Part shown: one piece after another, positions 1 through 64,000 of the stretch
Numbering within the stretch: the stretch's first letter is position 1
Layout of the letters: the number at the start of each line of letters is the position of its first letter
NCBI RefSeq assembly: GCF_009755275.1
Contig: NZ_WQLA01000005.1
Span: 310,001-374,000 of the forward strand
DNA: 64,000 bases
DNA from: Mucilaginibacter aquatilis
GTDB lineage: Bacteria > Bacteroidota > Bacteroidia > Sphingobacteriales > Sphingobacteriaceae
Direction: 5' to 3'
Translations under genes and position numbers: made by a program
Notes under the pieces: generated by a model
Databases searched by the model: none
Told to the model about the DNA's origin: nothing
What the model saw: only the letters and a program-made list of their open reading frames with translations

Positions 1-19
1 TTGCTAAAGCCGCAAGCCT

Positions 20-709
20 TCAATTTACCAGCAGCTTATATCCCCGGCCATGCACATTGATGATTTCTACACGCGGGTCATCTTTAAGGTACTTACGTAT
101 CTTACTTAAAAAAACATCCATACTACGGCCATTAAAGTAGTTATCGTCATTCCAGATGTTGAGCAGGGCTTCTTCGCGGGTGAGCACTTCATTTTTTTTA
201 AGGCACAACAACCGCAACAAGGCAGCTTCCTTGGTTGATAGCTTTTGAACCAATCCATCGGCAGTTATAGTTTGTGAAGTAAAGTCAAAATCGTATTTAC
301 CAATTTTAAATGTAGTAGGCTTTTCCTCTTCGGTGCTGCCGGCGGCAGTACGCTTTAAAAGCGCATTTATACGAAGCAGCAATTCCTCAATGCGAAAGGG
401 TTTGGTGATATAGTCATCGCCACCTAAATTAAATGCCTGGGTTTTGTCCTCAATCATGGCCTTGGCAGTAGCAAAAATAATAGGCACATGCTCATTTATT
501 TTGCGTATTTCCTTGCCCAGGGTAAATCCATCCTTTTTAGGCATCATTACATCCAGTATCAGCAGGTCAAAATCACTTTTGGTAAATTCCTTTAATCCGG
601 CATCGCCATCTTTGCAAAGCACTACATCAAATTTGCCTTTAAGCTGCAGGTAGTCTTGCAACAGGGCGCCCAGGTTGGCGTCATCTTCTACCAATAGTAT
701 TTTCTTCAT
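20..709 (-). CDS. OmpR-family response regulator (RprY-like)
   Basis: Cytoplasmic DNA-binding response regulator of 229 residues. The receiver domain (about 1-120) shows the acidic pair D9/D10, phospho-acceptor D53 in ILDVMMPKKDG, switch T81 and K103 in ITKPF. A winged-helix Trans_reg_C domain follows (about 133-228, ending in NVHGRGYKLL). Its ATG overlaps the TGA of the kinase upstream as ATGA, so the two are translationally coupled and this is its cognate regulator. Bacteroidota pairs of this shape resemble RprXY. The target genes cannot be told from the sequence. Confidence 0.93.
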   Translation of the reverse strand: MKKILLVEDDANLGALLQDYLQLKGKFDVVLCKDGDAGLKEFTKSDFDLLILDVMMPKKDGFTLGKEIRKINEHVPIIFATAKAMIEDKTQAFNLGGDDYITKPFRIEELLLRINALLKRTAAGSTEEEKPTTFKIGKYDFDFTSQTITADGLVQKLSTKEAALLRLLCLKKNEVLTREEALLNIWNDDNYFNGRSMDVFLSKIRKYLKDDPRVEIINVHGRGYKLLVN

Positions 710-2532
710 GCAATATTGAATTTCAGTTCAAATTCAGAACCTTTTTCTTTTTCCGAACGAACGCTTATCATCCCTTCCAGGCGCTTAACTATAGTATTTA
801 CATAACTAAGTCCTAACCCAAATCCTTTAACATCATGCAAATTACCTGTAGGTACGCGGTAAAACTGCTCAAATATTTTGGCTTGTTGGTCGCGGCTCAT
901 ACCAATGCCTTTATCGGCCACACGTATAACCAGTTGGCTGCCTTTATTAAGAGTGCTTATGGTAAGTTCGGGCTCATCTTTACTATACTTAACCGCATTA
1001 TCAATTAAATTGAATATTACGTTGGCAAAGTGAAGCTCGTCGGCCTCTATAACGGCAAATTCGGCATCTAAGTGCAAATCAAGTTGGGCATTGCTCTTTT
1101 GCAGCTTTAGCTGCATGCTGTCTAATACATCGGTTATCAGTTCGTTAACATCAACCGGTTTTTTGTCGAGCTTGAAGTCGTTTTTCTCAATACGGGCAAT
1201 GTTCAAAACGCGCTCAATGTGGCTACCCAGGCGGGCATTCTCTTCATAAATTATGTCGGCCAAGCGGGTTACGCGGGCTTTGTCTTCAATAATCTCCTGA
1301 TCTTTTAAAGCCTCACTGGCAATCATGATGGTTGATACAGGCGTTTTAAATTCATGCGTCATGTTATTGATAAAATCGGTTTTCATTTCCGAAATTTTCT
1401 TTTGACGCAGTATGGTGAATATGGTGTAACCAAAGCATACAATAAGCACCATTAACAAACCACCACTAATGCTAAGCATGTAAGTCATGCTGCTTAATAT
1501 GTGCGAGTTTTTATCAGGAAAAAACAGCTGTATCTTACCCGGATCGTTAATTACATCCTTAGTAAAAATTGGGGTTTGATAGGTTTCGCTGGCATAAAAC
1601 ACAGGCTTCTCTCCTACCATGTCATATGCTTTTGAAAATATGAGCGAATCGTTATTAGCCGTGCTTACTTCATAGCTAAAAGGCAACATAATGCCTTTGT
1701 TATGTAATTCAAACCGCAGCAACGAGTCAATCCACAGGGTATTGATGCGGTCCTTTAATGGCTGGCCTGAGTTTTTATACTCTTCGGCCAGGTTTTGCAT
1801 TACGGTGAAGTTGGTTAACGTTACCTCGGTTTCTTTTTGATTTAATTTGGCAAGTGAATCTGCACGCAGCATTTGCTTTATTTGGGCAACCTTGCGCTCC
1901 TTTACTTTACGGTCATGCTCGCGCTGCCAGTAAGGGTTAATTCTTACCCGGGCCACTACCTGCGGGCCAAACTGCGGGTCAAGATAATGTTGGTAAGTAG
2001 TATCGTATTTGTGAACCTTGTTGCCACGTTTTGTTGGTGGCAATTTGGTTATTTCAAGCGGTCCCCTGTTTTGGTGCAGAATACCAAATTCATCAACAAA
2101 TTCTTCAATCTGGATTTTTACATTCACCATTTCCTCCTGCGGCAAACCGTAAAGTTCCTCATCCAGTTTGGTGCGCAGGATGATGTATTTTAAGCTGTCG
2201 CGCAGTTTGGCAATGCGTAAATCATGCTGCTTGCGGCTTTGCGTTGCGGTGGTGTTTGCCGAACTATCGGTAACAAATTTTTTTACCTTGGTTTTAGTAA
2301 ACTTACGGTCTTCCTTAACAATCAGGCTATCGGCCTGCTTATCAATAAACCTATTGGCATCCTTTTTTTCAAGCTTTGATACCACAGTGTTTAAAGCCTC
2401 ATGCACATCGCGGTCAAATAACTCCGACTGCATATGATAGGATTGCCGCAGAAAAAAATATTGCATGGCCACCACTCCCAGCAAGGCAAACCCCATAAGG
2501 CCAATTATTAAACCAATACTTCTCTTCTTCAT
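706..2532 (-). CDS. Membrane sensor histidine kinase (RprX-like)
   Basis: Sensor kinase of 608 residues. TM1 is at about 8-28, a large charged periplasmic region spans about 30-348, and TM2 is at about 350-374. HisKA follows with phospho-acceptor H393 in NMTHEFKTP, then HATPase_c with the N-box NLIDNAVKYS and the G-boxes DKGIGM and GFGLGLSYV. No HAMP domain is evident between TM2 and HisKA. It is the first gene of a two-gene operon with the response regulator, overlapping it by 4 nt. The periplasmic sensor matches nothing I can name, so the signal is unknown. Confidence 0.93.
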   Translation of the reverse strand: MKKRSIGLIIGLMGFALLGVVAMQYFFLRQSYHMQSELFDRDVHEALNTVVSKLEKKDANRFIDKQADSLIVKEDRKFTKTKVKKFVTDSSANTTATQSRKQHDLRIAKLRDSLKYIILRTKLDEELYGLPQEEMVNVKIQIEEFVDEFGILHQNRGPLEITKLPPTKRGNKVHKYDTTYQHYLDPQFGPQVVARVRINPYWQREHDRKVKERKVAQIKQMLRADSLAKLNQKETEVTLTNFTVMQNLAEEYKNSGQPLKDRINTLWIDSLLRFELHNKGIMLPFSYEVSTANNDSLIFSKAYDMVGEKPVFYASETYQTPIFTKDVINDPGKIQLFFPDKNSHILSSMTYMLSISGGLLMVLIVCFGYTIFTILRQKKISEMKTDFINNMTHEFKTPVSTIMIASEALKDQEIIEDKARVTRLADIIYEENARLGSHIERVLNIARIEKNDFKLDKKPVDVNELITDVLDSMQLKLQKSNAQLDLHLDAEFAVIEADELHFANVIFNLIDNAVKYSKDEPELTISTLNKGSQLVIRVADKGIGMSRDQQAKIFEQFYRVPTGNLHDVKGFGLGLSYVNTIVKRLEGMISVRSEKEKGSEFELKFNIA

Positions 2533-2645
2533 TACTCAACAAAAATAATTGAAATACAAGAGCGTAACATCAGTTTAACAATTTTTAACAGTTGCGAGTT
2601 AGAGCTACGAGCCAAGAACCAAGAACCAAGAAAAAACTGAATAAC

Positions 2646-2684
2646 AAAAAAAGAGGCATCTGATTATCAAATGCCTCTTTTTTT
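2646..2684 (-). terminator. Rho-independent terminator after the DUF3127 gene
   Basis: Perfect 14-bp inverted repeat (2646-2659 and 2671-2684, core AAGAGGCAT/ATGCCTCTT) with an 11-nt loop and runs of seven A or T at the outer ends. It lies 50 nt past the stop of the DUF3127 gene. The symmetric runs could terminate in both directions, but only the minus-strand gene reads toward it. Confidence 0.8.
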
Positions 2685-2733
2685 ATTATGCCATAAATCC
2701 TGGCTCTTAGGTCTTAGCTCTTGCTTCTGCAGT

Positions 2734-3096
2734 TTAGAACGGCAAGTCGTCATCATCAGGTGCAGAGTTGATGTCAACCGGCGGAGCGTAGTCAGGGGTT
2801 GCTGCTGCAGCACCACCGCTTAGTACGTTAAGGCGCCATAACTGCAATGAGTTAAAGTAGCTTTTTTTACCGGTTTTATCAGTCCATGGGCGGCCGCGAA
2901 GGTTAAAGAATACCTCAACGTCGTCACCAACTTTAACAGCATCCAATAAATTGCAACGATCCTGGATGGCTTCAAATTTAATATACTCAGGGTATTGCGG
3001 GTTTTCTATATATTCTACAATAAGTTCTCTCTTTTTTAAAGATTCGGTAACTTGCTGTGTAGGAGTAACTTCGTGTACTTTGCCTTTAATATCCAT
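2734..3096 (-). CDS. DUF3127 OB-fold-like protein with an SSB-type acidic tail
   Basis: Protein of 120 residues matching the Bacteroidota family DUF3127: a beta-rich body with V-G-D-D-V-E-V-F-F-N near the middle and R-P-W-T-D-K-T-G-K after it. An Ala/Pro-rich linker leads to a C-terminal tip ending DDDDLPF. That tip is nearly the same as the acidic C-terminus of bacterial SSB (DDDIPF), which binds repair and replication proteins. It is single-cistron with its own terminator. A role in single-stranded nucleic-acid binding is inference from the body plus tail; standard SSB is a different, longer family. Confidence 0.75.
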   Translation of the reverse strand: MDIKGKVHEVTPTQQVTESLKKRELIVEYIENPQYPEYIKFEAIQDRCNLLDAVKVGDDVEVFFNLRGRPWTDKTGKKSYFNSLQLWRLNVLSGGAAAATPDYAPPVDINSAPDDDDLPF

Positions 3097-3174
3097 AATT
3101 CTTGCTTATAAAACGTAAAGTTAATAGTTACAATTGTAAATCGGGCATTTTTTAATTCATAAATTTGTAGCCAC

Positions 3175-4347
3175 ATGCAAATTTATCAAACCGAAAGTAA
3201 GATCATTATTACCTGTAATAAACGCCTTGCACCATACCTGCAACAGGAGGTTGAAGCGTTAGGGTATACCATTAAGCGCGCGTTTCAAACCGGCGTTGAA
3301 TTGGTTGGAACAGTTAATGATTGTATACCATTAAATCTTAACCTGCGCTGCGCCAGCCAAGTATTGTATTCGCTTGCAAGTTTTGAAGCAGCCGATCCGC
3401 AACGCCTTTATAACGAACTGGTACAGATTGAGTGGGAAAACCTGCTTGACTTTAGCGGCTATTTTTCTATTACCTCTAACGTAAATAACGAGCACATACT
3501 TACGCCGCTTTTTGCCAACGTAAAAGTAAAAGACGCCATAGTTGACCGTATAAAAGAAAAGAAAGGCATCCGCCCAAATTCAGGTCCGGAATTGAATAAA
3601 GCCGTACTGCATCTTTACTGGCAGGATGACAAGGCCGAAATATTTGTTGATACCTCGGGCGAAACGCTGGCAAAGCATAGCTACCGTAAAATTCCGGGTA
3701 AAGCTCCTATGCTCGAAGCATTGGCAGCATCAACCATTATGGCAACCAGCTGGGACAGGCAAAGCAGCTTTATAAACCCTATGTGCGGTTCAGGCACACT
3801 GGCTATTGAAGCGGCACTGCTTGCTACCGATAAAAGCCCGGGCTTGTTCAGAATGAATTATAGCTTTATGCACTTTATGGGTTATGATGAGCAGGTGTTT
3901 TTTACCGAACGCCGTAAGCTTAAAGATAAAGCCAAAAAGGAAACAGGTTTCAGAATTCTGGCAACCGACTTATCTGAAGATGCCGTTGACGTGGCCCGTA
4001 AAAACGCCCGCACAGCTGGCGTAGAACATTTGATTGAATTTGCTGTTTGTGATTTTGCAGACACCGAAGTACCTGAGCAGCCCGGCGTAGTAATGTTTAA
4101 TCCCGAGTATGGTGAGCGCCTTGGCACACACACCAAACTTGAAGCAACCTATGCACGCATTGGGGATTACCTTAAGCAAAAATGTAAGGGCTATAAAGGC
4201 TATGTGTTTACCGGCAACCCCGATTTGGCAAAAAAAATTGGCTTACAAGCCAGTCGCCGTATAGAATTTTACAACGGTAAGCTTGACTGCCGCTTACTGG
4301 AATACAGCATTTACGATGGCAGCAAACGCGAACCAAAATCAGTTTAA
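3175..4347 (+). CDS. THUMP-domain class I SAM-dependent RNA methyltransferase (RlmL/YcbY N-half-like)
   Basis: Protein of 390 residues. An N-terminal ferredoxin-like/THUMP region (about 1-160) is followed by a Rossmann methyltransferase with motif I NPMCGSGTLAIEA (201-213), acidic motif II at ATDLSEDAV (263-271) and the catalytic motif at 309-313. Its length fits the m2G2445 rRNA methyltransferase half of RlmL; the second half (RlmK) is missing, as is usual outside gammaproteobacteria. The catalytic motif reads NPEY rather than the usual NPPY. The next gene starts at the base after its stop. Substrate (23S rRNA or tRNA guanine N2) is inferred. Confidence 0.88.
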   Translation: MQIYQTESKIIITCNKRLAPYLQQEVEALGYTIKRAFQTGVELVGTVNDCIPLNLNLRCASQVLYSLASFEAADPQRLYNELVQIEWENLLDFSGYFSITSNVNNEHILTPLFANVKVKDAIVDRIKEKKGIRPNSGPELNKAVLHLYWQDDKAEIFVDTSGETLAKHSYRKIPGKAPMLEALAASTIMATSWDRQSSFINPMCGSGTLAIEAALLATDKSPGLFRMNYSFMHFMGYDEQVFFTERRKLKDKAKKETGFRILATDLSEDAVDVARKNARTAGVEHLIEFAVCDFADTEVPEQPGVVMFNPEYGERLGTHTKLEATYARIGDYLKQKCKGYKGYVFTGNPDLAKKIGLQASRRIEFYNGKLDCRLLEYSIYDGSKREPKSV

Positions 4348-4830
4348 ATGAAACGCTTACTATTTTTGGCCACAATATTATTGTGCGCTATGTTTACACA
4401 GGCACAGCAGCAAATGCCTTTTCCGTTTCAGGGCGGTAAGGACGTAATGATGACGTTTTTTAAAGAGAACGTAGTGTTACCTAAAGCTCTTAAAGACAAA
4501 AAAGCAACCGGTACAGCTGTCATAAAATTTACAGCCGACCCTAAAGGCGCAATACAAAAAATTGTGGTTTACTATGCCGACGACTACAGCATTGCCATGC
4601 CGTTTATTGAGGCGCTGAAAAAATCAGATAAAAAGTGGATTATTTTTGATGGTGAAAAAGTACACGACTTTATAATTTCATGTACCATCAACTTAACACC
4701 GGGTAATGCCACGGCCGCTGTACAAAAACAGGTATACGAATCATACAACCAGCGTAAGCCAATTTTTGCCAGCAACCCTATCCCTTTAGATATGGCCACC
4801 CTGCTGCCTGCCATTATAACCACCTATTAA
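4348..4830 (+). CDS. Small secreted protein with a TonB C-terminal-like domain
   Basis: Protein of 160 residues with a clear signal peptide (MKRLLFLATILLCAMFTQA, cleavage after AQA). The mature part has the pattern A-T-G-T-A-V-I-K-F-T-A-D-P-K-G-A-I followed by a helix and strands, which resembles the TonB C-terminal fold found in many Bacteroidota periplasmic proteins. It has no N-terminal anchor or proline-rich linker, so it is not a complete TonB. The ATG directly abuts the TAA of the RNA methyltransferase, so the two are probably co-transcribed. The function is unknown. Confidence 0.65.
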   Translation: MKRLLFLATILLCAMFTQAQQQMPFPFQGGKDVMMTFFKENVVLPKALKDKKATGTAVIKFTADPKGAIQKIVVYYADDYSIAMPFIEALKKSDKKWIIFDGEKVHDFIISCTINLTPGNATAAVQKQVYESYNQRKPIFASNPIPLDMATLLPAIITTY

Positions 4831-4938
4831 CGTAAACGCAGTGTTGGTTTTAAACTAATTTAATTTACAAGATTTAAAACAGCTTTAAAACCGCAGGCTA
4901 TTTTACTTCGTAAGTCATGGTATTAATTGAAGATACCG

Positions 4939-5211
4939 ATGCAGAAGGACGTGTATACGAGCAAGATCAAGAATGTTGCGACTAACATTCGTAAAATCAG
5001 AGAGTACAGAAATTATACTCAAGAATACTTAGCCGTTAAGCTTGATATTTCGCAAAACGCCTACAGTAAAATTGAATTGGGTTATACCAAAATAACCCTT
5101 GAAAGGCTTTTCCAGATTGCACTGATACTGGAAGTTGATGTAATTGAATTGATAAAAGCCAACGATAATGAGGTTATGCTCATTATAAACGGATCAGCAG
5201 TTGCAAGTTAA
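4939..5211 (+). CDS. XRE-family helix-turn-helix regulator
   Basis: Small cytoplasmic regulator of about 90 residues. An HTH_3 fold covers residues about 15-70, with TQEYLAVKLDISQNAYSKIE as helices 2-3 and then TLERLFQIALILEVDVIELI. I place the start at ATG 4939; a TTG at 4927 would add only four residues. It is followed by a perfect hairpin just before the HD gene. The size fits a stand-alone repressor, or the antitoxin of a lost partner, but no toxin gene is adjacent. Confidence 0.82.
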   Translation: MQKDVYTSKIKNVATNIRKIREYRNYTQEYLAVKLDISQNAYSKIELGYTKITLERLFQIALILEVDVIELIKANDNEVMLIINGSAVAS

Positions 5212-5219
5212 ATCTTAAT

Positions 5220-5259
5220 ATGCGTTTATATTTGCCAGTTCAAATATAAACGCATTTTT
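5220..5259 (+). terminator. Perfect 15-bp hairpin with T-run abutting the HD gene start
   Basis: The arms 5220-5234 and 5241-5255 (ATGCGTTTATATTTG and its exact complement) flank the 6-nt loop CCAGTT, and T5 runs to 5259. The next base is the A of the HD gene's ATG. It should terminate the XRE transcript. The left arm also contains TATATTTG, a match to the Bacteroidota -7 box, so the hairpin may double as promoter or operator DNA for the next gene. Confidence 0.7.
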
Positions 5260-5916
5260 ATGACCTCCTCCCAGCAACTCATTAATCAAACAGCACAATT
5301 TGTACAGCAAACCCTTCAAAACGCCGAAGGGGGGCATGACTGGTGGCATATATTGAGAGTTTGGAACAACGCAAAAATGATTGCGAAAACTGAACCTGCC
5401 AACATGCTTATTGTTGAGCTGGCCGCCTTGCTGCATGATATTGCAGATAGTAAGTTTCACAACGGTAATGAAGAAATTGGTCCGCAAACAGCAGTTACTT
5501 TTTTAAAAGCTCAAAACGCTCCTGAAGATGTAATTGAACATGTTGAATTGATTATAAGGCACATGTCTTTTAAGGCAAGTTTTGATGGCAGCCAGTTTCA
5601 TTCTCCTGAGTTAGCCGTAGTGCAGGATGCCGACCGGTTAGATGCTATTGGGGCCATTGGTATAGCACGCGCTTTTACCTACGGCGGGTTTAAGGGGCGT
5701 GAACTTTACAATCCCGAGATTAAGCCAAACCTTAACATGAGTAAGGAAGAATACAAGAACTCTGCTGCTCCCACCATTAATCACTTTTACGAAAAACTTC
5801 TGCTTTTAAAAGATAAAATGAATACGGCATCAGCCCGTAAATTTGCCGAGGAACGCCACCGTTATATGGAAGCATACCTGACTCAGTTTTATGGTGAGTG
5901 GAACGGGCAGCTTTAG
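5260..5916 (+). CDS. HD-domain phosphohydrolase (YedJ-like)
   Basis: Cytoplasmic protein of 218 residues. The HD superfamily metal ligands are visible: H30 in DWWHILRVW, H59-D60 in LLHDIADSKF, and a downstream D in VVQDADRLDAIGAIGIAR. Length and layout fit stand-alone HD hydrolases of the YedJ type, which act on phosphorylated or nucleotide substrates, but the substrate is not known. The ATG at 5260 follows the T-run of the upstream hairpin directly, leaving almost no leader unless the transcript reads through from the XRE gene. Confidence 0.88.
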   Translation: MTSSQQLINQTAQFVQQTLQNAEGGHDWWHILRVWNNAKMIAKTEPANMLIVELAALLHDIADSKFHNGNEEIGPQTAVTFLKAQNAPEDVIEHVELIIRHMSFKASFDGSQFHSPELAVVQDADRLDAIGAIGIARAFTYGGFKGRELYNPEIKPNLNMSKEEYKNSAAPTINHFYEKLLLLKDKMNTASARKFAEERHRYMEAYLTQFYGEWNGQL

Positions 5917-6007
5917 ACCGAAAATTAAATTCACATTAGATTTTATGGGCAGATATAAACACGTTAGCTATGTGCATATATTTGCTCTAATAAATTTCTA
6001 ATAAGTA

Positions 6008-7315
6008 GTGAAAAAATCGCTTTTGCTGGTAACGGCTCTGTTAATGCCAGCAGTTTTACTGGCACAGGATACAACTAAATTGCAGCGTTTTAACCTGCAT
6101 TTTCAACAAACGGTAATCACACAAACTAAACCAGGCTTCAAAGCCGCATATACTGGTCAAAACAGCCTGTTGCCCCAAAGCGAAACCGCAACATCATTAA
6201 CTACTACCCTTTATGGTGGTACCCGTTTATGGAAAGGAGCTCAGGCTTACTTTAACACCGAAATGTCGGGCGGGGCGGGTTTTAGCAAAACATTGGGCGT
6301 TGCAGGCTTTCCAAACGGTGAAACCTTCAGGGTTGGGAGCGCCGAACCTAAAATTTACATTGCCCGCCTATTTGCATCACAAGTATTTGAGTGGGGCAAT
6401 GATTATGAAAATGTTGAGGACGATTTAAACCAACTTGCCGGCAAGAAAAGTAAGCGATACATAAGCATCACAGCCGGTAAGTTTGGCATATCTGACTTTT
6501 TTGATAATAACAGCTTCAGCCATGATCCGCGTACACAGTTTATGAACTGGAGCTTGATGAGCAATGGTGCCTGGGACTACCCGGCCAATACGCGTGGATA
6601 CATTATTGGAGCAGTGGCCGAACTAGGTTTACCCAACTGGTCGTTACGATATGCTTTCACCATGGTACCTACACAAGCCAACGGCTCGGTGTTAGATGAA
6701 AGAATTGGCAAGGCCAATACACAAACACTCGAGTATGAGCAGCGCTACAAATTAAATGGTAATGCCGGCGCTTTCCGCTTATTGGCTTTTTATAATAAGG
6801 GCAAAATGGGTAAGTATAATGATGCTGTTGCAGCAAATACCTTACTGCCTGATGTAAGCTCAGTTACCTCATACGGAAACAAAAAGTACGGCTTTGGCAT
6901 TAACGCCGAACAGTATTTAACGCCCGACTTTGGCATTTTTGCAAAGGCATCTTACAATGATGGAAAAACTGAAACATGGTTTTTTACCGAGATCGACCGT
7001 TCGGTTAGTTTAGGTGCTGTACTCAAAGGAACACGATGGAAACGTGCCGATGATGAACTGGGCATAGCTTTTGCCGGCAACGGAATATCTTCCGAACACC
7101 GTAAATATCTTGCAGCAGGTGGTTATGGATTTATAATAGGCGACGGCAGGCTAAATTACAGCACCGAAATGCTTGCCGAATTGTACTACAAACTCAATGC
7201 CTACCAGCATAAGGTTTGGCTAACGCCAGATTACCAGTTTATTGTTAACCCGGCTTACAACAAAGACAGGGGCCCGGTGCATGTATTTGCCCTACGAGCC
7301 CATGTGGAGTTTTAA
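6008..7315 (+). CDS. Carbohydrate-selective porin (OprB-like)
   Basis: Outer-membrane protein of 435 residues. The start is GTG (GTG AAA AAA), followed by a signal peptide ending VLLAQ. The mature protein is rich in alternating aromatic and polar residues and ends in F (HVEF), as barrels do. The pattern S-I-T-A-G-K-F-G-I-S-D-F-F-D-N-N-S-F-S-H-D then PRTQFMNWSLM matches the OprB family. It should allow diffusion of small solutes. Its TAA overlaps the stop of the opposing kinase gene in one TTAA (7312-7315). A TATATTTG at 5977-5984 is a possible -7 box. Confidence 0.85.
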   Translation: MKKSLLLVTALLMPAVLLAQDTTKLQRFNLHFQQTVITQTKPGFKAAYTGQNSLLPQSETATSLTTTLYGGTRLWKGAQAYFNTEMSGGAGFSKTLGVAGFPNGETFRVGSAEPKIYIARLFASQVFEWGNDYENVEDDLNQLAGKKSKRYISITAGKFGISDFFDNNSFSHDPRTQFMNWSLMSNGAWDYPANTRGYIIGAVAELGLPNWSLRYAFTMVPTQANGSVLDERIGKANTQTLEYEQRYKLNGNAGAFRLLAFYNKGKMGKYNDAVAANTLLPDVSSVTSYGNKKYGFGINAEQYLTPDFGIFAKASYNDGKTETWFFTEIDRSVSLGAVLKGTRWKRADDELGIAFAGNGISSEHRKYLAAGGYGFIIGDGRLNYSTEMLAELYYKLNAYQHKVWLTPDYQFIVNPAYNKDRGPVHVFALRAHVEF

Positions 7316-10300
7316 GCGTTGTCAGCTTTAGGTTGAGCCTTAGGAAACTGCAGGTAAAAGATTGTTCCTTTATTTAATTCTGTTTCGTAAGATACCTTAC
7401 CGCCTGCGTTTTCAATGGAGTTTTTAATGAACGCCAAACCTAAACCAGTGCCCGAGCTTTTGGTAGTAAAGTTTGGTTCAAAAATGCGTTCCCTCAGGTT
7501 TTCAGGTATACCATTTCCGTTATCCCGAATTTTTAACAGTATCTGATCACTTGATATTTCATAAATAATATCAACAATACCCAACCTTTCGGGCGGCATA
7601 GCTTCAATTGCATTTTTTAGCAAGTTATTAAAGCATCTTAAAAGCTGATCACGGTCAGCACTGATCATAAAAGGCTCCCCGGGCGCTTCATAATTAATGC
7701 GCACATTATCCATGTGCTTGAATATGATAACGGCCTGCCCAAGGGTTTCAAAAATATCTAAACGCTCCATTTTCGTATCAGGCATTTTAGCAAAGGCCGA
7801 AAACTCCGAGGCAATGGATGATAAGCTTTCAATTTGTTCAACAAACGATTTGCTGAAACGCTCAAATTTCATGTCAAACTTAGGATCTTTGTCTTTCCAT
7901 GATTTTTCTAAAAGCTGCAAGCCAAGTTTTAATGGTGTAAGCGGATTTTTGATTTCGTGAGCCACCTGCTTGGCCATTTCACGCCAGGCGCTCTCCCGTT
8001 CGGATTGTGCCAGTTTATTTGCACTATGCTCAAGGGCGGCAATCATTTTATTATACTCTTTAACCAGTGCACCAATCTCATCATCGCGCTCCCATTTAAT
8101 AGGCTCGTTCTTTTTACCGTAAATGGTTTTACTCAGGTTATATTGTATAAAGCTTAACGGGTTGGTTATTTGGCGGGCTACCAAAACGGCAAATACACCT
8201 ATAGCAACAAATATAAACGCATAGATATTGATCATGGCATTCAGGAATGCATTCAGGCGTTCATAGTAGTCGGTTTGGTTTGAAAAGTAAGGCACCTGTA
8301 AGTAACCGGTAGTAAGGTTTTGATTGTTGCGCAAAGGCACATAAGCTGTTTTATAACTTAAAGCAGCAATTTTTTCATTGTTAATGAGCAGTGATTTTTG
8401 CCTGCGGCTTAGCATTATGTAAGCCTTTGCATGCATACGCCTGCCCAGCAAGCCATACTCATAAATTTTGGGCTGAGTTGATATTACGGGCCGCCCCTGG
8501 GTATCAAACAATATTAAATCGGCCGAAAAGTTATCAGCAAAGTTATTGAACCTTACTTGCGTAGCTTCATCAATATTACGTATCCCTCCCGGAAAGTAAT
8601 TTTCAAACTTAGAAGCAATAGTGTTTATTTTATTGCTAATGGTTTCATCCTGCTGCTCGAGGTATTGTGCTTTGATTGACCAGTAGGTAATTAAGCCTAC
8701 CAATGCAAGCGTAAACACAACAGCAAATATCATTGAAAACTGTATACGCGTTTTATATAGCAGCCTTTCAAATTTAAATCCTAAATTCCAGGTAATGTGT
8801 TGAGGGGTTATTTTAACAAAAGTTATACGTTTCCAAAGCCATACAAAGGTGATAAGCACCGCACTGAAAATCATTAACACTACAAAAAAGAAGGTTAAAG
8901 AGGCAATGTTATTAAGTATACTGTTTACAGGCTTTGATACTACAATAACCTTACGCAAACTTGGCTGATATATCAGGTGGCTGTAACGCGTAAAACGCTG
9001 CAGCCATGATGTTTCTTCATTATCGTGATTACTACGGCTGCTTGTTTTAAATAAGTATTGCTTTAGCCTGCCTTTAAAATCGTTATTTACAACATCGTAA
9101 TCAAACTTGCCGCTCTGACTTAGCAACCGTCCGTCACTGTAAAATGCGTATGAGTACTCTTTAAACCGAGCATCACTTCTTAATTGATTTTCTATCAACA
9201 GCTCTGGAAAATTGCTGGTTGAATGTATAGGCTTTGCCTTGAGTTCTATAATAACAGTTCCGAGGTTGGCTTCGCCCTCATAAACGGGTATAATGGCAAA
9301 GTAATTTTGAAATCCAAAGTTCTCGCTTTCACGGTAAAAATATTGGCTAACCTTAAGCGAGCTGAATATTACCATGTCTTTAAAATCATTCAAGGCGTAA
9401 TTATTACCTTCAATAATGGCGTTTCCGCTTGAGTCAAATTCATGAACCTTGCAATCATAATCGGCCAGGTAACCATCAAAATACCTTTTAGCAAAGCGAT
9501 TTTTCAAGAATCCCTCATTGTGCTCCTTTTCTTTAAAATAGTGAGTAAGTGCAGGGTCGGCCACAATACGCTTTTCAACCTTCTTAAATATATTTATGAT
9601 GCGCGGGTTCTCTCCATCATTTAACCGTGCAACCAACTGCTTGCGCGTTTCCTGCTCTTTCATTGATTCAAAATCGCTGAGCTTTACGGAAGCAATAAGG
9701 GCACAAATAAATATCATACCACCGTATGAAAGTGCTGTAAGCTCACCATTTATTTTACGGTTGGCATATAACCTTAACAGCACAAGTATTCCCCATAAAA
9801 TATAAAAAACCGTTGCGCTAAAAATGAATGAAGCTATAGTAGCAATTACGATGGCACCGGTAAAAATGCCCAACTTAATATTGTCTGGTATGTGAAGCTG
9901 TTTATTTATAGCCAGGAGTATTTCAACCAGTAAATAAAATATTAAAAAGCCCACACAGGCCATTACAATACCTATTATGCTATAACCGGAAAGATTTAAT
10001 ACGTTGTTTACATCAAAATTGATGTTAGAGTTTATTACAACCTCTTTAAACAGGTTAAGCAACCCGGTAGATACTAATACAAGCAGCGCAACCCCACCGG
10101 TAAATAAGGCATAACATGATACCGTACTTAACCGGCCCAAGTCAATTTTAAAACGATTGGTGTAAATGTACCCTACAAACCATAGCGCAAAGAGCAAATT
10201 CAATATAATATCACCAAATGTGGGGAATACGGCATTTAATGAATATAAAGCAGGGTTGAACAGCGGTAGGTTATAACTAAAATCGGGGAAATTAAACCGT

Positions 10301-11094
10301 AGATTAATGAACCTGAGTATAATTATAGTAAGTGCAAGTAACCCAAACGCTGTAAATATTTTTTTGGTGTGCACAAAGTAGTTGCATATGCTGGTTACAA
10401 GCAGGCAAAAGGCAATCAAAGCAGCTACCCATAAGCAAATTTCCCAGCCTAAGGAGGTATAGTTAACAATCTTTGGGTTGAGCTTAACAGAAAACAGATA
10501 CCTGTCATCAGAACTGTGAATATGGTAAACACTTTTATCGCCGAAATCGGCAATTTCCATGTTGGCTGCTTTCGAAAGCCCTGGTTCAAAATCGTTGTTT
10601 AAGTAAGCGTTTTGGAACGGATACTTGCTTTTGATGAATATGTAGGCTATAACCGTAAAGTTGCCTTCCGTTTTGCGAATGGCCTCATAGTAGCCGTTAG
10701 ATTCTTTGACAAACGATCTACCCTCGCGAACTTTAAGAGGATCTTCGTGAATAACCTTAATCCCTGTCCAAAAAGTAAGCTTGTTATTGTGGTATGCAAA
10801 AAGCCAAATACGCTTATTTACAGTTATTTCATTAATATCTTCAAGCGCAGCTTTATCATTTTGAGGATAGGTTTTAAGCCGCTCAAATGACTTACCCGAT
10901 AGGATTTGATCAACCTCCTTCTCGCGCTGCTGCAAATTGCTCTGCAATTGGTGAGCGTTGGATGCAAAATCTGTTTGAGGAGTATAGCTACTGCGAACCA
11001 CTATGGCTGTTAACAGCAAACTGGCGCATAGTATAGCAAGCCATATACGTATTTTGGCGTAGGTAGTCAATTTAGAAGGCGACGATTGAAGCAT
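7312..11094 (-). CDS. Very large polytopic sensor histidine kinase (NtrY-like C-terminus)
   Basis: Kinase of about 1,260 residues. One TM near the N-terminus and a roughly 190-residue loop are followed by a block of about seven hydrophobic segments (about 225-475), a long second extracytoplasmic region, and three more TM segments before HAMP (starting NPLSFIQYNLSK). HisKA has H in MAKQVAHEIKNPLTPLK and HATPase_c has NLLKNAIEAMP, DNGNGIP and GTGLGLAFIKN. The catalytic part is NtrY-like, but no response regulator adjoins. I place the start at ATG 11094 (ATG 11106 is possible); the TTG at 11115 falls inside the fabD terminator. The signal is unknown. Confidence 0.88.
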   Translation of the reverse strand: MLQSSPSKLTTYAKIRIWLAILCASLLLTAIVVRSSYTPQTDFASNAHQLQSNLQQREKEVDQILSGKSFERLKTYPQNDKAALEDINEITVNKRIWLFAYHNNKLTFWTGIKVIHEDPLKVREGRSFVKESNGYYEAIRKTEGNFTVIAYIFIKSKYPFQNAYLNNDFEPGLSKAANMEIADFGDKSVYHIHSSDDRYLFSVKLNPKIVNYTSLGWEICLWVAALIAFCLLVTSICNYFVHTKKIFTAFGLLALTIIILRFINLRFNFPDFSYNLPLFNPALYSLNAVFPTFGDIILNLLFALWFVGYIYTNRFKIDLGRLSTVSCYALFTGGVALLVLVSTGLLNLFKEVVINSNINFDVNNVLNLSGYSIIGIVMACVGFLIFYLLVEILLAINKQLHIPDNIKLGIFTGAIVIATIASFIFSATVFYILWGILVLLRLYANRKINGELTALSYGGMIFICALIASVKLSDFESMKEQETRKQLVARLNDGENPRIINIFKKVEKRIVADPALTHYFKEKEHNEGFLKNRFAKRYFDGYLADYDCKVHEFDSSGNAIIEGNNYALNDFKDMVIFSSLKVSQYFYRESENFGFQNYFAIIPVYEGEANLGTVIIELKAKPIHSTSNFPELLIENQLRSDARFKEYSYAFYSDGRLLSQSGKFDYDVVNNDFKGRLKQYLFKTSSRSNHDNEETSWLQRFTRYSHLIYQPSLRKVIVVSKPVNSILNNIASLTFFFVVLMIFSAVLITFVWLWKRITFVKITPQHITWNLGFKFERLLYKTRIQFSMIFAVVFTLALVGLITYWSIKAQYLEQQDETISNKINTIASKFENYFPGGIRNIDEATQVRFNNFADNFSADLILFDTQGRPVISTQPKIYEYGLLGRRMHAKAYIMLSRRQKSLLINNEKIAALSYKTAYVPLRNNQNLTTGYLQVPYFSNQTDYYERLNAFLNAMINIYAFIFVAIGVFAVLVARQITNPLSFIQYNLSKTIYGKKNEPIKWERDDEIGALVKEYNKMIAALEHSANKLAQSERESAWREMAKQVAHEIKNPLTPLKLGLQLLEKSWKDKDPKFDMKFERFSKSFVEQIESLSSIASEFSAFAKMPDTKMERLDIFETLGQAVIIFKHMDNVRINYEAPGEPFMISADRDQLLRCFNNLLKNAIEAMPPERLGIVDIIYEISSDQILLKIRDNGNGIPENLRERIFEPNFTTKSSGTGLGLAFIKNSIENAGGKVSYETELNKGTIFYLQFPKAQPKADNA

Positions 11095-11106
11095 CAAATA
11101 TATCAT

Positions 11107-11140
11107 AAAAAACAAAAGCCGCTTTGGTTTGCGGCTTTTG
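11107..11140 (-). terminator. fabD terminator overlapping the leader of the large kinase
   Basis: Perfect 10-bp inverted repeat (CAAAAGCCGC at 11113-11122, GCGGCTTTTG at 11131-11140) with an 8-nt loop. On the minus strand six T (11112-11107) follow it. It begins 6 nt after the fabD stop and ends about 12 nt before the kinase ATG. The kinase must therefore be transcribed by read-through or from a promoter inside fabD or the hairpin. Confidence 0.8.
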
Positions 11141-11146
11141 CTATTT

Positions 11147-12034
11147 TTATGCGTTTACGGTTAAACTACTTGTTTCGGCAGCACGATCAACCTTTTTAAC
11201 CAGTCCCTGCAATACATTGCCGGGTCCAACCTCTGTAAAGGAGGTGGCTCCATCTTCAAGCATATGCTTTACAGTTTGCGTCCAGCGCACAGCACCGGTA
11301 AGCTGGGCAATTAAATTGCGTTTAATAGCTTCAGGATCGGTGTAAGGCTTGGCATCAATGTTTTGGTAAATTGGGCAAACAGGTGCTTTAATATCAGTGT
11401 TCACAATAGCATGTTCCAGCTCAACACGGGCCGATTCCATTAATGGTGAGTGGAATGCACCACCTACATTTAATACCAAGGCGCGTTTAGCACCGGCAGC
11501 CTTAAGCTTTTCACAAGCCAGCTCAATACCGGCAATAGTTCCTGATATTACCAGTTGCCCGGGGCAGTTGTAGTTAGCAGGAACCACTATATCACTTACC
11601 TGCTGACAAACGTCTTCAACGGTAAAATCATCTAAACCTAATACTGCAGCCATAGTTGATGGCTGTAGTTCGCAAGCCTTTTGCATGGCATTGGCACGTG
11701 CGGCAACCAATTTTAAGCCATCTTCAAATGATAAAGCGCCGGCAGCAACCAAGGCCGAAAACTCACCCAATGAATGACCGGCAACCATTTCAGGCTTAAA
11801 GCCGTCTCCAGAAACTTTAGCCAGTATAACCGAGTGTAAGAAAATAGCCGGCTGGGTTACGTTAGTTCGCTTAAGGTCTTCATCAGTACCGCTGAACATT
11901 AAATCGGTTATGCGGAAACCTAATATTTCGTTAGCCTGCTCAAATAATTGGCGAGCTTGTTCATGGTTGTCGTAAAGATCTTTACCCATGCCCACAAACT
12001 GGGCGCCCTGACCAGGGAAAATATATGCTTTCAA
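11147..12034 (-). CDS. fabD: Malonyl-CoA:ACP S-malonyltransferase
   Basis: Enzyme of 295 residues that moves malonyl from CoA to acyl carrier protein, the feed step of type II fatty acid synthesis. The nucleophile elbow GHSLGEFSAL gives catalytic S88, the catalytic histidine is H195 in GAFHSPLM, and the N-terminal FPGQGAQ motif is present. The length is normal for FabD. No other fab genes are adjacent. An 80-nt low-complexity spacer separates it from folE upstream, and a strong terminator follows. Confidence 0.96.
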   Translation of the reverse strand: MKAYIFPGQGAQFVGMGKDLYDNHEQARQLFEQANEILGFRITDLMFSGTDEDLKRTNVTQPAIFLHSVILAKVSGDGFKPEMVAGHSLGEFSALVAAGALSFEDGLKLVAARANAMQKACELQPSTMAAVLGLDDFTVEDVCQQVSDIVVPANYNCPGQLVISGTIAGIELACEKLKAAGAKRALVLNVGGAFHSPLMESARVELEHAIVNTDIKAPVCPIYQNIDAKPYTDPEAIKRNLIAQLTGAVRWTQTVKHMLEDGATSFTEVGPGNVLQGLVKKVDRAAETSSLTVNA

Positions 12035-12114
12035 ATTAATGAGTGATTTTAGTAAATGTTTGAATGAGTGATTCTCTTGTCTTGACTCGTGATTCTTGAA
12101 TTTATATTCTGTAT

Positions 12115-12783
12115 TTATGACAGTTTACTTGCTATCAAATCCAAAAACTCCGTACGGGTTTTGTCTTTATAAAATTCACCGCTAAAGGCAGATGTGGTAG
12201 TTACCGAGTTTTGCTTTTGTACACCGCGCATACTCATGCACAGGTGACGGCATTCAATAACCACACCTACGCCCAGTGGGTTAAGCGTTTGCTGTATACA
12301 ATCGCGTATTTCGTTGGTTAAGCGCTCCTGTACTTGTAGACGGCGCGCAAATACATCAACTATACGCGGAATTTTGCTCAAACCTACCACGTGCCCGTTG
12401 GGGATGTAAGCTACGTGTGCTTTGCCAAAAAACGGCAGCATGTGATGCTCACACATCGAGTATACCTCAATATCTTTTACCACTACCATTTGGCTGTATT
12501 CCTCCTTAAACATGGCCGATTTCAGTATCTCTTCCGCATTAAGGTCATACCCATGTGTTAAAAAGAGCATGGCCTTAGCCACACGCTCAGGAGTTTTAAG
12601 TAAGCCTTCGCGGTTAGGGTCTTCACCAATTTGGGTAAGCACGTTATGGTAACTGGCCGAAAGGTTTTCAATCAGTTCGGGGTTGTAGCGGTCTATTTTT
12701 TTGTAACCGTCAATGCCGGCATCGCGGTTTGGAAGGTTGTCGTCGTCGTCGTCAAACATTGGAGTAGGATTATTAATTGCCAA
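12115..12783 (-). CDS. folE: GTP cyclohydrolase I
   Basis: Enzyme of 222 residues converting GTP to 7,8-dihydroneopterin triphosphate for folate and, with QueD, queuosine. The zinc ligands C111 and H114 (CEHHMLPF) and C182 (CRHLCMSM) are present, along with [16 protein letters not shown]. An acidic N-terminal extension (DDDDD at 11-15) precedes the conserved core. It starts 11 nt inside the end of queD, so the two form an operon drawing on the same pteridine product. Confidence 0.97.
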
Positions 12784-13192
12784 AGTACTCGGCGCTGTTG
12801 TTTTCGGTTTCGGCTAAACGTACGGAGTGTAAAAACACGCCCGGGTAAGCTTCAATGGGTTCTTTAAGCTGGTTAAAAATCTCAATGCAAAGTATCTCGG
12901 TAGAGGCCATTTTGCCTTCCATAAAATCAACATCTTTGTTGAGGTTTTTATGGTCGAGCTTTTCAATTACACGGTCATTAATAATTTGTTTCAGCTCTTT
13001 CAGGTCCATTAAATAACCGGTTTCGTAGCTTATTTCGCCCTTTACGGTTACGTAAAGGTTGTAGTTGTGGCCGTGCCAGTTAGGGTTGGCGCATTTGCCA
13101 AACACTTCCTGGTTTTTTTCTGCGCTCCACTCCTCGCGGTACATTCGGTGTGCAGCATTAAAATGCTCTCTGCGCGTTATATGTATCATCAT
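12773..13192 (-). CDS. queD: 6-carboxytetrahydropterin synthase (QueD/PTPS family)
   Basis: Enzyme of 139 residues acting on dihydroneopterin triphosphate, the first committed step to queuosine. The zinc ligands are H15, H40 and H42 (NWHGHNY), the catalytic Cys is C34 in FGKCANP, and LDHKNLN is conserved. Two ATG codons in tandem (13192 and 13189) make the start ambiguous by one residue. Its 3' end overlaps folE, which makes its substrate, so the two are linked in function as well as translation. Confidence 0.93.
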
Positions 13193-13251
13193 AACAATAT
13201 TGGGTCAAATATACAAAACAAAAACAGGCAAGTTGTTTTATCTTAGCCAGT

Positions 13252-13950
13252 ATGAATATATTGGTAGTTGCAGCAACCCGTGAGGAAATTAGTGGCGTAA
13301 TTTCGGGATTCGGAGGTCCGATATTAGATTCGGGAGCCGCTAACGGTTTTACGGGCGATACTACCAAGCAAAATAATTCCGAAATCGAACATTCGAAACC
13401 CGAAATCTTAATCACCGGCGTAGGCATGACCGCTACTGCATTTGCGCTGGGCAGGCATTTGGCTACCAACCAGTACGACCTGGCCATTAACCTTGGCATT
13501 GCCGGTAGTTTTGACCGTAATATTGCCTTAGGAAATGTAGTTGAGGTTGTGGAAGACGCGTTTACAGAACTGGGTGCCGAAGACGATAGCCGCTTTATAA
13601 CGCTCGACCAGTTAGGTTTTGGGCGTACAATTTATAAAACTGCCGCCCGTGTTACCAATTATATGCCCGGGCAAAACCTATGGCAGGTAACCGCCGCCAC
13701 GGTAAATACCGTGCACGGCGAAGAAGCTTCGATAGCCAAGCTGCATCAGCGCACAGCACCTCAACTGGAAAGTATGGAGGGAGCTGCTTTTTTTTATGCC
13801 TGCGAGCAGGCGGGCGTACCGGCGCTGCAAATCAGGGCAGTGTCAAATTATGTGGAGAAACGCAATCGCGAGGCCTGGAAGATTGGGTTAGCCGTTAAAA
13901 ATCTGAATACATTTGCTGCGGAGTTTTTACGGGCTGTTGGAAAATTGTAA
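13252..13950 (+). CDS. mqnB: Futalosine hydrolase
   Basis: Enzyme of 232 residues of the purine nucleoside phosphorylase fold that removes the base from futalosine in the alternative menaquinone pathway. Supporting motifs are NILVVAATREEI at the N-terminus, ITGVGMTATAFALG, and the C-terminal LESMEGAAFFYACE with IRAVSNYVEKRN. Residues about 17-50, normally a short connector, are swollen by low-complexity sequence that looks like an in-frame simple repeat (see findings). mqnD follows 56 nt downstream, which supports the call. Confidence 0.9.
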   Translation: MNILVVAATREEISGVISGFGGPILDSGAANGFTGDTTKQNNSEIEHSKPEILITGVGMTATAFALGRHLATNQYDLAINLGIAGSFDRNIALGNVVEVVEDAFTELGAEDDSRFITLDQLGFGRTIYKTAARVTNYMPGQNLWQVTAATVNTVHGEEASIAKLHQRTAPQLESMEGAAFFYACEQAGVPALQIRAVSNYVEKRNREAWKIGLAVKNLNTFAAEFLRAVGKL

Positions 13951-14006
13951 GTATTTCGTTTACCCTATCCAATAATTAATAACCCAATAACTAACGACTG
14001 ACTACT

Positions 14007-14858
14007 ATGAAACTAACTCTTGGCTTTTCGCCATGCCCTAATGATACGTTTATTTTTGATGCCCTTATTCATCATAAAATTGATACCGAAGGTTTAGAGT
14101 TTGAGGTGTTTTACGATGATGTAGAAACCCTTAACCAAAAAGCCATGCGCGGTGAGCTGGATATTACCAAGTTGAGCTACCATGCTTTTGCCTACGTAGC
14201 CAACCAATATGTGCTGTTAGATGCGGGTAGTGCGCTGGGCTTTGGTGTAGGACCTATGCTGATTTGCAAAGGCGACCCGGAAGAACTTCAAGCAAGACTT
14301 ACTATTGATCATTCTCCGCTTACCATTGGCATTCCCGGAAAGTACACCACTGCCAACTTCCTGTTAAGCCTGGCATTCCCTGAAGCTACCAACAAACAGG
14401 AGCTGGTGTTTTCGGACATTGAAAATGCCTTGCTTGAAGACCGCATTGATGTGGGTTTGATCATCCACGAAAACCGGTTTACTTACCAGGATAAAGGCTT
14501 GAAAAAAATACTCGACCTGGGCGACTACTGGGAAAAAGAAACCGGTTGCGCTATTCCGTTAGGAGGTATTGTGGCCAACCGCAATTTGCCCGCCGATGTG
14601 CAGCACAAGGTAAACCGGGTATTGCGCCGGTCGGTTGAATTTGCTTTTGCTAATCCTAAATCGGGACTAGAATTTATTCGTTCACACGCCCAGGAAATGA
14701 GCGAAGAAGTGATGTATAAACATATTGAGCTGTATGTTAATAAATACTCGGTTGATTTAGGTGAAGAAGGCAAGAAGGCAATACAACTGATGTTTGATAC
14801 AGCTCATGAAAAAAACATTATACCTCCAATTGCCGAAAGCCTTTTCTTGAATAATTAA
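14007..14858 (+). CDS. mqnD: 1,4-dihydroxy-6-naphthoate synthase
   Basis: Enzyme of 283 residues with a periplasmic-binding-protein fold but no signal peptide. It converts cyclic dehypoxanthine futalosine to 1,4-dihydroxy-6-naphthoate. The N-terminal LGFSPCPNDTFIFDALIHHK and the IPGKYTTANFLLSLAFPE segment are typical of MqnD. With mqnB just upstream this marks the futalosine route to menaquinone; mqnA, mqnC and mqnE are not in the window. A short segment before IPGKYTTA (LTIDHSPLTI) looks like a repeat-derived insertion. Confidence 0.93.
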   Translation: MKLTLGFSPCPNDTFIFDALIHHKIDTEGLEFEVFYDDVETLNQKAMRGELDITKLSYHAFAYVANQYVLLDAGSALGFGVGPMLICKGDPEELQARLTIDHSPLTIGIPGKYTTANFLLSLAFPEATNKQELVFSDIENALLEDRIDVGLIIHENRFTYQDKGLKKILDLGDYWEKETGCAIPLGGIVANRNLPADVQHKVNRVLRRSVEFAFANPKSGLEFIRSHAQEMSEEVMYKHIELYVNKYSVDLGEEGKKAIQLMFDTAHEKNIIPPIAESLFLNN

Positions 14859-14943
14859 CTACCTTCTTACGTGGGTATCTATTGCTGCGCTAAAATTGAT
14901 ATAAACCGTAGCATTCAATCACTAATTTTTAAAATAACACACC

Positions 14944-15288
14944 ATGGGACAACTTATAGATGATTTTAATAACTATCGTACTAAAATGAACGATAGGATT
15001 ATGGAATCGGCTAATACCAATATCAAACGCTTTTTTGCCTTAGATACAACCACTTACGCCGACGGCGCTTTAGATGTTAAAACCAAGGAAATGCTCGGCC
15101 TGGTTGCCAGCATGGTACTCCGTTGCGACGATTGCATTAAATATCATTTAGGCAAATGTCATGAGGCTGGTGTAAACCATGCCGAAATGAATGAAATATT
15201 CATGATAGCAAACCTGGTTGGCGGCTCTATTGTAATACCGCACTACCGCCGTGCAGTTGAGTATTGGGATGAGTTGAATGCACAGTAG
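14944..15288 (+). CDS. Carboxymuconolactone decarboxylase/AhpD-like protein
   Basis: Cytoplasmic protein of 114 residues, all alpha-helical. The AhpD-type redox motif C61-D-D-C64 is followed by H68, and the downstream helix has the family pattern (NEIFMIANLVGGSIVIPHYRRA, two segments). The family includes alkylhydroperoxidase reductants and aromatic-ring lactone decarboxylases; the CxxC motif favours a peroxidase role. It ends 5 nt from the stop of the convergent serine hydrolase gene with no visible terminator between them. Confidence 0.87.
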   Translation: MGQLIDDFNNYRTKMNDRIMESANTNIKRFFALDTTTYADGALDVKTKEMLGLVASMVLRCDDCIKYHLGKCHEAGVNHAEMNEIFMIANLVGGSIVIPHYRRAVEYWDELNAQ

Positions 15289-15293
15289 TTATA

Positions 15294-16811
15294 CTACTTT
15301 TTCTTAAACTCATAAGGTGTGAGCTCAACAAAATCGGCCACCTTTACTTGCACCCCCACTACCTTATTACCCTGAACGGTAAACGGAAAAACGCTGCGAC
15401 CAAATTCCGGGTCAGAGAAGGTGGCGAAAAATCGGTTACCGCCTAGTGGCTGCAGCCTTGCAAATAACTTAGGGTGATGCTCAAAGCGAACTTCCAAATC
15501 GCTCACAGCATCACCTTTACTTATGGTAATGTTACCGTAAAGATCATTAGTGTATTTGCCGGTGTACTCACCTATACTCAGAGCCGGGCGCAAATTCAAT
15601 AGTGTACTGTCTCTCCAACTTTTTTCGCGTTGTAAAATGCGTTGCTGATAAGCCTTTGTTTCGGTCAGGGCCGCATCAGCATGGCTACGGAACGGCTGTT
15701 TGATGTACGCATCAATAATATCAAGGTTTAGGGTTTCTATAAGGTTATTTTGATCGTTGTTAGTTAAAATAACTATCCCTAGGTTTTGATCGGGCACCAG
15801 TGTAACTGATGATACATAACCATTTACCCCACCCGTATGCATTACCACACGATGACCTTTATAGCCCTGTAAAAACCATCCCAGTCCGTAAGCGCTAAAG
15901 CCGCCGTCTTCACCGCCGCCTACCAAAATTTGCGGCTGCCGTGTGGCGCGTATTGCTGCTGCCGGTATTACCTCGCGCTGTCCGGTTTTGCCATTGGCCA
16001 GCAAGGCCAGCAACCATTTGCACATATCATTGGCCGATGAGCTTATACTACCGGCAGGTGCCAGGTTATCAATTTGCGGGTATGGAATGGCAGCCAGCCG
16101 GCCATCAATAAAAGTATGTGCGGCGGCTTTGTTAAAAGATGTTGATAAATCTTTTGATAACGCAACCGTGCTACTCATTCCCAGGGGTGCAAAAATTGTT
16201 TCCTTTATGTACTGCTCCCATTTCTTTTTAGTAATACGCTCTATCGCTTCTCCGGCTGTTAAAAAGGCTGCATTGGTATAGCCCCAGCGGCTTCTAAACG
16301 GATAGAGTGGCTTTACATGGCTCATTTTTTCAATTACCTGTTCGCGAGTTAAGTCGCTTGTCCAGTAAGTAAAATCACCCTGAAAAGTACCAAACCCTAT
16401 ACGGTGGCTAAGTAAATCGCGCAGGGTAACCATGTTGGTTATCTCTTTACTTTCCAATTTAAATTCCGGAACGTATTTAGTAACCCTGTCATCCAATGAA
16501 ACTTTACCTTGCGCCTGCAGCGTAGCCAGCGCTGTAGCAGTAAAAGCCTTAGTGTTGCTACCAATCATAAAAAGCGTATTTTCATCTACTTTGGCAGCTA
16601 CGCCCAACTCTTTAATTCCATACCCTTTGCGTAGTATTATACGTCCGTCTTTAACAATACAAACCGCAGCACCAGGTACACGCCAGTTGGTGAGCGATTT
16701 ACTGATGAGGTTATCAAGACTATCTGTAATAAATTTGTTGCGGTTAGCATTTTGCGCTTCAGCACCAAGGCAAAAAAGGCTGGTAACAAGTAGTAATGAG
16801 AGTTTTTTCAT
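15294..16811 (-). CDS. Exported beta-lactamase-fold serine hydrolase (class C / DUF3471)
   Basis: Protein of 505 residues with a signal peptide ending GAEAQ. The penicillin-binding fold carries S85-x-x-K88 in GSNTKAFTA, Y178-x-N180 in WGYTNAAF and an HTG box in VVMHTGGVNGY. The C-terminal roughly 110 residues are beta-rich and look like the DUF3471 domain often attached to such enzymes. It probably cleaves peptides or esters in the periplasm; true beta-lactamase activity is not implied. Confidence 0.9.
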   Translation of the reverse strand: MKKLSLLLVTSLFCLGAEAQNANRNKFITDSLDNLISKSLTNWRVPGAAVCIVKDGRIILRKGYGIKELGVAAKVDENTLFMIGSNTKAFTATALATLQAQGKVSLDDRVTKYVPEFKLESKEITNMVTLRDLLSHRIGFGTFQGDFTYWTSDLTREQVIEKMSHVKPLYPFRSRWGYTNAAFLTAGEAIERITKKKWEQYIKETIFAPLGMSSTVALSKDLSTSFNKAAAHTFIDGRLAAIPYPQIDNLAPAGSISSSANDMCKWLLALLANGKTGQREVIPAAAIRATRQPQILVGGGEDGGFSAYGLGWFLQGYKGHRVVMHTGGVNGYVSSVTLVPDQNLGIVILTNNDQNNLIETLNLDIIDAYIKQPFRSHADAALTETKAYQQRILQREKSWRDSTLLNLRPALSIGEYTGKYTNDLYGNITISKGDAVSDLEVRFEHHPKLFARLQPLGGNRFFATFSDPEFGRSVFPFTVQGNKVVGVQVKVADFVELTPYEFKKK

Positions 16812-16910
16812 GATCAGGACAGCCGCAATAATTGATTAAAATATTAATTTAACGCAATTTTTATAGCAGCATTATTTACGCTGCTAAGGTATTTCAAAAT
16901 TTGATATAGT

Positions 16911-19094
16911 ATGAACATGAAATTTCGCCGCCCGGTTTTAAGTACGTTGCTGATAGTTTTGGCAACGCTTATAAATTATGCGGCTAAAGCTCAGGGCGGA
17001 TTGCAGTGGGCTAAAGATGGTTACCATTATTACAGCATTCAAAACGGCGAAATTGTTGAGCTCGACATCAGGGCTGCCGATCAAAAAAATGTGATAGTAA
17101 CCCAGCAGGCGTTAACGCCCGCAGGTAAAGCAGCCATAAGGGTACGCCGTTTCTCGTTTTCTGACGACAGGCGAAAAGTGCTTATTAATACCAACACCAA
17201 ACGCGTTTGGCGTCAGGATACCCGGGGCGATTATTGGGTATATGACATTAGCAGCAAAAAGCTTACTCAAATAGGCAAATCGCGCCCGCAATCATCACTT
17301 ATGTTTGCCAAAATATCACCCGATGGTACCAAGGCCGCTTATGTAAGCGAGCATAACGTTTACGTTGAAGATTTAAACAACGGAGCAATAAAGGCATTAA
17401 CCAGTGATGGCACCAAGCGTTTAATCAACGGAACATTTGACTGGGCTTACGAAGAAGAGTTTGATTGCCGCGATGGTTTCCGCTGGTCGCCAGATAGCCG
17501 TAGCATTGCCTATTGGCAAATTGACGCCACCAAAATACGCAACTACCTGATGCTTAACACAACCGATTCTACCTACTCTTACACCGTACCTGTAGAGTAC
17601 CCCGTAGCTGGCACCGATCCAAGCTCATGCAAAATTAAGGTGGTTAGTGTAGCCGATGGCAAAACAGTTGATGTTAACGTTCCGGGCGATGCCATACAGC
17701 ACTACATTCCGCGTATGGAGTGGGCCGGAAACAGCAACGAACTTATTATACAACAGCTTAACCGCGCTCAAAACGAAAGCAAAATATTTTTATGCCCGGT
17801 AAACGGCTCGGCTTCAAAAGCTATATACACCGAAACTGACAAGGCTTGGGTAGATGCAAAAGCTGCCCCCGAAGGCTGGGACTGGGTTGAGAAAGGCAAA
17901 AAATTTATTTGGCTGAGCGAAAAAGACGGCTGGCGCCATGCTTACAGCATTGACCGCCAGGGTAAAGAAAAACTATTAACTCCGGGCAAATATGATGTAA
18001 TAAGCTTGAACCTTATTGATGAAGCCAATGGCTTTATTTATTTTATGGCTTCGCCTGATAATGCTACACAAAAGTATTTATACCGCATAAAGTTAAGCGG
18101 TGGTGCACCTCAACGTGTTTCACCCGCCAATCAGCCGGGCACACACCGTTATGATATTGCACCTAACGGCCTGGTGGCTATTCACTCATTTAATAACAGT
18201 TTTACCGCACCGGTGCGTGAAACCATTGGTCTTCCTGCGCATAAGCCGCTTGATGGTAAACCTACTGCCATTAACGTTAACGCCGCTGCTGCTGTAAATA
18301 AACCCGAATTTTTTAAGGTAACAACAGCCGATGGCATTACTATGGATGGATGGATGAAAAAGCCAACCAACTTTGATGCTACTAAAAAATATCCTATTGT
18401 ATTTTACGTTTATGGCGAACCTGCCTCACAAACAGCAGCTGATACTTATGGCGCCGGAATGAACTTTGAGTATGCCGGTAACATGGCCGATGATGGTTAC
18501 ATTTACGTATCAATGGATAACCGCGGCGCGCCGGTAGCCAAAGGCAGGGAATGGCGCAAAGCTATTTACCGCAGTATTGGTACATTAAACGTAAGAGACC
18601 AGGCTATGGCGGCTAAGGAGTTATTTAAAAAGCATAGCTTTATTGATACCTCGCGCGTAGCTGTTTGGGGATGGAGCGGTGGCGGTTCATCAACGCTTAA
18701 CCTTATGTTTCAATACCCTGATGTTTATAAAACAGGCATAGCGGTTGCCGCTGTGGGTAACCAGTTAACGTATGATAATATTTATCAGGAACGTTATATG
18801 GGCGTGCCTATAAACGATGAAGCACGTTCATACTTTGTAAAAGGATCGCCGGTTACACACGCAAAAAACCTGCGCGGAAACCTGCTTTATATACACGGCA
18901 CCGGCGATGATAACGTACATTACAACAATGCCGAGCAACTGATAAACGAGCTGGTAAAGTATAACAAGCAATTCCAGCTAATGTCATACCCTAACCGTAC
19001 GCACGGCATATCTGAAGGTTTAGGAACCAGCCAGCATTTAAGCACGCTGTATACTAAATTTTTAAAGGAGCATTGCCCTCCGGGTGGCAGATAG
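16911..19094 (+). CDS. Dipeptidyl-peptidase IV-type S9 serine peptidase
   Basis: Exported peptidase of 727 residues with a hydrophobic signal near residues 8-28. The N-terminal beta-propeller carries the DPP-IV acidic signature DWAYEEEF, which binds the peptide N-terminus. The C-terminal alpha/beta hydrolase has the triad S589 in GWSGGG, Asp in HGTGDDNVH (666/667) and H698 in NRTHGISE. It should release dipeptides from proteins ending in X-Pro or X-Ala. A second ATG (16917) is two codons in. A perfect bidirectional terminator follows. Confidence 0.94.
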   Translation: MNMKFRRPVLSTLLIVLATLINYAAKAQGGLQWAKDGYHYYSIQNGEIVELDIRAADQKNVIVTQQALTPAGKAAIRVRRFSFSDDRRKVLINTNTKRVWRQDTRGDYWVYDISSKKLTQIGKSRPQSSLMFAKISPDGTKAAYVSEHNVYVEDLNNGAIKALTSDGTKRLINGTFDWAYEEEFDCRDGFRWSPDSRSIAYWQIDATKIRNYLMLNTTDSTYSYTVPVEYPVAGTDPSSCKIKVVSVADGKTVDVNVPGDAIQHYIPRMEWAGNSNELIIQQLNRAQNESKIFLCPVNGSASKAIYTETDKAWVDAKAAPEGWDWVEKGKKFIWLSEKDGWRHAYSIDRQGKEKLLTPGKYDVISLNLIDEANGFIYFMASPDNATQKYLYRIKLSGGAPQRVSPANQPGTHRYDIAPNGLVAIHSFNNSFTAPVRETIGLPAHKPLDGKPTAINVNAAAAVNKPEFFKVTTADGITMDGWMKKPTNFDATKKYPIVFYVYGEPASQTAADTYGAGMNFEYAGNMADDGYIYVSMDNRGAPVAKGREWRKAIYRSIGTLNVRDQAMAAKELFKKHSFIDTSRVAVWGWSGGGSSTLNLMFQYPDVYKTGIAVAAVGNQLTYDNIYQERYMGVPINDEARSYFVKGSPVTHAKNLRGNLLYIHGTGDDNVHYNNAEQLINELVKYNKQFQLMSYPNRTHGISEGLGTSQHLSTLYTKFLKEHCPPGGR

Positions 19095-19116
19095 TTCGTA
19101 CTATTTAACTTTTATA

Positions 19117-19152
19117 AAAAGAGGGTTCAATTATATAATTGAACCCTCTTTT
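19117..19152. terminator. Perfect palindromic bidirectional terminator
   Basis: A 36-bp perfect palindrome: AAAAGAGGGTTCAATTAT (19117-19134) meets its exact complement (19135-19152) with no spacer; the RNA loop would be a few A/T pairs at the centre. It ends in A and T runs both ways. It lies between the convergent DPP-IV and GH92 genes and serves both. Confidence 0.85.
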
Positions 19153-19164
19153 ATTTTAATAAAC

Positions 19165-21468
19165 TTATTTATGCTTACTTCCCATAAAGAAGGTTAGTTC
19201 TCCCCCGTTCATAATATCGGCATGTTTAATGCTCAGGCCTTCCAGCGGTTTACCATTAAGAAGCACCTTTTGCACATAAACATTTTTATCACTTTGATTT
19301 TTTGCCGTAACGGTAAAAGTTTTGCCGCCCGGCAGTTTAACCGTGGCTGCATGTATAGCCGGGCTGCCTAAAGCATACTCATCACTGCCTGGCGCTACAG
19401 GATAAAAGCCAAGGTTGGTAAAAATAAACCAGGCGCTCATTTGGCCGGTATCATCATTGCCGCCCAGTCCATCAGGTGTTGGCTTGTACATTTTAGGGAG
19501 TATCATGCGCACCCGCTCCTGTGTTTTCCATGGCTGGTTAGTCCAGTTGTACAGGTAAGCTACATGGTGAGATGGTTCGTTGCCGTGCACGTAGTTTCCA
19601 ATTATACCATCGCGCGTTATGTCTTCAGTTTCTTCAAAAAACTTATCAGGCAGGTGCATGGTGAACAACGAATCGAGGTAAGGTATAACGCGCTTGTTGC
19701 CTCCCATAATTTCTATAAGCCCTTTAGGATCATGTGGGGCAAACAGCGTGTAATTCCAGGCATTGCCTTCAATAAAGCCCTGCCCTATGGTGGTTAGCGC
19801 ATCAAACTTTGGCCTGAAGCTGCCATCGGCCAATCGAGGGCGCATAAAGCCCGAAGCCTTGTCATACACGTTACGGTAGTTTTGTGCACGCTTGCTAAAC
19901 TCCTCGTAGATATCCTGTTTGCCCAACTTTTTAGCCAGTTGTGCAATACACCAATCATCATAGGCATATTCCAGTGTGCTTGATACCGATACGCCGTTAC
20001 GTTCATCGGGTATGTAACCTTTATCTATATAATAACCAATTCCTTCGTAATCGCGCTTGCGAGCAGTGGTAACGCAGGCTTCCAGTGCCTTATTAGCGTC
20101 AATACCGGCAGCATTGCCTTTAACAATAGCATCGGCCACTACTGATACGCTGTGATAGCCCGACATGCACCAGTTTTCGTTACCCGAATTTGACCATACC
20201 GGCAACATATGCTCCGGACTTTGATCAAAATGAGCCAGCATTGATTTCACCATATCGTTATTACGCTGCGGATTAATGATGTTAAACAGCGGATGCAAAG
20301 CACGATAAGTATCCCACAACGAAAACGTGGTGTAATTGGTAAAGCCATTAGCCTTATGCACGTTCTGATCCAAACCTTTATACTGCCCATCGGCATCCAT
20401 GTAAATGGTAGGGTTTATGAGCGTATGGTAAACGGCAGTGTAAAAGTTTTCTTTAACCGCTTTGCTTGGAGTTTGGATTACAATTTTTTGTAATTCACTC
20501 TCCCATTGTTGCTGTGCAGCAGCTCTTACCTTATCAAAATTCCATCCAGGCACTTCAGCCTGCATATTATCAATTGCTCCCTGCATGCTCACGGGCGATA
20601 AGGCCATTTTAATTTTCACCTTCTCGCCATCAGTAGTCTTGAAGTCGAAATAAGCCTTTATGCGCTGACCAGCAATCTCAGGGAAGTTTTTGTTTTGATT
20701 GAATTTGCCCCAAAACCCGCGATAAACCTGCCGGGTTGATTCATTACGAAAACCATGCGATGTAATTGGTTTTGAAAAACGCATGGCAAAATATAGCACC
20801 CGGTTTTTTGCCCAGCCATTGGTTTGCCGAAAGCCTATAACCAATGTATCGTTCACTACCCTAACGTACGTCCATACGTTTTTATCAGGATAATTATATA
20901 TACCGGCCGTTAAATCAAGCACAATGTGTGCATCGTCAGCCTTCGGAAATGTGTATTGATGAAAACCAACGCGGGTGCTGGCAGTCATTTCAGCTGTGAT
21001 ATTATAATCACCAAGTTTGGCCTTGTAGTAACCAGCCTCGCTTACTTCATTCTGGTGCGAAAAGCGCGAACGGTAACCACTGCCCGGCTTATCGGCAGTG
21101 CCTGGATTGAGCTTCAAGGCACCTACGGTTGGCATAATTAAAAAATCACCTAAATCTGAGTGGCCGGTACCACTAAAATGCGTATGGCTGAAACCTGTTA
21201 TGGTTTTGTCTTCATACTGGTAACCGGCACAATACTCATAAACCCGAGGATTGTACTTGCCATTCAACTCATAACTAATACTATCAGTTTCGGGGCTTAA
21301 CTGTACCATTCCAAACGGAACAGTTGCACCCGGATAAGTATGCCCCATGCGCTGTGTACCAATAATTGGTTTAACGTAGCTCACCAGTTTTGGGCCCGTT
21401 TGTTTTTGACCACAAACCACCAGCGAGCCAAACGTTAGTAGTATAAACGGCAGATAACTTTTTTTCAC
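19165..21468 (-). CDS. GH92 alpha-mannosidase
   Basis: Exported glycosidase of 767 residues. Its N-terminal signal ends SLVVCGQ; the Cys could be lipidated, although V at -1 is a poor lipobox. The mature start YVKPIIGTQRMGHTYPGATVPFG and the later TGFSHTHFSGTGHSD and GNEPSHHVAYLYNW are hallmarks of GH92. These calcium-dependent enzymes trim alpha-1,2 and other mannose linkages from N-glycans and mannans. No SusCD pair adjoins, so it is outside a polysaccharide utilisation locus. Confidence 0.95.
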   Translation of the reverse strand: MKKSYLPFILLTFGSLVVCGQKQTGPKLVSYVKPIIGTQRMGHTYPGATVPFGMVQLSPETDSISYELNGKYNPRVYEYCAGYQYEDKTITGFSHTHFSGTGHSDLGDFLIMPTVGALKLNPGTADKPGSGYRSRFSHQNEVSEAGYYKAKLGDYNITAEMTASTRVGFHQYTFPKADDAHIVLDLTAGIYNYPDKNVWTYVRVVNDTLVIGFRQTNGWAKNRVLYFAMRFSKPITSHGFRNESTRQVYRGFWGKFNQNKNFPEIAGQRIKAYFDFKTTDGEKVKIKMALSPVSMQGAIDNMQAEVPGWNFDKVRAAAQQQWESELQKIVIQTPSKAVKENFYTAVYHTLINPTIYMDADGQYKGLDQNVHKANGFTNYTTFSLWDTYRALHPLFNIINPQRNNDMVKSMLAHFDQSPEHMLPVWSNSGNENWCMSGYHSVSVVADAIVKGNAAGIDANKALEACVTTARKRDYEGIGYYIDKGYIPDERNGVSVSSTLEYAYDDWCIAQLAKKLGKQDIYEEFSKRAQNYRNVYDKASGFMRPRLADGSFRPKFDALTTIGQGFIEGNAWNYTLFAPHDPKGLIEIMGGNKRVIPYLDSLFTMHLPDKFFEETEDITRDGIIGNYVHGNEPSHHVAYLYNWTNQPWKTQERVRMILPKMYKPTPDGLGGNDDTGQMSAWFIFTNLGFYPVAPGSDEYALGSPAIHAATVKLPGGKTFTVTAKNQSDKNVYVQKVLLNGKPLEGLSIKHADIMNGGELTFFMGSKHK

Positions 21469-21605
21469 TTTTTGCAGATTTATAAATAGTTGATTCGAAA
21501 CATAATTGCCATATTGGCATTACAACATTATAGCTGTAACAACGGTACAGCATTTGTAATCTAACTACCAAAGTTCAACTTTAATCAAAAATTAAGAAGA
21601 AAAAC

Positions 21606-22184
21606 ATGAAAAAATTATTTTCAGCCATATTGCTTATCATGGCGGCCATGTCAATGAGTTCGTGCGGCTATAACAGCATTGTAAAAATGGACGAAGATAC
21701 CAAAGCTAAATGGGGTGCTGTACAAAGCCAGTATCAACGCCGCGCCGATTTGATACCCAACCTTGTATCTACCGTTAAGGGTGTGGCTAACTTTGAAAAA
21801 AGTACACTTACAGAGGTTGCAGAGGCCCGCGCCAAAGCAACATCGGTACAGGTTGATGCTTCAAAATTAACCCCGGAAACTGTACAAAAATATCAGCAGG
21901 CACAAGGCGAACTAAGCACAGCTTTAGGCCGCTTATTAAGCGTAACTGAGAACTACCCAACATTGCGTGCAAACGAAAACTTTACCGCATTGCAAGGCCA
22001 GTTAGAAGGAACTGAAAACCGCATAAGTGTAGCCCGTATGGATTTCAATAGTTCGGTACAGGCCTATAACGGAAAAATACGTTCATTCCCCAATAACCTT
22101 ACTGCAAAAATGTTTGGCTTTACGCCAAAAGGTTATTTTGAGGCCGATGCTACTGCTCAAAAAGCTCCCAAGGTTGAGTTTTAA
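21606..22184 (+). CDS. LemA-family lipoprotein
   Basis: Protein of 192 residues. The N-terminal signal ends MSMSSCGYN, a lipobox-like site with Cys as the probable lipidated residue. The LemA pattern follows: W-G-A-V-Q-S-Q-Y-Q-R-R-A-D-L-I-P-N-L-V then VKGVANFE, ENYPTLRANENF and the closing FPNNLTAKMFGF. LemA proteins are helical, of unknown function, and very often precede TPM-domain proteins, as here, where two follow. Confidence 0.93.
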   Translation: MKKLFSAILLIMAAMSMSSCGYNSIVKMDEDTKAKWGAVQSQYQRRADLIPNLVSTVKGVANFEKSTLTEVAEARAKATSVQVDASKLTPETVQKYQQAQGELSTALGRLLSVTENYPTLRANENFTALQGQLEGTENRISVARMDFNSSVQAYNGKIRSFPNNLTAKMFGFTPKGYFEADATAQKAPKVEF

Positions 22185-22216
22185 TTTTTAGTAAGTTCGG
22201 CTTATAGAGGGTTTTA

Positions 22217-22285
22217 TTTCGCCAATAAAGGATTATGCTTTTACTAACAATTAAGCAAGTAAAACTTGATCCTTTATTGGCGAAA
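22217..22285. repeat. Long two-tier inverted repeat between lemA and the first TPM gene
   Basis: The outer arms 22217-22233 and 22269-22285 are perfect 17-bp complements (TTTCGCCAATAAAGGAT). The inner arms 22239-22245 and 22258-22264 (TTTTACT/AGTAAAA) pair across a 12-nt loop, with a small internal bulge between tiers. There is no clear T-run on the plus strand, so it is less like a simple terminator than a structured RNA, a processing site or a mobile miniature repeat. Confidence 0.75.
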
Positions 22286-22340
22286 CCTTACCAAAGCCAT
22301 TGAAATTACTTCAATAACCGGTGAAAATCATCATACAACA

Positions 22341-22775
22341 ATGAAGTTTAACGACGAAGAACAGCAGAAAATAAGGCAGGCCATTGAGCGTGCCGAGCAA
22401 TACACTTCAGGAGAGATCAGGATATGCGTTGAAAAGTCGTGCAAGGAGGAAAATCCGATAGATAGAGCGGCAACCTACTTTTACAAGCTTGAAATGGATA
22501 AAACCAAGCTGCGTAACGGAGTGCTTATTTACATTGCTACCGCCGACCATAAATTTGCCATTATTGGCGATGAAGGTATAAACAAACTGGTTCCGCCCGA
22601 CTTTTGGGATAAGACAAAAGAAAGCATGCTTCGCTATTTTAAAGAGGGCGATTTACTGCAAGGTATTATTATAGGCATTGAATATGCCGGCAAACAACTA
22701 CAGCGCTACTTTCCAACTAACGCAGGTGATAAGAATGAACTGTCTGACGATATTGTGTTTATAGACGGTGACTAA
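22341..22775 (+). CDS. TPM-domain protein (YgcG-like, cytosolic form)
   Basis: Protein of 144 residues from ATG 22341. A longer frame from 22266 would read through the inverted repeat and is unlikely. The TPM domain spans nearly the whole protein: RAEQYTSGEIRICVE, then DRAATYFYKLEMDKTKLRNG, VLIYIATADHKFAIIGDEGI and the closing GKQLQRYFP. It has no signal peptide, in contrast to the next gene. TPM proteins with LemA are thought to act at the envelope; the biochemical role is not settled. Confidence 0.88.
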   Translation: MKFNDEEQQKIRQAIERAEQYTSGEIRICVEKSCKEENPIDRAATYFYKLEMDKTKLRNGVLIYIATADHKFAIIGDEGINKLVPPDFWDKTKESMLRYFKEGDLLQGIIIGIEYAGKQLQRYFPTNAGDKNELSDDIVFIDGD

Positions 22776-22788
22776 TCAGATTTAGAAG

Positions 22789-23625
22789 ATGCTAAAAAAA
22801 TCATTGTTGCTACTCCATTTACTGCTTATAGGGCTAATGGTTTCGGCACAAAAATTTCCGCCACGTTCAACCACTCTGGTTACCGATTATACCAACTCCC
22901 TTTCGGCTGATGATAAGCAGCGGCTGGAAAACAAACTGGTTGCGTTCAACGATTCTACCTCAACACAGGTGGCCGTTGTGCTCATTAAATCGGTTGGTGA
23001 TTATGATATTGCCCAGTACGGAACCCTGCTTATACGCGAATGGGGTATTGGCCAAAAAGATAAGGACAACGGAGTACTTGTTTTAGCAGCTATAAACGAC
23101 CGGAAAATTACTATTCAAACCGGTTATGGCGTTGAAGGTGCGTTGACTGACGCCGCAACCCAACAAATTATACAACAAAACATTAAGCCTAATTTTAAGG
23201 CCGGAAACTATTATAAAGGCCTTGATGAAGCTACCGATGAAATAATTAAGTACACCAAAGGCGAATACAAAGCCGACAAAAAACCTGCCGACAGACCTCG
23301 TAAGAACAAGAAAGACGGTGGTGGCTCAACAGCTATCATCATCATTGTTGCTATTGTAATTTACTTAATATTCCGTAACAAAGGTGGCGGCGGAGGCGGA
23401 CAGGTTATTGGCCGTCGTGGCGGCGCAAGTCCGTTTTGGTGGTTTTTAGCCGGCAACATGCTTGGTGGCGGAGGCCGCGGTAGTGGCTGGGGTGGCGGCA
23501 GCTCTGGCGGTGGCTGGGGTGGCGGCAGCTCTGGCGGTGGCTGGGGCGGCGGTAGCTCCGGAGGAGGTTTTGGCGGCTTTGGTGGCGGCAGTTCAGGTGG
23601 CGGAGGCAGCAGTGGCAGCTGGTAA
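22789..23625 (+). CDS. Secreted/anchored TPM-domain protein with Gly-rich tandem-repeat tail
   Basis: Protein of 278 residues. Signal peptide 1-20 is followed by a TPM domain (about 25-155: VTDYTNSLSADDKQRLE, NGVLVLAAINDRKITIQTGYG), a basic linker, a TM segment near 180-195 (TAIIIIVAIVIYLIF) and a C-terminal tail almost all Gly, Ser and Trp. The tail holds three copies of WGGGSSGGG encoded by near-identical 27-bp units (about 23486-23566), then shorter variants. The order lemA-TPM-TPM is a conserved neighbourhood. The tail is expected to be flexible and length-variable. Confidence 0.9.
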   Translation: MLKKSLLLLHLLLIGLMVSAQKFPPRSTTLVTDYTNSLSADDKQRLENKLVAFNDSTSTQVAVVLIKSVGDYDIAQYGTLLIREWGIGQKDKDNGVLVLAAINDRKITIQTGYGVEGALTDAATQQIIQQNIKPNFKAGNYYKGLDEATDEIIKYTKGEYKADKKPADRPRKNKKDGGGSTAIIIIVAIVIYLIFRNKGGGGGGQVIGRRGGASPFWWFLAGNMLGGGGRGSGWGGGSSGGGWGGGSSGGGWGGGSSGGGFGGFGGGSSGGGGSSGSW

Positions 23626-23635
23626 AATTTAAGAT

Positions 23636-24046
23636 ATGTATCGTAAAGATTATTTTTTGAACGAAACTCAGCGTCTGGCTCAAATAATAGCCAGGTTATT
23701 GGGGCTAAAAGATAAAGCCGAAAGCAGGGAAGAGCTTCAACAAGTTTATAACCATACGCTTGCTACCGAGTTTAGTATAACTGAAAAAGAATTGCTTGAG
23801 CTTTCTTTAGAAGACTTTAAGGCATGGCTTACCAACCAAAACTTCAGTGCAGTTAAATTAGATACTCTTGCACAAGTTTTATACCTGCGTGCCGAGCCTG
23901 ACGGTCACAATGAGCATGCGTCACTGCTTATGCAAAAAACAATTACTGTATATGATATGCTGGAACAGGAGCACCATCAGCAATCATTTGAAAATATTGG
24001 CAAGCGTGCAGCCATACAAAACTATTTGAAACAACATGGCGCCTGA
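23636..24046 (+). CDS. Helical hypothetical protein
   Basis: Protein of 136 residues, predicted almost entirely alpha-helical, with no signal peptide or TM. It starts MYRKDYFLNETQRLAQIIA and has the repeated aliphatic spacing of a TPR-like or four-helix bundle. I recognise no family with confidence. It begins 11 nt after the TPM gene and overlaps the Nudix gene by 11 nt, so it is part of that operon. Confidence 0.72.
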   Translation: MYRKDYFLNETQRLAQIIARLLGLKDKAESREELQQVYNHTLATEFSITEKELLELSLEDFKAWLTNQNFSAVKLDTLAQVLYLRAEPDGHNEHASLLMQKTITVYDMLEQEHHQQSFENIGKRAAIQNYLKQHGA

Positions 24047-24593
24047 ACTTAAGTGGACGGTACTATCATCTGAATATATACACCGGGGGCCATGGGCTAC
24101 GCTACGGACCGACAAGTGTCTTATGCCCGACGGACGTATTGTTCCTCAATACTATGTGCTTGAGTATCCTGATTGGGCTAACGCCGTAGCTATAACCGAG
24201 GATAACAAGATACTTATGGTAAGGCAATACCGTCATGCAGCAGGCGTAGTATCACTCGAGATACCCGGTGGTGTTGTTGAACCGGGCGAAGAGCCTATAA
24301 CGGGCATGAAACGCGAGTTATTGGAAGAAACCGGTTACTCATTCAGTAGTATGGAACTGCTTTGTAAGCTTCATGCAAATCCTTCAACAGGCAACAACAT
24401 TACTCATTGCTACATTGCACGCGGCGGTAAAAAAGTACAGAACCAGCACCTAGACGAGCAGGAACAAATTATAGTTGAAGAGTATACCATTGACGAAGTA
24501 AAGCAGCTTTTGGCCGAAAATAAAATAACACAGGCGCTGCATGTAAGCACGTTGTTTTATGCATTGATGAAGTTAGATGCCATTCAATGGTAA
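24036..24593 (+). CDS. Nudix hydrolase (ADP-ribose pyrophosphatase-like)
   Basis: Cytoplasmic enzyme of 185 residues. The Nudix box is complete: GVVEPGEEPITGMKRELLEE then TGY fits GX5EX7REUXEEXGU. The flanking NKILMVRQYRHAAGVVSLEIPGG pattern is typical of ADP-sugar pyrophosphatases, which clear ADP-ribose and related nucleotides. It overlaps the preceding unknown gene by 11 nt and is the last gene of the lemA cluster. Confidence 0.92.
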   Translation: MAPELKWTVLSSEYIHRGPWATLRTDKCLMPDGRIVPQYYVLEYPDWANAVAITEDNKILMVRQYRHAAGVVSLEIPGGVVEPGEEPITGMKRELLEETGYSFSSMELLCKLHANPSTGNNITHCYIARGGKKVQNQHLDEQEQIIVEEYTIDEVKQLLAENKITQALHVSTLFYALMKLDAIQW

Positions 24594-24738
24594 AACGGCT
24601 TACCATACTTTAAAAGCTCTCCTCCTTCTTTGAAACTATATTATAGCATTATCTGATTTTGCGCTTTCAAGCTTACCTGGTTCTGCGTTGGTCAGATAAA
24701 CCTATCATGTCATAAATCCAGAAAAATTTATCTTATAG

Positions 24739-24763
24739 AAAAGCCCCGCACGAAGGGCGGGGC
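24739..24763 (-). terminator. dnaA terminator
   Basis: GCCCCGC (24743-24749) and GCGGGGC (24757-24763) with a 7-nt loop; the minus strand continues with TTTTCTAT. It lies about 35 nt past the dnaA stop. The T-run is short, but the stem is all G/C pairs. Confidence 0.65.
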
Positions 24764-24798
24764 CGGGTTATAGTTGGTTAGTAAAAGGAAGAATTGAA

Positions 24799-26226
24799 TT
24801 AAGCCATTTTCAGCTTTTTCTGAATATCGGCCACGTAGCCTTTAAATTTCTTATCGGTATCAATTAAATCTTCAACGGTTTGGCAAGCGTAAATTACTGT
24901 AGAGTGGTCACGACCGCCAAAGAAATTGCCAATTGATTTAAGTGAACTCTTGGTGTGTGCCTTAGCCAGGTACATTGATATCTGACGGGCCTGTACAATC
25001 TCGCGCTTGCGGGTTTGAGATTTTACCATATCAACCGGCACTTCAAAGTATTCGCACACCAGGCTTTGTATATATTCAATAGAAATTTCTTTAACCGAAT
25101 TTTTTACAAAGTTCTTTAACATCGATTTAGCAAGCGCCAAATCAATTTCCTTACGCATAAGGGTTGATTGTGCCAGTAGTGACACCATAGCGCCTTCCAG
25201 CTCACGAATGTTGTTATCAATGTTATGGGCAACGTACTCAATTACATCATCAGGCAGCTCAATACCATCCTGATAGGTTTTGTTTTTGAGTATGGCCATG
25301 CGGGTTTCTAAATCAGGCGTCTGCAAATCAGCAGATAAACCCCATTTAAAGCGCGATAGTAAACGCTCCTCCAAACCAGCCAAATCTTTAGGCGCTTTGT
25401 CTGATGTAATAATCAACTGGCGACCTGATTGGTGTAAATGGTTAAATATATGGAAGAAGAAGTCCTGTGTTTTTTCTTTACCGGCAAAGTTGTGCACATC
25501 ATCCATAATGAGCACGTCAATAGCCTGGTAAAAGTTTACAAAATCATTGATGTTATTATGCTTAAGTGCATCAACAAACTGCTGGGTAAACTTCTCGCAC
25601 GATACGTATAAAACCAGCTTATCAGGCAGGGTACGTTTAATTTCGTTACCTATGGCTTGTGCCAGGTGAGTTTTACCTAAACCAACACCACCATATATCA
25701 TTAACGGATTAAACGATGTACCTCCCGGTTTTGCAGCAACAGCATATCCAGCTGAGCGTGCTAAACGGTTACAATCGCCTTCTACAAAATTCTCAAAAGT
25801 ATAATTCTGATTTAACTGCGGATCAACATGCAGTTTTTTTAAGCCAGGTATTACAAAAGGGTTCTTGATATCTTTATTTAAAGAAATAGGAACCGGCATA
25901 CTCTGATTTTTAGCCTCGGCACCATTACCATTTGATGGCATGTTAGTAGTATAAGGCTTGTTTGATGACGATTGTTCTACCACAATGTTATACTCAAGCC
26001 GGCCTTCGTCGCCCAGCTGCTTTTTTATTGTTTTACGTAACAACCCCACGTAATGTTCCTCCAACCACTCGTAAAAAAATAAACTAGGTACCTGTATTGT
26101 CAGAACGCTGCCATCCAACCTCAAAGCCTTAATAGGCTCGAACCAAGTTTTAAAACTTTGGGTCGGGATATTGTCCTTAATAATCTGCAAGCAGCTATTC
26201 CAAACGTTAGTACAGGTTTTTTCCAT
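24799..26226 (-). CDS. dnaA: Chromosomal replication initiator DnaA
   Basis: Protein of 475 residues. Domain I is at the N-terminus (CTNVWNSCLQIIKDNIPTQSF), domain II is a short Asn/Pro-rich linker, domain III is AAA+ with Walker A GGVGLGKTHLAQAIGN and Walker B VLIMDDVHNF, and domain IV ends with the DnaA-box binding signature GGRDHSTVIYA. It opens oriC and acts as a transcription factor. No dnaN or other replication gene adjoins, and I find no DnaA box in the 479 bp upstream. Confidence 0.98.
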   Translation of the reverse strand: MEKTCTNVWNSCLQIIKDNIPTQSFKTWFEPIKALRLDGSVLTIQVPSLFFYEWLEEHYVGLLRKTIKKQLGDEGRLEYNIVVEQSSSNKPYTTNMPSNGNGAEAKNQSMPVPISLNKDIKNPFVIPGLKKLHVDPQLNQNYTFENFVEGDCNRLARSAGYAVAAKPGGTSFNPLMIYGGVGLGKTHLAQAIGNEIKRTLPDKLVLYVSCEKFTQQFVDALKHNNINDFVNFYQAIDVLIMDDVHNFAGKEKTQDFFFHIFNHLHQSGRQLIITSDKAPKDLAGLEERLLSRFKWGLSADLQTPDLETRMAILKNKTYQDGIELPDDVIEYVAHNIDNNIRELEGAMVSLLAQSTLMRKEIDLALAKSMLKNFVKNSVKEISIEYIQSLVCEYFEVPVDMVKSQTRKREIVQARQISMYLAKAHTKSSLKSIGNFFGGRDHSTVIYACQTVEDLIDTDKKFKGYVADIQKKLKMA

Positions 26227-26705
26227 ATATCATTTAAAGATAAAATGCTGATTTCCAAAGCCCCAAACAGCTCAAAGATGAGAGCAGTACGGAACATCGA
26301 ATATTCGAAAAAAAAGCGGATTAAAAAATTAAAATTAAAATTTGCAGGGGTGTGTTTTTTGTGGTATACTATAGGCCTTACCACTCCAAAACAAGCCGGC
26401 ACGTAGCGCAGCTAAATTCCTCATTTTTAATTGCTTAGATTGCATTTTATATTGTGTTATAGTTTAAGATTGTTCGTTACAAGAAACCCACAAAATCCCT
26501 AAAAAATCACGCCTCATAAGCAACAATTCTTAAGCCATTTTAACCATTTAATTGACACCAAAAAGCTAAACAACTGAGTTACGGTTGAATAATATTTTTA
26601 CTGAAATTGAGATAAACTACCGGTTAAAAAAAAATCACGCCACATTTAAGCAAACCATACAATTTGCTATAAAATATATACAGAGGCATGCATTGGTTAA
26701 AGCAA
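26227..26705. other. AT-rich 479-bp gap upstream of dnaA
   Basis: No convincing gene is present; short open frames here run into dnaA or its neighbour in the wrong frame. A 13-bp direct repeat (AAAAAATCACGCC at 26501-26513 and 26629-26641) is the only repeat seen. No TTATCCACA-type box was found on either strand, so I do not call an origin. The dnaA promoter must lie near 26240-26400. Confidence 0.6.
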
Positions 26706-27236
26706 TTAAAACAGCTCTTCTAAATCTTTATGAATCATGCCTGCAGCGGTTTCATACGGGTTGTTTTCAAGCGTGCTTAAATTAGTGAGCAACACACGGC
26801 TAAAATCCAAACCGCTTGCATTTTGAGGCAACGAACGGTACGTGTTATTAAGAAGACCGGCTGTGTCGTCTTTTAAACGGCGCACTACTGCCCAGGCGCG
26901 GCTGCTTACATACACCTGCTGTGTAATATTATGCTGATATTCATTGTTTACCTCCTGTATGGCAATATGATGCAGTTCGGCGGCTGTTAAACCTGCACTA
27001 TTAAGCCTTACCAACAAGCTGGAAGGATTAATACGCTCAACTAATAACACTATACGCTCGTAAGCCTGCAGGCGTAAAGGCAGCGTTTGGTTATCGGCGG
27101 CTTTTTTTAATTCAAGCACTTGCAATCGCTCACTTTTATCAAGGTAAGGTTTTATAAGGTAAAATGCAACCCAAACCACGCCTACGCCGGCAACGGTAAG
27201 TTTCAAAATATCAAGGAGGATGTCGTAAACTGTCAT
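26706..27236 (-). CDS. N-terminally anchored hypothetical protein
   Basis: Protein of 176 residues. One TM segment at about 8-28 (ILKLTVAGVGVVWVAFYLI) is followed by a cytoplasmic helical domain rich in Leu/Arg/Glu, including PLRLQAYERIVLLVERINP. It looks like a conserved Bacteroidota membrane-anchored protein, but I cannot name the family. It lies in the same direction as dnaA but 479 bp upstream, and is divergent from the Fe-S carrier gene. Confidence 0.75.
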   Translation of the reverse strand: MTVYDILLDILKLTVAGVGVVWVAFYLIKPYLDKSERLQVLELKKAADNQTLPLRLQAYERIVLLVERINPSSLLVRLNSAGLTAAELHHIAIQEVNNEYQHNITQQVYVSSRAWAVVRRLKDDTAGLLNNTYRSLPQNASGLDFSRVLLTNLSTLENNPYETAAGMIHKDLEELF

Positions 27237-27328
27237 TTTTTAATGTTAGGCAGAGGTCATAAATATATTGAGGATAACAAAAATCTGCATTTTAAGTTAT
27301 ATTTGTCTTAGGTAAATTTAAAATAATT

Positions 27329-27676
27329 ATGAGCGTAGCTGTTGAAATTGCACCTGTAACATTTACTGAGGGCGCTGCCAGAGAAATCAGAAAGCTTAAA
27401 GACCAACAAGAATTAAGTGACGACTTTGGCCTACGTGTTGGCGTTGAAGGTGGTGGTTGTGCAGGTATGAACTATATTTTAGGTTTTGATCAGCCTAAAG
27501 AGGGAGACAAAGAGTATTACATTGACGGCATAAAGGTTTTTATGCATAAAGCACACGGCATGTATCTTGCCGGTATGCAGGTTGACTTTCAAGACGGACT
27601 AAATGCCCGCGGTTTTGTATTTAACAACCCTAATGCACAAAGCACCTGCGGTTGCGGTACTTCGTTTTCGGTTTAA
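27329..27676 (+). CDS. A-type Fe-S cluster carrier (IscA/ErpA/HesB family)
   Basis: Protein of 115 residues. The three cluster-ligand cysteines are C44 in GGGCAGMNY and C107, C109 in the C-terminal TCGCGTSFSV. It accepts Fe-S clusters from the assembly scaffold and hands them to apo-proteins. It is monocistronic, between a divergent gene and a terminator. A TATATTTG at 27298-27305 is a possible -7 box 24 nt before the ATG. Whether it is IscA, SufA or ErpA cannot be told from sequence alone. Confidence 0.94.
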   Translation: MSVAVEIAPVTFTEGAAREIRKLKDQQELSDDFGLRVGVEGGGCAGMNYILGFDQPKEGDKEYYIDGIKVFMHKAHGMYLAGMQVDFQDGLNARGFVFNNPNAQSTCGCGTSFSV

Positions 27677-27698
27677 TAACTGTTTAACGTTATATTAT

Positions 27699-27734
27699 AA
27701 AAAAGGCAACCCTTTAAGGTTGCCTTTTTGTTTT
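27699..27734. terminator. Bidirectional terminator between the Fe-S carrier and thioredoxin genes
   Basis: Perfect 11-bp arms AAAAGGCAACC (27701-27711) and GGTTGCCTTTT (27718-27728) around a 6-nt loop. T5 follows on the plus strand and T6 on the minus strand. It serves both converging genes. Confidence 0.85.
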
Positions 27735-27763
27735 ATTCTATGTTGCAGTATGCAGTGATGATG

Positions 27764-28510
27764 TTATATAGCTTTTAATGCTTCCTCTATTTCTTTATCA
27801 ATATAAGCAATGGTTGGCGAGCCATAACCGCTGCTATGAAATACAACCTTGCCTGCCTTATTCACAACTACGTTTGTTGGATATAAATGTATTCCATACT
27901 TGCTGGCTGTGAAACGCCCGCGTTCAACAATGTTGTAATTGAAAGGCATTAACTTAAAAAAGCTATTTAATTCATACTTCTCATCAAGTGCAATAGCTAT
28001 AAATACAACCTCTTTGTTGCCTTTATATTTTTCTACAAGTTCATTCAATTCGGGTATCTCCGTGCGACATGGCGGACAATTAATAAACCAAAAATTCAGC
28101 ACTACTACCTTCCCTGCCAAAGTCTTTTCATTCCACTTGTTTCCATTAATGTCTCTTTCGTTAAACCATTTAAACAACTGGCCGGTAGTAAAAAATTTAC
28201 TTTCTGTTGGCTTTGAATCATAATAAGACCGCATTCCAGCTGCTGGTTGGCTCTCCGGTTTGCGAACCGACAGCTGTTGTCTTTTTACTAATGTATATTC
28301 ATTCTTTTTACCAGAATCACTATTTGCTACCAAGGTATACTTACCACTTTTGAGCAAGCCTATTACGTTTAAATAATCATACTTAACACCGGCCGAATCT
28401 TTGATAACCGTATTAGGATCAATTCTTACCGAATAGGTAGTTGATGACGCTTGAGCATAAACCTGCACATATAAAAAGAGCAGGCAGCAAATTGACAGGA
28501 GATATTTCAT
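27764..28510 (-). CDS. TlpA-like exported thioredoxin
   Basis: Protein of 248 residues with a signal peptide ending VYAQ. The C-terminal thioredoxin domain (about 105-245) carries C145-P-P-C148 in NFWFINCPPCRTEIP and the conserved cis-Pro region YPTNVVVN. About 80 residues of beta-rich N-terminal sequence precede it. It probably reduces disulfides in periplasmic proteins (cytochrome maturation or related). The CPPC motif rather than CGPC or CEPC is a common variant in this phylum. The partner protein is unknown. Confidence 0.88.
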   Translation of the reverse strand: MKYLLSICCLLFLYVQVYAQASSTTYSVRIDPNTVIKDSAGVKYDYLNVIGLLKSGKYTLVANSDSGKKNEYTLVKRQQLSVRKPESQPAAGMRSYYDSKPTESKFFTTGQLFKWFNERDINGNKWNEKTLAGKVVVLNFWFINCPPCRTEIPELNELVEKYKGNKEVVFIAIALDEKYELNSFFKLMPFNYNIVERGRFTASKYGIHLYPTNVVVNKAGKVVFHSSGYGSPTIAYIDKEIEEALKAI

Positions 28511-28573
28511 GAAGTGATAAGCTTTAAAAAACCAAAATAGCTATTACGCACCAAAAAATCAATTTGCCTTTAC

Positions 28574-28711
28574 CTATTCAATAAAGGAATGCTCATCAAG
28601 CTTGGGCAACCTGTAAACTTTTGTATTTTGCGTAGTAGTTGATTGAGCCATTACCTCATTCAAACCAATTGCAACCGGTAAAACAAAAAAGCAAACAGCA
28701 TACTTTTTCAT
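28574..28711 (-). CDS. Predicted 45-residue secreted peptide
   Basis: Short frame ATG 28711 to TAG 28574. It starts MKKYAVCFFVLPVAIGLNEV and reads MAQ at residues 21-23, a standard signal peptide with cleavage after Ala22 (V-M-A). The mature part would be only about 23 residues (QSTTTQNTKVYRLPKLDEHS then FIE). It sits alone in a 302-bp gap, divergent from the lipase-like gene. The basic N-terminus, hydrophobic core and cleavage site make chance unlikely, but no homologue is known to me. Confidence 0.5.
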   Translation of the reverse strand: MKKYAVCFFVLPVAIGLNEVMAQSTTTQNTKVYRLPKLDEHSFIE

Positions 28712-28812
28712 ATTGATAAGATTTGTTACTTAAATATATGAAAAATACTTATTAATACACTTAAAAAGTATTATGTACACTAAAGTTTCTTATTTGTTAA
28801 CATATTTATAAT

Positions 28813-29907
28813 ATGAGTAGATTTGTAATTATATTAATTGTACTTTTTATACCACAGCTGCTTATGGCCCAGTTGAGGCCTGGGTTTAATGCCGAGGAGT
28901 ACCTGGAAATGTTGCGCTTATCGCGCCAACAAACAGATTCGGGGATAAAAAATGATCAAACACCTAAACCAGTTAATTTTAAAAGGATATACCGTTCGCC
29001 AATTGGCCCGCTGCTAAACCGTTGGGAGTTGTGGACAAATGCAGGCAGCAAAACGGCTGTTATTAGCATAAGAGGAACAACCGGCGATGCTGTGAGCTGG
29101 CTTGAAAACTTTTACGCAGCACAGGTTCCGGCTGTTGGCGAGCTGCAAATTAATGATAGTACACGCTTCAATTATCATTTGGCAAACCATCCACAGGCCG
29201 CCGTACACATTGGCTGGTTGCTTGGCCTGGCCGAGCTTTCAAAAACCATAGTACCCGAACTGAACAAGTTGTACAAAACCGAAGGCTACAAAAATTTCAT
29301 CATTATGGGACATAGCCAGGGTGCAGCGCTTGCCTACTTACTGCGTTCACATTTAGCGTGGCTACAAACGCAAGGCCTTGTACCTGCTGATTTGGTTGTA
29401 AAAACATATTGCAGCGCTCCGCCTAAACCCGGCAATTTATATTATGCTTATGATTTTAATTATTTAACCCGCGGAGGTTGGGCCATAGCAGTTACTAACG
29501 CAGCCGATTGGGTACCTCAAACTCCTTTCTCTATACAAACGCTTGATGACTTTGCCAAGCCAAATCCGTTTGGCAGTATTGATGCGGCAGTAAAGGGTAA
29601 ATCTATTTTTGTTAAGCTGTATGTTAAGCACATTTATAACCGCTTGCGCAAACCCCCTTTAAGGGCTGTTAAAAACAATCAGAAATATCTGGGCCACATG
29701 GTGTATAAATTCATTAAAAAAACACTCCCCCAGTTTAAAGAGCCTGCGTACGCCGAAGGCAATTTATATACCTCATGTGGTGTACCTATTGTGCTGATGC
29801 CTGATGATGACTACCGGCAAAAATTTCCTGACGACTCAAAGAATGTATTTGTACATCACATGTTTTGGCCCTATTACTATCTTACTCAAAAGGAATATGC
29901 ACAATAA
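28813..29907 (+). CDS. Exported lipase-like alpha/beta hydrolase (class 3 lipase type)
   Basis: Protein of 364 residues. Signal peptide 1-20 ends LLMAQ. The nucleophile elbow GHSQGAALAYLL gives S168, and a likely acid is D232 in TNAADWVPQ, the usual position in class 3 lipases. The body matches alpha/beta hydrolases acting on lipid esters. It stands alone, followed by the TPP riboswitch. The substrate is unknown. Confidence 0.8.
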   Translation: MSRFVIILIVLFIPQLLMAQLRPGFNAEEYLEMLRLSRQQTDSGIKNDQTPKPVNFKRIYRSPIGPLLNRWELWTNAGSKTAVISIRGTTGDAVSWLENFYAAQVPAVGELQINDSTRFNYHLANHPQAAVHIGWLLGLAELSKTIVPELNKLYKTEGYKNFIIMGHSQGAALAYLLRSHLAWLQTQGLVPADLVVKTYCSAPPKPGNLYYAYDFNYLTRGGWAIAVTNAADWVPQTPFSIQTLDDFAKPNPFGSIDAAVKGKSIFVKLYVKHIYNRLRKPPLRAVKNNQKYLGHMVYKFIKKTLPQFKEPAYAEGNLYTSCGVPIVLMPDDDYRQKFPDDSKNVFVHHMFWPYYYLTQKEYAQ

Positions 29908-29959
29908 ACTGAGCCATGTATTAAATTATTGAATTATAGTTATAATTAAAATAAAAGAA

Positions 29960-29967
29960 TAGATTTG
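29960..29967 (+). promoter_or_regulatory. Candidate -7 box of the riboswitch promoter
   Basis: TAGATTTG matches the Bacteroidota -7 consensus TAnnTTTG exactly. A start about 7 nt downstream would place the 5' end of the RNA at the first base of the riboswitch P1 stem. No TTG sits at the ideal 19-21 nt upstream, so only the -7 half is clear. Confidence 0.5.
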
Positions 29968-29973
29968 TTAAAT

Positions 29974-30062
29974 ACTTGCACGGGGTGCTTAACCAGTAAT
30001 GGTGAGGCTGAGATAATACCCGATAAACCTGATACGGATAATACCGGCGTAGGGATGCATGG
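29974..30062 (+). ncRNA. TPP riboswitch (THI element)
   Basis: All conserved blocks are present in order: CGGGGTGC (29981-29988), CTGAGA (30008-30013), ATACCC, ACCTGAT (30027-30033) and GGATAATACCGGCGTAGGGA (30036-30055). P1 closes with TGCA at 29977-29980 and 30056-30059. It binds thiamine pyrophosphate. The terminator downstream indicates transcription control: TPP bound means early stop. Confidence 0.96.
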
Positions 30063-30111
30063 GCTTTAATGTTATCATCAGCGGTTGTTGTCCGTTTATC
30101 AGATATTAATT

Positions 30112-30166
30112 AAAAAGCCTTGTTTCTGTTGCCGTTATTATGCGGTACCCAGAAGCAAGGCTTTTT
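30112..30166 (+). terminator. Riboswitch expression-platform terminator
   Basis: 17-bp stem (30112-30128 with 30150-30166, core AAAAAGCCTTG/CAAGGCTTTTT, one G-U pair) around a 21-nt loop that can itself pair, followed by ACATTT. It ends 22 nt before the methyltransferase ATG, between the aptamer and the operon. Confidence 0.85.
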
Positions 30167-30188
30167 ACATTTAATACCTTTTAAATAA

Positions 30189-30908
30189 ATGGATTTAGAA
30201 AAAAACAACAGTTTTGGGTTAATGACTCAAAGCCTCACCAACTGGCAGGGACGCAAAGAGTGGTTTTTTAACCGCGAACACACCGACACTTACGAGCAAT
30301 GGTATGAAGGCCGCTATAAGCGTGCCGAGGTTTGGCAAAAAAAAGTAATGAGCCAGCTGCTGGGTAAAGACCCGCGCGTTAAAGAACTGCTAGAGTTTGG
30401 TTGCGGCACCACACGCTTTACCCGCTGGTGGCACGAAATAGGCATTGACGCAACAGGTGGCGACCTCTCTCCCTTTATGCTTGGCCAGGCTGTACACTTA
30501 TTTAAGGGCGATTTAGTGAATGCCGACTCGCACTTTATGCCTTTTAAAGATAACACCTTTGATGCCGTAGCTTTTATTACCACGTTTGAGTACTATCGTA
30601 ATCCGGTTCAGGTTATACGCGAGGCCGCCAGAGTAGGCAAACACGGAATTGCGTTTGGTATGATGAACCGTAACTCTCCTAAGGTGCTGCGCCGCCGGGT
30701 ACAGCAAATGTTTGGTAAAAATCCGTTTTATGTTACGGCAACCTTTTATACGCCGCAAATGCTCATCAATAAAATTGATGAGGCCCTGCAAGGCCGCAGC
30801 TACACTTTGGAGTGGACTTGTACCGGCCTGCCCGAGTGGTTCCCGGTACAGCAGTGGAGCGTTCCGGTGGGCGACTTTTTTGGTTTATACGTTAAATTTA
30901 CTGATTAA
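30189..30908 (+). CDS. Class I SAM-dependent methyltransferase in a TPP-riboswitch operon
   Basis: Cytoplasmic protein of 239 residues. SAM motif I is LLEFGCGTTRF (67-77), followed by an acidic loop GGDLSPFML and the motif HFMPFKDNTFDAVAFITTFE. It belongs to the Methyltransf_11-type superfamily. It is the first of four tightly spaced genes under the TPP riboswitch, so its substrate should relate to thiamine. No thiamine methyltransferase of this class is standard, which makes it unusual. A partner is suggested by the Trm112-like protein encoded by the fourth gene. Confidence 0.88.
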   Translation: MDLEKNNSFGLMTQSLTNWQGRKEWFFNREHTDTYEQWYEGRYKRAEVWQKKVMSQLLGKDPRVKELLEFGCGTTRFTRWWHEIGIDATGGDLSPFMLGQAVHLFKGDLVNADSHFMPFKDNTFDAVAFITTFEYYRNPVQVIREAARVGKHGIAFGMMNRNSPKVLRRRVQQMFGKNPFYVTATFYTPQMLINKIDEALQGRSYTLEWTCTGLPEWFPVQQWSVPVGDFFGLYVKFTD

Positions 30909-30913
30909 CCGCC

Positions 30914-31966
30914 ATGACGCTATCAGGAAAAATATCGGGTGGAGGTTTTGAGCAGTTTATTTTACCACAGCTTGGCTACAATCGCCCCGAAGTAACCAGC
31001 GGGCCTGCCTTTGGTGTAGATGTATCGGTAATTGGCTTACTTGGCGGCACAGGGCTGGCGCTTACCAGTGATCCGCTTTCGCTCATACCATCACTGGGTT
31101 TGCAGGAATCGGCATGGCTGTCGGTACATTTAATGGCCAATGATATGGCTACTACAGGCTTTACTCCTATGTATGCCCAAATGGTGCTTAACCTACCGCC
31201 ATCGTTAACTGAACAAGATTTTGCCAGTTATTGGGGCTATATTCACAAATATAGTCAGGCAATAGGTGTTGCTATTACAGGCGGACACACCGGCACTATT
31301 GAGGGTCAAAACTCTACCATTGCCGGTGGCGGCACCATGTTGTTAACTGCTCCTGTAGATGTTATACTCTTAAGCCACAAGGCCGAGGCCGGTAATGTTA
31401 TTATTGTTACCAAAGCGTGCGCTACATCTTCAGCTGCGTTACTGGCCATGTGTTTCCCGCAAACAGTAAAAAATCAATTGGGCACAGAGGTTTACCAGGA
31501 AGGTTGCGGGTTGTTTTACCAAACATCATCATTAATTGATGCCCTTACAGCCGTTGGCTTACCCTCCCGCGGTAAAGAGGTTACTGCCATGCACGATGTT
31601 ACAGAAGGCGGTGTACTGGGTGCTATTTATGAAATGGCAGTTGCCTCAAACAACGGCGTAAAAGTATATAACGAGCAACTGCCCTTAGGCGATGCCCAGC
31701 AAAGCATTTGCAAACTTTTTGGCATCGACAGCCGCTTTTGCATCGGGGCCGGGTCTATGGTTATAGCCGTTGATAAAGGTTATGTTGACAATGTTTTGCA
31801 ACGCCTGGCATCTGCTCAAATTAAAGCAACCGTTGTGGGCGAGTTTACCTCACTTGCCGATGGTTACAAACTTATTGAGAACGGCCATGAAAACGACCTG
31901 CTCTACTACAGTAAAGACCCTTACTGGGATGCTTTTTTTAACGCTTATAAAAACGGATGGAAGTAA
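30914..31966 (+). CDS. PurM/HypE/ThiL-superfamily ATP-binding protein (AIR synthase-related)
   Basis: Protein of 350 residues. The AIR synthase-related N-domain starts GKISGGGFEQFILPQLG, with metal/ATP-side acidic residues at D36 (FGVD), D53 (TSDP) and N76-D77 (MANDMATTG), then GGHT 123-126. The C-domain has HDVTEGGVLGAIYEMA (227-242), closer to HypE than to standard ThiL. Family members phosphorylate substrates or activate amides with ATP. Being under a TPP riboswitch suggests a kinase acting on a thiamine precursor, but standard ThiL motifs are not clear. Confidence 0.85.
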   Translation: MTLSGKISGGGFEQFILPQLGYNRPEVTSGPAFGVDVSVIGLLGGTGLALTSDPLSLIPSLGLQESAWLSVHLMANDMATTGFTPMYAQMVLNLPPSLTEQDFASYWGYIHKYSQAIGVAITGGHTGTIEGQNSTIAGGGTMLLTAPVDVILLSHKAEAGNVIIVTKACATSSAALLAMCFPQTVKNQLGTEVYQEGCGLFYQTSSLIDALTAVGLPSRGKEVTAMHDVTEGGVLGAIYEMAVASNNGVKVYNEQLPLGDAQQSICKLFGIDSRFCIGAGSMVIAVDKGYVDNVLQRLASAQIKATVVGEFTSLADGYKLIENGHENDLLYYSKDPYWDAFFNAYKNGWK

Positions 31967-32616
31967 TGGAAAAAACGCATGGAATTACCGGCGGCGTTTA
32001 TTTAGTGCTTGACCCTGCCCAACCGATTGATTTGTTATTACAAAAACTGGAAGCGGCGCTTACAGGCGGAGTAAACGCTGTACAAATATGGAACAACTGG
32101 GACAAAGAAACTGATAAGCTAACACTGATTGAAGCAATTGGTACTCTTTGCCGTAATTATCACGTTCCGCTATTTATCAATGAAGAATGGCAATTATTGA
32201 AGCAAAGCCTTTTTTTAGATGGCGTTCACTTTGATGCCATACCCAATGACTATGAGTTAATTAAAAAAGCAGTTACAAGACCGTTTATGGCCGGTATTAC
32301 CTGTTCGGGCGATTTAAACACCGTTGCCTGGGCCAGTAAGCACCAACTTAATTACGTATCGTTTTGCGCCATGTTTCCGTCGCCATCGGCGGGTAGTTGC
32401 AGTATTGTAATGCCGGAGGTTGTTAAAGAAGCTCACAAAACTACCTCTCTGCCGCTGTTTGTATCTGGCGGCATTACACCTCAAAACATCATCGCCTTAA
32501 AAGAAAAAACACCGTTTGACGGTGTGGCCGTCATATCGGGCATCATGAGTGCCAACGACCCCCAAAAACAAGTTAAAATTTATAAAGATGCATTAGGCAT
32601 CGCCCAATCTGTATGA
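31966..32616 (+). CDS. ThiE/TenI-like TIM-barrel protein with a diverged active site
   Basis: About 216 residues from ATG 31966 (TAATG overlap with the previous stop; ATG 31957 adds three residues). The TIM-barrel framework of thiamine-phosphate synthase is clear: INEEWQLL, LDGVHF, SGGITPQN and VAVISGIM. By eye, the QxRxK phosphate site reads Q-I-W-N-N, ND reads NE, and the PTPTK loop reads PSPSAGS, so residues that bind pyrophosphate look lost. It may be a TenI-type thiazole enzyme or something new. It overlaps the next gene by 4 nt. Confidence 0.8.
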   Translation: MEKTHGITGGVYLVLDPAQPIDLLLQKLEAALTGGVNAVQIWNNWDKETDKLTLIEAIGTLCRNYHVPLFINEEWQLLKQSLFLDGVHFDAIPNDYELIKKAVTRPFMAGITCSGDLNTVAWASKHQLNYVSFCAMFPSPSAGSCSIVMPEVVKEAHKTTSLPLFVSGGITPQNIIALKEKTPFDGVAVISGIMSANDPQKQVKIYKDALGIAQSV

Positions 32617-32870
32617 AACTTAAAACCATAGAAAAGCTTTGCTGCCCGTTTGATAAGCACGACCTTACTTTGCAAGTACTGGTCAAAGACACTACCGAGA
32701 ACATTATAGAAGGCATTTTAAACTGTACTCATTGCCAGCGCAAATACCCTATAGTTTACGGCGTACCTATTATGGCTCCTGACGAGTACCGCCAAATACC
32801 TTTAGAACAACCAATACTAGAGCGATGGAAGCTGGAGTATGGTATTAGTGATTTGAAATTGCTACCGTAA
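32613..32870 (+). CDS. Trm112-like zinc-ribbon protein
   Basis: Protein of 85 residues. An N-terminal LCCPFDKHDL (C11; the usual second Cys is D14, with H16 nearby) and a C-terminal C38-T-H-C41 in NCTHCQRKYPIVYGVPIM form the Trm112/YcaR zinc-ribbon layout. Trm112 proteins bind and activate SAM methyltransferases in eukaryotes and archaea. The first gene of this operon is a methyltransferase, so a partnership is plausible but inferred. It is the last gene, with an ATGA overlap to the ThiE-like gene. Confidence 0.85.
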   Translation: MKLKTIEKLCCPFDKHDLTLQVLVKDTTENIIEGILNCTHCQRKYPIVYGVPIMAPDEYRQIPLEQPILERWKLEYGISDLKLLP

Positions 32871-32945
32871 TTTATGCCAAATATGTACTATTTTTAAAAA
32901 GTTTGAATCATTTACCGCAATGAATGCACCATTACTATTTCACTA

Positions 32946-32994
32946 ACAAAAACGTGGCAACCTACTCATTACATAAAAAGTAGATTGCCACGTT
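32946..32994 (-). terminator. uvrA terminator
   Basis: 16-bp stem (32951-32966 with 32979-32994, AACGTGGCAA.CTACT), one mismatch that is a G-U pair on the minus-strand RNA, followed there by TTTTTG. It sits 34 nt past the uvrA stop and beyond the end of the plus-strand operon. Confidence 0.75.
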
Positions 32995-33027
32995 AGTACT
33001 GGCAATGCAATAAAGAATAAGAATATA

Positions 33028-35847
33028 CTATTTCCCCAACCGTTCTTTTAGGAACTGGCCGGTGAAGCTTTTTTTACTTTTCAATAAAGCTTCAGGAAGA
33101 CCTTCAAACACCAGGGTACCGCCATTATTGCCTCCGCCTGGGCCAATATCAACTACCCAGTCGGCACATTTAATAACGTCCATGTTGTGTTCTATCACAA
33201 TAATGGTATTACCTTGATCAAGCAGTGCATTGAATGATTTAAGCAGCTTTTTAATATCGGCAAAGTGCAGGCCGGTAGTGGGCTCATCAAATATAAACAG
33301 GGTCTTGCTGGCATTATTTCCTTTAATAAGGAACGATGCCAGTTTAATACGCTGCGCCTCACCACCCGATAAGGTGTTTGACGATTGGCCTAACTGTACA
33401 TAACCCAAACCAACATCCTGCAAGGGCTTAATTTTGTTCAATATTTTTGGCTCATTAACAAAGAATTCAATGGCTTCGTCAATGGTCATTTCTAAAATTT
33501 CGGATACGTTCTTTTCAAGATAGGTTACGTCAAGAATATGCTGTTTAAAGCGCTTGCCATTACAAGCCTCGCAAGGCAAGAATATATCTGCCATAAACTG
33601 CATCTCTATCTTCACCTCGCCCTCGCCCTGGCAAACATCACAACGGCCGCCTTCTACGTTAAAGGAGAATGCTGATGGTTTAAGTCCGCCTGCTTTGGCA
33701 GCTGGCTGTGCAGCATATAGGTTTCGTATCTCGTCCCAGGCTTTTACATAAGTAACCGGGTTTGAACGCGATGAACGGCCTATGGGATTTTGATCAACCA
33801 TCTCCACCGCTTCTATCTTACTATAATCGCCTTCTATTCCATCATAAGCGCCGGTTTGCTCACCCGAGTAATTACCCAGCACCTTTTGTAATGCCGGATG
33901 TAAAATGCGTTTAACCAAACTTGTTTTGCCAGAGCCGGATACACCTGTTACTACGGTAAGCACACCTAATGGAAACTTTACATCAATATTTTGCAGGTTG
34001 TTTTCGCGTGCACCTTTAATAAGCACATAATCATTCCATTTACGGCGATGCTCTGGCGTTTCAATTTCCTCACGTCCGCTCAGGTATTTGCCGGTAAGGC
34101 TGTTATCATCAGTAAGTATCTGATCATAAGTACCTGAAAAAATCAGCTGACCACCATGCGTACCTGCTTCAGGACCAATGTCAATAATATGATCGGCAGC
34201 CTGCATAATCTCTTCTTCGTGCTCAACCACCAAAACGGTGTTGCCTACATCACGTAATGATTTAAGCACGGTAATCAGTCGTTGCGTATCACGCGGGTGC
34301 AAACCAATACTTGGCTCATCAAGCACGTAAACCGAACCTACCAAACTACTACCTAATGATGTTGCCAGATTAATACGCTGCGATTCACCGCCCGAAAGCG
34401 TGTTTGACAAGCGGTTAAGTGTTAAATAACCCAAACCTACATCATTTAAAAAGCTGGTACGGTTGGTTATTTCCATTAGCAAACGCTTGGCAATCTTGGT
34501 ATCATGCGCATCCATTTGCAGGTTATTGAAAAACTCCTGGGCCTTATCAAGCGGCATTAGCACAATGTCGGTTATTGATTGCCCGCCCACCTTAACATAA
34601 GTAGCGTCAGGACGTAAGCGGCTTCCTTTACAATCCGGGCAGGTGGTTTTTCCGCGGTAACGTGATAATATAACGCGGTATTGTATTTTGTAGGTTTGTT
34701 CCTCTATCTCTTTGAAGAAAGCATTTAAACCCTGGAAATATTTATTGCCGGTCCAAAGTACTTTCTTTTCCTTATCGCTTAACTGGCTGAAAGGGCGATG
34801 AATTGGAAAATTAAATTTATCGGCCTGGCTAATTAGCCGCTGGTTCCATTCGCCCATTTTTTCGCCACGCCAGGGGGCAATGGCATTATCATAAATTGAT
34901 TTACTTTTATCAGGAATAACCATATCCTCATCAATACCTATAACCTTGCCATAGCCTTCACATTTACGGCAGGCACCGTATGGGTTATTAAAGCTGAAAA
35001 AATTTGGTGTAGGTTCTTCAAACCTTATACCGTCAAGTTCAAAGCGATCACAAAAAAAGCTTTCTGCTTCGTTATCGTCCGCAGGCTTTTGGTAACGAAC
35101 ATAACAATCGCCTTTACCTTCAAAAAATGCGGTTTGGGCCGAGTCGGCTATGCGGCTCAGCGTTTCTTCTTCCTGGTTGATGGTTACACGGTCAACCACA
35201 ATACGTAACTCATCTTCCGGAGTTAACGGCTCATTGGCAATTGATTCATCTTCCAGTAAACCTTCAATGCGCGATACTTTACCGTTGTACTCTACCCTTA
35301 CAAAGCCCTTTTGCAACAATACCGCCAGTTCTTCTTTTAAACTGCGGTTATTATGCGGATGCAGCGGACAAAGAATGGTTACTTGGGTATCATTGGGCAT
35401 GCCCTGGCAAAAATTAACCACATCGGTAACTGTATCCTTTTTCACCTGCTGGCCTGATATAGGCGACATGGTTTTACCAATACGCGAGAACAACAGTTTC
35501 AGGTAATCATAAATTTCGGTACTGGTACCCACTGTTGAGCGCGGGTTACTGGTAATTACCTTTTGCTCGATAGCAATAGCGGGGGCAATACCTTTTATAT
35601 AGTCAACATCGGGCTTGTTCATACGCCCTAAAAACTGGCGCGCGTATGATGATAGACTTTCTACATACCTGCGCTGTCCTTCGGCATACAGCGTATCAAA
35701 CGCCAGCGATGACTTGCCCGAGCCTGACATGCCTGTAATCACCACCAGCTGGTTTTTAGGTATGGCAATGTCCATGTTTTTTAAATTATGAACACGGGCA
35801 CCTTTAATGATTATATGTTGTTGAGGGTCTTTTTCAGTTTCTAACAT
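33028..35847 (-). CDS. uvrA: Excinuclease ABC subunit A
   Basis: Nucleotide-excision-repair damage sensor of 939 residues. It has two ABC ATPase halves, each with Walker A (GMSGSGKSSLAFDTL; GVSGSGKTSLVKRIL) and signature (NTLSGGESQRINLA; NTLSGGEAQRIKLA). The first zinc finger pairs CRKCEG with CPDCKG and the second has CDVCQGEG with CEACNG. Length is normal. It loads UvrB onto lesions. Monocistronic, with its own terminator and a 548-bp gap upstream. Confidence 0.98.
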   Translation of the reverse strand: MLETEKDPQQHIIIKGARVHNLKNMDIAIPKNQLVVITGMSGSGKSSLAFDTLYAEGQRRYVESLSSYARQFLGRMNKPDVDYIKGIAPAIAIEQKVITSNPRSTVGTSTEIYDYLKLLFSRIGKTMSPISGQQVKKDTVTDVVNFCQGMPNDTQVTILCPLHPHNNRSLKEELAVLLQKGFVRVEYNGKVSRIEGLLEDESIANEPLTPEDELRIVVDRVTINQEEETLSRIADSAQTAFFEGKGDCYVRYQKPADDNEAESFFCDRFELDGIRFEEPTPNFFSFNNPYGACRKCEGYGKVIGIDEDMVIPDKSKSIYDNAIAPWRGEKMGEWNQRLISQADKFNFPIHRPFSQLSDKEKKVLWTGNKYFQGLNAFFKEIEEQTYKIQYRVILSRYRGKTTCPDCKGSRLRPDATYVKVGGQSITDIVLMPLDKAQEFFNNLQMDAHDTKIAKRLLMEITNRTSFLNDVGLGYLTLNRLSNTLSGGESQRINLATSLGSSLVGSVYVLDEPSIGLHPRDTQRLITVLKSLRDVGNTVLVVEHEEEIMQAADHIIDIGPEAGTHGGQLIFSGTYDQILTDDNSLTGKYLSGREEIETPEHRRKWNDYVLIKGARENNLQNIDVKFPLGVLTVVTGVSGSGKTSLVKRILHPALQKVLGNYSGEQTGAYDGIEGDYSKIEAVEMVDQNPIGRSSRSNPVTYVKAWDEIRNLYAAQPAAKAGGLKPSAFSFNVEGGRCDVCQGEGEVKIEMQFMADIFLPCEACNGKRFKQHILDVTYLEKNVSEILEMTIDEAIEFFVNEPKILNKIKPLQDVGLGYVQLGQSSNTLSGGEAQRIKLASFLIKGNNASKTLFIFDEPTTGLHFADIKKLLKSFNALLDQGNTIIVIEHNMDVIKCADWVVDIGPGGGNNGGTLVFEGLPEALLKSKKSFTGQFLKERLGK

Positions 35848-36243
35848 GTTGCTGTATAATAGTAAGCAGTGCTGTCTCTAGCGTAAAACTATTTAAATCA
35901 ATAAATTAGCTATGGCTTATCTTCAACAAACTACAAACTAATTTCAAAGCGCAAAAATCCTAAAATGTTTAGCAAAAACCAAATAAGTCAAGGTCTTTAC
36001 GCGTAAAATTACAAACAGGAAATAAAGGCTTATAGTTTTATATTTTAAAGCAGCACCTGTTATAAATAAGCTGCAATACATTAAACTTCGAGCGCTTTTT
36101 TCAGTCAAATATCACAGTTACCAGCATATTTCCGGGCAACTTAAAAGTGCAACCAATTATAAGCCCTGAAGTAACTAATGGTGAAGTTCTTTTTATTTAG
36201 GTGATGCCTTTATTGTGTATGTTAATTACAATGTCATTATAAC

Positions 36244-36255
36244 GTGTTATAACAC
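36244..36255. promoter_or_regulatory. Perfect 12-bp palindrome GTGTTATAACAC
   Basis: Exact dyad with no spacer, 140 bp before the sigma factor ATG and just upstream of the candidate promoter. It has the shape of a dimeric repressor site. A match by chance in an AT-rich gap is possible. Confidence 0.35.
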
Positions 36256-36271
36256 ATATGGCTAGAAATAT

Positions 36272-36302
36272 TTGCATATTAACACAATATTTGTTTTATT
36301 TG
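36272..36302 (+). promoter_or_regulatory. Candidate promoter for the ECF sigma gene
   Basis: TTG at 36272-36274 and TTTATTTG at 36295-36302 are separated by 20 nt, the spacing of Bacteroidota vegetative promoters (TTG N19-21 TAnnTTTG). The -7 box has one mismatch (T for A at position 2). It would give a leader of nearly 90 nt. Confidence 0.3.
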
Positions 36303-36395
36303 ATAGAACAAATTAAAGAAGAGGACTCCCTATAGATTAGAACTTTACTTAAAACGTAGTTAATTTAAATTTATTGATTTTAAAGTAGAAGTTCT

Positions 36396-36980
36396 ATGGA
36401 TTTTAATTTGAAAAGTGACCAGGAGTTAATCCATCTGTATGTGGCGGGCAATGAGGGAGGCCTTGTTGAACTTATACGCCGCTATCAATCAAAAATTTAC
36501 ACCTCCATTTATTTACTGGTAAAAGACGAGTATTTAGCCGAAGATATTTTTCAGGATACCTTTATAAAAGTAATAAACACGCTTAAAGCCGGTAAGTATA
36601 ACGAAGAGGGTAAGTTTTTACCTTGGGTAAGCCGTATTGCGCATAACCTTGTTATTGACCATTTCAGACGCGAAAAACGCACGCCTTTAGTAAGTGGCGG
36701 CGACGACTTTGATATATTTGAAGTACTTGGCGAGTATGACGAGAGTACCGAAGACCGTATGGTACGCGAGCAAACGCATAAAGATTTAAAATCGCTTATT
36801 CACCTTTTACCGTCTGAGCAGAAAGAAGTGTTGATTATGCGCCACTTTGGCGATATGAGCTTTAAAGAAATTGCCGACGTAACTGAAGTTAGCATTAATA
36901 CAGCGTTAGGGCGCATGCGTTATGCCCTTAACAACCTGCGCAAAATGATGCAAACCAAAGAACTGAGCCTTAAAAATTAG
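36396..36980 (+). CDS. ECF-type RNA polymerase sigma factor
   Basis: Sigma factor of 194 residues. Region 2 (about 25-95) includes EDIFQDTFIKVINTL and WVSRIAHNLVIDHFRR; region 4 (about 138-188) includes LPSEQKEVLIMRHFGDMSFKEIA and SINTALGRMRYALNNLR. It has no adjoining anti-sigma with a TM domain; the next gene is a 66-residue protein of unknown role. It is likely controlled in another way than membrane sequestration, or by an unlinked anti-sigma. Confidence 0.93.
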   Translation: MDFNLKSDQELIHLYVAGNEGGLVELIRRYQSKIYTSIYLLVKDEYLAEDIFQDTFIKVINTLKAGKYNEEGKFLPWVSRIAHNLVIDHFRREKRTPLVSGGDDFDIFEVLGEYDESTEDRMVREQTHKDLKSLIHLLPSEQKEVLIMRHFGDMSFKEIADVTEVSINTALGRMRYALNNLRKMMQTKELSLKN

Positions 36981-37079
36981 CCGCAAAAATTTTTGAAAAT
37001 TATTTGCATCCATTAAAATAATCGTTAACGATTAGGCGTTATTTGTTAAACAAACATTGCAATAAACAAATAAAAGCTT

Positions 37080-37280
37080 ATGGATGAAACTTCTACAAAA
37101 TTTTTAAACGCAATCACTAAAGGCAACGATATGGTGGAGGGAATTGATGTAACGGAATATGCTGATGCCGATGAATTAATATTTCATCATGCACTGCGCA
37201 CAGAGTTGGATACCTTACAGGTGAAACCTAAAAAGCAAACAATTGATAATTTGCTGAATTACTCAAAAAGCTTGCGTTAA
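37080..37280 (+). CDS. Small acidic hypothetical protein downstream of the sigma gene
   Basis: Protein of 66 residues with no TM, Cys or signal peptide. It starts MDETSTKFLNAITKGNDMV, has an acidic centre (TEYADADELIFHHA) and ends with a basic helix (KKQTIDNLLNYSKSLR). It begins 100 nt after the sigma gene and is followed by a strong terminator, so it could be co-expressed with it. I do not recognise the family; a sigma-binding role would be speculation. Confidence 0.7.
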   Translation: MDETSTKFLNAITKGNDMVEGIDVTEYADADELIFHHALRTELDTLQVKPKKQTIDNLLNYSKSLR

Positions 37281-37290
37281 ATAACTACAG

Positions 37291-37316
37291 AGCCCCGCAC
37301 AGCGGGGCTTTTTTTA
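37291..37316 (+). terminator. Terminator just before nth
   Basis: AGCCCCGC (37291-37298), 3-nt loop, GCGGGGCT (37302-37309), then T6 and ATATTT. It is strong and ends about 10 nt before the nth ATG. The T-run merges into TATATTTG (37315-37322), a possible -7 box. Confidence 0.88.
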
Positions 37317-37325
37317 TATTTGTAC

Positions 37326-38084
37326 ATGCTAAAGAAGGAACGCTATCAGCTTTTTGTAGAGTACTTTTCAAAACATCAGCCCGATGCAGAAACTGAGTTG
37401 CATTACTCTAACCCCTATGAACTACTTGTAGCGGTTATACTTTCTGCGCAATGTACTGATAAGCGTATAAACCAGGTGACACCTGCCCTCTTTAGCCGCT
37501 TCCCTACTGTTGAAGACCTGGCCGCATCAAATGCCGATGAAATTTTTACCTATATACGCAGCGTAAGTTACCCCAATAACAAAGCCAAACATTTGGCAGG
37601 CATGGCTAAAATGCTGGTTGAGCAGTTTGGCGCACAAGTGCCATCGGGCCTTGATGAATTGCAGAAACTGCCCGGTGTGGGCCGCAAAACAGCTAATGTA
37701 ATAGCATCAGTTATATATGATGCGCCGGCAATGGCGGTTGACACGCATGTATTCAGAGTAAGTAACCGCTTGGGGCTTACCACCAATGCCCGCACTCCTT
37801 TAGCCGTTGAAAAACAACTGATAGGTTATTTACCTAACGAAACTATAGCCATGGCTCACCATTGGCTCATTTTACACGGAAGGTATATTTGCCTGGCACG
37901 TAAACCTAAGTGCGAAATTTGCCCCATCACACACTTTTGCAAATACTATCAAAGTGGCAAAGCGGCGCTGGTTTTCAGTAAAACAGCAAAGGTTGCCAAA
38001 AGTAAATCTGCAAAAGCAAAAACTATTAAAAAGCTGAAACCTCAAAATCTTCCGATTGAAAATGAGGCAATTGCTAAAGACTAA
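37326..38084 (+). CDS. nth: Endonuclease III
   Basis: DNA glycosylase/AP lyase of 252 residues from ATG 37326 (a TTG two codons earlier lies in the terminator tail). The helix-hairpin-helix LPGVGRKTANV carries the catalytic Lys, the catalytic Asp is in AVDTHVFRVSNR, and the 4Fe-4S cluster ligands follow C-x6-C-x2-C-x5-C in CLARKPKCEICPITHFC. It removes oxidised pyrimidines. A Lys-rich C-terminal tail of about 40 residues is longer than in E. coli Nth. Confidence 0.96.
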   Translation: MLKKERYQLFVEYFSKHQPDAETELHYSNPYELLVAVILSAQCTDKRINQVTPALFSRFPTVEDLAASNADEIFTYIRSVSYPNNKAKHLAGMAKMLVEQFGAQVPSGLDELQKLPGVGRKTANVIASVIYDAPAMAVDTHVFRVSNRLGLTTNARTPLAVEKQLIGYLPNETIAMAHHWLILHGRYICLARKPKCEICPITHFCKYYQSGKAALVFSKTAKVAKSKSAKAKTIKKLKPQNLPIENEAIAKD

Positions 38085-38258
38085 CATCAGAATACAGAAC
38101 CAGCTTACACCATAATCTCTGCTACAACTGGATTGATTTAAGTAAAGCCGTTGTTGCTATTGTACTTCTACTCCAAATTGAAACATTAACAACTCATGTG
38201 AGTTATGCTATACAGTAAAGTTGTACCATAACAACTCTTTTTTCCGATACTTTATAGC

Positions 38259-39317
38259 ATGAGCAATACCTTTTTCCAGGAAATGGCTGAAAAGTCGGCT
38301 GTGGCAAATTTTATATTTAATTTAACTACCCTTCAATTTGAATATAGTAACCAGGCTATGCTTACGTTACTTGACACAGATGCAAACTCAGTAAATATCG
38401 ATTTGTTAAGTCGCATTATTCACCCCGATGATCTGCCTTATGCGTTAAATGCCCTTAAAGATTTAACAGAGGTTGATTCAAATACAGAAATTTATTTAAG
38501 AGTTACTGTAAGTAACAAGCAAAAATGGTTACGGGTAAATGTATCATTATCGCAAAACAACCAGGCCGGAAGTTTACTGTTTGGCAACGCCGTTGATGTA
38601 ACTAACGAAATTGAAAATCAGCAGGTATTTGAAAAATATGCAAACAAGAAAAACGCAATTATTAATATTCTTGCGCACGACTTAATTGGTCCGCTGGGCA
38701 CAATCAATATGCTTGGGTCATCGCTCAAATCGACACTTACCAACGATGTACATGTCAACTTGATTGACTCGATGTTGAAAATAAACAAGCAGGCTACCGA
38801 CTTAGTTAAGCAACTAACTGCACGCGAATTTGCCGAAACCAAAGACGTAGTACTTTCAAAAAAACGAGTTAATATTTCTAAAACGCTTTGTGAATATTTA
38901 GAGGAGTATCAAAACTCATTTGCCCACAGCCAACGCAGCTTTAGCTTCTCATCTACGCCCGATAATATCTTTATAAATATTGATGAACCAAAGTTTATGC
39001 AGGTAATGAATAACCTGATGACCAACGCTTTAAAATTCACACCCGAAGATGGCTCCGTTACGCTTAACATAGAGGAAAAGGATGATGAGGTAAACTTTGT
39101 ACTTGCCGACAACGGAATTGGTATACCTGCAGATTACCAAGCAATACTATTTGATAAATTTACTGATGCCGGCCGTAAAGGCTTACAAGGTGAGCCCTCA
39201 ATTGGCTTGGGAATGTTTGTAGTAAAAAACATTATTGAATGGCATAAGGGCAAGGTATGGGTTGAAAGCAACGAAGACTCAGGCACCCACATTTACTTTA
39301 CACTTCCAAAGTATTAA
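38259..39317 (+). CDS. Soluble PAS-domain sensor histidine kinase
   Basis: Kinase of 352 residues without TM or signal. A PAS-like domain (about 1-118, with IIHPDDLPYALNALKDL) leads to HisKA with H140 in NILAHDLIGPLGTINML and HATPase_c with NNLMTNALKFTP, ADNGIGIPAD and IGLGMFVVKNIIEWH. The DLIGPL after His replaces the more usual DLRNPL. No response regulator is adjacent. The signal is unknown and presumably cytoplasmic. Confidence 0.9.
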   Translation: MSNTFFQEMAEKSAVANFIFNLTTLQFEYSNQAMLTLLDTDANSVNIDLLSRIIHPDDLPYALNALKDLTEVDSNTEIYLRVTVSNKQKWLRVNVSLSQNNQAGSLLFGNAVDVTNEIENQQVFEKYANKKNAIINILAHDLIGPLGTINMLGSSLKSTLTNDVHVNLIDSMLKINKQATDLVKQLTAREFAETKDVVLSKKRVNISKTLCEYLEEYQNSFAHSQRSFSFSSTPDNIFINIDEPKFMQVMNNLMTNALKFTPEDGSVTLNIEEKDDEVNFVLADNGIGIPADYQAILFDKFTDAGRKGLQGEPSIGLGMFVVKNIIEWHKGKVWVESNEDSGTHIYFTLPKY

Positions 39318-39375
39318 GTGTATACTTAAAGTAAAGCTCAAAAAATTAATCCATCGGCCGGTTGTAATCTCCAAC

Positions 39376-40161
39376 CTATGCTACAGGTGGTTCTTTAAAT
39401 TTATTTGTGGTACGCTTCTTTTCATTTTTTGCTTTTACCTTAAGGTTAAGCAGCTCAACCAGTATGGCAAATGCCATTGAGAAGTATATATAACCTTTAG
39501 GTATTTCCTGGTTAAATGATTCGGCCAGCAGTGAAACGCCTATAAGCAGCAAAAAAGACAGTGCCAGCATTTTTACCGTTGGATGCGTGTTTACGAAGTT
39601 GGCAATAGGTGTAGCTGCCCACATCATTATACCAACCGAAATAACCACGGCTGCAATCATCACTTCAACATGATCGGCCAGGCCAACAGCGGTAATAACC
39701 GAATCGAGCGAGAACACAATGTCAAGAATCATGATTTGTACAATAGCTCCCCAAAAGGAATGAACCTTGGTGCCTTCTTCATCCTGTTGGCTATTGTCTA
39801 TGTTTTCATGTATTTCATGTATGCTTTTGTAAATTAAAAACAAACCGCCAATCATCAAAATCACATCACGGCCCGAAAGGTCAAGCCTTTCCATCCAGGC
39901 GGGGTCGGTAGCGTTTATTAAAGTACCCAAGTGAATAAACGGCTTGGTAAGCTTCATTATCCAGCTTATGGAAAGCAATAGCAATACCCGCGTTAACATG
40001 GCTCCCAGTAAGCCCAAACGGCGCGCTTTTGCCTGCTGTTCTTCGGGTAGCTTTCCTGCTTGTATCGAAACAAATATGATGTTATCAATACCCAATACAA
40101 TTTCAAGCAGGGTTAGGGTAGCTAATGATACCCATGCTTCGGCGCTGGTTAATAGTTCCAT
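39376..40161 (-). CDS. TerC/Alx-family integral membrane protein
   Basis: Protein of 261 residues with about seven TM segments. The family motif LEIVLGIDNIIFVSIQ in TM1 and the second acidic motif VFSLDSVITAVGLA are present. TerC-type proteins have been tied to tellurite resistance and to manganese export (Alx, MntP-like roles). A charged loop (EIHENIDNSQQDEEGTKV) separates the halves. Single gene, no ter operon nearby. Confidence 0.93.
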   Translation of the reverse strand: MELLTSAEAWVSLATLTLLEIVLGIDNIIFVSIQAGKLPEEQQAKARRLGLLGAMLTRVLLLLSISWIMKLTKPFIHLGTLINATDPAWMERLDLSGRDVILMIGGLFLIYKSIHEIHENIDNSQQDEEGTKVHSFWGAIVQIMILDIVFSLDSVITAVGLADHVEVMIAAVVISVGIMMWAATPIANFVNTHPTVKMLALSFLLLIGVSLLAESFNQEIPKGYIYFSMAFAILVELLNLKVKAKNEKKRTTNKFKEPPVA

Positions 40162-40201
40162 GGCTTAAGGTAGAATGTGTTGTTGCTGCGCTAAAATAGC
40201 A

Positions 40202-40229
40202 AAACCCCTGCCGTATTTGGCAAGGGTTT
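40202..40229 (-). terminator. Terminator of the DUF4097-like operon
   Basis: AAACCCCTGCC (40202-40212) and GGCAAGGGTTT (40219-40229), one mismatch that is G-U on the minus RNA, 6-nt loop, then TTTTG. It lies 25 nt past the operon's last stop. Confidence 0.7.
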
Positions 40230-40254
40230 AATTTTGAACTTAATTTATTTGGGG

Positions 40255-41613
40255 TTAATCGAGCTTTACCGTGGCATAGCTTGATTTTATGGTAATTACT
40301 TTATCAGAGTTTCCTTTATTAACCTGGCCCTTAAAGGTTTTTGTGGTGATAAAATGACGACCGTTATCGGGTGTTTGGCTAATTACCTTTACTGTAGAAT
40401 TATCATAATTAAACTCACCAAAATGAGTGGTTACATCAAAATCATAATCATTTTTAGTAGGTAAATAAACCTTGGTAAATTGTGCATCAACATTTATGTT
40501 TTTACAGTTACGGTCAAGTTCGGTAATTTTAATACCATCGCCATAGCGCGCTGTAATAACCCCTGATGATTTTAGCTTATCAACATTCATTCCTCCAAAA
40601 CTCACTTTGGCTTTAAGGTTATCCGCCATGCCCAAGTTCAGGTTGCCGTAACTTACATGAAGGTCGCCGTTGGTAACATTATTAATTCGGGCATCGCCAA
40701 AGCTTACCTTTATGGCCGGGTCATTTAAATCCTGCGATATAAGCGCACCGTATGCTAAGTTTACATTTACTTTTCCAACCATATCAGGCAATACAACGTT
40801 ACCAAACTTGTTGGTTATATCAAGCTGGCTTTTTGCAGGCATGTAAATGGTGTAGTTAACTTCCATTTTGCTTACATGCTTTTTGCCGCCGCTTAACCAC
40901 GTACCCATCACAAAGCCATGAGTACCATTGCTACCGCTACGTTCAATATTAGTTTTGAATGATACAAGCGAGCTTTCTTTACTATCTGATATGGAAATTT
41001 TATCCAGTAATTTCTGTGCATCTTCGTCGTCATCGGCGTAAGCCTTCATTTGCACATCAACCTTAATTTCATTTTTGGCCCAGGTATTTACTGTTACTTT
41101 GCCATAACTGTTATTAATCAGCAGCTTATCATTACCGTTTACGCTATAGCTTTTGCTGTAGGCTTTGCTTTTTTCCTTAAGCTCACCGCTCTGAACCATT
41201 TCGGCAAGCTTTTTTTCATCGGTAGTCCAGTTGTAGGTAAAGGTTTGCCCAATCTTAATACCGTCAGGGTGTAATAATAAACGCGGCGCAGTAGCATTCA
41301 AAAGTTTAGAGTCGGTATAAACGCGGCTCAATCCGCTCAGGTTGGCAAAATTCGAGTCGTCTAACCGCGCTAATGCCTCTGCACTTAGCTCTTTGGTAAG
41401 CTTGCCTAGTTCAGCAGTTTTTTGCTTTATCTTTTCAGCTTTAATTTTACTCATTTGCTTTTGCAAATCGCGCATTTGCTCCTGCAGTTTGCCCATCTGC
41501 TTATCAAACTCCTTATCAGCATTATCTTTATTTTTTTGAGCAAAGCCACCTTGCGCGGCTATAAGCAAACTGCATATGAAAAGCAGTTTAATGTTAAATA
41601 TTTTTGATTTCAT
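40255..41613 (-). CDS. Exported DUF4097-like repeat protein
   Basis: Last gene of a sigma/anti-sigma operon. I start it at ATG 41613 (about 452 residues; ATG 41625 is also possible), just before a signal peptide ending GGFAQ. A coiled coil (about 28-75, EFDKQMGKLQEQMRDLQKQM) is followed by a beta-rich region with repeating short strands (NSYGKVTVNTW, NKFGNVVLP, VSFGDARI, VSYGNLNLG, VSFGGMNV), the pattern of DUF4097-type beta-helix proteins. Likely an envelope protein controlled by the sigma factor. Function unknown. Confidence 0.8.
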   Translation of the reverse strand: MKSKIFNIKLLFICSLLIAAQGGFAQKNKDNADKEFDKQMGKLQEQMRDLQKQMSKIKAEKIKQKTAELGKLTKELSAEALARLDDSNFANLSGLSRVYTDSKLLNATAPRLLLHPDGIKIGQTFTYNWTTDEKKLAEMVQSGELKEKSKAYSKSYSVNGNDKLLINNSYGKVTVNTWAKNEIKVDVQMKAYADDDEDAQKLLDKISISDSKESSLVSFKTNIERSGSNGTHGFVMGTWLSGGKKHVSKMEVNYTIYMPAKSQLDITNKFGNVVLPDMVGKVNVNLAYGALISQDLNDPAIKVSFGDARINNVTNGDLHVSYGNLNLGMADNLKAKVSFGGMNVDKLKSSGVITARYGDGIKITELDRNCKNINVDAQFTKVYLPTKNDYDFDVTTHFGEFNYDNSTVKVISQTPDNGRHFITTKTFKGQVNKGNSDKVITIKSSYATVKLD

Positions 41614-42169
41614 TTTTTTGGTCATTAGGGGTTCCTTTAAACTGTTCAATCACCTGTAATTGCTGATTAAGCACCTCGGCTTGTATTTGCAAGTTCCGAA
41701 TCATTGCACGTAATACACGCTCCTGGTTAGGGCTGGTAGCCAAATCGGTTTTAAGTTTTTTGTAAGATGCTTCCATCTTGTTTATTTCGCTGCTAAACTC
41801 GCGATATAATTGCGGATCTGTTTTGGTGAGTTCTTTAAGCTCGCTGCGTTTATCTTCAATAAGTGAAACGTACCGGGCCTGCTGTTTGGCGTACTCGGGG
41901 TTAATGGCAGCTAAGTCAACACCGTTTGCTGGCTTTGTACTGCGCAGGTAAAGCGTAAAACCAATACCCATTACTACTATAATTAAAGCAGCAACCCTAA
42001 GTACAAACCCTAAAGAAAACGTACGCACCTCAGGTTTAGCTACCGGCATTTCAACAACGCTCGCAGGCATACGGCTTTCAATACGCGCCCATAAATCCTT
42101 ACCTGGTTCCAGATCGTCAAATTCTTCGCGGTTGTTTTTTATAAAATCTTCTAATCTCTTACTCATCAT
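41594..42169 (-). CDS. Membrane-bound anti-sigma factor-like protein
   Basis: Protein of 191 residues. The cytoplasmic N-terminus (DLEPGKDLWARIESRMP) is followed by one TM at about 53-76 (GFVLRVAALIIVVMGIGFTLYL) and a periplasmic helical domain with coiled-coil spacing. It overlaps the ECF sigma gene by 4 nt (ATGA), the arrangement of a sigma factor with its membrane anti-sigma. No zinc-binding ZAS motif (HxxxCxxC) is seen, so inhibition would use another fold. Confidence 0.82.
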   Translation of the reverse strand: MMSKRLEDFIKNNREEFDDLEPGKDLWARIESRMPASVVEMPVAKPEVRTFSLGFVLRVAALIIVVMGIGFTLYLRSTKPANGVDLAAINPEYAKQQARYVSLIEDKRSELKELTKTDPQLYREFSSEINKMEASYKKLKTDLATSPNQERVLRAMIRNLQIQAEVLNQQLQVIEQFKGTPNDQKNEIKNI

Positions 42170-42723
42170 GCTACTCCTTTTATTTTTAACACTTCGCTTA
42201 ACTTACGTTTGGCTCTCAAAAACTGCGTTCGTGAGGTGTTTTCGGTTATGTTTAAAACCTGTCCGATTTCTTCGTGGTCATACCCTTCCAGTAAATAAAG
42301 TGATAGTACAACCCTGTAGCCCTCGGGCAGTAATTTCATGGCCTCTTTCACCTGTGCCACTTTGTAAAGCATCTCGTCGTCGTCGCATGTTTCTTCGTCG
42401 GCAATGTTTTCAAGCTGTTCGTTTTCCATTTCAACCCACTCGAGTTTGCGTTTGCGCAAAAGGTTGATGGAACGATTAACCACAATTTGCTTAAGCCAAA
42501 GGCCAAATGTGGTTTCCTGCCTAAAATCTTTCACCTTGTTAAAAGCATCCAAAAACGACTCTTGAAGCACATCTTCAGCCTCATCCATATTATTCACAAT
42601 CCTGAATGCCACGTTAAGCATTGCCTTTGAATACAGGCGATACAGCTCATAGCAGGCTTTTTTACTTCCCTGCTTGCACTCAACTACCAGTTGATAATGT
42701 TTGTCTATGTATAAGGCTTCCAA
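42166..42723 (-). CDS. ECF-type RNA polymerase sigma factor
   Basis: Sigma factor of 185 residues. Region 2 contains AEDVLQESFLDAFNKVKDF and FGLWLKQIVVNRSINLLRK; region 4 contains LPEGYRVVLSLYLLEGYDHEEIG and TENTSRTQFLRAKRKLSEVL. First gene of a three-gene operon with a membrane anti-sigma and an exported repeat protein, suggesting an envelope-stress or surface circuit. Confidence 0.94.
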   Translation of the reverse strand: MEALYIDKHYQLVVECKQGSKKACYELYRLYSKAMLNVAFRIVNNMDEAEDVLQESFLDAFNKVKDFRQETTFGLWLKQIVVNRSINLLRKRKLEWVEMENEQLENIADEETCDDDEMLYKVAQVKEAMKLLPEGYRVVLSLYLLEGYDHEEIGQVLNITENTSRTQFLRAKRKLSEVLKIKGVA

Positions 42724-43034
42724 GTTTGTGATTCAGCTTTCAAGTTAATAGACGCAGTAACTTTCAGCACGTTGCATCATGTGCTGAAAAATTATTAATT
42801 ATTTTTAAGAATAGGTTTTGAACCGAAATTATGTAGAATTTAAGGGATAATAGAACTCTGATTCAGGGCGTTGCCTTCGGCCCGGGCTATCCGCTGCAAG
42901 TCCTCACTTCGCTATGCTGCGTTCCGGGCTTTACGCTACCATCCCTAACGCAAGCTGCAAAACATCAAACTTGAATATAATAAAGTAAGATTTGAATGAC
43001 CACCCTATCCTTTGAGGACGGACCAAATAATTGA
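42724..43034. other. 311-bp gap holding a repeat-like structured element
   Basis: No gene is supported. The first 140 bp contain the sigma gene's upstream region, reading away. A GC-richer element occupies 42862-42955 (listed separately). The remaining 80 bp is plain AT-rich sequence before the kinase gene stop. Confidence 0.6.
42862..42955. repeat. Structured dispersed-repeat-like element with an internal duplication
   Basis: Two 16-bp copies, CCGGGCTATCCGCTGC (42882-42897) and CCGGGCTTTACGCTAC (42924-42939), agree at 13 positions. The ends GCGTT (42868-42872) and AACGC (42947-42951) can pair and close the element. GC content is far above the surrounding sequence. I recall similar sequences scattered in Sphingobacteriaceae intergenic DNA, but that cannot be checked here. 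Confidence 0.6.
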
Positions 43035-43559
43035 CTATTTCCCTAAAAAAACGTCTACTGCTTCAACAGCAGCATCGTACCGGGCCTGACCCTGACCCGA
43101 TACCACAACATAATTGGCATTCAAAGCCTTAAGCTCCTTATGCCATACCTGCATAAAATGTTCGCGCATTGTTGGGAAGTTACGTAAGGGGTCGTCTTCC
43201 CAAGCCAGGTCAATATTAAGTAGTAAATAAAAGTCATAAGTATGTTCAGGCAGCATATCTAATACCTCCTGCGGTGCCTGACCGAACATTTCATCACTCC
43301 ATATTTTTATGGTTATAAATGTAGTATCGCAAATAAGCAGCTTATTAGCTTTAGGTAAATACTCCTTCTCTAGCTCCAGCTGACCATGAAACATGTTTAC
43401 CTCGTCTTGCCAGGTACAATCGCCGGTTAAATTTTCGCAATAGCCGCGTGCAAATTCAGGCACCCATACCGTTTGGTAATGCTTTGCCAAATAGGCCGAC
43501 ATGGCACTTTTGCCAGTACTTTCAGGCCCCACAACGGCTATTTTGATAACATCGGTCAT
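43035..43559 (-). CDS. NadR C-terminal-like P-loop kinase (ribosylnicotinamide kinase type)
   Basis: Protein of 174 residues. The P-loop VVGPESTGKSAMSAYLA is the NadR kinase-domain form (GPESTGKS). WVPEFARGY and LICDTTFITIKIW follow the same family. In NadR this domain phosphorylates nicotinamide riboside; here it stands alone, without the NMN adenylyltransferase domain or regulator domain. It starts 10 nt after the rlmI stop, so the two are co-transcribed. Confidence 0.85.
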   Translation of the reverse strand: MTDVIKIAVVGPESTGKSAMSAYLAKHYQTVWVPEFARGYCENLTGDCTWQDEVNMFHGQLELEKEYLPKANKLLICDTTFITIKIWSDEMFGQAPQEVLDMLPEHTYDFYLLLNIDLAWEDDPLRNFPTMREHFMQVWHKELKALNANYVVVSGQGQARYDAAVEAVDVFLGK

Positions 43560-43569
43560 AAAACGCTTG

Positions 43570-44757
43570 TTAAATTACGCGGCACAATAAACCTTTAAGA
43601 TATTCTCCCTCAGGAAAAGATGAACGTACCGGATGATCTTCGGGCTGGCAAAATTGGGATATAAATTGCACCTGCTTACCTGCATCAAGTGCAGCCCAGG
43701 CCAATACTTGTTTAAAGGTATCAATATCCATAGCACCCGAACATGAGTAAGTAGCCAGCAAGCCGCCTTTATTTAGCAGCAACATAGCAATACGGTTTAA
43801 ATCTTTATACGCACGTGAAGCGCGGTCTAAAGCCGAGCGCGAAGGCGCATACTTTGGCGGATCGAGCACAATGACGTCAAACGTTTCGCCTTCTTCTTTA
43901 AAGCGGCGCAGTTGCTTGTTAACATCTGATTGTACGGCGCGGTGCTTTTGCTGGTCAAGGTCGTTTAAGGCAATATTTTTTTTAAGCGTATCAATAGCAA
44001 GGGCCGAACTATCAACACTGGTTACCGACGCAGCACCATGCTTCAGGCTGTTAAGCGTGAAACCACCGGTATAACAAAAGCAATCGAGCACTTTTTTACC
44101 GGCGGTGTGGTTGGCCAGTAACATACGGTTATCACGCTGATCACAATAGAAACCTGATTTTTGACCTTCGGCTATATTAATGCCGTAAGTAATACCGTTT
44201 TCCATTACCTCCACCAACTCCGGTGGCGGGCTGCCGGCCAAAACCTCATTTGCAGTTTCCAAACCCTCATGCGCGCGTGAGGAGGAATCACTTTTGTCGT
44301 ATATTCCTTTAGGTTGCAAAAGGTGTTGCAACTCATCAATTATAACGGCATTGTTATTTTGTATACCCGAGGTTAATATTTGTACCGATAGATAATCGGC
44401 GTATTTATCAACAATAAGTCCGGGCAGGTAATCAGCTTCACTGAATATTAAACGGCAGGTGTTGGTGTTGCCGTTAGCTAATATATAATTGCGGCTATCA
44501 ACAGCGGTAGCCACCTTTTGGCGAAACCATGCATCATCAATGGCAATGTTCTCATCCCACTCCAGCAGGCGCAGTGCTACGCGCGATTGGTTATTATAAA
44601 AGCCATAAGCCATAAACCTGCCTTGCATATCAAGCAGCTTAACCACATCACCATTGGCAGGCTTACCTTTAACCCGCTCAATTGCACCCGAAAACACCCA
44701 CGGGTGACGTTGCAATACCGCCTTTTCTTTACCTTTTTTCAGGATAACCTCAAACAT
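43570..44757 (-). CDS. rlmI: 23S rRNA (cytosine-C5) methyltransferase RlmI-like
   Basis: About 395 residues from ATG 44757 (MFEVILKKGKEK); a longer frame to 44799 lacks conserved sequence. The N-terminal PUA domain (about 1-75) has HPWVFSGAIERVKG. The Rossmann fold has motif I VLDCFCYTGGFTLNSL and the catalytic region VIVLDPPKYAPSRSAL with a nearby CSGAMD Cys. It is the RlmI/YccW family methylating 23S C1962. It follows a DUF1569 gene by 34 nt. Confidence 0.9.
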   Translation of the reverse strand: MFEVILKKGKEKAVLQRHPWVFSGAIERVKGKPANGDVVKLLDMQGRFMAYGFYNNQSRVALRLLEWDENIAIDDAWFRQKVATAVDSRNYILANGNTNTCRLIFSEADYLPGLIVDKYADYLSVQILTSGIQNNNAVIIDELQHLLQPKGIYDKSDSSSRAHEGLETANEVLAGSPPPELVEVMENGITYGINIAEGQKSGFYCDQRDNRMLLANHTAGKKVLDCFCYTGGFTLNSLKHGAASVTSVDSSALAIDTLKKNIALNDLDQQKHRAVQSDVNKQLRRFKEEGETFDVIVLDPPKYAPSRSALDRASRAYKDLNRIAMLLLNKGGLLATYSCSGAMDIDTFKQVLAWAALDAGKQVQFISQFCQPEDHPVRSSFPEGEYLKGLLCRVI

Positions 44758-44791
44758 AGGGCAAAGATACTGTTTTGGCCGCAATAGCACA

Positions 44792-45115
44792 TTATACACT
44801 AAATTGCTGCAGGTGCCTGTCTATATGTTTGTAAATTCCGGCATCCGCATTATCTGTATGCTGTTTTATGCAATCAACAAGCTTTAACTTTTCGTCATCA
44901 ATCGACGGTTTTTTTGAAGAAGCACTGTTGCTAATGGCTTTCAATATCTGATCGGCAAATGATTCAGGCGAAAACTGGTGTGCTGCGGTTACCTGCAATA
45001 TAGCAATACAATGAGCCAGCATTTGGCTAAGGCTAATTTTACCATAACGCGGTTTGCTCTGCGTGTTAAGATGGTTAATGCGGTTAATAATCTGATCATG
45101 TTGAAGCGTTTCCAT
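44792..45115 (-). CDS. DUF1569/DinB-like small helical protein
   Basis: Protein of 107 residues with a predicted four-helix layout. RYGKISLSQMLAHCIAILQV carries the metal-type His in the first core helix (MLAHC), and the C-terminal KHIDRHLQQFSV provides another His pair. This fits DUF1569, a relative of DinB metal-binding bundles that use bacillithiol or similar. Function unknown. Same direction as rlmI. Confidence 0.75.
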   Translation of the reverse strand: METLQHDQIINRINHLNTQSKPRYGKISLSQMLAHCIAILQVTAAHQFSPESFADQILKAISNSASSKKPSIDDEKLKLVDCIKQHTDNADAGIYKHIDRHLQQFSV

Positions 45116-45180
45116 AGCAATAAGTGTTTGTTTTATACAAATTAAACACCGCGCTATGACAGCCCTATGTCAGCAGGCTT

Positions 45181-46125
45181 TTAGAGTTTCAATAAAACTT
45201 TTTCAACTAAATCCTTAGCCATTGTCCGCAAACTTGCGGGCTCTACAATGGTTGCATAATCGGCAAAAAATAGGAACCAGCGTGCAAAGCCTTCTAAAAA
45301 GCCCGTTAAAAATGTCATCTCTATTTCGTCACCCAAATCAACCTCACCCACCAAACCATGGTAAAGTTTTTCATCGCCCAGGTGAAGGGCCATTTTTTTA
45401 TCAATCTTTAAAACTACCCTGTGCACATCCCGCTCGTGGTAATAATTATCAATGTATGTTTTAAGTGCCGGGTGCTGCTTTAACACATCATTATTGGTTA
45501 GTTGAACATCAAGCATGCGGTCAAACCTGAAATCGCGATAGTCTTGCTGCATTTGGCACCACCCTATAAGGTGCCAGTACCGGTCAAGATAAAATACGCC
45601 AACAGGTTCAACACAGCGTTCGGTATGCACCTGCCTGTAATATGAAAAGTATTTTAAGCTGAGTACTTTTTTTTCGGCAATGGCTTTAAGCACGGGCTGC
45701 ATAGGGTTTACACCCTCATGCATTTGTGGTGCACGCCGGCCTTTTAACACCTCTATGCGGTTATCAATACCGGCCAGGTAATCCTTTTCGCCATTTTTTA
45801 ATACTGCCCTTACCTTAAACATGGCCGATTGGTAACTGCCACTGTTTACCTCATCGGTAAGTGTTTCAACCAGCTTTTCGGCGGTGAATAAAGCTGTTGC
45901 TTCTTCAATGGTAAAGGCTATTGGTGGCAGGCGGTAGCCATCAGCTAATGAGTAGCCGGTTCCGGCTTCACCAATAATGGGCACGCCGGCCTCTTCAAGG
46001 GTGCGTATGTCACGGTAAACGGTACGCAAACTTATGTCAAACCTATCGGCAATAAACTGAGCCTTTACTACCCTGCGCGACTGGAGTTGAATTAAAATGG
46101 CTGATATACGGTCAATGCGGTTCAC
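45181..46125 (-). CDS. YafY-type HTH/WYL transcriptional regulator
   Basis: Protein of 314 residues. The N-terminal DeoR-type winged helix (about 1-60) reads ISLRTVYRDIRTLEEAGVPI and GTGYSLADGYRLPPIAFT. The central WYL domain (about 135-215) has SLKYFSYYRQVHTERCVEPVG and WHLIGWCQMQQDYRDFRFDR, a site for nucleic-acid or ligand sensing. WYL regulators often control DNA-stress or defence genes, but none is next to it. Confidence 0.92.
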   Translation of the reverse strand: MNRIDRISAILIQLQSRRVVKAQFIADRFDISLRTVYRDIRTLEEAGVPIIGEAGTGYSLADGYRLPPIAFTIEEATALFTAEKLVETLTDEVNSGSYQSAMFKVRAVLKNGEKDYLAGIDNRIEVLKGRRAPQMHEGVNPMQPVLKAIAEKKVLSLKYFSYYRQVHTERCVEPVGVFYLDRYWHLIGWCQMQQDYRDFRFDRMLDVQLTNNDVLKQHPALKTYIDNYYHERDVHRVVLKIDKKMALHLGDEKLYHGLVGEVDLGDEIEMTFLTGFLEGFARWFLFFADYATIVEPASLRTMAKDLVEKVLLKL

Positions 46126-46339
46126 AGTGCTTAAAATTAAACATTTTACACTTGGCAGTAATTTAATTTTGCTAATAGTGTAACATCCGCAATTTTGTCG
46201 CGTCTATTCCGTTGAGTAAGCGATATACCTCAAAGCACCCCTGTTTTCTTGTTAATAAATGTTAAATAATGTTTTAAACATGGAATCGGTTTTGGTGACT
46301 AACTTTTTAGTTATATCTTAATCGCCGTAACCTTATTTC

Positions 46340-49180
46340 ATGAAATACACACTGACCGTCCTCTTCGCATTATTGTTTTGTAAGCTGAGTTTTGCTCAAA
46401 ATGTTTATTCGGTAAAAGGCTCAACCGCCGATACCATTTCCAACGTAAAGCTTACAAATGCCACTATTTCGGTACTTAACGCCAAAGACTCTACCCTGCG
46501 AGCCTTTACTCGTGCCGGCGCCGATGGTAGTTTTTTAATCAGCAAAAAGCTTGGTAAAGGCAAATACATTTTACTGGCTACCTATCCTAAATATGCCGAT
46601 TATGTTGAGGAGTTTACGCTCGACTCGGCTCATACCACCCACAACTTTGGCCGTATCAGCATGATACTAAAAGCCAAACTACTTGAAGGTGTTATTGTAA
46701 AGGGCACCCGCGCGGCAATCAAAATTAAAGGTGATACGACGGAGTACAATGCATCGAGCTTTACGGTGCAACCTGGCGCTAAGGTTGAAGACCTGCTTAA
46801 ACAACTACCCGGCATACAGGTTGACAAAGACGGAAAAATTACTGCCCAGGGACAGTCTGTGCCAAAAGTATTGGTTGATGGCGAAGAGTTTTTTGGCGAT
46901 GACCCTACCCTGGTTACCAAAAACCTGCGTGCCGATATGGTTGACAAGGTGCAGTTATACGATAAATCAAGCGATCAGGCTGCGTTTACGGGTATTGACG
47001 ATGGACAGAAGACCAAAACCATAAACATTAAACTTAAGGAAGATAAAAAGAACGGCTATTTTGGCAAGGCTGATGCTGGTATAGGCACTAAAGACTTTTA
47101 CTCGGGCCAGTTGGCGGTTAACAAGTTTGCCGGTAAAGAAAAGATGTCGGCATATGGCACCATTGCCAACACCGGTAAAACCGGTTTGGGATGGGAAGAT
47201 GCTAATAAGTTTGGCACCTCTAACAACAACGTTGAGTTTAATGACGGCGGCATATCTATATTCTCTAACAGCAGCGATGAAATTGAAGGCTGGGGCGGAC
47301 AATACGGCGGAGAAGGTATTCCTAAAGCGTGCGCCGGCGGTTTGCATTATGATAACAAATGGAACAGCGATAAGCAAACCATTAATGGCAATTACAAAAT
47401 TGGTTCGCTTGGCGTAGTTGGTACTCGTAATACACAAACGCAAAACAACCTTCCGTCGGGCACGGTTGATGCCAACGGAGACCAAAGTTTTGTTAAAACC
47501 AATTCTGATTCGCGGTTCAACAATTACATTTTCCGTCAAAAACTTGATGCTGCTTACACGTTAAAAATCGACAGCTTATCAAACCTTAAATTTACTTTAG
47601 ACGGAACCCTTAAAAACACCGAAACTGAAACTAATTCACTATCAACAAGTACACGTGAAAACGGATCGTTACTAAACCGTAATGATAACCGCCTTAACGT
47701 TGACGGAGATCAAAAGACATTTAACTTTAGTGCTTTATACACTAAAAAGTTCAAAAAAGCAGGCCGTACGCTTTCTGTAAATATCAGTGAGTCATTAGAT
47801 CGTACCAACAATACCGGCTTTTTATTCTCAGACATAGACATTTATAATGAAAACGGCGTCCAAACCGGTGGACAACTTACTGATCAGCGCAAGGTAAACA
47901 CCATTAAGTCTAACATGCTTAACAGTAACATTACCTATACCGAGCCGTTCTCAAAATACTTTTCGCTGATGGCAAATTACGGTATTGGTGTAAGCAGCAG
48001 CGATGCCGACCGCCGTTCACTTAATCGTGCATCAAATGGTGAGTATACCTTACTTGATCCTTTGTTAAGTAACCATTATCAGCTTGACCAGCTAACCAAT
48101 CAAACCGGCGCCATCTTCAACTATAAAAAAGACAAAACCACCTTTAACTTTGGTACTAAAGTGGCTTTTGTAAAATTTGGTCAGGAGAATATGTATACAG
48201 GCGAGCAGTTTGACCGCAACTTTACCAACTGGAATCCGCAGGCTACTTATCAGTACCGTTTTTCACAGCAAAAATCTTTCAGGTTTAATTATAATGGTAA
48301 CACCCGCCAGCCTACAATTGATCAAATACAACCCATACGCAATAATAACGATCCGCTTAACTTGGTTGTTGGTAACCCTAACTTAACCCCATCATTTACC
48401 AACCGTTTCCAGGTAAGTTATAACTCTTACAAAGTATTAAGCAACCGTTCAGTGTGGATAAACGGCTCGTACTCGTTAACCTCTAATCCTATTGTTAGCA
48501 ACGTTAACTTTGATAGGGCCACAGGTATAAGCACCCGTCGGTACTCAAACTTAAGCGGCGAAACACCTACCAGCTTTAACCTGTATGCACAAACCGATAT
48601 GAAAGTGAAATTTTTATTCGGAATGAACGTAGGCGTAAACGTATCAACAAACGGCAATACCTCATTTAACCAGGTTACTCAAAACGGTATTGAACAAACC
48701 AACCGTACCCGTAATAATACTTACCAGGTTGGCCTAAATTTATCACGCTATGTTGAAAAGAAATTCGACTTTTACGCCAACTTGGGTCCAAGCTACAACA
48801 CCAGCGTATCATCATTAAACCCTAACACCAACAATAACGGCCGGGGCTTTAACAGTTTCCATTATCTCAATGTGTACCTCCCTTTAAAAGTGCAACTAGG
48901 TGCCGAAGGCGAATACCAGTACCGCGCGGCAACGCAAACGTTTAATGAGGATTTTAGCCGCTACCTGTTAAATCTTAACCTTACAAAATCATTCTTTAAA
49001 GAACAAAACTTAAAGGTAAGGATGAATGTGAACGACGTATTTAACCAAAATCAGGGCTTTAGCCGCAATGCATCGGGCAACTATATTACGCAAAACAGCT
49101 ACACTACTATTAAACGCTACTTCCTGTTTTCATTAATATATGAGTTTAACAAAATGGGCGGTGGTGCACCTAAACAATAA
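46340..49180 (+). CDS. TonB-dependent receptor-like outer-membrane beta-barrel protein
   Basis: Protein of 946 residues. Signal peptide 1-19 (ending SFAQ) is followed by a CarboxypepD_reg-like domain (about 22-105), a plug-like region (about 115-235, with EDLLKQLPGIQVDKDGKIT and KVLVDGEEFFGDDP), and a large barrel that fits the OMP_b-brl_3 family, ending EFNKMGGGAPKQ. It lacks the usual aromatic last residue. The next gene encodes a GLPGLI-family protein 18 nt downstream, a common pairing. The substrate is unknown. Confidence 0.88.
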   Translation: MKYTLTVLFALLFCKLSFAQNVYSVKGSTADTISNVKLTNATISVLNAKDSTLRAFTRAGADGSFLISKKLGKGKYILLATYPKYADYVEEFTLDSAHTTHNFGRISMILKAKLLEGVIVKGTRAAIKIKGDTTEYNASSFTVQPGAKVEDLLKQLPGIQVDKDGKITAQGQSVPKVLVDGEEFFGDDPTLVTKNLRADMVDKVQLYDKSSDQAAFTGIDDGQKTKTINIKLKEDKKNGYFGKADAGIGTKDFYSGQLAVNKFAGKEKMSAYGTIANTGKTGLGWEDANKFGTSNNNVEFNDGGISIFSNSSDEIEGWGGQYGGEGIPKACAGGLHYDNKWNSDKQTINGNYKIGSLGVVGTRNTQTQNNLPSGTVDANGDQSFVKTNSDSRFNNYIFRQKLDAAYTLKIDSLSNLKFTLDGTLKNTETETNSLSTSTRENGSLLNRNDNRLNVDGDQKTFNFSALYTKKFKKAGRTLSVNISESLDRTNNTGFLFSDIDIYNENGVQTGGQLTDQRKVNTIKSNMLNSNITYTEPFSKYFSLMANYGIGVSSSDADRRSLNRASNGEYTLLDPLLSNHYQLDQLTNQTGAIFNYKKDKTTFNFGTKVAFVKFGQENMYTGEQFDRNFTNWNPQATYQYRFSQQKSFRFNYNGNTRQPTIDQIQPIRNNNDPLNLVVGNPNLTPSFTNRFQVSYNSYKVLSNRSVWINGSYSLTSNPIVSNVNFDRATGISTRRYSNLSGETPTSFNLYAQTDMKVKFLFGMNVGVNVSTNGNTSFNQVTQNGIEQTNRTRNNTYQVGLNLSRYVEKKFDFYANLGPSYNTSVSSLNPNTNNNGRGFNSFHYLNVYLPLKVQLGAEGEYQYRAATQTFNEDFSRYLLNLNLTKSFFKEQNLKVRMNVNDVFNQNQGFSRNASGNYITQNSYTTIKRYFLFSLIYEFNKMGGGAPKQ

Positions 49181-49198
49181 CCTTCATCATTTATAATT

Positions 49199-49969
49199 AT
49201 GAATATTAAAAATATAATTACAGTATTTGCCCTGATGCTGGTTGGCGGCAGCGCAATGGCTCAAAACGCTCATTTTACCGAAAACGGCACTATTGAGTAC
49301 GAAAAGACCATCAATATGTACGCTATCATGAAAAAGCGTATTAATAAAGATAACGAAAGCTACATGCAACCGGCCTATGATGCATTCCGCAAAAACCAGC
49401 CGCAGTTTAAAAAACTTACCAGCACACTTACTTTTAGTGATAATAAAACTTTGTATACGCCTAAACCTGATGACGGCCCACAAAACTTTTGGGGAGCTGT
49501 AATGGTGGCACAAAACAACACCACAGCATCAGACCTTAATGCATCAACAAGCATTATACAGAAAAAAGTTTACGAGGAAACCTTCTTAGTTAAAGACAGT
49601 ATACGCAACATTAACTGGAAAATAACTGATGAAACGCGCGAAATTGCTGGCTTTAATTGTCGCCGTGCCAATGCATTGATCATGGATTCCATTTACGTTG
49701 TTGCTTTTTACACCGAGCAGATTGCCGTATCGGGCGGTCCGGAAAACTTTAGCGGTTTACCCGGTATGATATTAGGAGTTGCGCTACCCCACGAAAACAT
49801 TACCTGGTTTGCTACCAAGGTTACTGATGTGGCCATTCCCCCTGCAAAGCTGGCAGCGCCTGCTAAAGGCAAAGCGGTAAACAACAAACAGCTGAGAGCA
49901 ACTTTGGGCGAAGCCATGAAAGATTGGGGCCAATACGCCAAGGATGAATACAAAGCCTTTATGCTCTAA
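49199..49969 (+). CDS. GLPGLI-family protein
   Basis: Exported protein of 256 residues with a signal peptide ending GSAMAQ. The name-giving motif appears as FSGLPGMILGVALPHENITW, followed by the usual beta strands; two Met/Ile changes from GLPGLI are within the family. These proteins are regularly encoded beside outer-membrane receptors of the type found just upstream. Their role is undefined; co-expression suggests an accessory of the receptor. Confidence 0.9.
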   Translation: MNIKNIITVFALMLVGGSAMAQNAHFTENGTIEYEKTINMYAIMKKRINKDNESYMQPAYDAFRKNQPQFKKLTSTLTFSDNKTLYTPKPDDGPQNFWGAVMVAQNNTTASDLNASTSIIQKKVYEETFLVKDSIRNINWKITDETREIAGFNCRRANALIMDSIYVVAFYTEQIAVSGGPENFSGLPGMILGVALPHENITWFATKVTDVAIPPAKLAAPAKGKAVNNKQLRATLGEAMKDWGQYAKDEYKAFML

Positions 49970-49989
49970 TAACAAATCATTATACAGGT

Positions 49990-50087
49990 CAAATTTGTCA
50001 TTTCGACTTTAGGAGAATCTTTTCGAAGCGGGGATCTAATCAATCCCTAAAAAGATCTCTCACTATAGTTCGAGATGACATTTTGTT
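49990..50087. repeat. Intergenic inverted repeat of the GTCATTTCGA type
   Basis: TGTCATTTCGA (49996-50006) and TCGAGATGACA (50070-50080) are complements at 10 of 11 positions, with AGAATCTTTTCGAA and AAAAGATCTCTCACT inside. The wording resembles a repeat I recall from intergenic DNA in this phylum. It lies between convergent genes and may help terminate. Confidence 0.6.
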
Positions 50088-50108
50088 TAAAGGATAACGA
50101 AACGAGCG

Positions 50109-50375
50109 TTATTTAAACAACCTGTAAATCCGCTCCCTAAAACCCACATGCTTAGGGTCGGCAAACACTTGCTTTTCAACTGCCCCAATTTGCGCCTTTA
50201 GCTGCTTCCGCCCGCGAAGTTTTATCAAATTATGCACTTGTTGCTGCCATTGCAAAGTTTGCTGCAGTTCGGGGTTAAGTACAAAGCGGGCATCCATCAA
50301 CAGCTTATCTTGCGGTGCTAGCTGTTTGAGCAGATACAAGTCTATTTGCCGGGTGTCACTCACAGAAATCTTCAT
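50109..50375 (-). CDS. Small partner protein of the second ECF sigma factor
   Basis: Protein of 88 residues without TM. It starts MKISVSDTRQIDLYLLKQLAPQ and continues with a helical core (RFVLNPELQQTLQWQQQVHNL) and a basic tail. It overlaps the sigma gene by 20 nt and may regulate it; the N-terminal pattern (DxxxL...L.p.....) is like that of short anti-sigma N-domains without the membrane part. The family is not recognised. Confidence 0.65.
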   Translation of the reverse strand: MKISVSDTRQIDLYLLKQLAPQDKLLMDARFVLNPELQQTLQWQQQVHNLIKLRGRKQLKAQIGAVEKQVFADPKHVGFRERIYRLFK

Positions 50376-50886
50376 ATACCAGTGCTTTTTCTTTAACCTT
50401 ATTGCGTACTTTCTCCAAACACTTGTGCTTTTGCACCGTGGCCGACCGTTCGCCCGCTAGTTCAAAGCGTTCGGCAATTTCTTTCATGTTTTGCTTATCA
50501 TAATAAAACGCCTGCAACATGTCCATACAACGTTTCCCAGCGGCTTCAAGGTAGCGCAGCAAACGTTTGGCCGATGGAATCAGCGGCTCCTCGTCAGCCA
50601 CGTCAAAATAATTAAGCACATCATCGCTCATAATATTTTGCTGTTTTCGGCTGTGGTGATACCACAAGTATTTGGAAATACCCAGCAGGTAGGCCTTCTC
50701 GTTGCGCGCAACAACGGCATTACCAGCAACCGTTTTCTCGTAGTAAATTACCAGCGCATCCTGAAAAATATCTTTTGCCTCTTCAAGGCTACCGCCTTGC
50801 TTGCTAACGTACCGTGCCACCGCCGGAAAGGCTGTGAGGTATAGCTTCTTAAGCCACTCCTGTTGTTTGCCGTTATTTACATCCAT
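50356..50886 (-). CDS. ECF-type RNA polymerase sigma factor
   Basis: Sigma factor of 176 residues, more divergent than the other two. Region 2 has EEAKDIFQDALVIYYEK and EKAYLLGISKYLWYHHSRK; region 4 has MLQAFYYDKQNMKEIAERF and RSATVQKHKCLEKVRNK. The usual region-4 length is kept. It lies in a two-gene operon with an 88-residue partner, overlapping it by 20 nt. Confidence 0.88.
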   Translation of the reverse strand: MDVNNGKQQEWLKKLYLTAFPAVARYVSKQGGSLEEAKDIFQDALVIYYEKTVAGNAVVARNEKAYLLGISKYLWYHHSRKQQNIMSDDVLNYFDVADEEPLIPSAKRLLRYLEAAGKRCMDMLQAFYYDKQNMKEIAERFELAGERSATVQKHKCLEKVRNKVKEKALVYEDFCE

Positions 50887-51041
50887 TAGCTTACTTTTTT
50901 AACAGGTGTACAATTTGTTGAAGGTATCACCTAAAATTAGGATAAATATCTTCAAACAGTAAAACGTTTCATTTTAACTACTTTGTAATAACACCGATAT
51001 TTTAAAAGTATATATTGCATTAATCGTTTCAACATATACCT

Positions 51042-53642
51042 ATGAATGCTGAACAAACCCGCCTGCAAAACCATTATGCGGGCACAACTAACTGGCTTAA
51101 ATGGGGCCCTTACCTTTCTGAGCGCCAATGGGGAACCGTACGCGAAGATTACAGTACCGACGGTAACGCATGGAATTACGTAAGCCATGACGCAGCGCGT
51201 AGTAAAGCTTACCGTTGGGGCGAAGAAGGCATTGCCGGCATAAGTGATGACTGCCAAACGCTATGCATGAGCCTTGCCCTTTGGAACGGTAAAGACGCCA
51301 TTTTAAAAGAACGCCTTTTTGGGCTAACCAATGCCGAAGGCAATCATGGCGAAGATGTTAAAGAACTATATTACTATCTTGACAGTACGCCTACGCACAG
51401 CTACCTCAAAATGCTGTACAAATACCCGCAACAGGCGTTTCCGTACAGCAGGCTGGTTGATGAAAACTGCAAGCGCAGCAAGCACGAGCCTGAGTTTGAG
51501 TTGATAGATACCGGCATTTTTGATCATGATGAATATTTTGACGTATTTGCCGAGTATGCCAAGCTAACCGAGGATGATATACTTATACGCTATACTATAT
51601 ATAACCGCGGATTGGCTGATGCCGAATTGCACATACTTCCGCAAATATGGTTCAGAAACAATTGGCTTACCCATGAGGAAAAGCCCGAAATATTATCGCA
51701 GGGAAACAATACGCTTTTGATAAGATGCCCTGAACTCCAAGATTATCATTGCTATGCCGATGGCAACGCCGAAGTACTGTTTACCGAAAATGAAACTAAT
51801 AACAAGCGTCTGTATAATTCAGATAATACGGGCTATGTAAAAGATGGAATTAACAACCGCGTAGTTAACAACGATACCAGTGCTGTTAACCCGAATGGCG
51901 TAGGCACAAAAGCAGCCTTTTGGTATAAACTTAATGTACCGGCCAAACAAAGCGTTACCGTTAAACTAAGGCTTTGCAAACAAAAACAAAGTGAGCCGTT
52001 TGCTACATTTGATGATATTTTTACAGCCCGAATTGCTGACGCAAATGAGTTTTATGCGCCTTTACATAGCAGCAACGCAAGCCCTGATGCCAAACTGGTA
52101 CAGCGCCAGGCCTGGGCAGGCATGCTATGGAGCAAGCAATTTTACAGCTATAACCTTAAACGCTGGTTAGATGGCGATGACGGTGAACCCTCACCACCAC
52201 TCAGCAGGCGTACCGGTCGTAATAATCATTGGAAACATTTTGTGGCCGAGGATATTATTTCAATGCCCGATAAGTGGGAATATCCTTGGTTTGCAGCCTG
52301 GGATTTGGCTTTTCATTGCATTGCGCTGGCTCCGCTTGATGCCGGTTTTGCCAAAAACCAGTTAAAGCTACTGGTGAGCGCCAATTACATTCATCCCAAT
52401 GGGCAGTTACCGGCTTATGAGTGGGACTTTGGCGATGTAAACCCGCCGGTGCATGCATTAGCTACCTGGGAGGTATTTGAAATGGAACGCAAAGCCACAG
52501 GTACGGGCGACCTCGTGTTTTTAGAAGAGGTTTTTCAAAAGCTCACCATGAACTTTACCTGGTGGGTAAACCGTAAGGATAGCGAAGGCAATAACATTTT
52601 TGAGGGTGGGTTTCTGGGTCTGGATAACATAGGCGTATTTAACCGCAGTGCACCTGTACCGGGCGGTGGCTTTTTAGAACAGGCAGATGGTACCAGCTGG
52701 ATGGCCATGTACTCACTCAACATGATGCGCATTGCTATGGAACTGGCCCTGCATAACAGCGCTTACGAAAGTATGGCCATTAAGTTTGCCGAACACTTTT
52801 TATACATAGCCGGTTCATTGGCTGATATGGGCGAAGACTCACAAGGCTTGTGGGATGATAAAGATGGTTTTTACTATGACCTGCTGCGCCGGCCCGATTG
52901 CACGTGGGACCGTCTGCGCATACGTACGCTGGTGGGTTTAATTCCGTTGTTTGCTGTTGAGGTATTTGAAGAAGCCAAGTGGCAAAACCTGCCTAACTTG
53001 GTAAAGCGGCTCGACTGGTTTATGAAGCAGCGGCCCGACCTGGTAAATTTAGTTAGCCGGTGGAAGGATATACAGGGCAATCAAACCCACTTATTTTCTT
53101 TACTACGCGGCCATCGCATGAAACTACTGCTAAAACGTATGCTTGATGAGAATGAATTTTTATCGCCATACGGCATACGATCGGTATCAAAAATTTATGA
53201 AGAACAACCTTTTCAGTACTGGCTTGGCGGCGAAGACTTTTCGGTTAAATATACACCGGCCGAAAGCGACAGTAACATGTTTGGTGGCAACAGCAACTGG
53301 CGTGGCCCCGTGTGGATGCCGCTTAACTACCTGCTGGTTGAATCATTATACCGTTTTCATGAGTACTACACTGATGATTTTAAGGTAGAATGCCCGGCAG
53401 GATCCGGACACTATGCTACCCTGGCCGAAATTGCCCAAGGACTAGGAAACAGGCTGAAAAATATTTTTCTACGAAACGATAAAGGTGAACGGCCTGTGTT
53501 TGGCGGTCATCCCAAGTTAAACCATGATGAACATTTTAAAGATTACATTTTATTCCATGAATATTTTCACGGTGATAATGGAAAGGGCTTAGGTGCAAGC
53601 CATCAAACCGGATGGACAGGACTGGTAGCATTGTTAAAATAG
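51042..53642 (+). CDS. Cytoplasmic GH63-like glucosidase
   Basis: Protein of 866 residues with no signal peptide. The N-terminus WLKWGPYLSERQWGTVREDYS and the central HWKHFVAEDIISMPDKWEYPWFAAWD with GQLPAYEWDFGDVNPPVHA match the MGH1-like GH63 family of (alpha/alpha)6 glycosidases. Family members hydrolyse alpha-glucosides or mannosylglycerate. An SDR dehydrogenase follows 83 nt downstream in the same direction. Confidence 0.9.
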   Translation: MNAEQTRLQNHYAGTTNWLKWGPYLSERQWGTVREDYSTDGNAWNYVSHDAARSKAYRWGEEGIAGISDDCQTLCMSLALWNGKDAILKERLFGLTNAEGNHGEDVKELYYYLDSTPTHSYLKMLYKYPQQAFPYSRLVDENCKRSKHEPEFELIDTGIFDHDEYFDVFAEYAKLTEDDILIRYTIYNRGLADAELHILPQIWFRNNWLTHEEKPEILSQGNNTLLIRCPELQDYHCYADGNAEVLFTENETNNKRLYNSDNTGYVKDGINNRVVNNDTSAVNPNGVGTKAAFWYKLNVPAKQSVTVKLRLCKQKQSEPFATFDDIFTARIADANEFYAPLHSSNASPDAKLVQRQAWAGMLWSKQFYSYNLKRWLDGDDGEPSPPLSRRTGRNNHWKHFVAEDIISMPDKWEYPWFAAWDLAFHCIALAPLDAGFAKNQLKLLVSANYIHPNGQLPAYEWDFGDVNPPVHALATWEVFEMERKATGTGDLVFLEEVFQKLTMNFTWWVNRKDSEGNNIFEGGFLGLDNIGVFNRSAPVPGGGFLEQADGTSWMAMYSLNMMRIAMELALHNSAYESMAIKFAEHFLYIAGSLADMGEDSQGLWDDKDGFYYDLLRRPDCTWDRLRIRTLVGLIPLFAVEVFEEAKWQNLPNLVKRLDWFMKQRPDLVNLVSRWKDIQGNQTHLFSLLRGHRMKLLLKRMLDENEFLSPYGIRSVSKIYEEQPFQYWLGGEDFSVKYTPAESDSNMFGGNSNWRGPVWMPLNYLLVESLYRFHEYYTDDFKVECPAGSGHYATLAEIAQGLGNRLKNIFLRNDKGERPVFGGHPKLNHDEHFKDYILFHEYFHGDNGKGLGASHQTGWTGLVALLK

Positions 53643-53725
53643 TGCTCAAAGCATAAAAACTTTATTTTATGGCAAACCGCCGAACGCTTTTTACCTTGTA
53701 TATACGTACAACTTAAAACTATACT

Positions 53726-54496
53726 ATGATTCGTTTTGAAAACAAAGTAGCTTTAGTAACCGGCAGCAGCCAGGGCATTGGTGCAGCCTGTGCAATACGT
53801 TTGGCTGCTGATGGCGCAGATGTAATTCTCAATGGCCGCAAACTTGATGAACGGGGTGAGGCATTGATTAAACAAATTACAGATATGGGCCGCAAAGCCC
53901 ATTTCATTGCAGCAGATGTAAGCAAGGCTCCAAATGTAGTACAATTGGTAAACGATGCCATAGCCGTTTATGGACAGTTAGATATATTGGTAAATAATGC
54001 AGGGGTTGAAAAAAACAATGACTTTTGGAACGTTACCGAAGAAGAATATGATTTTGTGATGGACACCAACTTAAAAGGCGTATTTTTTGGGATACAGGCC
54101 TTTGTAAAGTACTGTATGAACGAAAAACGTGAAGGTGTTATAGTGAATATGAGTTCGGTGCATGAGGAAATTGTGTTTCCGCACTTTGCGGCTTACTGTG
54201 CCAGTAAAGGCGGCTTAAAAATGCTTACACGCAACTTAGCTACTGAGCTGGCTCATTTAGACATAAGGGTTAATAACGTGGCTCCGGGGGCAATTGCTAC
54301 GCCAATTAATCAAAAACTGCTTAACAACAAGGAGCAACTGAACAGCGTGTTAGAAAACATTCCAATGAAAAAAATGGGCACTCCTGAGGATGTGGCCGCA
54401 CTGGTTGCCTTCCTATGTTCAGACGATGCCAAATACATCACCGGCTCAACACACTTTGTTGATGGAGGTTTAACTTATCATTACGAAGAGCAATAG
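53726..54496 (+). CDS. SDR-family oxidoreductase (glucose 1-dehydrogenase-like)
   Basis: Protein of 256 residues. Cofactor motif T12-G-S-S-Q-G-I-G19, NNAG at 90-93, catalytic S143/S144, Y157 and K161 (AAYCASKGG), and the C-terminal ITGSTHFVDGGLTYHYE fit the glucose 1-dehydrogenase branch of classical SDRs. It oxidises or reduces a hydroxyl with NAD(P). Its position after a glucosidase makes glucose a plausible but unproven substrate. Confidence 0.88.
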   Translation: MIRFENKVALVTGSSQGIGAACAIRLAADGADVILNGRKLDERGEALIKQITDMGRKAHFIAADVSKAPNVVQLVNDAIAVYGQLDILVNNAGVEKNNDFWNVTEEEYDFVMDTNLKGVFFGIQAFVKYCMNEKREGVIVNMSSVHEEIVFPHFAAYCASKGGLKMLTRNLATELAHLDIRVNNVAPGAIATPINQKLLNNKEQLNSVLENIPMKKMGTPEDVAALVAFLCSDDAKYITGSTHFVDGGLTYHYEEQ

Positions 54497-54524
54497 TAAT
54501 GATTCCCGGGTTTTGATGTGGCTA

Positions 54525-55217
54525 CTACAATAGTGGATTTATTGTATCAGCTGCATATTTAGCAAACACCCTTGCCCCGTAAGGCGATAAGTGAATAGGG
54601 TCAGTTATACCGTTTGGAAACATAATGAACTTGCTTGTAGGAATGATAAGATACAATTCCCGGTGCTGTTCATCATTAAGCTCAGCGCTTAATTGGTTGG
54701 AATAATTAGTCATGTCAATAAGCTGTAAGTTATAGTCAGTTGCAAGCCTTCTTATTGCTTGCGGGAAAGTTCCATGGCTATCATTTACACCGTAAATATT
54801 TATGGGGGTGCCCAGTATAACCCGGGCACCTTTATGCTGTAACTGCTCAATAAACTTTAACAAATAACTTTCAAAGGTGGTAGTGGCTGTAGCGTCGTCA
54901 CCCTTGTCGTTGTGAGCAAAGCCAATAACGGCAATATCACCATTTTTAAAATTTGAAAGCGCCTTTTTAAAGTAACCATCTTCATAAAACGTACGTGCGC
55001 TGGCTCCATTTCGGGCCTTATTGTAAACCTTTACCTTATCTGTATTTAATAATGCGTAAAGTTGCTCCCCCCAACCCGATCTTGGATATTTATACCAGGG
55101 CTGAGGAGCCATTAACGAGTCACCCAACAAATGAATACGCCTTTGCGGAAACAAGTTATGTTTGATGCGCTCAACAGCTAACGAGCAAGCAAAAAGTAAT
55201 TTATTTACTAAGTTCAT
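54525..55217 (-). CDS. SGNH/GDSL-type esterase (rhamnogalacturonan acetylesterase-like)
   Basis: Protein of 230 residues with a weak hydrophobic N-terminus (LVNKLLFACSLAV). Block I is IHLLGDSLMAPQPW with S34, block III holds N in GFAHNDKGDD, and block V DPIHLSPYGARVFAKY supplies the Asp and His. The spacing fits SGNH hydrolases that remove acetyl groups from sugars. It reads in the same direction as the molybdenum cluster but is 50 nt beyond it and likely separate in function. Confidence 0.87.
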   Translation of the reverse strand: MNLVNKLLFACSLAVERIKHNLFPQRRIHLLGDSLMAPQPWYKYPRSGWGEQLYALLNTDKVKVYNKARNGASARTFYEDGYFKKALSNFKNGDIAVIGFAHNDKGDDATATTTFESYLLKFIEQLQHKGARVILGTPINIYGVNDSHGTFPQAIRRLATDYNLQLIDMTNYSNQLSAELNDEQHRELYLIIPTSKFIMFPNGITDPIHLSPYGARVFAKYAADTINPLL

Positions 55218-55267
55218 ATTAATTGTGAAAGGTTATCATACTGGATTTTTAATTACTCTCTTTATGA

Positions 55268-55861
55268 TCAATTATTAAATTGTCCATGCTTGAGCATTTC
55301 GTAATCTACCGGAGTATCAATATCAACTTTACCTTTTTCAAAATTGTAAACAATCACTTCATCTGCATTCTCGGCAATCAGCTTTTTAGCGCCTTGTTCG
55401 CCGGTTAAAGATAATAGAGGACCAAAGTAACTCCTGCTAAATATTGCCGGAACCCCAATACTTTTAGCATAGCCACAGGCTACAATATACTTTGCCGCAT
55501 CGGGTTTTAATTGAATAAGATTATTTAATAATGAGGCATCGGCAAAAGGCTGATCGCAAAGCATGATTAAAGCACTGTCAACATCCTTGTTGGCTGATAA
55601 TGCTTTAACTCCGGTACTTATTGAGGACGCCATTCCCAGCTGCCAGTTAGGATTGTAAAGTATATTTACGGGCAAGTGCGAAATCGCATCAGTAATCTCA
55701 TTGGCATGTGACCCGAGCACTACGTACACACCTGCACTTTCAACGCCAAGGGCCGCATTAATAGCATTTTGCAAAAGCGTGCCATTGTTATATGGAAGCT
55801 GCTGCTTAGGACGCCCCATACGCGTTGAAGATCCGGCAGCGAGAATAACAATGCCGGTCAT
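55268..55861 (-). CDS. MobA/MocA-like molybdenum cofactor nucleotidyltransferase
   Basis: Protein of 197 residues. The N-terminal NTP-transferase signature ILAAGSSTRMGRPKQQLP (5-22) and LIMLCDQPFADASLLN are typical of MobA/MocA. It adds CMP or GMP to molybdopterin. Being translationally coupled (ATGA) to xdhC points to MocA, the CTP form serving xanthine dehydrogenase-type enzymes. Confidence 0.9.
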   Translation of the reverse strand: MTGIVILAAGSSTRMGRPKQQLPYNNGTLLQNAINAALGVESAGVYVVLGSHANEITDAISHLPVNILYNPNWQLGMASSISTGVKALSANKDVDSALIMLCDQPFADASLLNNLIQLKPDAAKYIVACGYAKSIGVPAIFSRSYFGPLLSLTGEQGAKKLIAENADEVIVYNFEKGKVDIDTPVDYEMLKHGQFNN

Positions 55862-57018
55862 AAATTTTCTTGATTTACGGGTAAAGCTGCCATTTCGGGG
55901 GAATTTATAACCGTAGTTTTATCTCGCAGCGATGTTCCCTTGCGCTGTTGTAGTACCGCTTGTATTTCGGATAGTATCGATAGCGCTATTTCATCCGGTG
56001 TTTGCGCACCTATATCCAGGCCGGTGGGTCCGTAAATGCTTTTCAATTGATCTGCAGTTATATCCAACCCGTCATCGAGCAGCTCGTTCAACATGCGCTG
56101 TAGTTTCTTTTTAGGTCCAAGGCTGCCAACATAGGCTAACTGTAGCGGCAACAACTGGCGAAGCATAGCCAGGTCATAGTTGTAATTATGCGTCATTAAC
56201 ACTGCAACCGTAAAAGCATCTATATTAATTAGAGAGAGTGCCTCTGTGGCCTTTGCACAAAGCATACGCCTGGCCCGTGGAAAACGCGACGCAACAGCGT
56301 AATTTGCCCGCCCATCAACTATGGTTACATGCCATCCTAAAACGGCGGCCATCTCTACCAGCGGCAAAGCATCATTACCTGCTCCAAAAACCAGTAGTGA
56401 TACAGCAGGTTTCAATATTTCAATAAAAGCTGTGTATTCGGTACCCTCTTCGTTGAGGTAGCTTTTGGTCAGTGATTTACCTGCTTTAATAACCTCCTTT
56501 GCATCATTCTGCAACGAAACAGACAGTGTTGCATCGTTACCATTATAAATTACTTCATCATTGCTTAAAAAAAGTATGGTTCCGGGTTGAGATAACTTAC
56601 GGTCGGCCAGTGAAAAGAGTGTTACTATAACCACTTGCCTGCGTTTGGCTAAAAACCTTTTAAACAAACTTATGGGGTTATGCTCTTTAGTATCATATAC
56701 GGGTTCTATTAAAATATGAATGATACCATTACAGCCCAAACCAACGCCTAATTTCGCATCGTCATCATCGGTAGTATCATAGGTAACCAACATTGGCTGC
56801 TGCTGGGCCATTACTAACCTGGCTTTGCGCAGGGCATCGCCTTCTAAACAACCGCCGCTAATGGCGCCTGTTAGTTGCCCATCTTCGGTAACCAACATAC
56901 GGGCACCGGCCCTGCGGTACGATGATCCTTCTACCTGCACTACAGTAGCCAATGCCGTTTGCTTACCTTGCTGCAAAGCAATATCATAAGCACTAACTAT
57001 ATCTTCAAGTTCTTTCAT
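55858..57018 (-). CDS. XdhC/CoxI-family molybdenum cofactor chaperone
   Basis: Protein of 386 residues. The N-terminal XdhC_CoxI domain shows EGSSYRRAGARMLVTEDGQ and AISGGCLEGDALRKARL; the C-terminal Rossmann domain has LLVFGAGNDALPLVEMAAVLGW and VLMTHNYNYDLAMLRQLL. XdhC binds Moco and inserts it, after sulfuration, into xanthine dehydrogenase. No xdhA or xdhB is in the window, so the client enzyme lies elsewhere. Confidence 0.93.
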   Translation of the reverse strand: MKELEDIVSAYDIALQQGKQTALATVVQVEGSSYRRAGARMLVTEDGQLTGAISGGCLEGDALRKARLVMAQQQPMLVTYDTTDDDDAKLGVGLGCNGIIHILIEPVYDTKEHNPISLFKRFLAKRRQVVIVTLFSLADRKLSQPGTILFLSNDEVIYNGNDATLSVSLQNDAKEVIKAGKSLTKSYLNEEGTEYTAFIEILKPAVSLLVFGAGNDALPLVEMAAVLGWHVTIVDGRANYAVASRFPRARRMLCAKATEALSLINIDAFTVAVLMTHNYNYDLAMLRQLLPLQLAYVGSLGPKKKLQRMLNELLDDGLDITADQLKSIYGPTGLDIGAQTPDEIALSILSEIQAVLQQRKGTSLRDKTTVINSPEMAALPVNQENL

Positions 57019-57104
57019 AGGTATAGCGTAAACTTATGAAATTAATACGTTGATGAAAAGGTTGCTCAACTTTTACCAGTGAAACACATTGCTTTTACAC
57101 AGTA

Positions 57105-58295
57105 CTAATCAAACAGGTGCACATTAAACAAACGTCCGGCTGCAAATGTATCTTCATTAGCCGGCAGAGTTATAAAGCCATTGGCTTTAATTAAATTAAC
57201 CATATCGCCAGATGTTGAGGTATCTACAGGCTCGGCAAAAACGGCGTCGTTTGTATAATTGAGTTTAACTAAAAGATGACAGCTAAGCTGTGGTTTAAAC
57301 GTTGTTGTTTTACTTAATGATGCAGCAACAACGGTTACCGAAACTCCCAGGCACCCGCTTAACCAGGCTTTAAAATAAAGCTGGTAACAGACCCACGTGG
57401 ATACCGGGTTACCAGGAAAACCGAAGACAAGCGGCCCTGCATTGAACTTTCCAAATAATAGCGGCTTGCCCGGCTTTTGAGCTATGCTGTGAAAAAGTGT
57501 TTGCATACCCAACTGTTGCAAAACCTGTGGTAAATAATCAAACTTGCCTTTTGATACCGCCCCCGAAAACAGGAGTACATCATATTGCTGCAGCATTCTT
57601 TGAACTTGCTGCTCCATTGCAACAGGCTCATCAGGCAAATGGCAAGCAGTTGCGTTAATACCTGCTTGCTGCAATGCGGCCAACAACATGTAACTGTTGG
57701 ATTGCCGTATTTGATGTGGCAAAGGCTGCACATTAACCGGCACCAGTTCATCACCTGTTGAACACACGGCAATGCGCGGCATGCGGTAAACTGCAACATC
57801 AGCTAAGCCAACGGTAGCCATTGTTGCCACAATAGCGGGCGTTATTTTTAGACCAGAATTTACCAGTATTTCCCCCACTTTTTCGTCGGTTGCCTGTAAA
57901 TGCACATTCTGCCAAGGCGAAACAGCGTTAATGTTTACCGTTGCAACGTTGATATCAATTACAATGTCTTCATATCTTATAACCGCATCGGTGCCAAACG
58001 GCAACATAGCGCCTGTCATAATTTCAATGCAATGGCTTGGATTATTAAGTTGCTTTTGAGGATGGCCGGCCGGTTGAATACTTTCAATTATAAACGAACG
58101 GGTGCCTGCTTGAAAAGCTTGGTTACTGATAGCAATGCCATCCATAGTTGCCCTATTAAAAGGCGGAAAATCGCGATCAGCTTTTATATCCTGCACCAGG
58201 ATGCGTCCCACTGATTGCAGCAATGGCACCATTTCAACACCAAAGCTTAATGTATGCTGCCTTACAATATCTAACGCTTCACCAACTGATATCAT
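57105..58295 (-). CDS. moeA: Molybdopterin molybdenumtransferase
   Basis: Enzyme of 396 residues inserting molybdate into adenylated molybdopterin. It has DFPPFNRATMDGIAI near the N-terminus, STGDELVPVN and RQSNSYMLLAAL in the MogA-like domain, SGAVSKGKFDYLPQVL (usually SGGVSVGDYD) and VFGFPGNPVSTWVCYQLY. The start overlaps the moeB stop as ATGA. Confidence 0.95.
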   Translation of the reverse strand: MISVGEALDIVRQHTLSFGVEMVPLLQSVGRILVQDIKADRDFPPFNRATMDGIAISNQAFQAGTRSFIIESIQPAGHPQKQLNNPSHCIEIMTGAMLPFGTDAVIRYEDIVIDINVATVNINAVSPWQNVHLQATDEKVGEILVNSGLKITPAIVATMATVGLADVAVYRMPRIAVCSTGDELVPVNVQPLPHQIRQSNSYMLLAALQQAGINATACHLPDEPVAMEQQVQRMLQQYDVLLFSGAVSKGKFDYLPQVLQQLGMQTLFHSIAQKPGKPLLFGKFNAGPLVFGFPGNPVSTWVCYQLYFKAWLSGCLGVSVTVVAASLSKTTTFKPQLSCHLLVKLNYTNDAVFAEPVDTSTSGDMVNLIKANGFITLPANEDTFAAGRLFNVHLFD

Positions 58296-59461
58296 ACAGT
58301 GCTTCCTCCGCCATTTTGCAAATCTGGTGTAATTATATACTCATCGTCAAATTCATCTTCCCAATATTCCATACCGCCTAAAACGCTGTAAATTTCAGCT
58401 TCGGGGTAGCGTTGCTGTAGCATTTGCGCAGTGCTGTTACTTCGGGCTCCTTTTTGACAGAACATGACTACGGGCTGTTTATTATTTATATGGATTTCCC
58501 CAGTATTAAACTGGTTGTAAGGGATGGATACAGCGCCAGTCAAATGTCCGGTTTGAAAGTCCTTTAACTCGCGTACATCTATCAGCTGAAATTGCTTTCC
58601 GCTTTCATACCAATCAAATAATTCATCAACTGAAAGCTTTAATACGGTATTACATACTACTTCCGCATAACTGTTTCGAAGGGCGGTAATCTGCCTGCTT
58701 TCAGCACGAATTTTCAATTTCATTTTATACTGTTCATCCTGTAAAAAATCAAATATTTGCAGGTAGCCGGAGAGCGTTTTGCCTATTCCTGTAATTAGTT
58801 TGACTACTTGTAATGCCTGCTGGCTACCCACTATAGCAGGTGTAACACCCAGTACTCCGGCTGTATTACAATCCGGAATTTCGCCGTTGGCCGGTGGTGT
58901 TGAGTATAAACACCGGTAGGTTGGTCCGTTGAGGTAATTGAACACACTAACATGCCCTTCAAACTGCTGCACAGCACCGTATACAAATGGCTTGTGGCTT
59001 ATTACGCAGGCATCATTTATCAAATAGCGGGTGCTTATGTTATCGGTAGCATCAACCACTATATCATAATTAATTACTATTTCGAGAGCGTTTTGTACAG
59101 ACAATAATTGATTGTAAGCTTCAAACCTCACATTCCTGTTAAGCTTACTTAATTTGTTAACAGCAGTTTCAACCTTGCTTTTTCCTATATCATTTTCATT
59201 ATACAAAACCTGGCGGTGCAAATTGCTCAGGCTAACTACATCGGCATCAATTATGCCTATAGTACCTATGCCCATTCCTGTTAAGTATTGCAATACAGGC
59301 ACGCCTAAACCACCTGCTCCTACTATCAGCACTCTAGCTTCTTTTAATTTTTGCTGTGCCGCTAAGCCAAACCCCGATAGCACAACCTGACGGGAATAAC
59401 GCCCGGCGTCTTCCGAATCATGAAACGCATCATCAGTATTGTTAACTTGTTTGCCAGGCAT
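58292..59461 (-). CDS. moeB: MoeB/ThiF-type sulfur carrier adenylyltransferase with rhodanese domain
   Basis: Protein of 389 residues. The E1-like domain has the P-loop-type VGAGGLGVPVLQYL (47-60) and catalytic Cys C198 in PDCNTAGVLGVTP. A C-terminal rhodanese domain has C335 in VMFCQKGARS. It adenylates MoaD and can supply sulfur for it. The usual CxxC zinc pairs look lost: the site reads T-Y-R-C184 and no C-terminal CxxC follows. Overlaps moeA by 4 nt. Confidence 0.92.
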   Translation of the reverse strand: MPGKQVNNTDDAFHDSEDAGRYSRQVVLSGFGLAAQQKLKEARVLIVGAGGLGVPVLQYLTGMGIGTIGIIDADVVSLSNLHRQVLYNENDIGKSKVETAVNKLSKLNRNVRFEAYNQLLSVQNALEIVINYDIVVDATDNISTRYLINDACVISHKPFVYGAVQQFEGHVSVFNYLNGPTYRCLYSTPPANGEIPDCNTAGVLGVTPAIVGSQQALQVVKLITGIGKTLSGYLQIFDFLQDEQYKMKLKIRAESRQITALRNSYAEVVCNTVLKLSVDELFDWYESGKQFQLIDVRELKDFQTGHLTGAVSIPYNQFNTGEIHINNKQPVVMFCQKGARSNSTAQMLQQRYPEAEIYSVLGGMEYWEDEFDDEYIITPDLQNGGGSTV

Positions 59462-59520
59462 TGATGTAGATTTTTATAAAACTTTAAGCGGTAACAAGAG
59501 TGATTAAATATAGTAAAGCA

Positions 59521-60513
59521 TCACCCACCTAATACCGACATGGACGTATGAGTTGCTCCGTTACTTGCGGCCTCAGCGTCGAAACCATTTGCTTCGCGGG
59601 TGCTTACGGCGCCTATAATGCATTTTTCAACTTCTTCAATAGTTGCCCCGCTCCTGAGTATATCTCTGAGATTGGCAGCCGGCGGTCCGTATAGGCAGGT
59701 ACGCAGCTCGCCGGTGGCTGATAGCCTGATGCGGTTACAGGTTCCACAAAATGTACGGCTAAACGAAGGTATTATGCCAAAGCTTCCTGCATAGCCTGGA
59801 ATTTTGTAATTTACAGAGGTTGAACTGTCTTCATTAATTAACGGCGTTATCTCCGCGTAGTGTGCAGTAATGTATTCCTGAATACGGCGGTAATTCCAGT
59901 CGGATAATACTTGCGAACCATCGCTTCCGTTGAATGGCATTTCTTCCAAAAAACGTACCGATAGCGCATGATTGCGTGTAAGTTCAATAAAGGGAATAAT
60001 ATCCTGAATATTCTTATGCTCAGCCACCACACAATTCAGCTTTACCCTAAAACCGTTATCAAGCAGTTTAAATATGCCGGCATAAACATTTTCAAAGTCG
60101 TCGCGACGGGTGATTTGCATAAAGCGATCACGGCTTAACGAATCGAGGCTGATGTTGATTTTACTAATGCCCATTTGCTTTAGCTGTGCCTGGTATTTAT
60201 CAGAAAGGGTTCCGTTGCTGGTAACCGTAATTTCGTTTAAACCATGGGTGCTACTTAGCTTTTTTAAAAATGGCATTATACCATTTCTCACAAAAGGCTC
60301 GCCACCTGTAATGCGTATTTTGCTTACACCAAGGCGGCAAAAAACATCCGACAGCAACAGCATTTCGTCAAATGATAGCAAATCCTGGCGACGGGCAAAG
60401 TTGATACCCTCCTCGGGCATGCAGTAATAGCACCTGAAATTGCAACGATCGGTTACCGAAAGCCGCAAGTAATTCAGCTGCCTGCCGTATTTATCTACCA
60501 GTTTGTTATTCAT
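59521..60513 (-). CDS. moaA: GTP 3',8-cyclase
   Basis: Radical-SAM enzyme of 330 residues, first step of Moco synthesis. The N-terminal cluster is C24-x3-C28-x2-C31 in DRCNFRCYYCMPEEG, the C-terminal cluster uses C256, C259 and C273, and the protein ends with the catalytic GG tail (SMSVLGG). It starts 10 nt after the moaE stop. moaC, which acts next, is not in the window. Confidence 0.97.
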   Translation of the reverse strand: MNNKLVDKYGRQLNYLRLSVTDRCNFRCYYCMPEEGINFARRQDLLSFDEMLLLSDVFCRLGVSKIRITGGEPFVRNGIMPFLKKLSSTHGLNEITVTSNGTLSDKYQAQLKQMGISKINISLDSLSRDRFMQITRRDDFENVYAGIFKLLDNGFRVKLNCVVAEHKNIQDIIPFIELTRNHALSVRFLEEMPFNGSDGSQVLSDWNYRRIQEYITAHYAEITPLINEDSSTSVNYKIPGYAGSFGIIPSFSRTFCGTCNRIRLSATGELRTCLYGPPAANLRDILRSGATIEEVEKCIIGAVSTREANGFDAEAASNGATHTSMSVLGG

Positions 60514-60522
60514 TGTTTATGG

Positions 60523-60933
60523 TTACGGATGAGCATTCACCCAAACGCTGTTATCTTCAAAGTATTCCTTTTTCCATATAGGAACGCTTTTCTTTAATTC
60601 ATCAATTAAAAAACGGCATGCCTCAAAAGATGCCTCGCGGTGAGCCGATGATACGCCAATAAGCACTACAGGTGTACCCGGCTGCTTAGCTCCGGTGGCA
60701 TGAATAACGGCAACACCTACCAGCGGCCACTTGTGCATGGCAATATTAGCCAGCTTTTCCATTTGTGTAAGTGCCATTGCATCATAGGCCTCAAAATCAA
60801 GATGCAAAACTTCTTTGCCTTTGGTTTGGTTGCGTACTGTACCTATAAAGAAATTTACGGCACCAGCCGTTGGCGAGTTGAGGTAAGCAAATGCCTCATT
60901 AAGGTCAATATGTTCAACTAGTCTAATCAACAT
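60523..60933 (-). CDS. moaE: Molybdopterin synthase catalytic subunit
   Basis: Protein of 136 residues. The family motif NFFIGTVRNQTKGKEVLHLDFEAY (two segments) leads, and later AVIHATGAKQPGTPVVLIGVSSAHR and VPIWKKEYF hold the active-site lysines. I use ATG 60933; a GTG at 60936 overlaps the moaD stop as TAGTG. It joins with MoaD to put two sulfurs on cPMP. Confidence 0.93.
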   Translation of the reverse strand: MLIRLVEHIDLNEAFAYLNSPTAGAVNFFIGTVRNQTKGKEVLHLDFEAYDAMALTQMEKLANIAMHKWPLVGVAVIHATGAKQPGTPVVLIGVSSAHREASFEACRFLIDELKKSVPIWKKEYFEDNSVWVNAHP

Positions 60934-60935
60934 CA

Positions 60936-61175
60936 CTATCCGCCGCTAACTGGTGGTATTAACGCAATTTCCTGCTCTGGGCCAATGGTATCTTCATCAC
61001 TGGCATAGTCATTATCAACCGCAATGGCTAACGATTGTAACTGTTTAAAAGCAGGATAGTGCATTCCCAACCATTGCTTTAAACCGGCAACGGTAGTAAC
61101 ACCTGCATCAGCGGGAACAGTTAATCTGCTTTGCCCTGTGATATCTCGTGTAATGCCAAATAGTAAAACATTCAT
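60936..61175 (-). CDS. moaD: Molybdopterin synthase sulfur carrier subunit
   Basis: Ubiquitin-fold protein of 79 residues from ATG 61175 (MNVLLFGITRDITG). It ends PPVSGG, the diglycine that is adenylated by MoeB and thiocarboxylated. Its stop overlaps the start of moaE. Typical size and motif for MoaD. Confidence 0.92.
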   Translation of the reverse strand: MNVLLFGITRDITGQSRLTVPADAGVTTVAGLKQWLGMHYPAFKQLQSLAIAVDNDYASDEDTIGPEQEIALIPPVSGG

Positions 61176-61231
61176 TGCTATAATAAAAAGCAGCAAAACA
61201 ATTGCTGTAAAATTTTGCGGCAGTAGTAAAG

Positions 61232-62086
61232 TTAAGAAAGCTTTTTTAAAGAAAGGTCAGCCGCGTGTATACTTACTTTGCTGCCTATGCTTAAGTGTGC
61301 TGTTTGCAACGCTTGCTTCACTTTAATAATATTGCCATCAGCCAGTATAAAAATCTCTGAGTTGTTTACCTGCACCACTTCGCCAAGTAAGGTAAGCCCA
61401 TGCTGTGCATTCAGTATATTAAACACGCGTGCCGGCGTTTCGTTTTGTTTCACCAAACCGTTATCAAGATGTATAACATTGTCAGCCAGTTTAAAAATTT
61501 CGGGCACGTTATGGCTCACCATTATTGTTGTTAGCCCCAGCTCATGATGTAATTGCTGCAAATTATTTTGCAAACTTACCCGGGTTAAATCATCTACGGC
61601 CGATAATGGCTCATCAAGCAATAGCACTTTAGGCTGCCTTACCAACGCACGCGCGAGTGCCACACGCTGTTTTTGCCCTCCTGATAAGAACTCCGGTCTT
61701 TGTCTGACCAGACTTTGCAACCCCACCATATCGAGTAAGCGATATATCCTGGATTTGTCGGCATATTTAGGTAAGGCATATAGCAGGTTTTCTTCAACGG
61801 TCATGTTTGGGAAAAGCGCGTTGTCTTGAAATACAAAGCCGATATCCCGATTTTGAGGAGTATGGTTTATTTTAGTTACAGAGTTGAACCAGGTAACACC
61901 ATCAACCTCGATACTACCTTGCTGAGGTTGCATAAGACCCGCAATCATTCTCAACAAGGAGGTTTTTCCTGCACCCGAAGGACCGTAAACTGCTGTGAAA
62001 GACTTGCTGGAAATTTGCACATTGATGTTCAGCATACCCATGCCCTGCGCCATGTGCAGTTGCTTTTGTATGTTGATACTGATCAT
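61232..62086 (-). CDS. modC: Molybdate ABC transporter ATP-binding protein
   Basis: Protein of 284 residues. Walker A YGPSGAGKTSLLRMIAG, Q-loop FVFQDNALFPNMTVEENL, signature LSGGQKQRVALARAL and Walker B VLLLDEPLSAVD are complete. A short C-terminal extension (about 225-284) resembles a TOBE/MOP domain but is shorter than in E. coli ModC. Overlaps modB by 4 nt (ATGA). Confidence 0.95.
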   Translation of the reverse strand: MISINIQKQLHMAQGMGMLNINVQISSKSFTAVYGPSGAGKTSLLRMIAGLMQPQQGSIEVDGVTWFNSVTKINHTPQNRDIGFVFQDNALFPNMTVEENLLYALPKYADKSRIYRLLDMVGLQSLVRQRPEFLSGGQKQRVALARALVRQPKVLLLDEPLSAVDDLTRVSLQNNLQQLHHELGLTTIMVSHNVPEIFKLADNVIHLDNGLVKQNETPARVFNILNAQHGLTLLGEVVQVNNSEIFILADGNIIKVKQALQTAHLSIGSKVSIHAADLSLKKLS

Positions 62087-62754
62087 TGAGTGATACGTTT
62101 TTTAAAAATGTGCCTGTTTGTAGTGTACACTATGAGCAAAATGACAAAAGATACTGCTAGCAATACACCAGCGTAAACATGTGCTGTGCTAAAATTCAAT
62201 GCCTCAACTTCGTCATAAACGGCAATGGAGGCTACCCTTGTAACGCCCGGAATGTTTCCCCCTATCATTAAAACCAAGCCAAACTCACCTAAGGTATGAG
62301 CAAAGGTTAAAATTGCTCCAGTTAATAAAGCTGGTTTAATATTAGGCAGCAACACTTTAAAAAATGTGGTTATGTTACTTTTACCCAATGTTTGCGATGC
62401 CTCTTTTAAGCTTACAGGCAAAGCTTCTAAACCTGCCTGGACCGGATGGACCATAAATGGTAGACTATAAATAACAGAACCAAGCATTAAACCTGTAAAA
62501 GAAAATATCAAACGCAGGTTTAATACATCGTTAAGCATTTTGCCTAACCCGTTTTGAGGACTAAAAGCCAGCAACAAATAAAAGCCTAAAACTGATGGCG
62601 GCAGTACCAAAGGCAGACTAATTACTGCTTCAGCAATTGATTTTAGTTTTGACTTAGTTTGCGCTAACCCCGCAGCTATTGGGATACCTATAATAATTAA
62701 GCACACCGTAGTAACGAATGCAAGTTTAAAGGTAAGCCACAGTGGTTGATACAT
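62083..62754 (-). CDS. modB: Molybdate ABC transporter permease
   Basis: Protein of 223 residues from ATG 62754 (MYQPLWLTFKLAFV); a longer frame to 62832 would overlap modA and lacks signal. About five TM segments and the EAA loop (SLKEASQTLGKSNITTFFKV) are visible. It starts 31 nt after modA. Works with ModA and ModC. Confidence 0.94.
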   Translation of the reverse strand: MYQPLWLTFKLAFVTTVCLIIIGIPIAAGLAQTKSKLKSIAEAVISLPLVLPPSVLGFYLLLAFSPQNGLGKMLNDVLNLRLIFSFTGLMLGSVIYSLPFMVHPVQAGLEALPVSLKEASQTLGKSNITTFFKVLLPNIKPALLTGAILTFAHTLGEFGLVLMIGGNIPGVTRVASIAVYDEVEALNFSTAHVYAGVLLAVSFVILLIVYTTNRHIFKKRITQ

Positions 62755-62785
62755 TGTTATTAAGATTAGGCTACTTGGAAAATAG

Positions 62786-63520
62786 TTATTTATAGCCGTA
62801 AGCTTTAAAAATGTGCTTAGCTGTACTACCAAATAAAAAATTATAAAACATGGTGGCGTACTTCATATTTTGCTTATCAGCGTTTTTTAATATAACCACG
62901 CCTTGGGCAATAGGCTTATACAGCTTGCTGTCAACATCAGTCCAGCTACCTTTATTTTTGTTTTCACCGTGCATTACCACAGCTTTAGCTGTAAATGCAG
63001 CATCAGCAACGCCGGTTAATAAATATTGGTTAACCTGGGCTATACTTTCGCCGTATACAATTTTGGGTTGAAGTGCATTTAATAAATTAAGCTGTTTTAG
63101 TGCCTGCATAGTTGCTGTTCCGTATGGTGCAAGCTTAGGGTTAGCCACTGCAATTTTACTGATGCTTTGTTGAGTGAGAGAGGATATTAAGGGCTGCTTC
63201 AACTTTGTGCTCCATAAAACCAAAGTACCGCAAGCATAAACTTTAGGCGCCGAAACGGTTAGTTTCTTCTCATATAGCCTTTGCGGATAAACCATATCTG
63301 CCGACATAAAAACGTCAAAGGGAGCCCCCTCTTGTATCTGCGCCGTAAACTTACCCGATGCTCCCACAATCAATTGCACTTCAACACCGGTTTGCTTTTT
63401 AAACTCTTTAACCAGCGCCTCGCTTACATACTGGGCATTTGCGGCAACAGCAACACGCAGGTTTTGCGCATAGGTTGTTATAGGAAGAAGTAATACGTAC
63501 AGGGCGATTTTAAATTTCAT
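62786..63520 (-). CDS. modA: Molybdate-binding periplasmic protein
   Basis: Protein of 244 residues with a signal peptide ending TYAQ. VAVAANAQYVSEALVKEFKKQTG and VGASGKFTAQIQEGAPFDVFMSAD match ModA; the oxyanion site Ser residues fall in GASGK. It delivers molybdate to ModBC. It starts 3 nt after the upstream gene. Confidence 0.95.
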   Translation of the reverse strand: MKFKIALYVLLLPITTYAQNLRVAVAANAQYVSEALVKEFKKQTGVEVQLIVGASGKFTAQIQEGAPFDVFMSADMVYPQRLYEKKLTVSAPKVYACGTLVLWSTKLKQPLISSLTQQSISKIAVANPKLAPYGTATMQALKQLNLLNALQPKIVYGESIAQVNQYLLTGVADAAFTAKAVVMHGENKNKGSWTDVDSKLYKPIAQGVVILKNADKQNMKYATMFYNFLFGSTAKHIFKAYGYK

Positions 63521-63523
63521 GGC

Positions 63524-63997
63524 TTACTTGGCTGTAACCAACTCGATAGCACTTACCTGTCTTACCCAGCGAGCATGTTTTTTCTCACCCGCTACTATGA
63601 TTTGGAAAGGAGCGTCGTTTTCAGGCAATGCCTTTTTATCAACTTTGTAAGCCAGTATAATTGTACGGTTTGCAAAAAGCGGATCAATTTCGGGCAAGGC
63701 ATAAATGGCCTTATATTTATCAGCAGCGGTAACTATTATGTAAGATAAAATGGTTTCCCGCTTAGATGAATCGCCCAAAATTACACCAGCTCTCTTCAAA
63801 ACATCGGCAAGGGCAGCACCCGTATATCTGTGTACTTTTTGATCATGCCCTTTTGCCATAATTATAACAGGCTTTAAAGCCGATATTTCAGCTTTCCCTA
63901 AAGTCACAGTACTTATACCTCTTCCGCTTACCGTTATATTTTGAGCGCCTGCAGTAAACCACAGTATTGTTAATATAGTTAGCAAGCTCAGTTTCAT
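63524..63997 (-). CDS. Exported molybdopterin-oxidoreductase-fold protein without cysteine
   Basis: Protein of 157 residues with a signal peptide ending TAGAQ. The body fits the Oxidored_molyb (sulfite oxidase) fold: RYTGAALADVLKRAGV, then YKAIYALPEIDPLF and QIIVAGEKKHARWVRQVSAIELV. It contains no Cys, so it lacks the Mo ligand of this fold and may not hold the cofactor itself. First gene of the Mo operon in this window, 3 nt before modA. The window ends just upstream, so more genes could precede it. Confidence 0.7.
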   Translation of the reverse strand: MKLSLLTILTILWFTAGAQNITVSGRGISTVTLGKAEISALKPVIIMAKGHDQKVHRYTGAALADVLKRAGVILGDSSKRETILSYIIVTAADKYKAIYALPEIDPLFANRTIILAYKVDKKALPENDAPFQIIVAGEKKHARWVRQVSAIELVTAK

Positions 63998-64000
63998 TTT

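Follow-up and report, generated by a model that had tools for sequence, protein, structure and literature searches.

The 64-kb stretch of DNA analysed here (the window) contains a compact unit of four genes on the forward strand, preceded by a TPP riboswitch and encoding, in order, a methyltransferase, a HypE/PurM-like ATP enzyme, a ThiE-like barrel and a Trm112-like protein. The features are as follows.

29960..29967, + strand: TAnnTTTG promoter-like box (pattern match; coincides with position 29960, where the initial annotation began the region)
29971..30072, + strand: TPP riboswitch aptamer, RF00059 (cmscan 69.2 bits, gathering score 54.3)
30112..30166, + strand: intrinsic-terminator-like hairpin plus T run, expression platform (hairpin about 30112-30164, -30.3 kcal/mol, running into T's)
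30189..30908, + strand: class I SAM-dependent methyltransferase (Methyltransf_11, 59.9 bits, 4e-16)
30914..31966, + strand: HypE/PurM/ThiL-superfamily (AIR synthase-like) ATP enzyme (AIRS_C/AIRS, 67.9/36.2 bits)
31957..32616, + strand: ThiE/TenI-like TIM barrel, ThiE pyrophosphate site absent (TMP-TENI, 94.0 bits)
32613..32870, + strand: Trm112-like zinc protein (Trm112p PF03966, 30.8 bits against a cut-off of 22)

The aptamer was the sole Rfam match above its gathering score in the window, and 116 nt separate it from the first ATG on the same strand. This 116-nt interval folds at -41.3 kcal/mol (z = -7.4), with none of 200 shuffles as good, which together with the aptamer score bears out the earlier description of both aptamer and terminator as textbook. 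Terminator-like hairpins were found in 56 of 80 homologous leaders, versus 7 of 80 after one shuffle of each. The box upstream of the aptamer matches TAnnTTTG, which we take to be the Bacteroidota -7 consensus, and the same motif occurred at 41 of the 80 homologous loci (within a 68-nt stretch starting 60 nt upstream of the aptamer) against 2.9 expected by random placement. With ample TPP, the aptamer would bind its ligand and the terminator would halt transcription; a drop in TPP would allow the four genes to be expressed.

The genes are tightly packed, as first reported: the first two are spaced by +5 nt, the second and third overlap by 10 nt (1 nt when counted from a second ATG of the third gene, at 31966), and the last two overlap by 4 nt. 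All four proteins scored above Pfam cut-offs, confirming the product families as originally named, and none scored above any NCBIfam cut-off. None of the four genes encodes ThiC, ThiD, ThiG, ThiM or a transporter, also in agreement with the initial annotation, which had made its case depend on whether the gene order and riboswitch recur in other genomes. Both do. All four genes, in the same order and behind an aptamer, were present in 18 of 18 relatives (17 aptamers above the cut-off and one at 47.8 bits) and at 80 of 80 named Bacteroidota loci, which are 80 of the 236 relatives from a scan of genome contigs. Six genomes are common to both sets, giving 92 distinct unit-bearing loci outside the window, with an aptamer upstream of every one. 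The protein comparisons below use 99 sequences, in which those six genomes appear twice (93 distinct); some alignments were built on 13 of 19 sequences.

Two broader settings were considered and rejected. A larger operon with hidden partners was not apparent, as no neighbour within four ORFs on each side was common to more than 13 of the 80 loci, and a defence system was indicated only by a single weak match of the methyltransferase to mad2 (31 bits).

The third gene product has the fold of ThiE. Its AlphaFold model (pLDDT 92) gave ThiE structures 1xi3 and 2tps as top Foldseek matches (E about 1e-13, TM about 0.78), placing it within the ThiE fold, and it shares its TIM barrel with ThiE and TenI of B. 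subtilis (2tps, 3o15, 3o16, 3qh2); by query, TM was 0.74-0.79 to ThiE and 0.69-0.74 to TenI. A Gln57 equivalent (kept in 99 of 99 sequences), a phosphate-side GG and a Ser are also common to the B. subtilis proteins and the window barrel. The active site nevertheless differs. Positions Arg59, Lys61, Asp112 and Lys159, taken from an alignment to 1g67, are what we take to be the ThiE pyrophosphate/Mg residues, and none of the four is kept in any of 99 barrels: the Arg59 position is Trp in all 99, the Lys61 position is never Lys (Arg in two), and the Asp112 and Lys159 positions lack Asp and Lys throughout. Unlike in ThiE/TenI, Trp45 is invariant and so are Cys137 and Cys148 (99 of 99). All four ThiE residues are intact in a ThiE of the genus that is encoded in a thiC operon. 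The barrel also falls under the NCBIfam TIGR00693 cut-off (101.8 versus 145.1 bits), a weak criterion, since it also excludes a genus ThiE (127.5 bits) in which Arg59, Asp112 and Lys159 are retained. Judged by these residues, the barrel is not an ordinary ThiE.

A similar divergence was found in the second gene product. It has the two-domain AIRS build of HypE, SelD, ThiL and PurM, and carries HDxTEGG and GGHT together with an N-terminal GK, signatures that we assume to be those of the same four families. Its profile found HypE 2i6r as best PDB match (1e-17). Identity as HypE was rejected, however, since the protein scores 80.1 bits against a TIGR02124 cut-off of 251.6 and since the C-terminal Cys of HypE, presumably its catalytic cysteine, is missing (any Cys within the last 12 residues in 1 of 99 sequences). 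The ThiL model TIGR01379 gave 58.2 bits against a cut-off of 184.15, whereas with that model another gene of this genome reaches 318.5 bits; the two proteins are 22% identical over 122 aa. By these scores the operon protein is not the cell's ThiL, and it apparently constitutes a separate family within the AIR synthase superfamily. The same pattern held for all 19 operon-bearing genomes (the window's and the 18 relatives): each has a canonical ThiL elsewhere, and an operon copy at 58-85 bits versus the cut-off of 184. These findings bear directly on an explanation that the initial annotation had allowed for, namely that the unit combines an ordinary ThiE and ThiL with two hitchhikers. In its favour, the two proteins resemble ThiE and the ThiL superfamily in fold; the loss of four residues in 99 of 99 barrels and the separate canonical ThiL contradict it, as does the joint occurrence of the four genes at 92 distinct loci, and we give it next to no credence.

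The nearest full-length relatives of the HypE-like protein outside Bacteroidota, in the plasmid collection searched, were haloarchaeal proteins annotated 'AIR synthase family protein' (26-30% identity over 88-98% of the query). On Haloarcula plasmids the relative lies divergent from genes annotated as thiamine-binding (3 of 3), and in Haloferax (n = 2) and Halobacterium (n = 1) it adjoins other genes. These six plasmids differ from the Bacteroidota loci in that no methyltransferase, ThiE-like or Trm112 gene is annotated alongside.

The first and last genes appear to form a pair. Of the four proteins the methyltransferase is conserved best, at 67-98% identity to its homologues with a median of 79%; its structure model is poor (pLDDT 49). 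The Trm112-like protein falls below the NCBIfam NF038101 (Trm112_arch) cut-off (63.7 versus 77 bits), yet 13 of 13 members matched that model at E <= 0.001; its profile gave 6zxw_H (3e-13) and 6f5z_C as best PDB matches, and Cys11, Cys38 and Cys41 are present in 99 of 99 sequences, Cys10 in 93. Distance matrices correlate within the unit, most strongly for the methyltransferase and Trm112-like protein (r = 0.83), followed by the HypE-like and ThiE-like proteins (0.76). From this correlation and their co-occurrence at 92 loci, the Trm112-like protein is predicted to be the partner of the methyltransferase. The arrangement resembles the Trm112-methyltransferase holoenzymes of archaea and eukaryotes, where a small zinc protein likewise adjoins a class I methyltransferase, and profiles from the unit matched Trm112_arch and eukaryotic Trm112, with a further, weak match to the 18S rRNA methyltransferase 6g4w_q. 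The known Trm112 partners covered in the accessible portions of PMC5372719 and PMC8708615 act on rRNA, tRNA and translation proteins; the pair in the window, in contrast, sits in a vitamin operon.

We then compared the distribution of the unit with that of canonical thiamine genes. ThiC was found in none of the 19 operon genomes. In 49 further operon genomes, drawn from the 80 named-locus genomes with six already searched and a further 24, plus L192, left out, ThiC was found in 2, versus 138 of 395 phylum genomes; the ThiC-free genomes among the 49 include some possibly incomplete metagenome bins. The exclusion is significant in the phylum sample (Fisher p = 0.003, related genomes not being independent) and not at the genus level alone (p = 0.13). 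One genus (g22) has a single operon genome without ThiC and five relatives with it. Across 27 genomes of the window's genus, TPP switches above the cut-off were present in the 7 operon genomes and the 6 ThiC genomes, and in none of the other 14.

Full-length ThiG was also found in none of the 19. Partial matches to the ThiG model, at 19-27 bits (at most 34 with neighbours in frame) over 40-94 of 247 positions, include several above Pfam's 23-bit cut-off, and ThiC genomes show similar ones. Full-length ThiD occurred in one (G305, a true ThiD at 296 versus 205 bits). In most operon genomes the ThiD model has partial matches, with scores as high as 60 bits and often above the cut-off; the three that we scanned were two ribokinases and a hexose kinase. 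A second full-length ThiE occurred in two of the 19; partial second ThiE-family matches scored 22-28 bits, two at or above the 27-bit cut-off, and the two such places that we scanned were both HisF. A search of the window's whole genome found neither ThiC nor ThiG (the latter at E <= 0.001) and, beyond the operon barrel, nothing of the ThiE family; the best of its three partial ThiD-model matches (22-38 bits) is a hexose kinase. It also has no PF04263 match for thiamine pyrophosphokinase; in operon genome G035, a protein aligns with a PF04263-positive protein over 177 positions at 36% identity, yet itself matches nothing in Pfam or NCBIfam. The ThiL present throughout was also found in two genomes (G001 and G008) without ThiC, operon or ThiE match, so its presence is no proof of TMP synthesis.

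We propose, at a probability of about one half, that the four-gene unit is repressed by TPP and, in many Bacteroidota, takes the place of the canonical operon for thiamine synthesis. Sequence comparison establishes a conserved unit with its switch and terminator, the near-exclusion of ThiC, the lack of ThiG and (in 18 of 19) of ThiD, the loss of the pyrophosphate-site residues and the separate ThiL. The near-exclusion of ThiC (0 of 19, and 2 of 49 versus 138 of 395) and the rarity of ThiG (0 of 19) and ThiD (1 of 19) favour a substitute pathway, as do the Haloarcula relatives beside genes annotated thiamine-binding. Under this proposal, a heterodimer of methyltransferase and Trm112-like protein would act on a small precursor, and the HypE/PurM-like enzyme would activate a carbonyl or amide with ATP, leading to ring closure or dehydration. 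The barrel would hold a thiazole-phosphate- or thiamine-phosphate-like ligand and might form the last bond without a pyrophosphate leaving group, perhaps via its two invariant cysteines, after which the cell's separate ThiL would yield TPP.

Several observations argue against a substitute pathway. Three catalytic proteins would be a small number for an entire pathway, ThiC occurs alongside the operon in two genomes, and the Haloferax and Halobacterium relatives lie beside other genes. In a study of leaf bacteria, all 21 validated thiamine prototrophs listed in Table 1 of PMC9666465 had ThiC and ThiG. The operon strains are not named in the accessible portions of PMC9666465, PMC12448291 or PMC10393543. 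The fullest form of the proposal is an entire route to thiamine phosphate that needs no ThiC, ThiG or ThiD, in which the Trm112-activated methyltransferase adds a ring methyl, the PurM-like enzyme closes the heterocycle with ATP and the barrel puts the product together, its cysteines carrying or donating sulfur, such that most operon Bacteroidota that ThiC and ThiG would mark as auxotrophs would be prototrophs; we consider this unlikely.

The missing synthesis genes can also be read differently. Operon bacteria might make no thiamine de novo and use the unit to turn vitamer damage products or fragments back into thiamine phosphate, whether thiamine that is ring-opened, oxidised, demethylated or degraded by base, or newly activated HMP or thiazole pieces. 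A short route of this kind fits three enzymes and a retained ThiL, and almost no operon genome has the canonical synthesis genes that were looked for. In addition, the window's genome has a TonB receptor preceded by a TPP element and followed by a PnuC-type transporter, which suggests thiamine-type uptake. However, operon-free relatives have uptake genes of this same type, and the unit itself has no transporter, which makes the salvage of a particular imported vitamer somewhat less likely. A repair function would also give little reason for so strong an avoidance of ThiC genomes, and with ThiD lacking in 18 of 19, HMP would be unusable in the known way. We hold salvage or repair to be a tentative alternative with a clearly less than even chance.

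More distant still is a response to TPP shortage that does not make thiamine, such as a bypass that spares TPP, an antimetabolite resembling thiamine or a modified cofactor. Neither the methyltransferase nor the Trm112-like protein matched a thiamine family in NCBIfam, which leaves room for such a function. Yet the barrel still has the fold of ThiE/TenI along with the Gln57 equivalent and the Gly/Ser on the phosphate side, the unit's genes include no TPP-dependent enzyme family, and the near-exclusion of ThiC would go unexplained, making this improbable. The initial annotation had held that TPP control implies a thiamine-linked role, whether salvage of a precursor, a modified thiamine or a new assembly route. 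Its TPP-switched unit is real and distinct from ordinary ThiE/ThiL; the thiamine-linked role stands as by far the likeliest reading.

The closest known arrangement is the TPP-riboswitch-controlled thiSEGCHF-tenI operon of Bacteroides thetaiotaomicron (PMC5613172, in part), likewise a multi-gene Bacteroidota operon with a TPP aptamer directly upstream, in an organism that similarly has separate TPP-switched outer-membrane and PnuT transport genes. As far as that operon is described there, the only gene type in common is a distant ThiE/TenI-type barrel, and the window's unit lacks ThiC, G, H, S and F. Among the matches listed from open-licence full texts, none described the four-gene operon.

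Vitamin B1 supply shapes microbial communities, and ThiC and ThiG serve as genomic marks of its makers (as in the accessible part of PMC9666465). If the operon replaces ThiC and ThiG, many calls of B1 makers in Bacteroidota based on those genes would be wrong, and the replacement would entail new heterocycle chemistry and a vitamin role for Trm112-type proteins. If it instead serves salvage, an unrecognised vitamer would be worth four conserved genes. With four genes, one switch and one phenotype, the unit offers a clear test case, and it points to an undescribed way to make or rescue vitamin B1.

A TPP riboswitch precedes four closely packed genes in the window and is the sole Rfam match above a gathering score within the 64 kb (69.2 bits versus a gathering score of 54.3). 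The leader following the aptamer has a folding energy of -41.3 kcal/mol (z = -7.4). No transporter gene lies within the four-gene unit, which would be expected to be expressed when TPP is low.

Features of the TPP-controlled unit and its flanks
28813-29907, upstream ORF, lipase-like, outside the unit
29960-29967, TAnnTTTG box, pattern match
29971-30072, + strand, TPP riboswitch
about 30112-30166, hairpin with a T run, 3' of the aptamer
30189-30908, + strand, class I methyltransferase gene, first of four
30914-31966, + strand, AIR-synthase-superfamily enzyme (HypE-like) gene, second of four
31957-32616, + strand, ThiE/TenI-type barrel gene, third of four
32613-32870, + strand, Trm112-like protein gene, fourth of four
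33028-35847, strand opposite to the unit, downstream ORF, outside the unit

The initial annotation had treated the riboswitch and four genes as one unit, and the comparison of genomes bears this out. Full-length relatives of the HypE-like protein (at least 67% identity) were found in 7 of 37 Mucilaginibacter genomes (60 genomes searched), and relatives at E <= 1e-20 in 13 of 395 genomes sampled across the Bacteroidota, the window's own genome being included in both counts. Around 18 HypE-like copies, excluding that of the window, the four genes were alike in order and strand in every case, and the aptamer scored above cut-off upstream in 17, the eighteenth reaching 47.8 bits. Scanning named genomes with a methyltransferase profile identified 236 relatives, and we analyzed the best 80 of them; judged from record titles, all of these 80 are Bacteroidota, and their genera include Mucilaginibacter, Pedobacter, Runella, Emticicia, Algoriphagus, Cyclobacterium, Pontibacter, Rufibacter, Flavobacterium, Salegentibacter, Chryseobacterium and Sunxiuqinia, among others. 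All 80 loci carry the four genes in order with an aptamer of at least 61.6 bits upstream, as scored by our own model from 17 of the earlier aptamers. Six of the 80 belong to genomes already in the set of 18, so that 92 different loci are counted beyond the window. No neighboring gene family was common to more than 13 of the 80 loci, and terminator-like hairpins occurred in 56 of 80 homologous leaders versus 7 of 80 shuffled leaders. A Christiangramia metagenome bin has a second TPP-aptamer-like match (38 bits; stretch L230, 9819-9910, - strand) just 3' of the operon end, on the opposite strand.

Genomes with the operon largely lack canonical thiamine genes. Among 27 genomes of the genus, ThiC was found in none of the 7 operon genomes and in 6 of the 20 others; in the phylum sample 138 of 395 genomes were positive, none of them among the 13 operon genomes. 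Both searches combined, none of the 19 operon genomes gave a ThiC match. Strong as it is, the exclusion has exceptions: ThiC was found in 2 of 49 additional operon genomes, Mangrovivirga and Gramella sp. AN32. Fisher tests gave p = 0.003 in the phylum sample, 0.13 when restricted to the genus and 6e-10 on pooled data; these values serve as guides only, because kinship makes the genomes non-independent and the samples that were pooled had been chosen in different ways. Full-length ThiG (>340 bits) was present in 11 of 44 genomes searched, with none in the 19 operon genomes, and full-length ThiD (>150 bits) in 12 of 44, including a single operon genome (G305, confirmed on closer scan). Of the 19, only G025 and G027 have a second full-length ThiE-family gene (39 genomes searched). 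Many genomes gave partial, weak matches to the ThiG, ThiD or ThiE models, and five that we scanned were HisF (2), ribokinase (2) and a hexose kinase. In nearly all operon genomes searched, the unit is read as replacing the canonical genes.

All 44 genomes searched for ThiL have a canonical copy. Two of them (G001 and G008) gave no ThiC, operon or ThiE match, so ThiL is no proof of thiamine phosphate (TMP) synthesis. Gene content shows that the HypE-like protein would not be required as a TMP kinase, canonical ThiL being separate. The pyrophosphokinase family PF04263 was matched in 11 of 12 operon genomes outside the genus and in 0 of 27 within it. A thiamine-pyrophosphokinase-like family beginning MSSHH[IV]VREKQEPALL has one member in stretch L165 (6119-6781), which is a PF04263 match, and a genus member in L156 (12503-13129; 36% identical) that no Pfam or NCBIfam model matched. 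Elsewhere in the window, a molybdenum-cofactor-type gene cluster recognized by eye only (55268-60936) includes a ThiF/MoeB-like protein (58292-59461).

We aligned 99 ThiE-like barrel sequences to B. subtilis ThiE. The equivalents of Gln57 (99/99), Gly188 (99/99) and Ser209 (98/99) are kept, the Arg59 position is Trp and the Ser130 position Thr in all 99, and Lys61, Lys159 and Asp112 are retained in none. Arg59, Lys61, Asp112 and Lys159 belong to the pyrophosphate site of ThiE; all four are kept in the one genus ThiE examined from a thiC operon. Cys137 and Cys148 occur in 99 of 99 sequences and Cys116 in 83. An AlphaFold model (pLDDT 92) is an eight-strand barrel for which the top-ranked Foldseek structures are ThiE; Cys116 directly follows strand 5 and Cys137 strand 6, at the usual active-site end, and Cys148 lies in a lower-confidence loop. 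The classic ThiE reaction is unlikely for this barrel, because ThiD is lacking and the pyrophosphate-site residues are gone. The core of the unit would be a remodelled thiamine-phosphate barrel. That the unit salvages or repairs a vitamer is a tentative reading, which we rank second, behind a substitute thiamine phosphate route.

The HypE-like protein of the window fell under every NCBIfam cut-off, and the operon copies in all 19 genomes scored 58-85 bits versus a thiL cut-off of 184. Whereas HypE has a C-terminal Cys, this family is without it. An ordinary ThiE and ThiL with unrelated hitchhikers, the case that the initial annotation had set against itself, is thus highly improbable given these scores and the substituted barrel residues. 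In a plasmid collection, the nearest non-Bacteroidota relatives were haloarchaeal proteins (26-30% over 88-98% of the query). On 3 of 3 Haloarcula plasmids (L285, 4495-7020; L289, 3499-6020; L290, 3499-6020), the relative is divergent from genes annotated as a thiamine-binding protein and a thiamine ABC-transporter binding protein or subunit; the former scored 41 versus 54.7 bits in the MTH1187 model in L285. In Haloferax (two examined) and Halobacterium (one), the relative adjoins other genes.

The Trm112-like protein matched the NCBIfam archaeal Trm112 model below its cut-off, and its best PDB match, 6zxw_H, is listed merely as 'Uncharacterized protein'. Evolutionary distances are correlated throughout the unit, most strongly between methyltransferase and Trm112-like protein (r = 0.83) and between the HypE-like and ThiE-like proteins (r = 0.76). 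The maximum over 200 permutations was 0.14. This suggests that the proteins may work as two pairs.

TPP elements also occur apart from the operon. The window's genome has a second, sub-threshold element (41-44 bits; contig C3, L002 1501-1664, - strand). The gene directly behind this element encodes a TonB receptor, and next come genes for a PnuC-type transporter and for a flavoprotein resembling acyl-CoA dehydrogenases (L152, 8441-12714); the locus appears to serve thiamine uptake. A similar match of 34-46 bits was found in 27 of 27 genus genomes. Outside the genus, the operon genomes have 12 further over-cut-off switches; 11 of these (the exception is in G418) precede a TonB-receptor-like gene of 764-843 codons, one such gene being Pfam-checked. 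Thiamine-type uptake therefore appears separate from the operon. In three genus genomes the TonB locus (L149 3359-5791 in G004; L151 5182-7643 in G005; L150 5673-8162 in the operon genome G025) also has a phosphodiesterase-like gene, which was checked against Pfam for L149 alone, and a ThiE in which Arg59, Asp112 and Lys159 are intact and the Lys61 position is Met. G004 and G005 have neither ThiC nor the operon, and searches of the three genomes gave no full-length match to ThiC, ThiG or ThiD. Above cut-off, TPP switches were present in the 7 operon and 6 ThiC genomes of the genus and in none of the remaining 14. A response to TPP shortage that does not make thiamine is, in our judgment, improbable.

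We consider the best explanation, at a probability of about one half, to be that the unit leads to thiamine phosphate by a substitute route. Non-orthologous replacement in this pathway has a precedent within the phylum, a THI4-like thiazole synthase in some gut Bacteroidetes (PMC5613172). Open-licence full-text literature, whose long result lists were covered in part, yielded no description of the operon, and one could have been missed. TPP-controlled thiamine operons are known; what appears new here is the enzyme set. Proof of a new route would make the finding categorically new.
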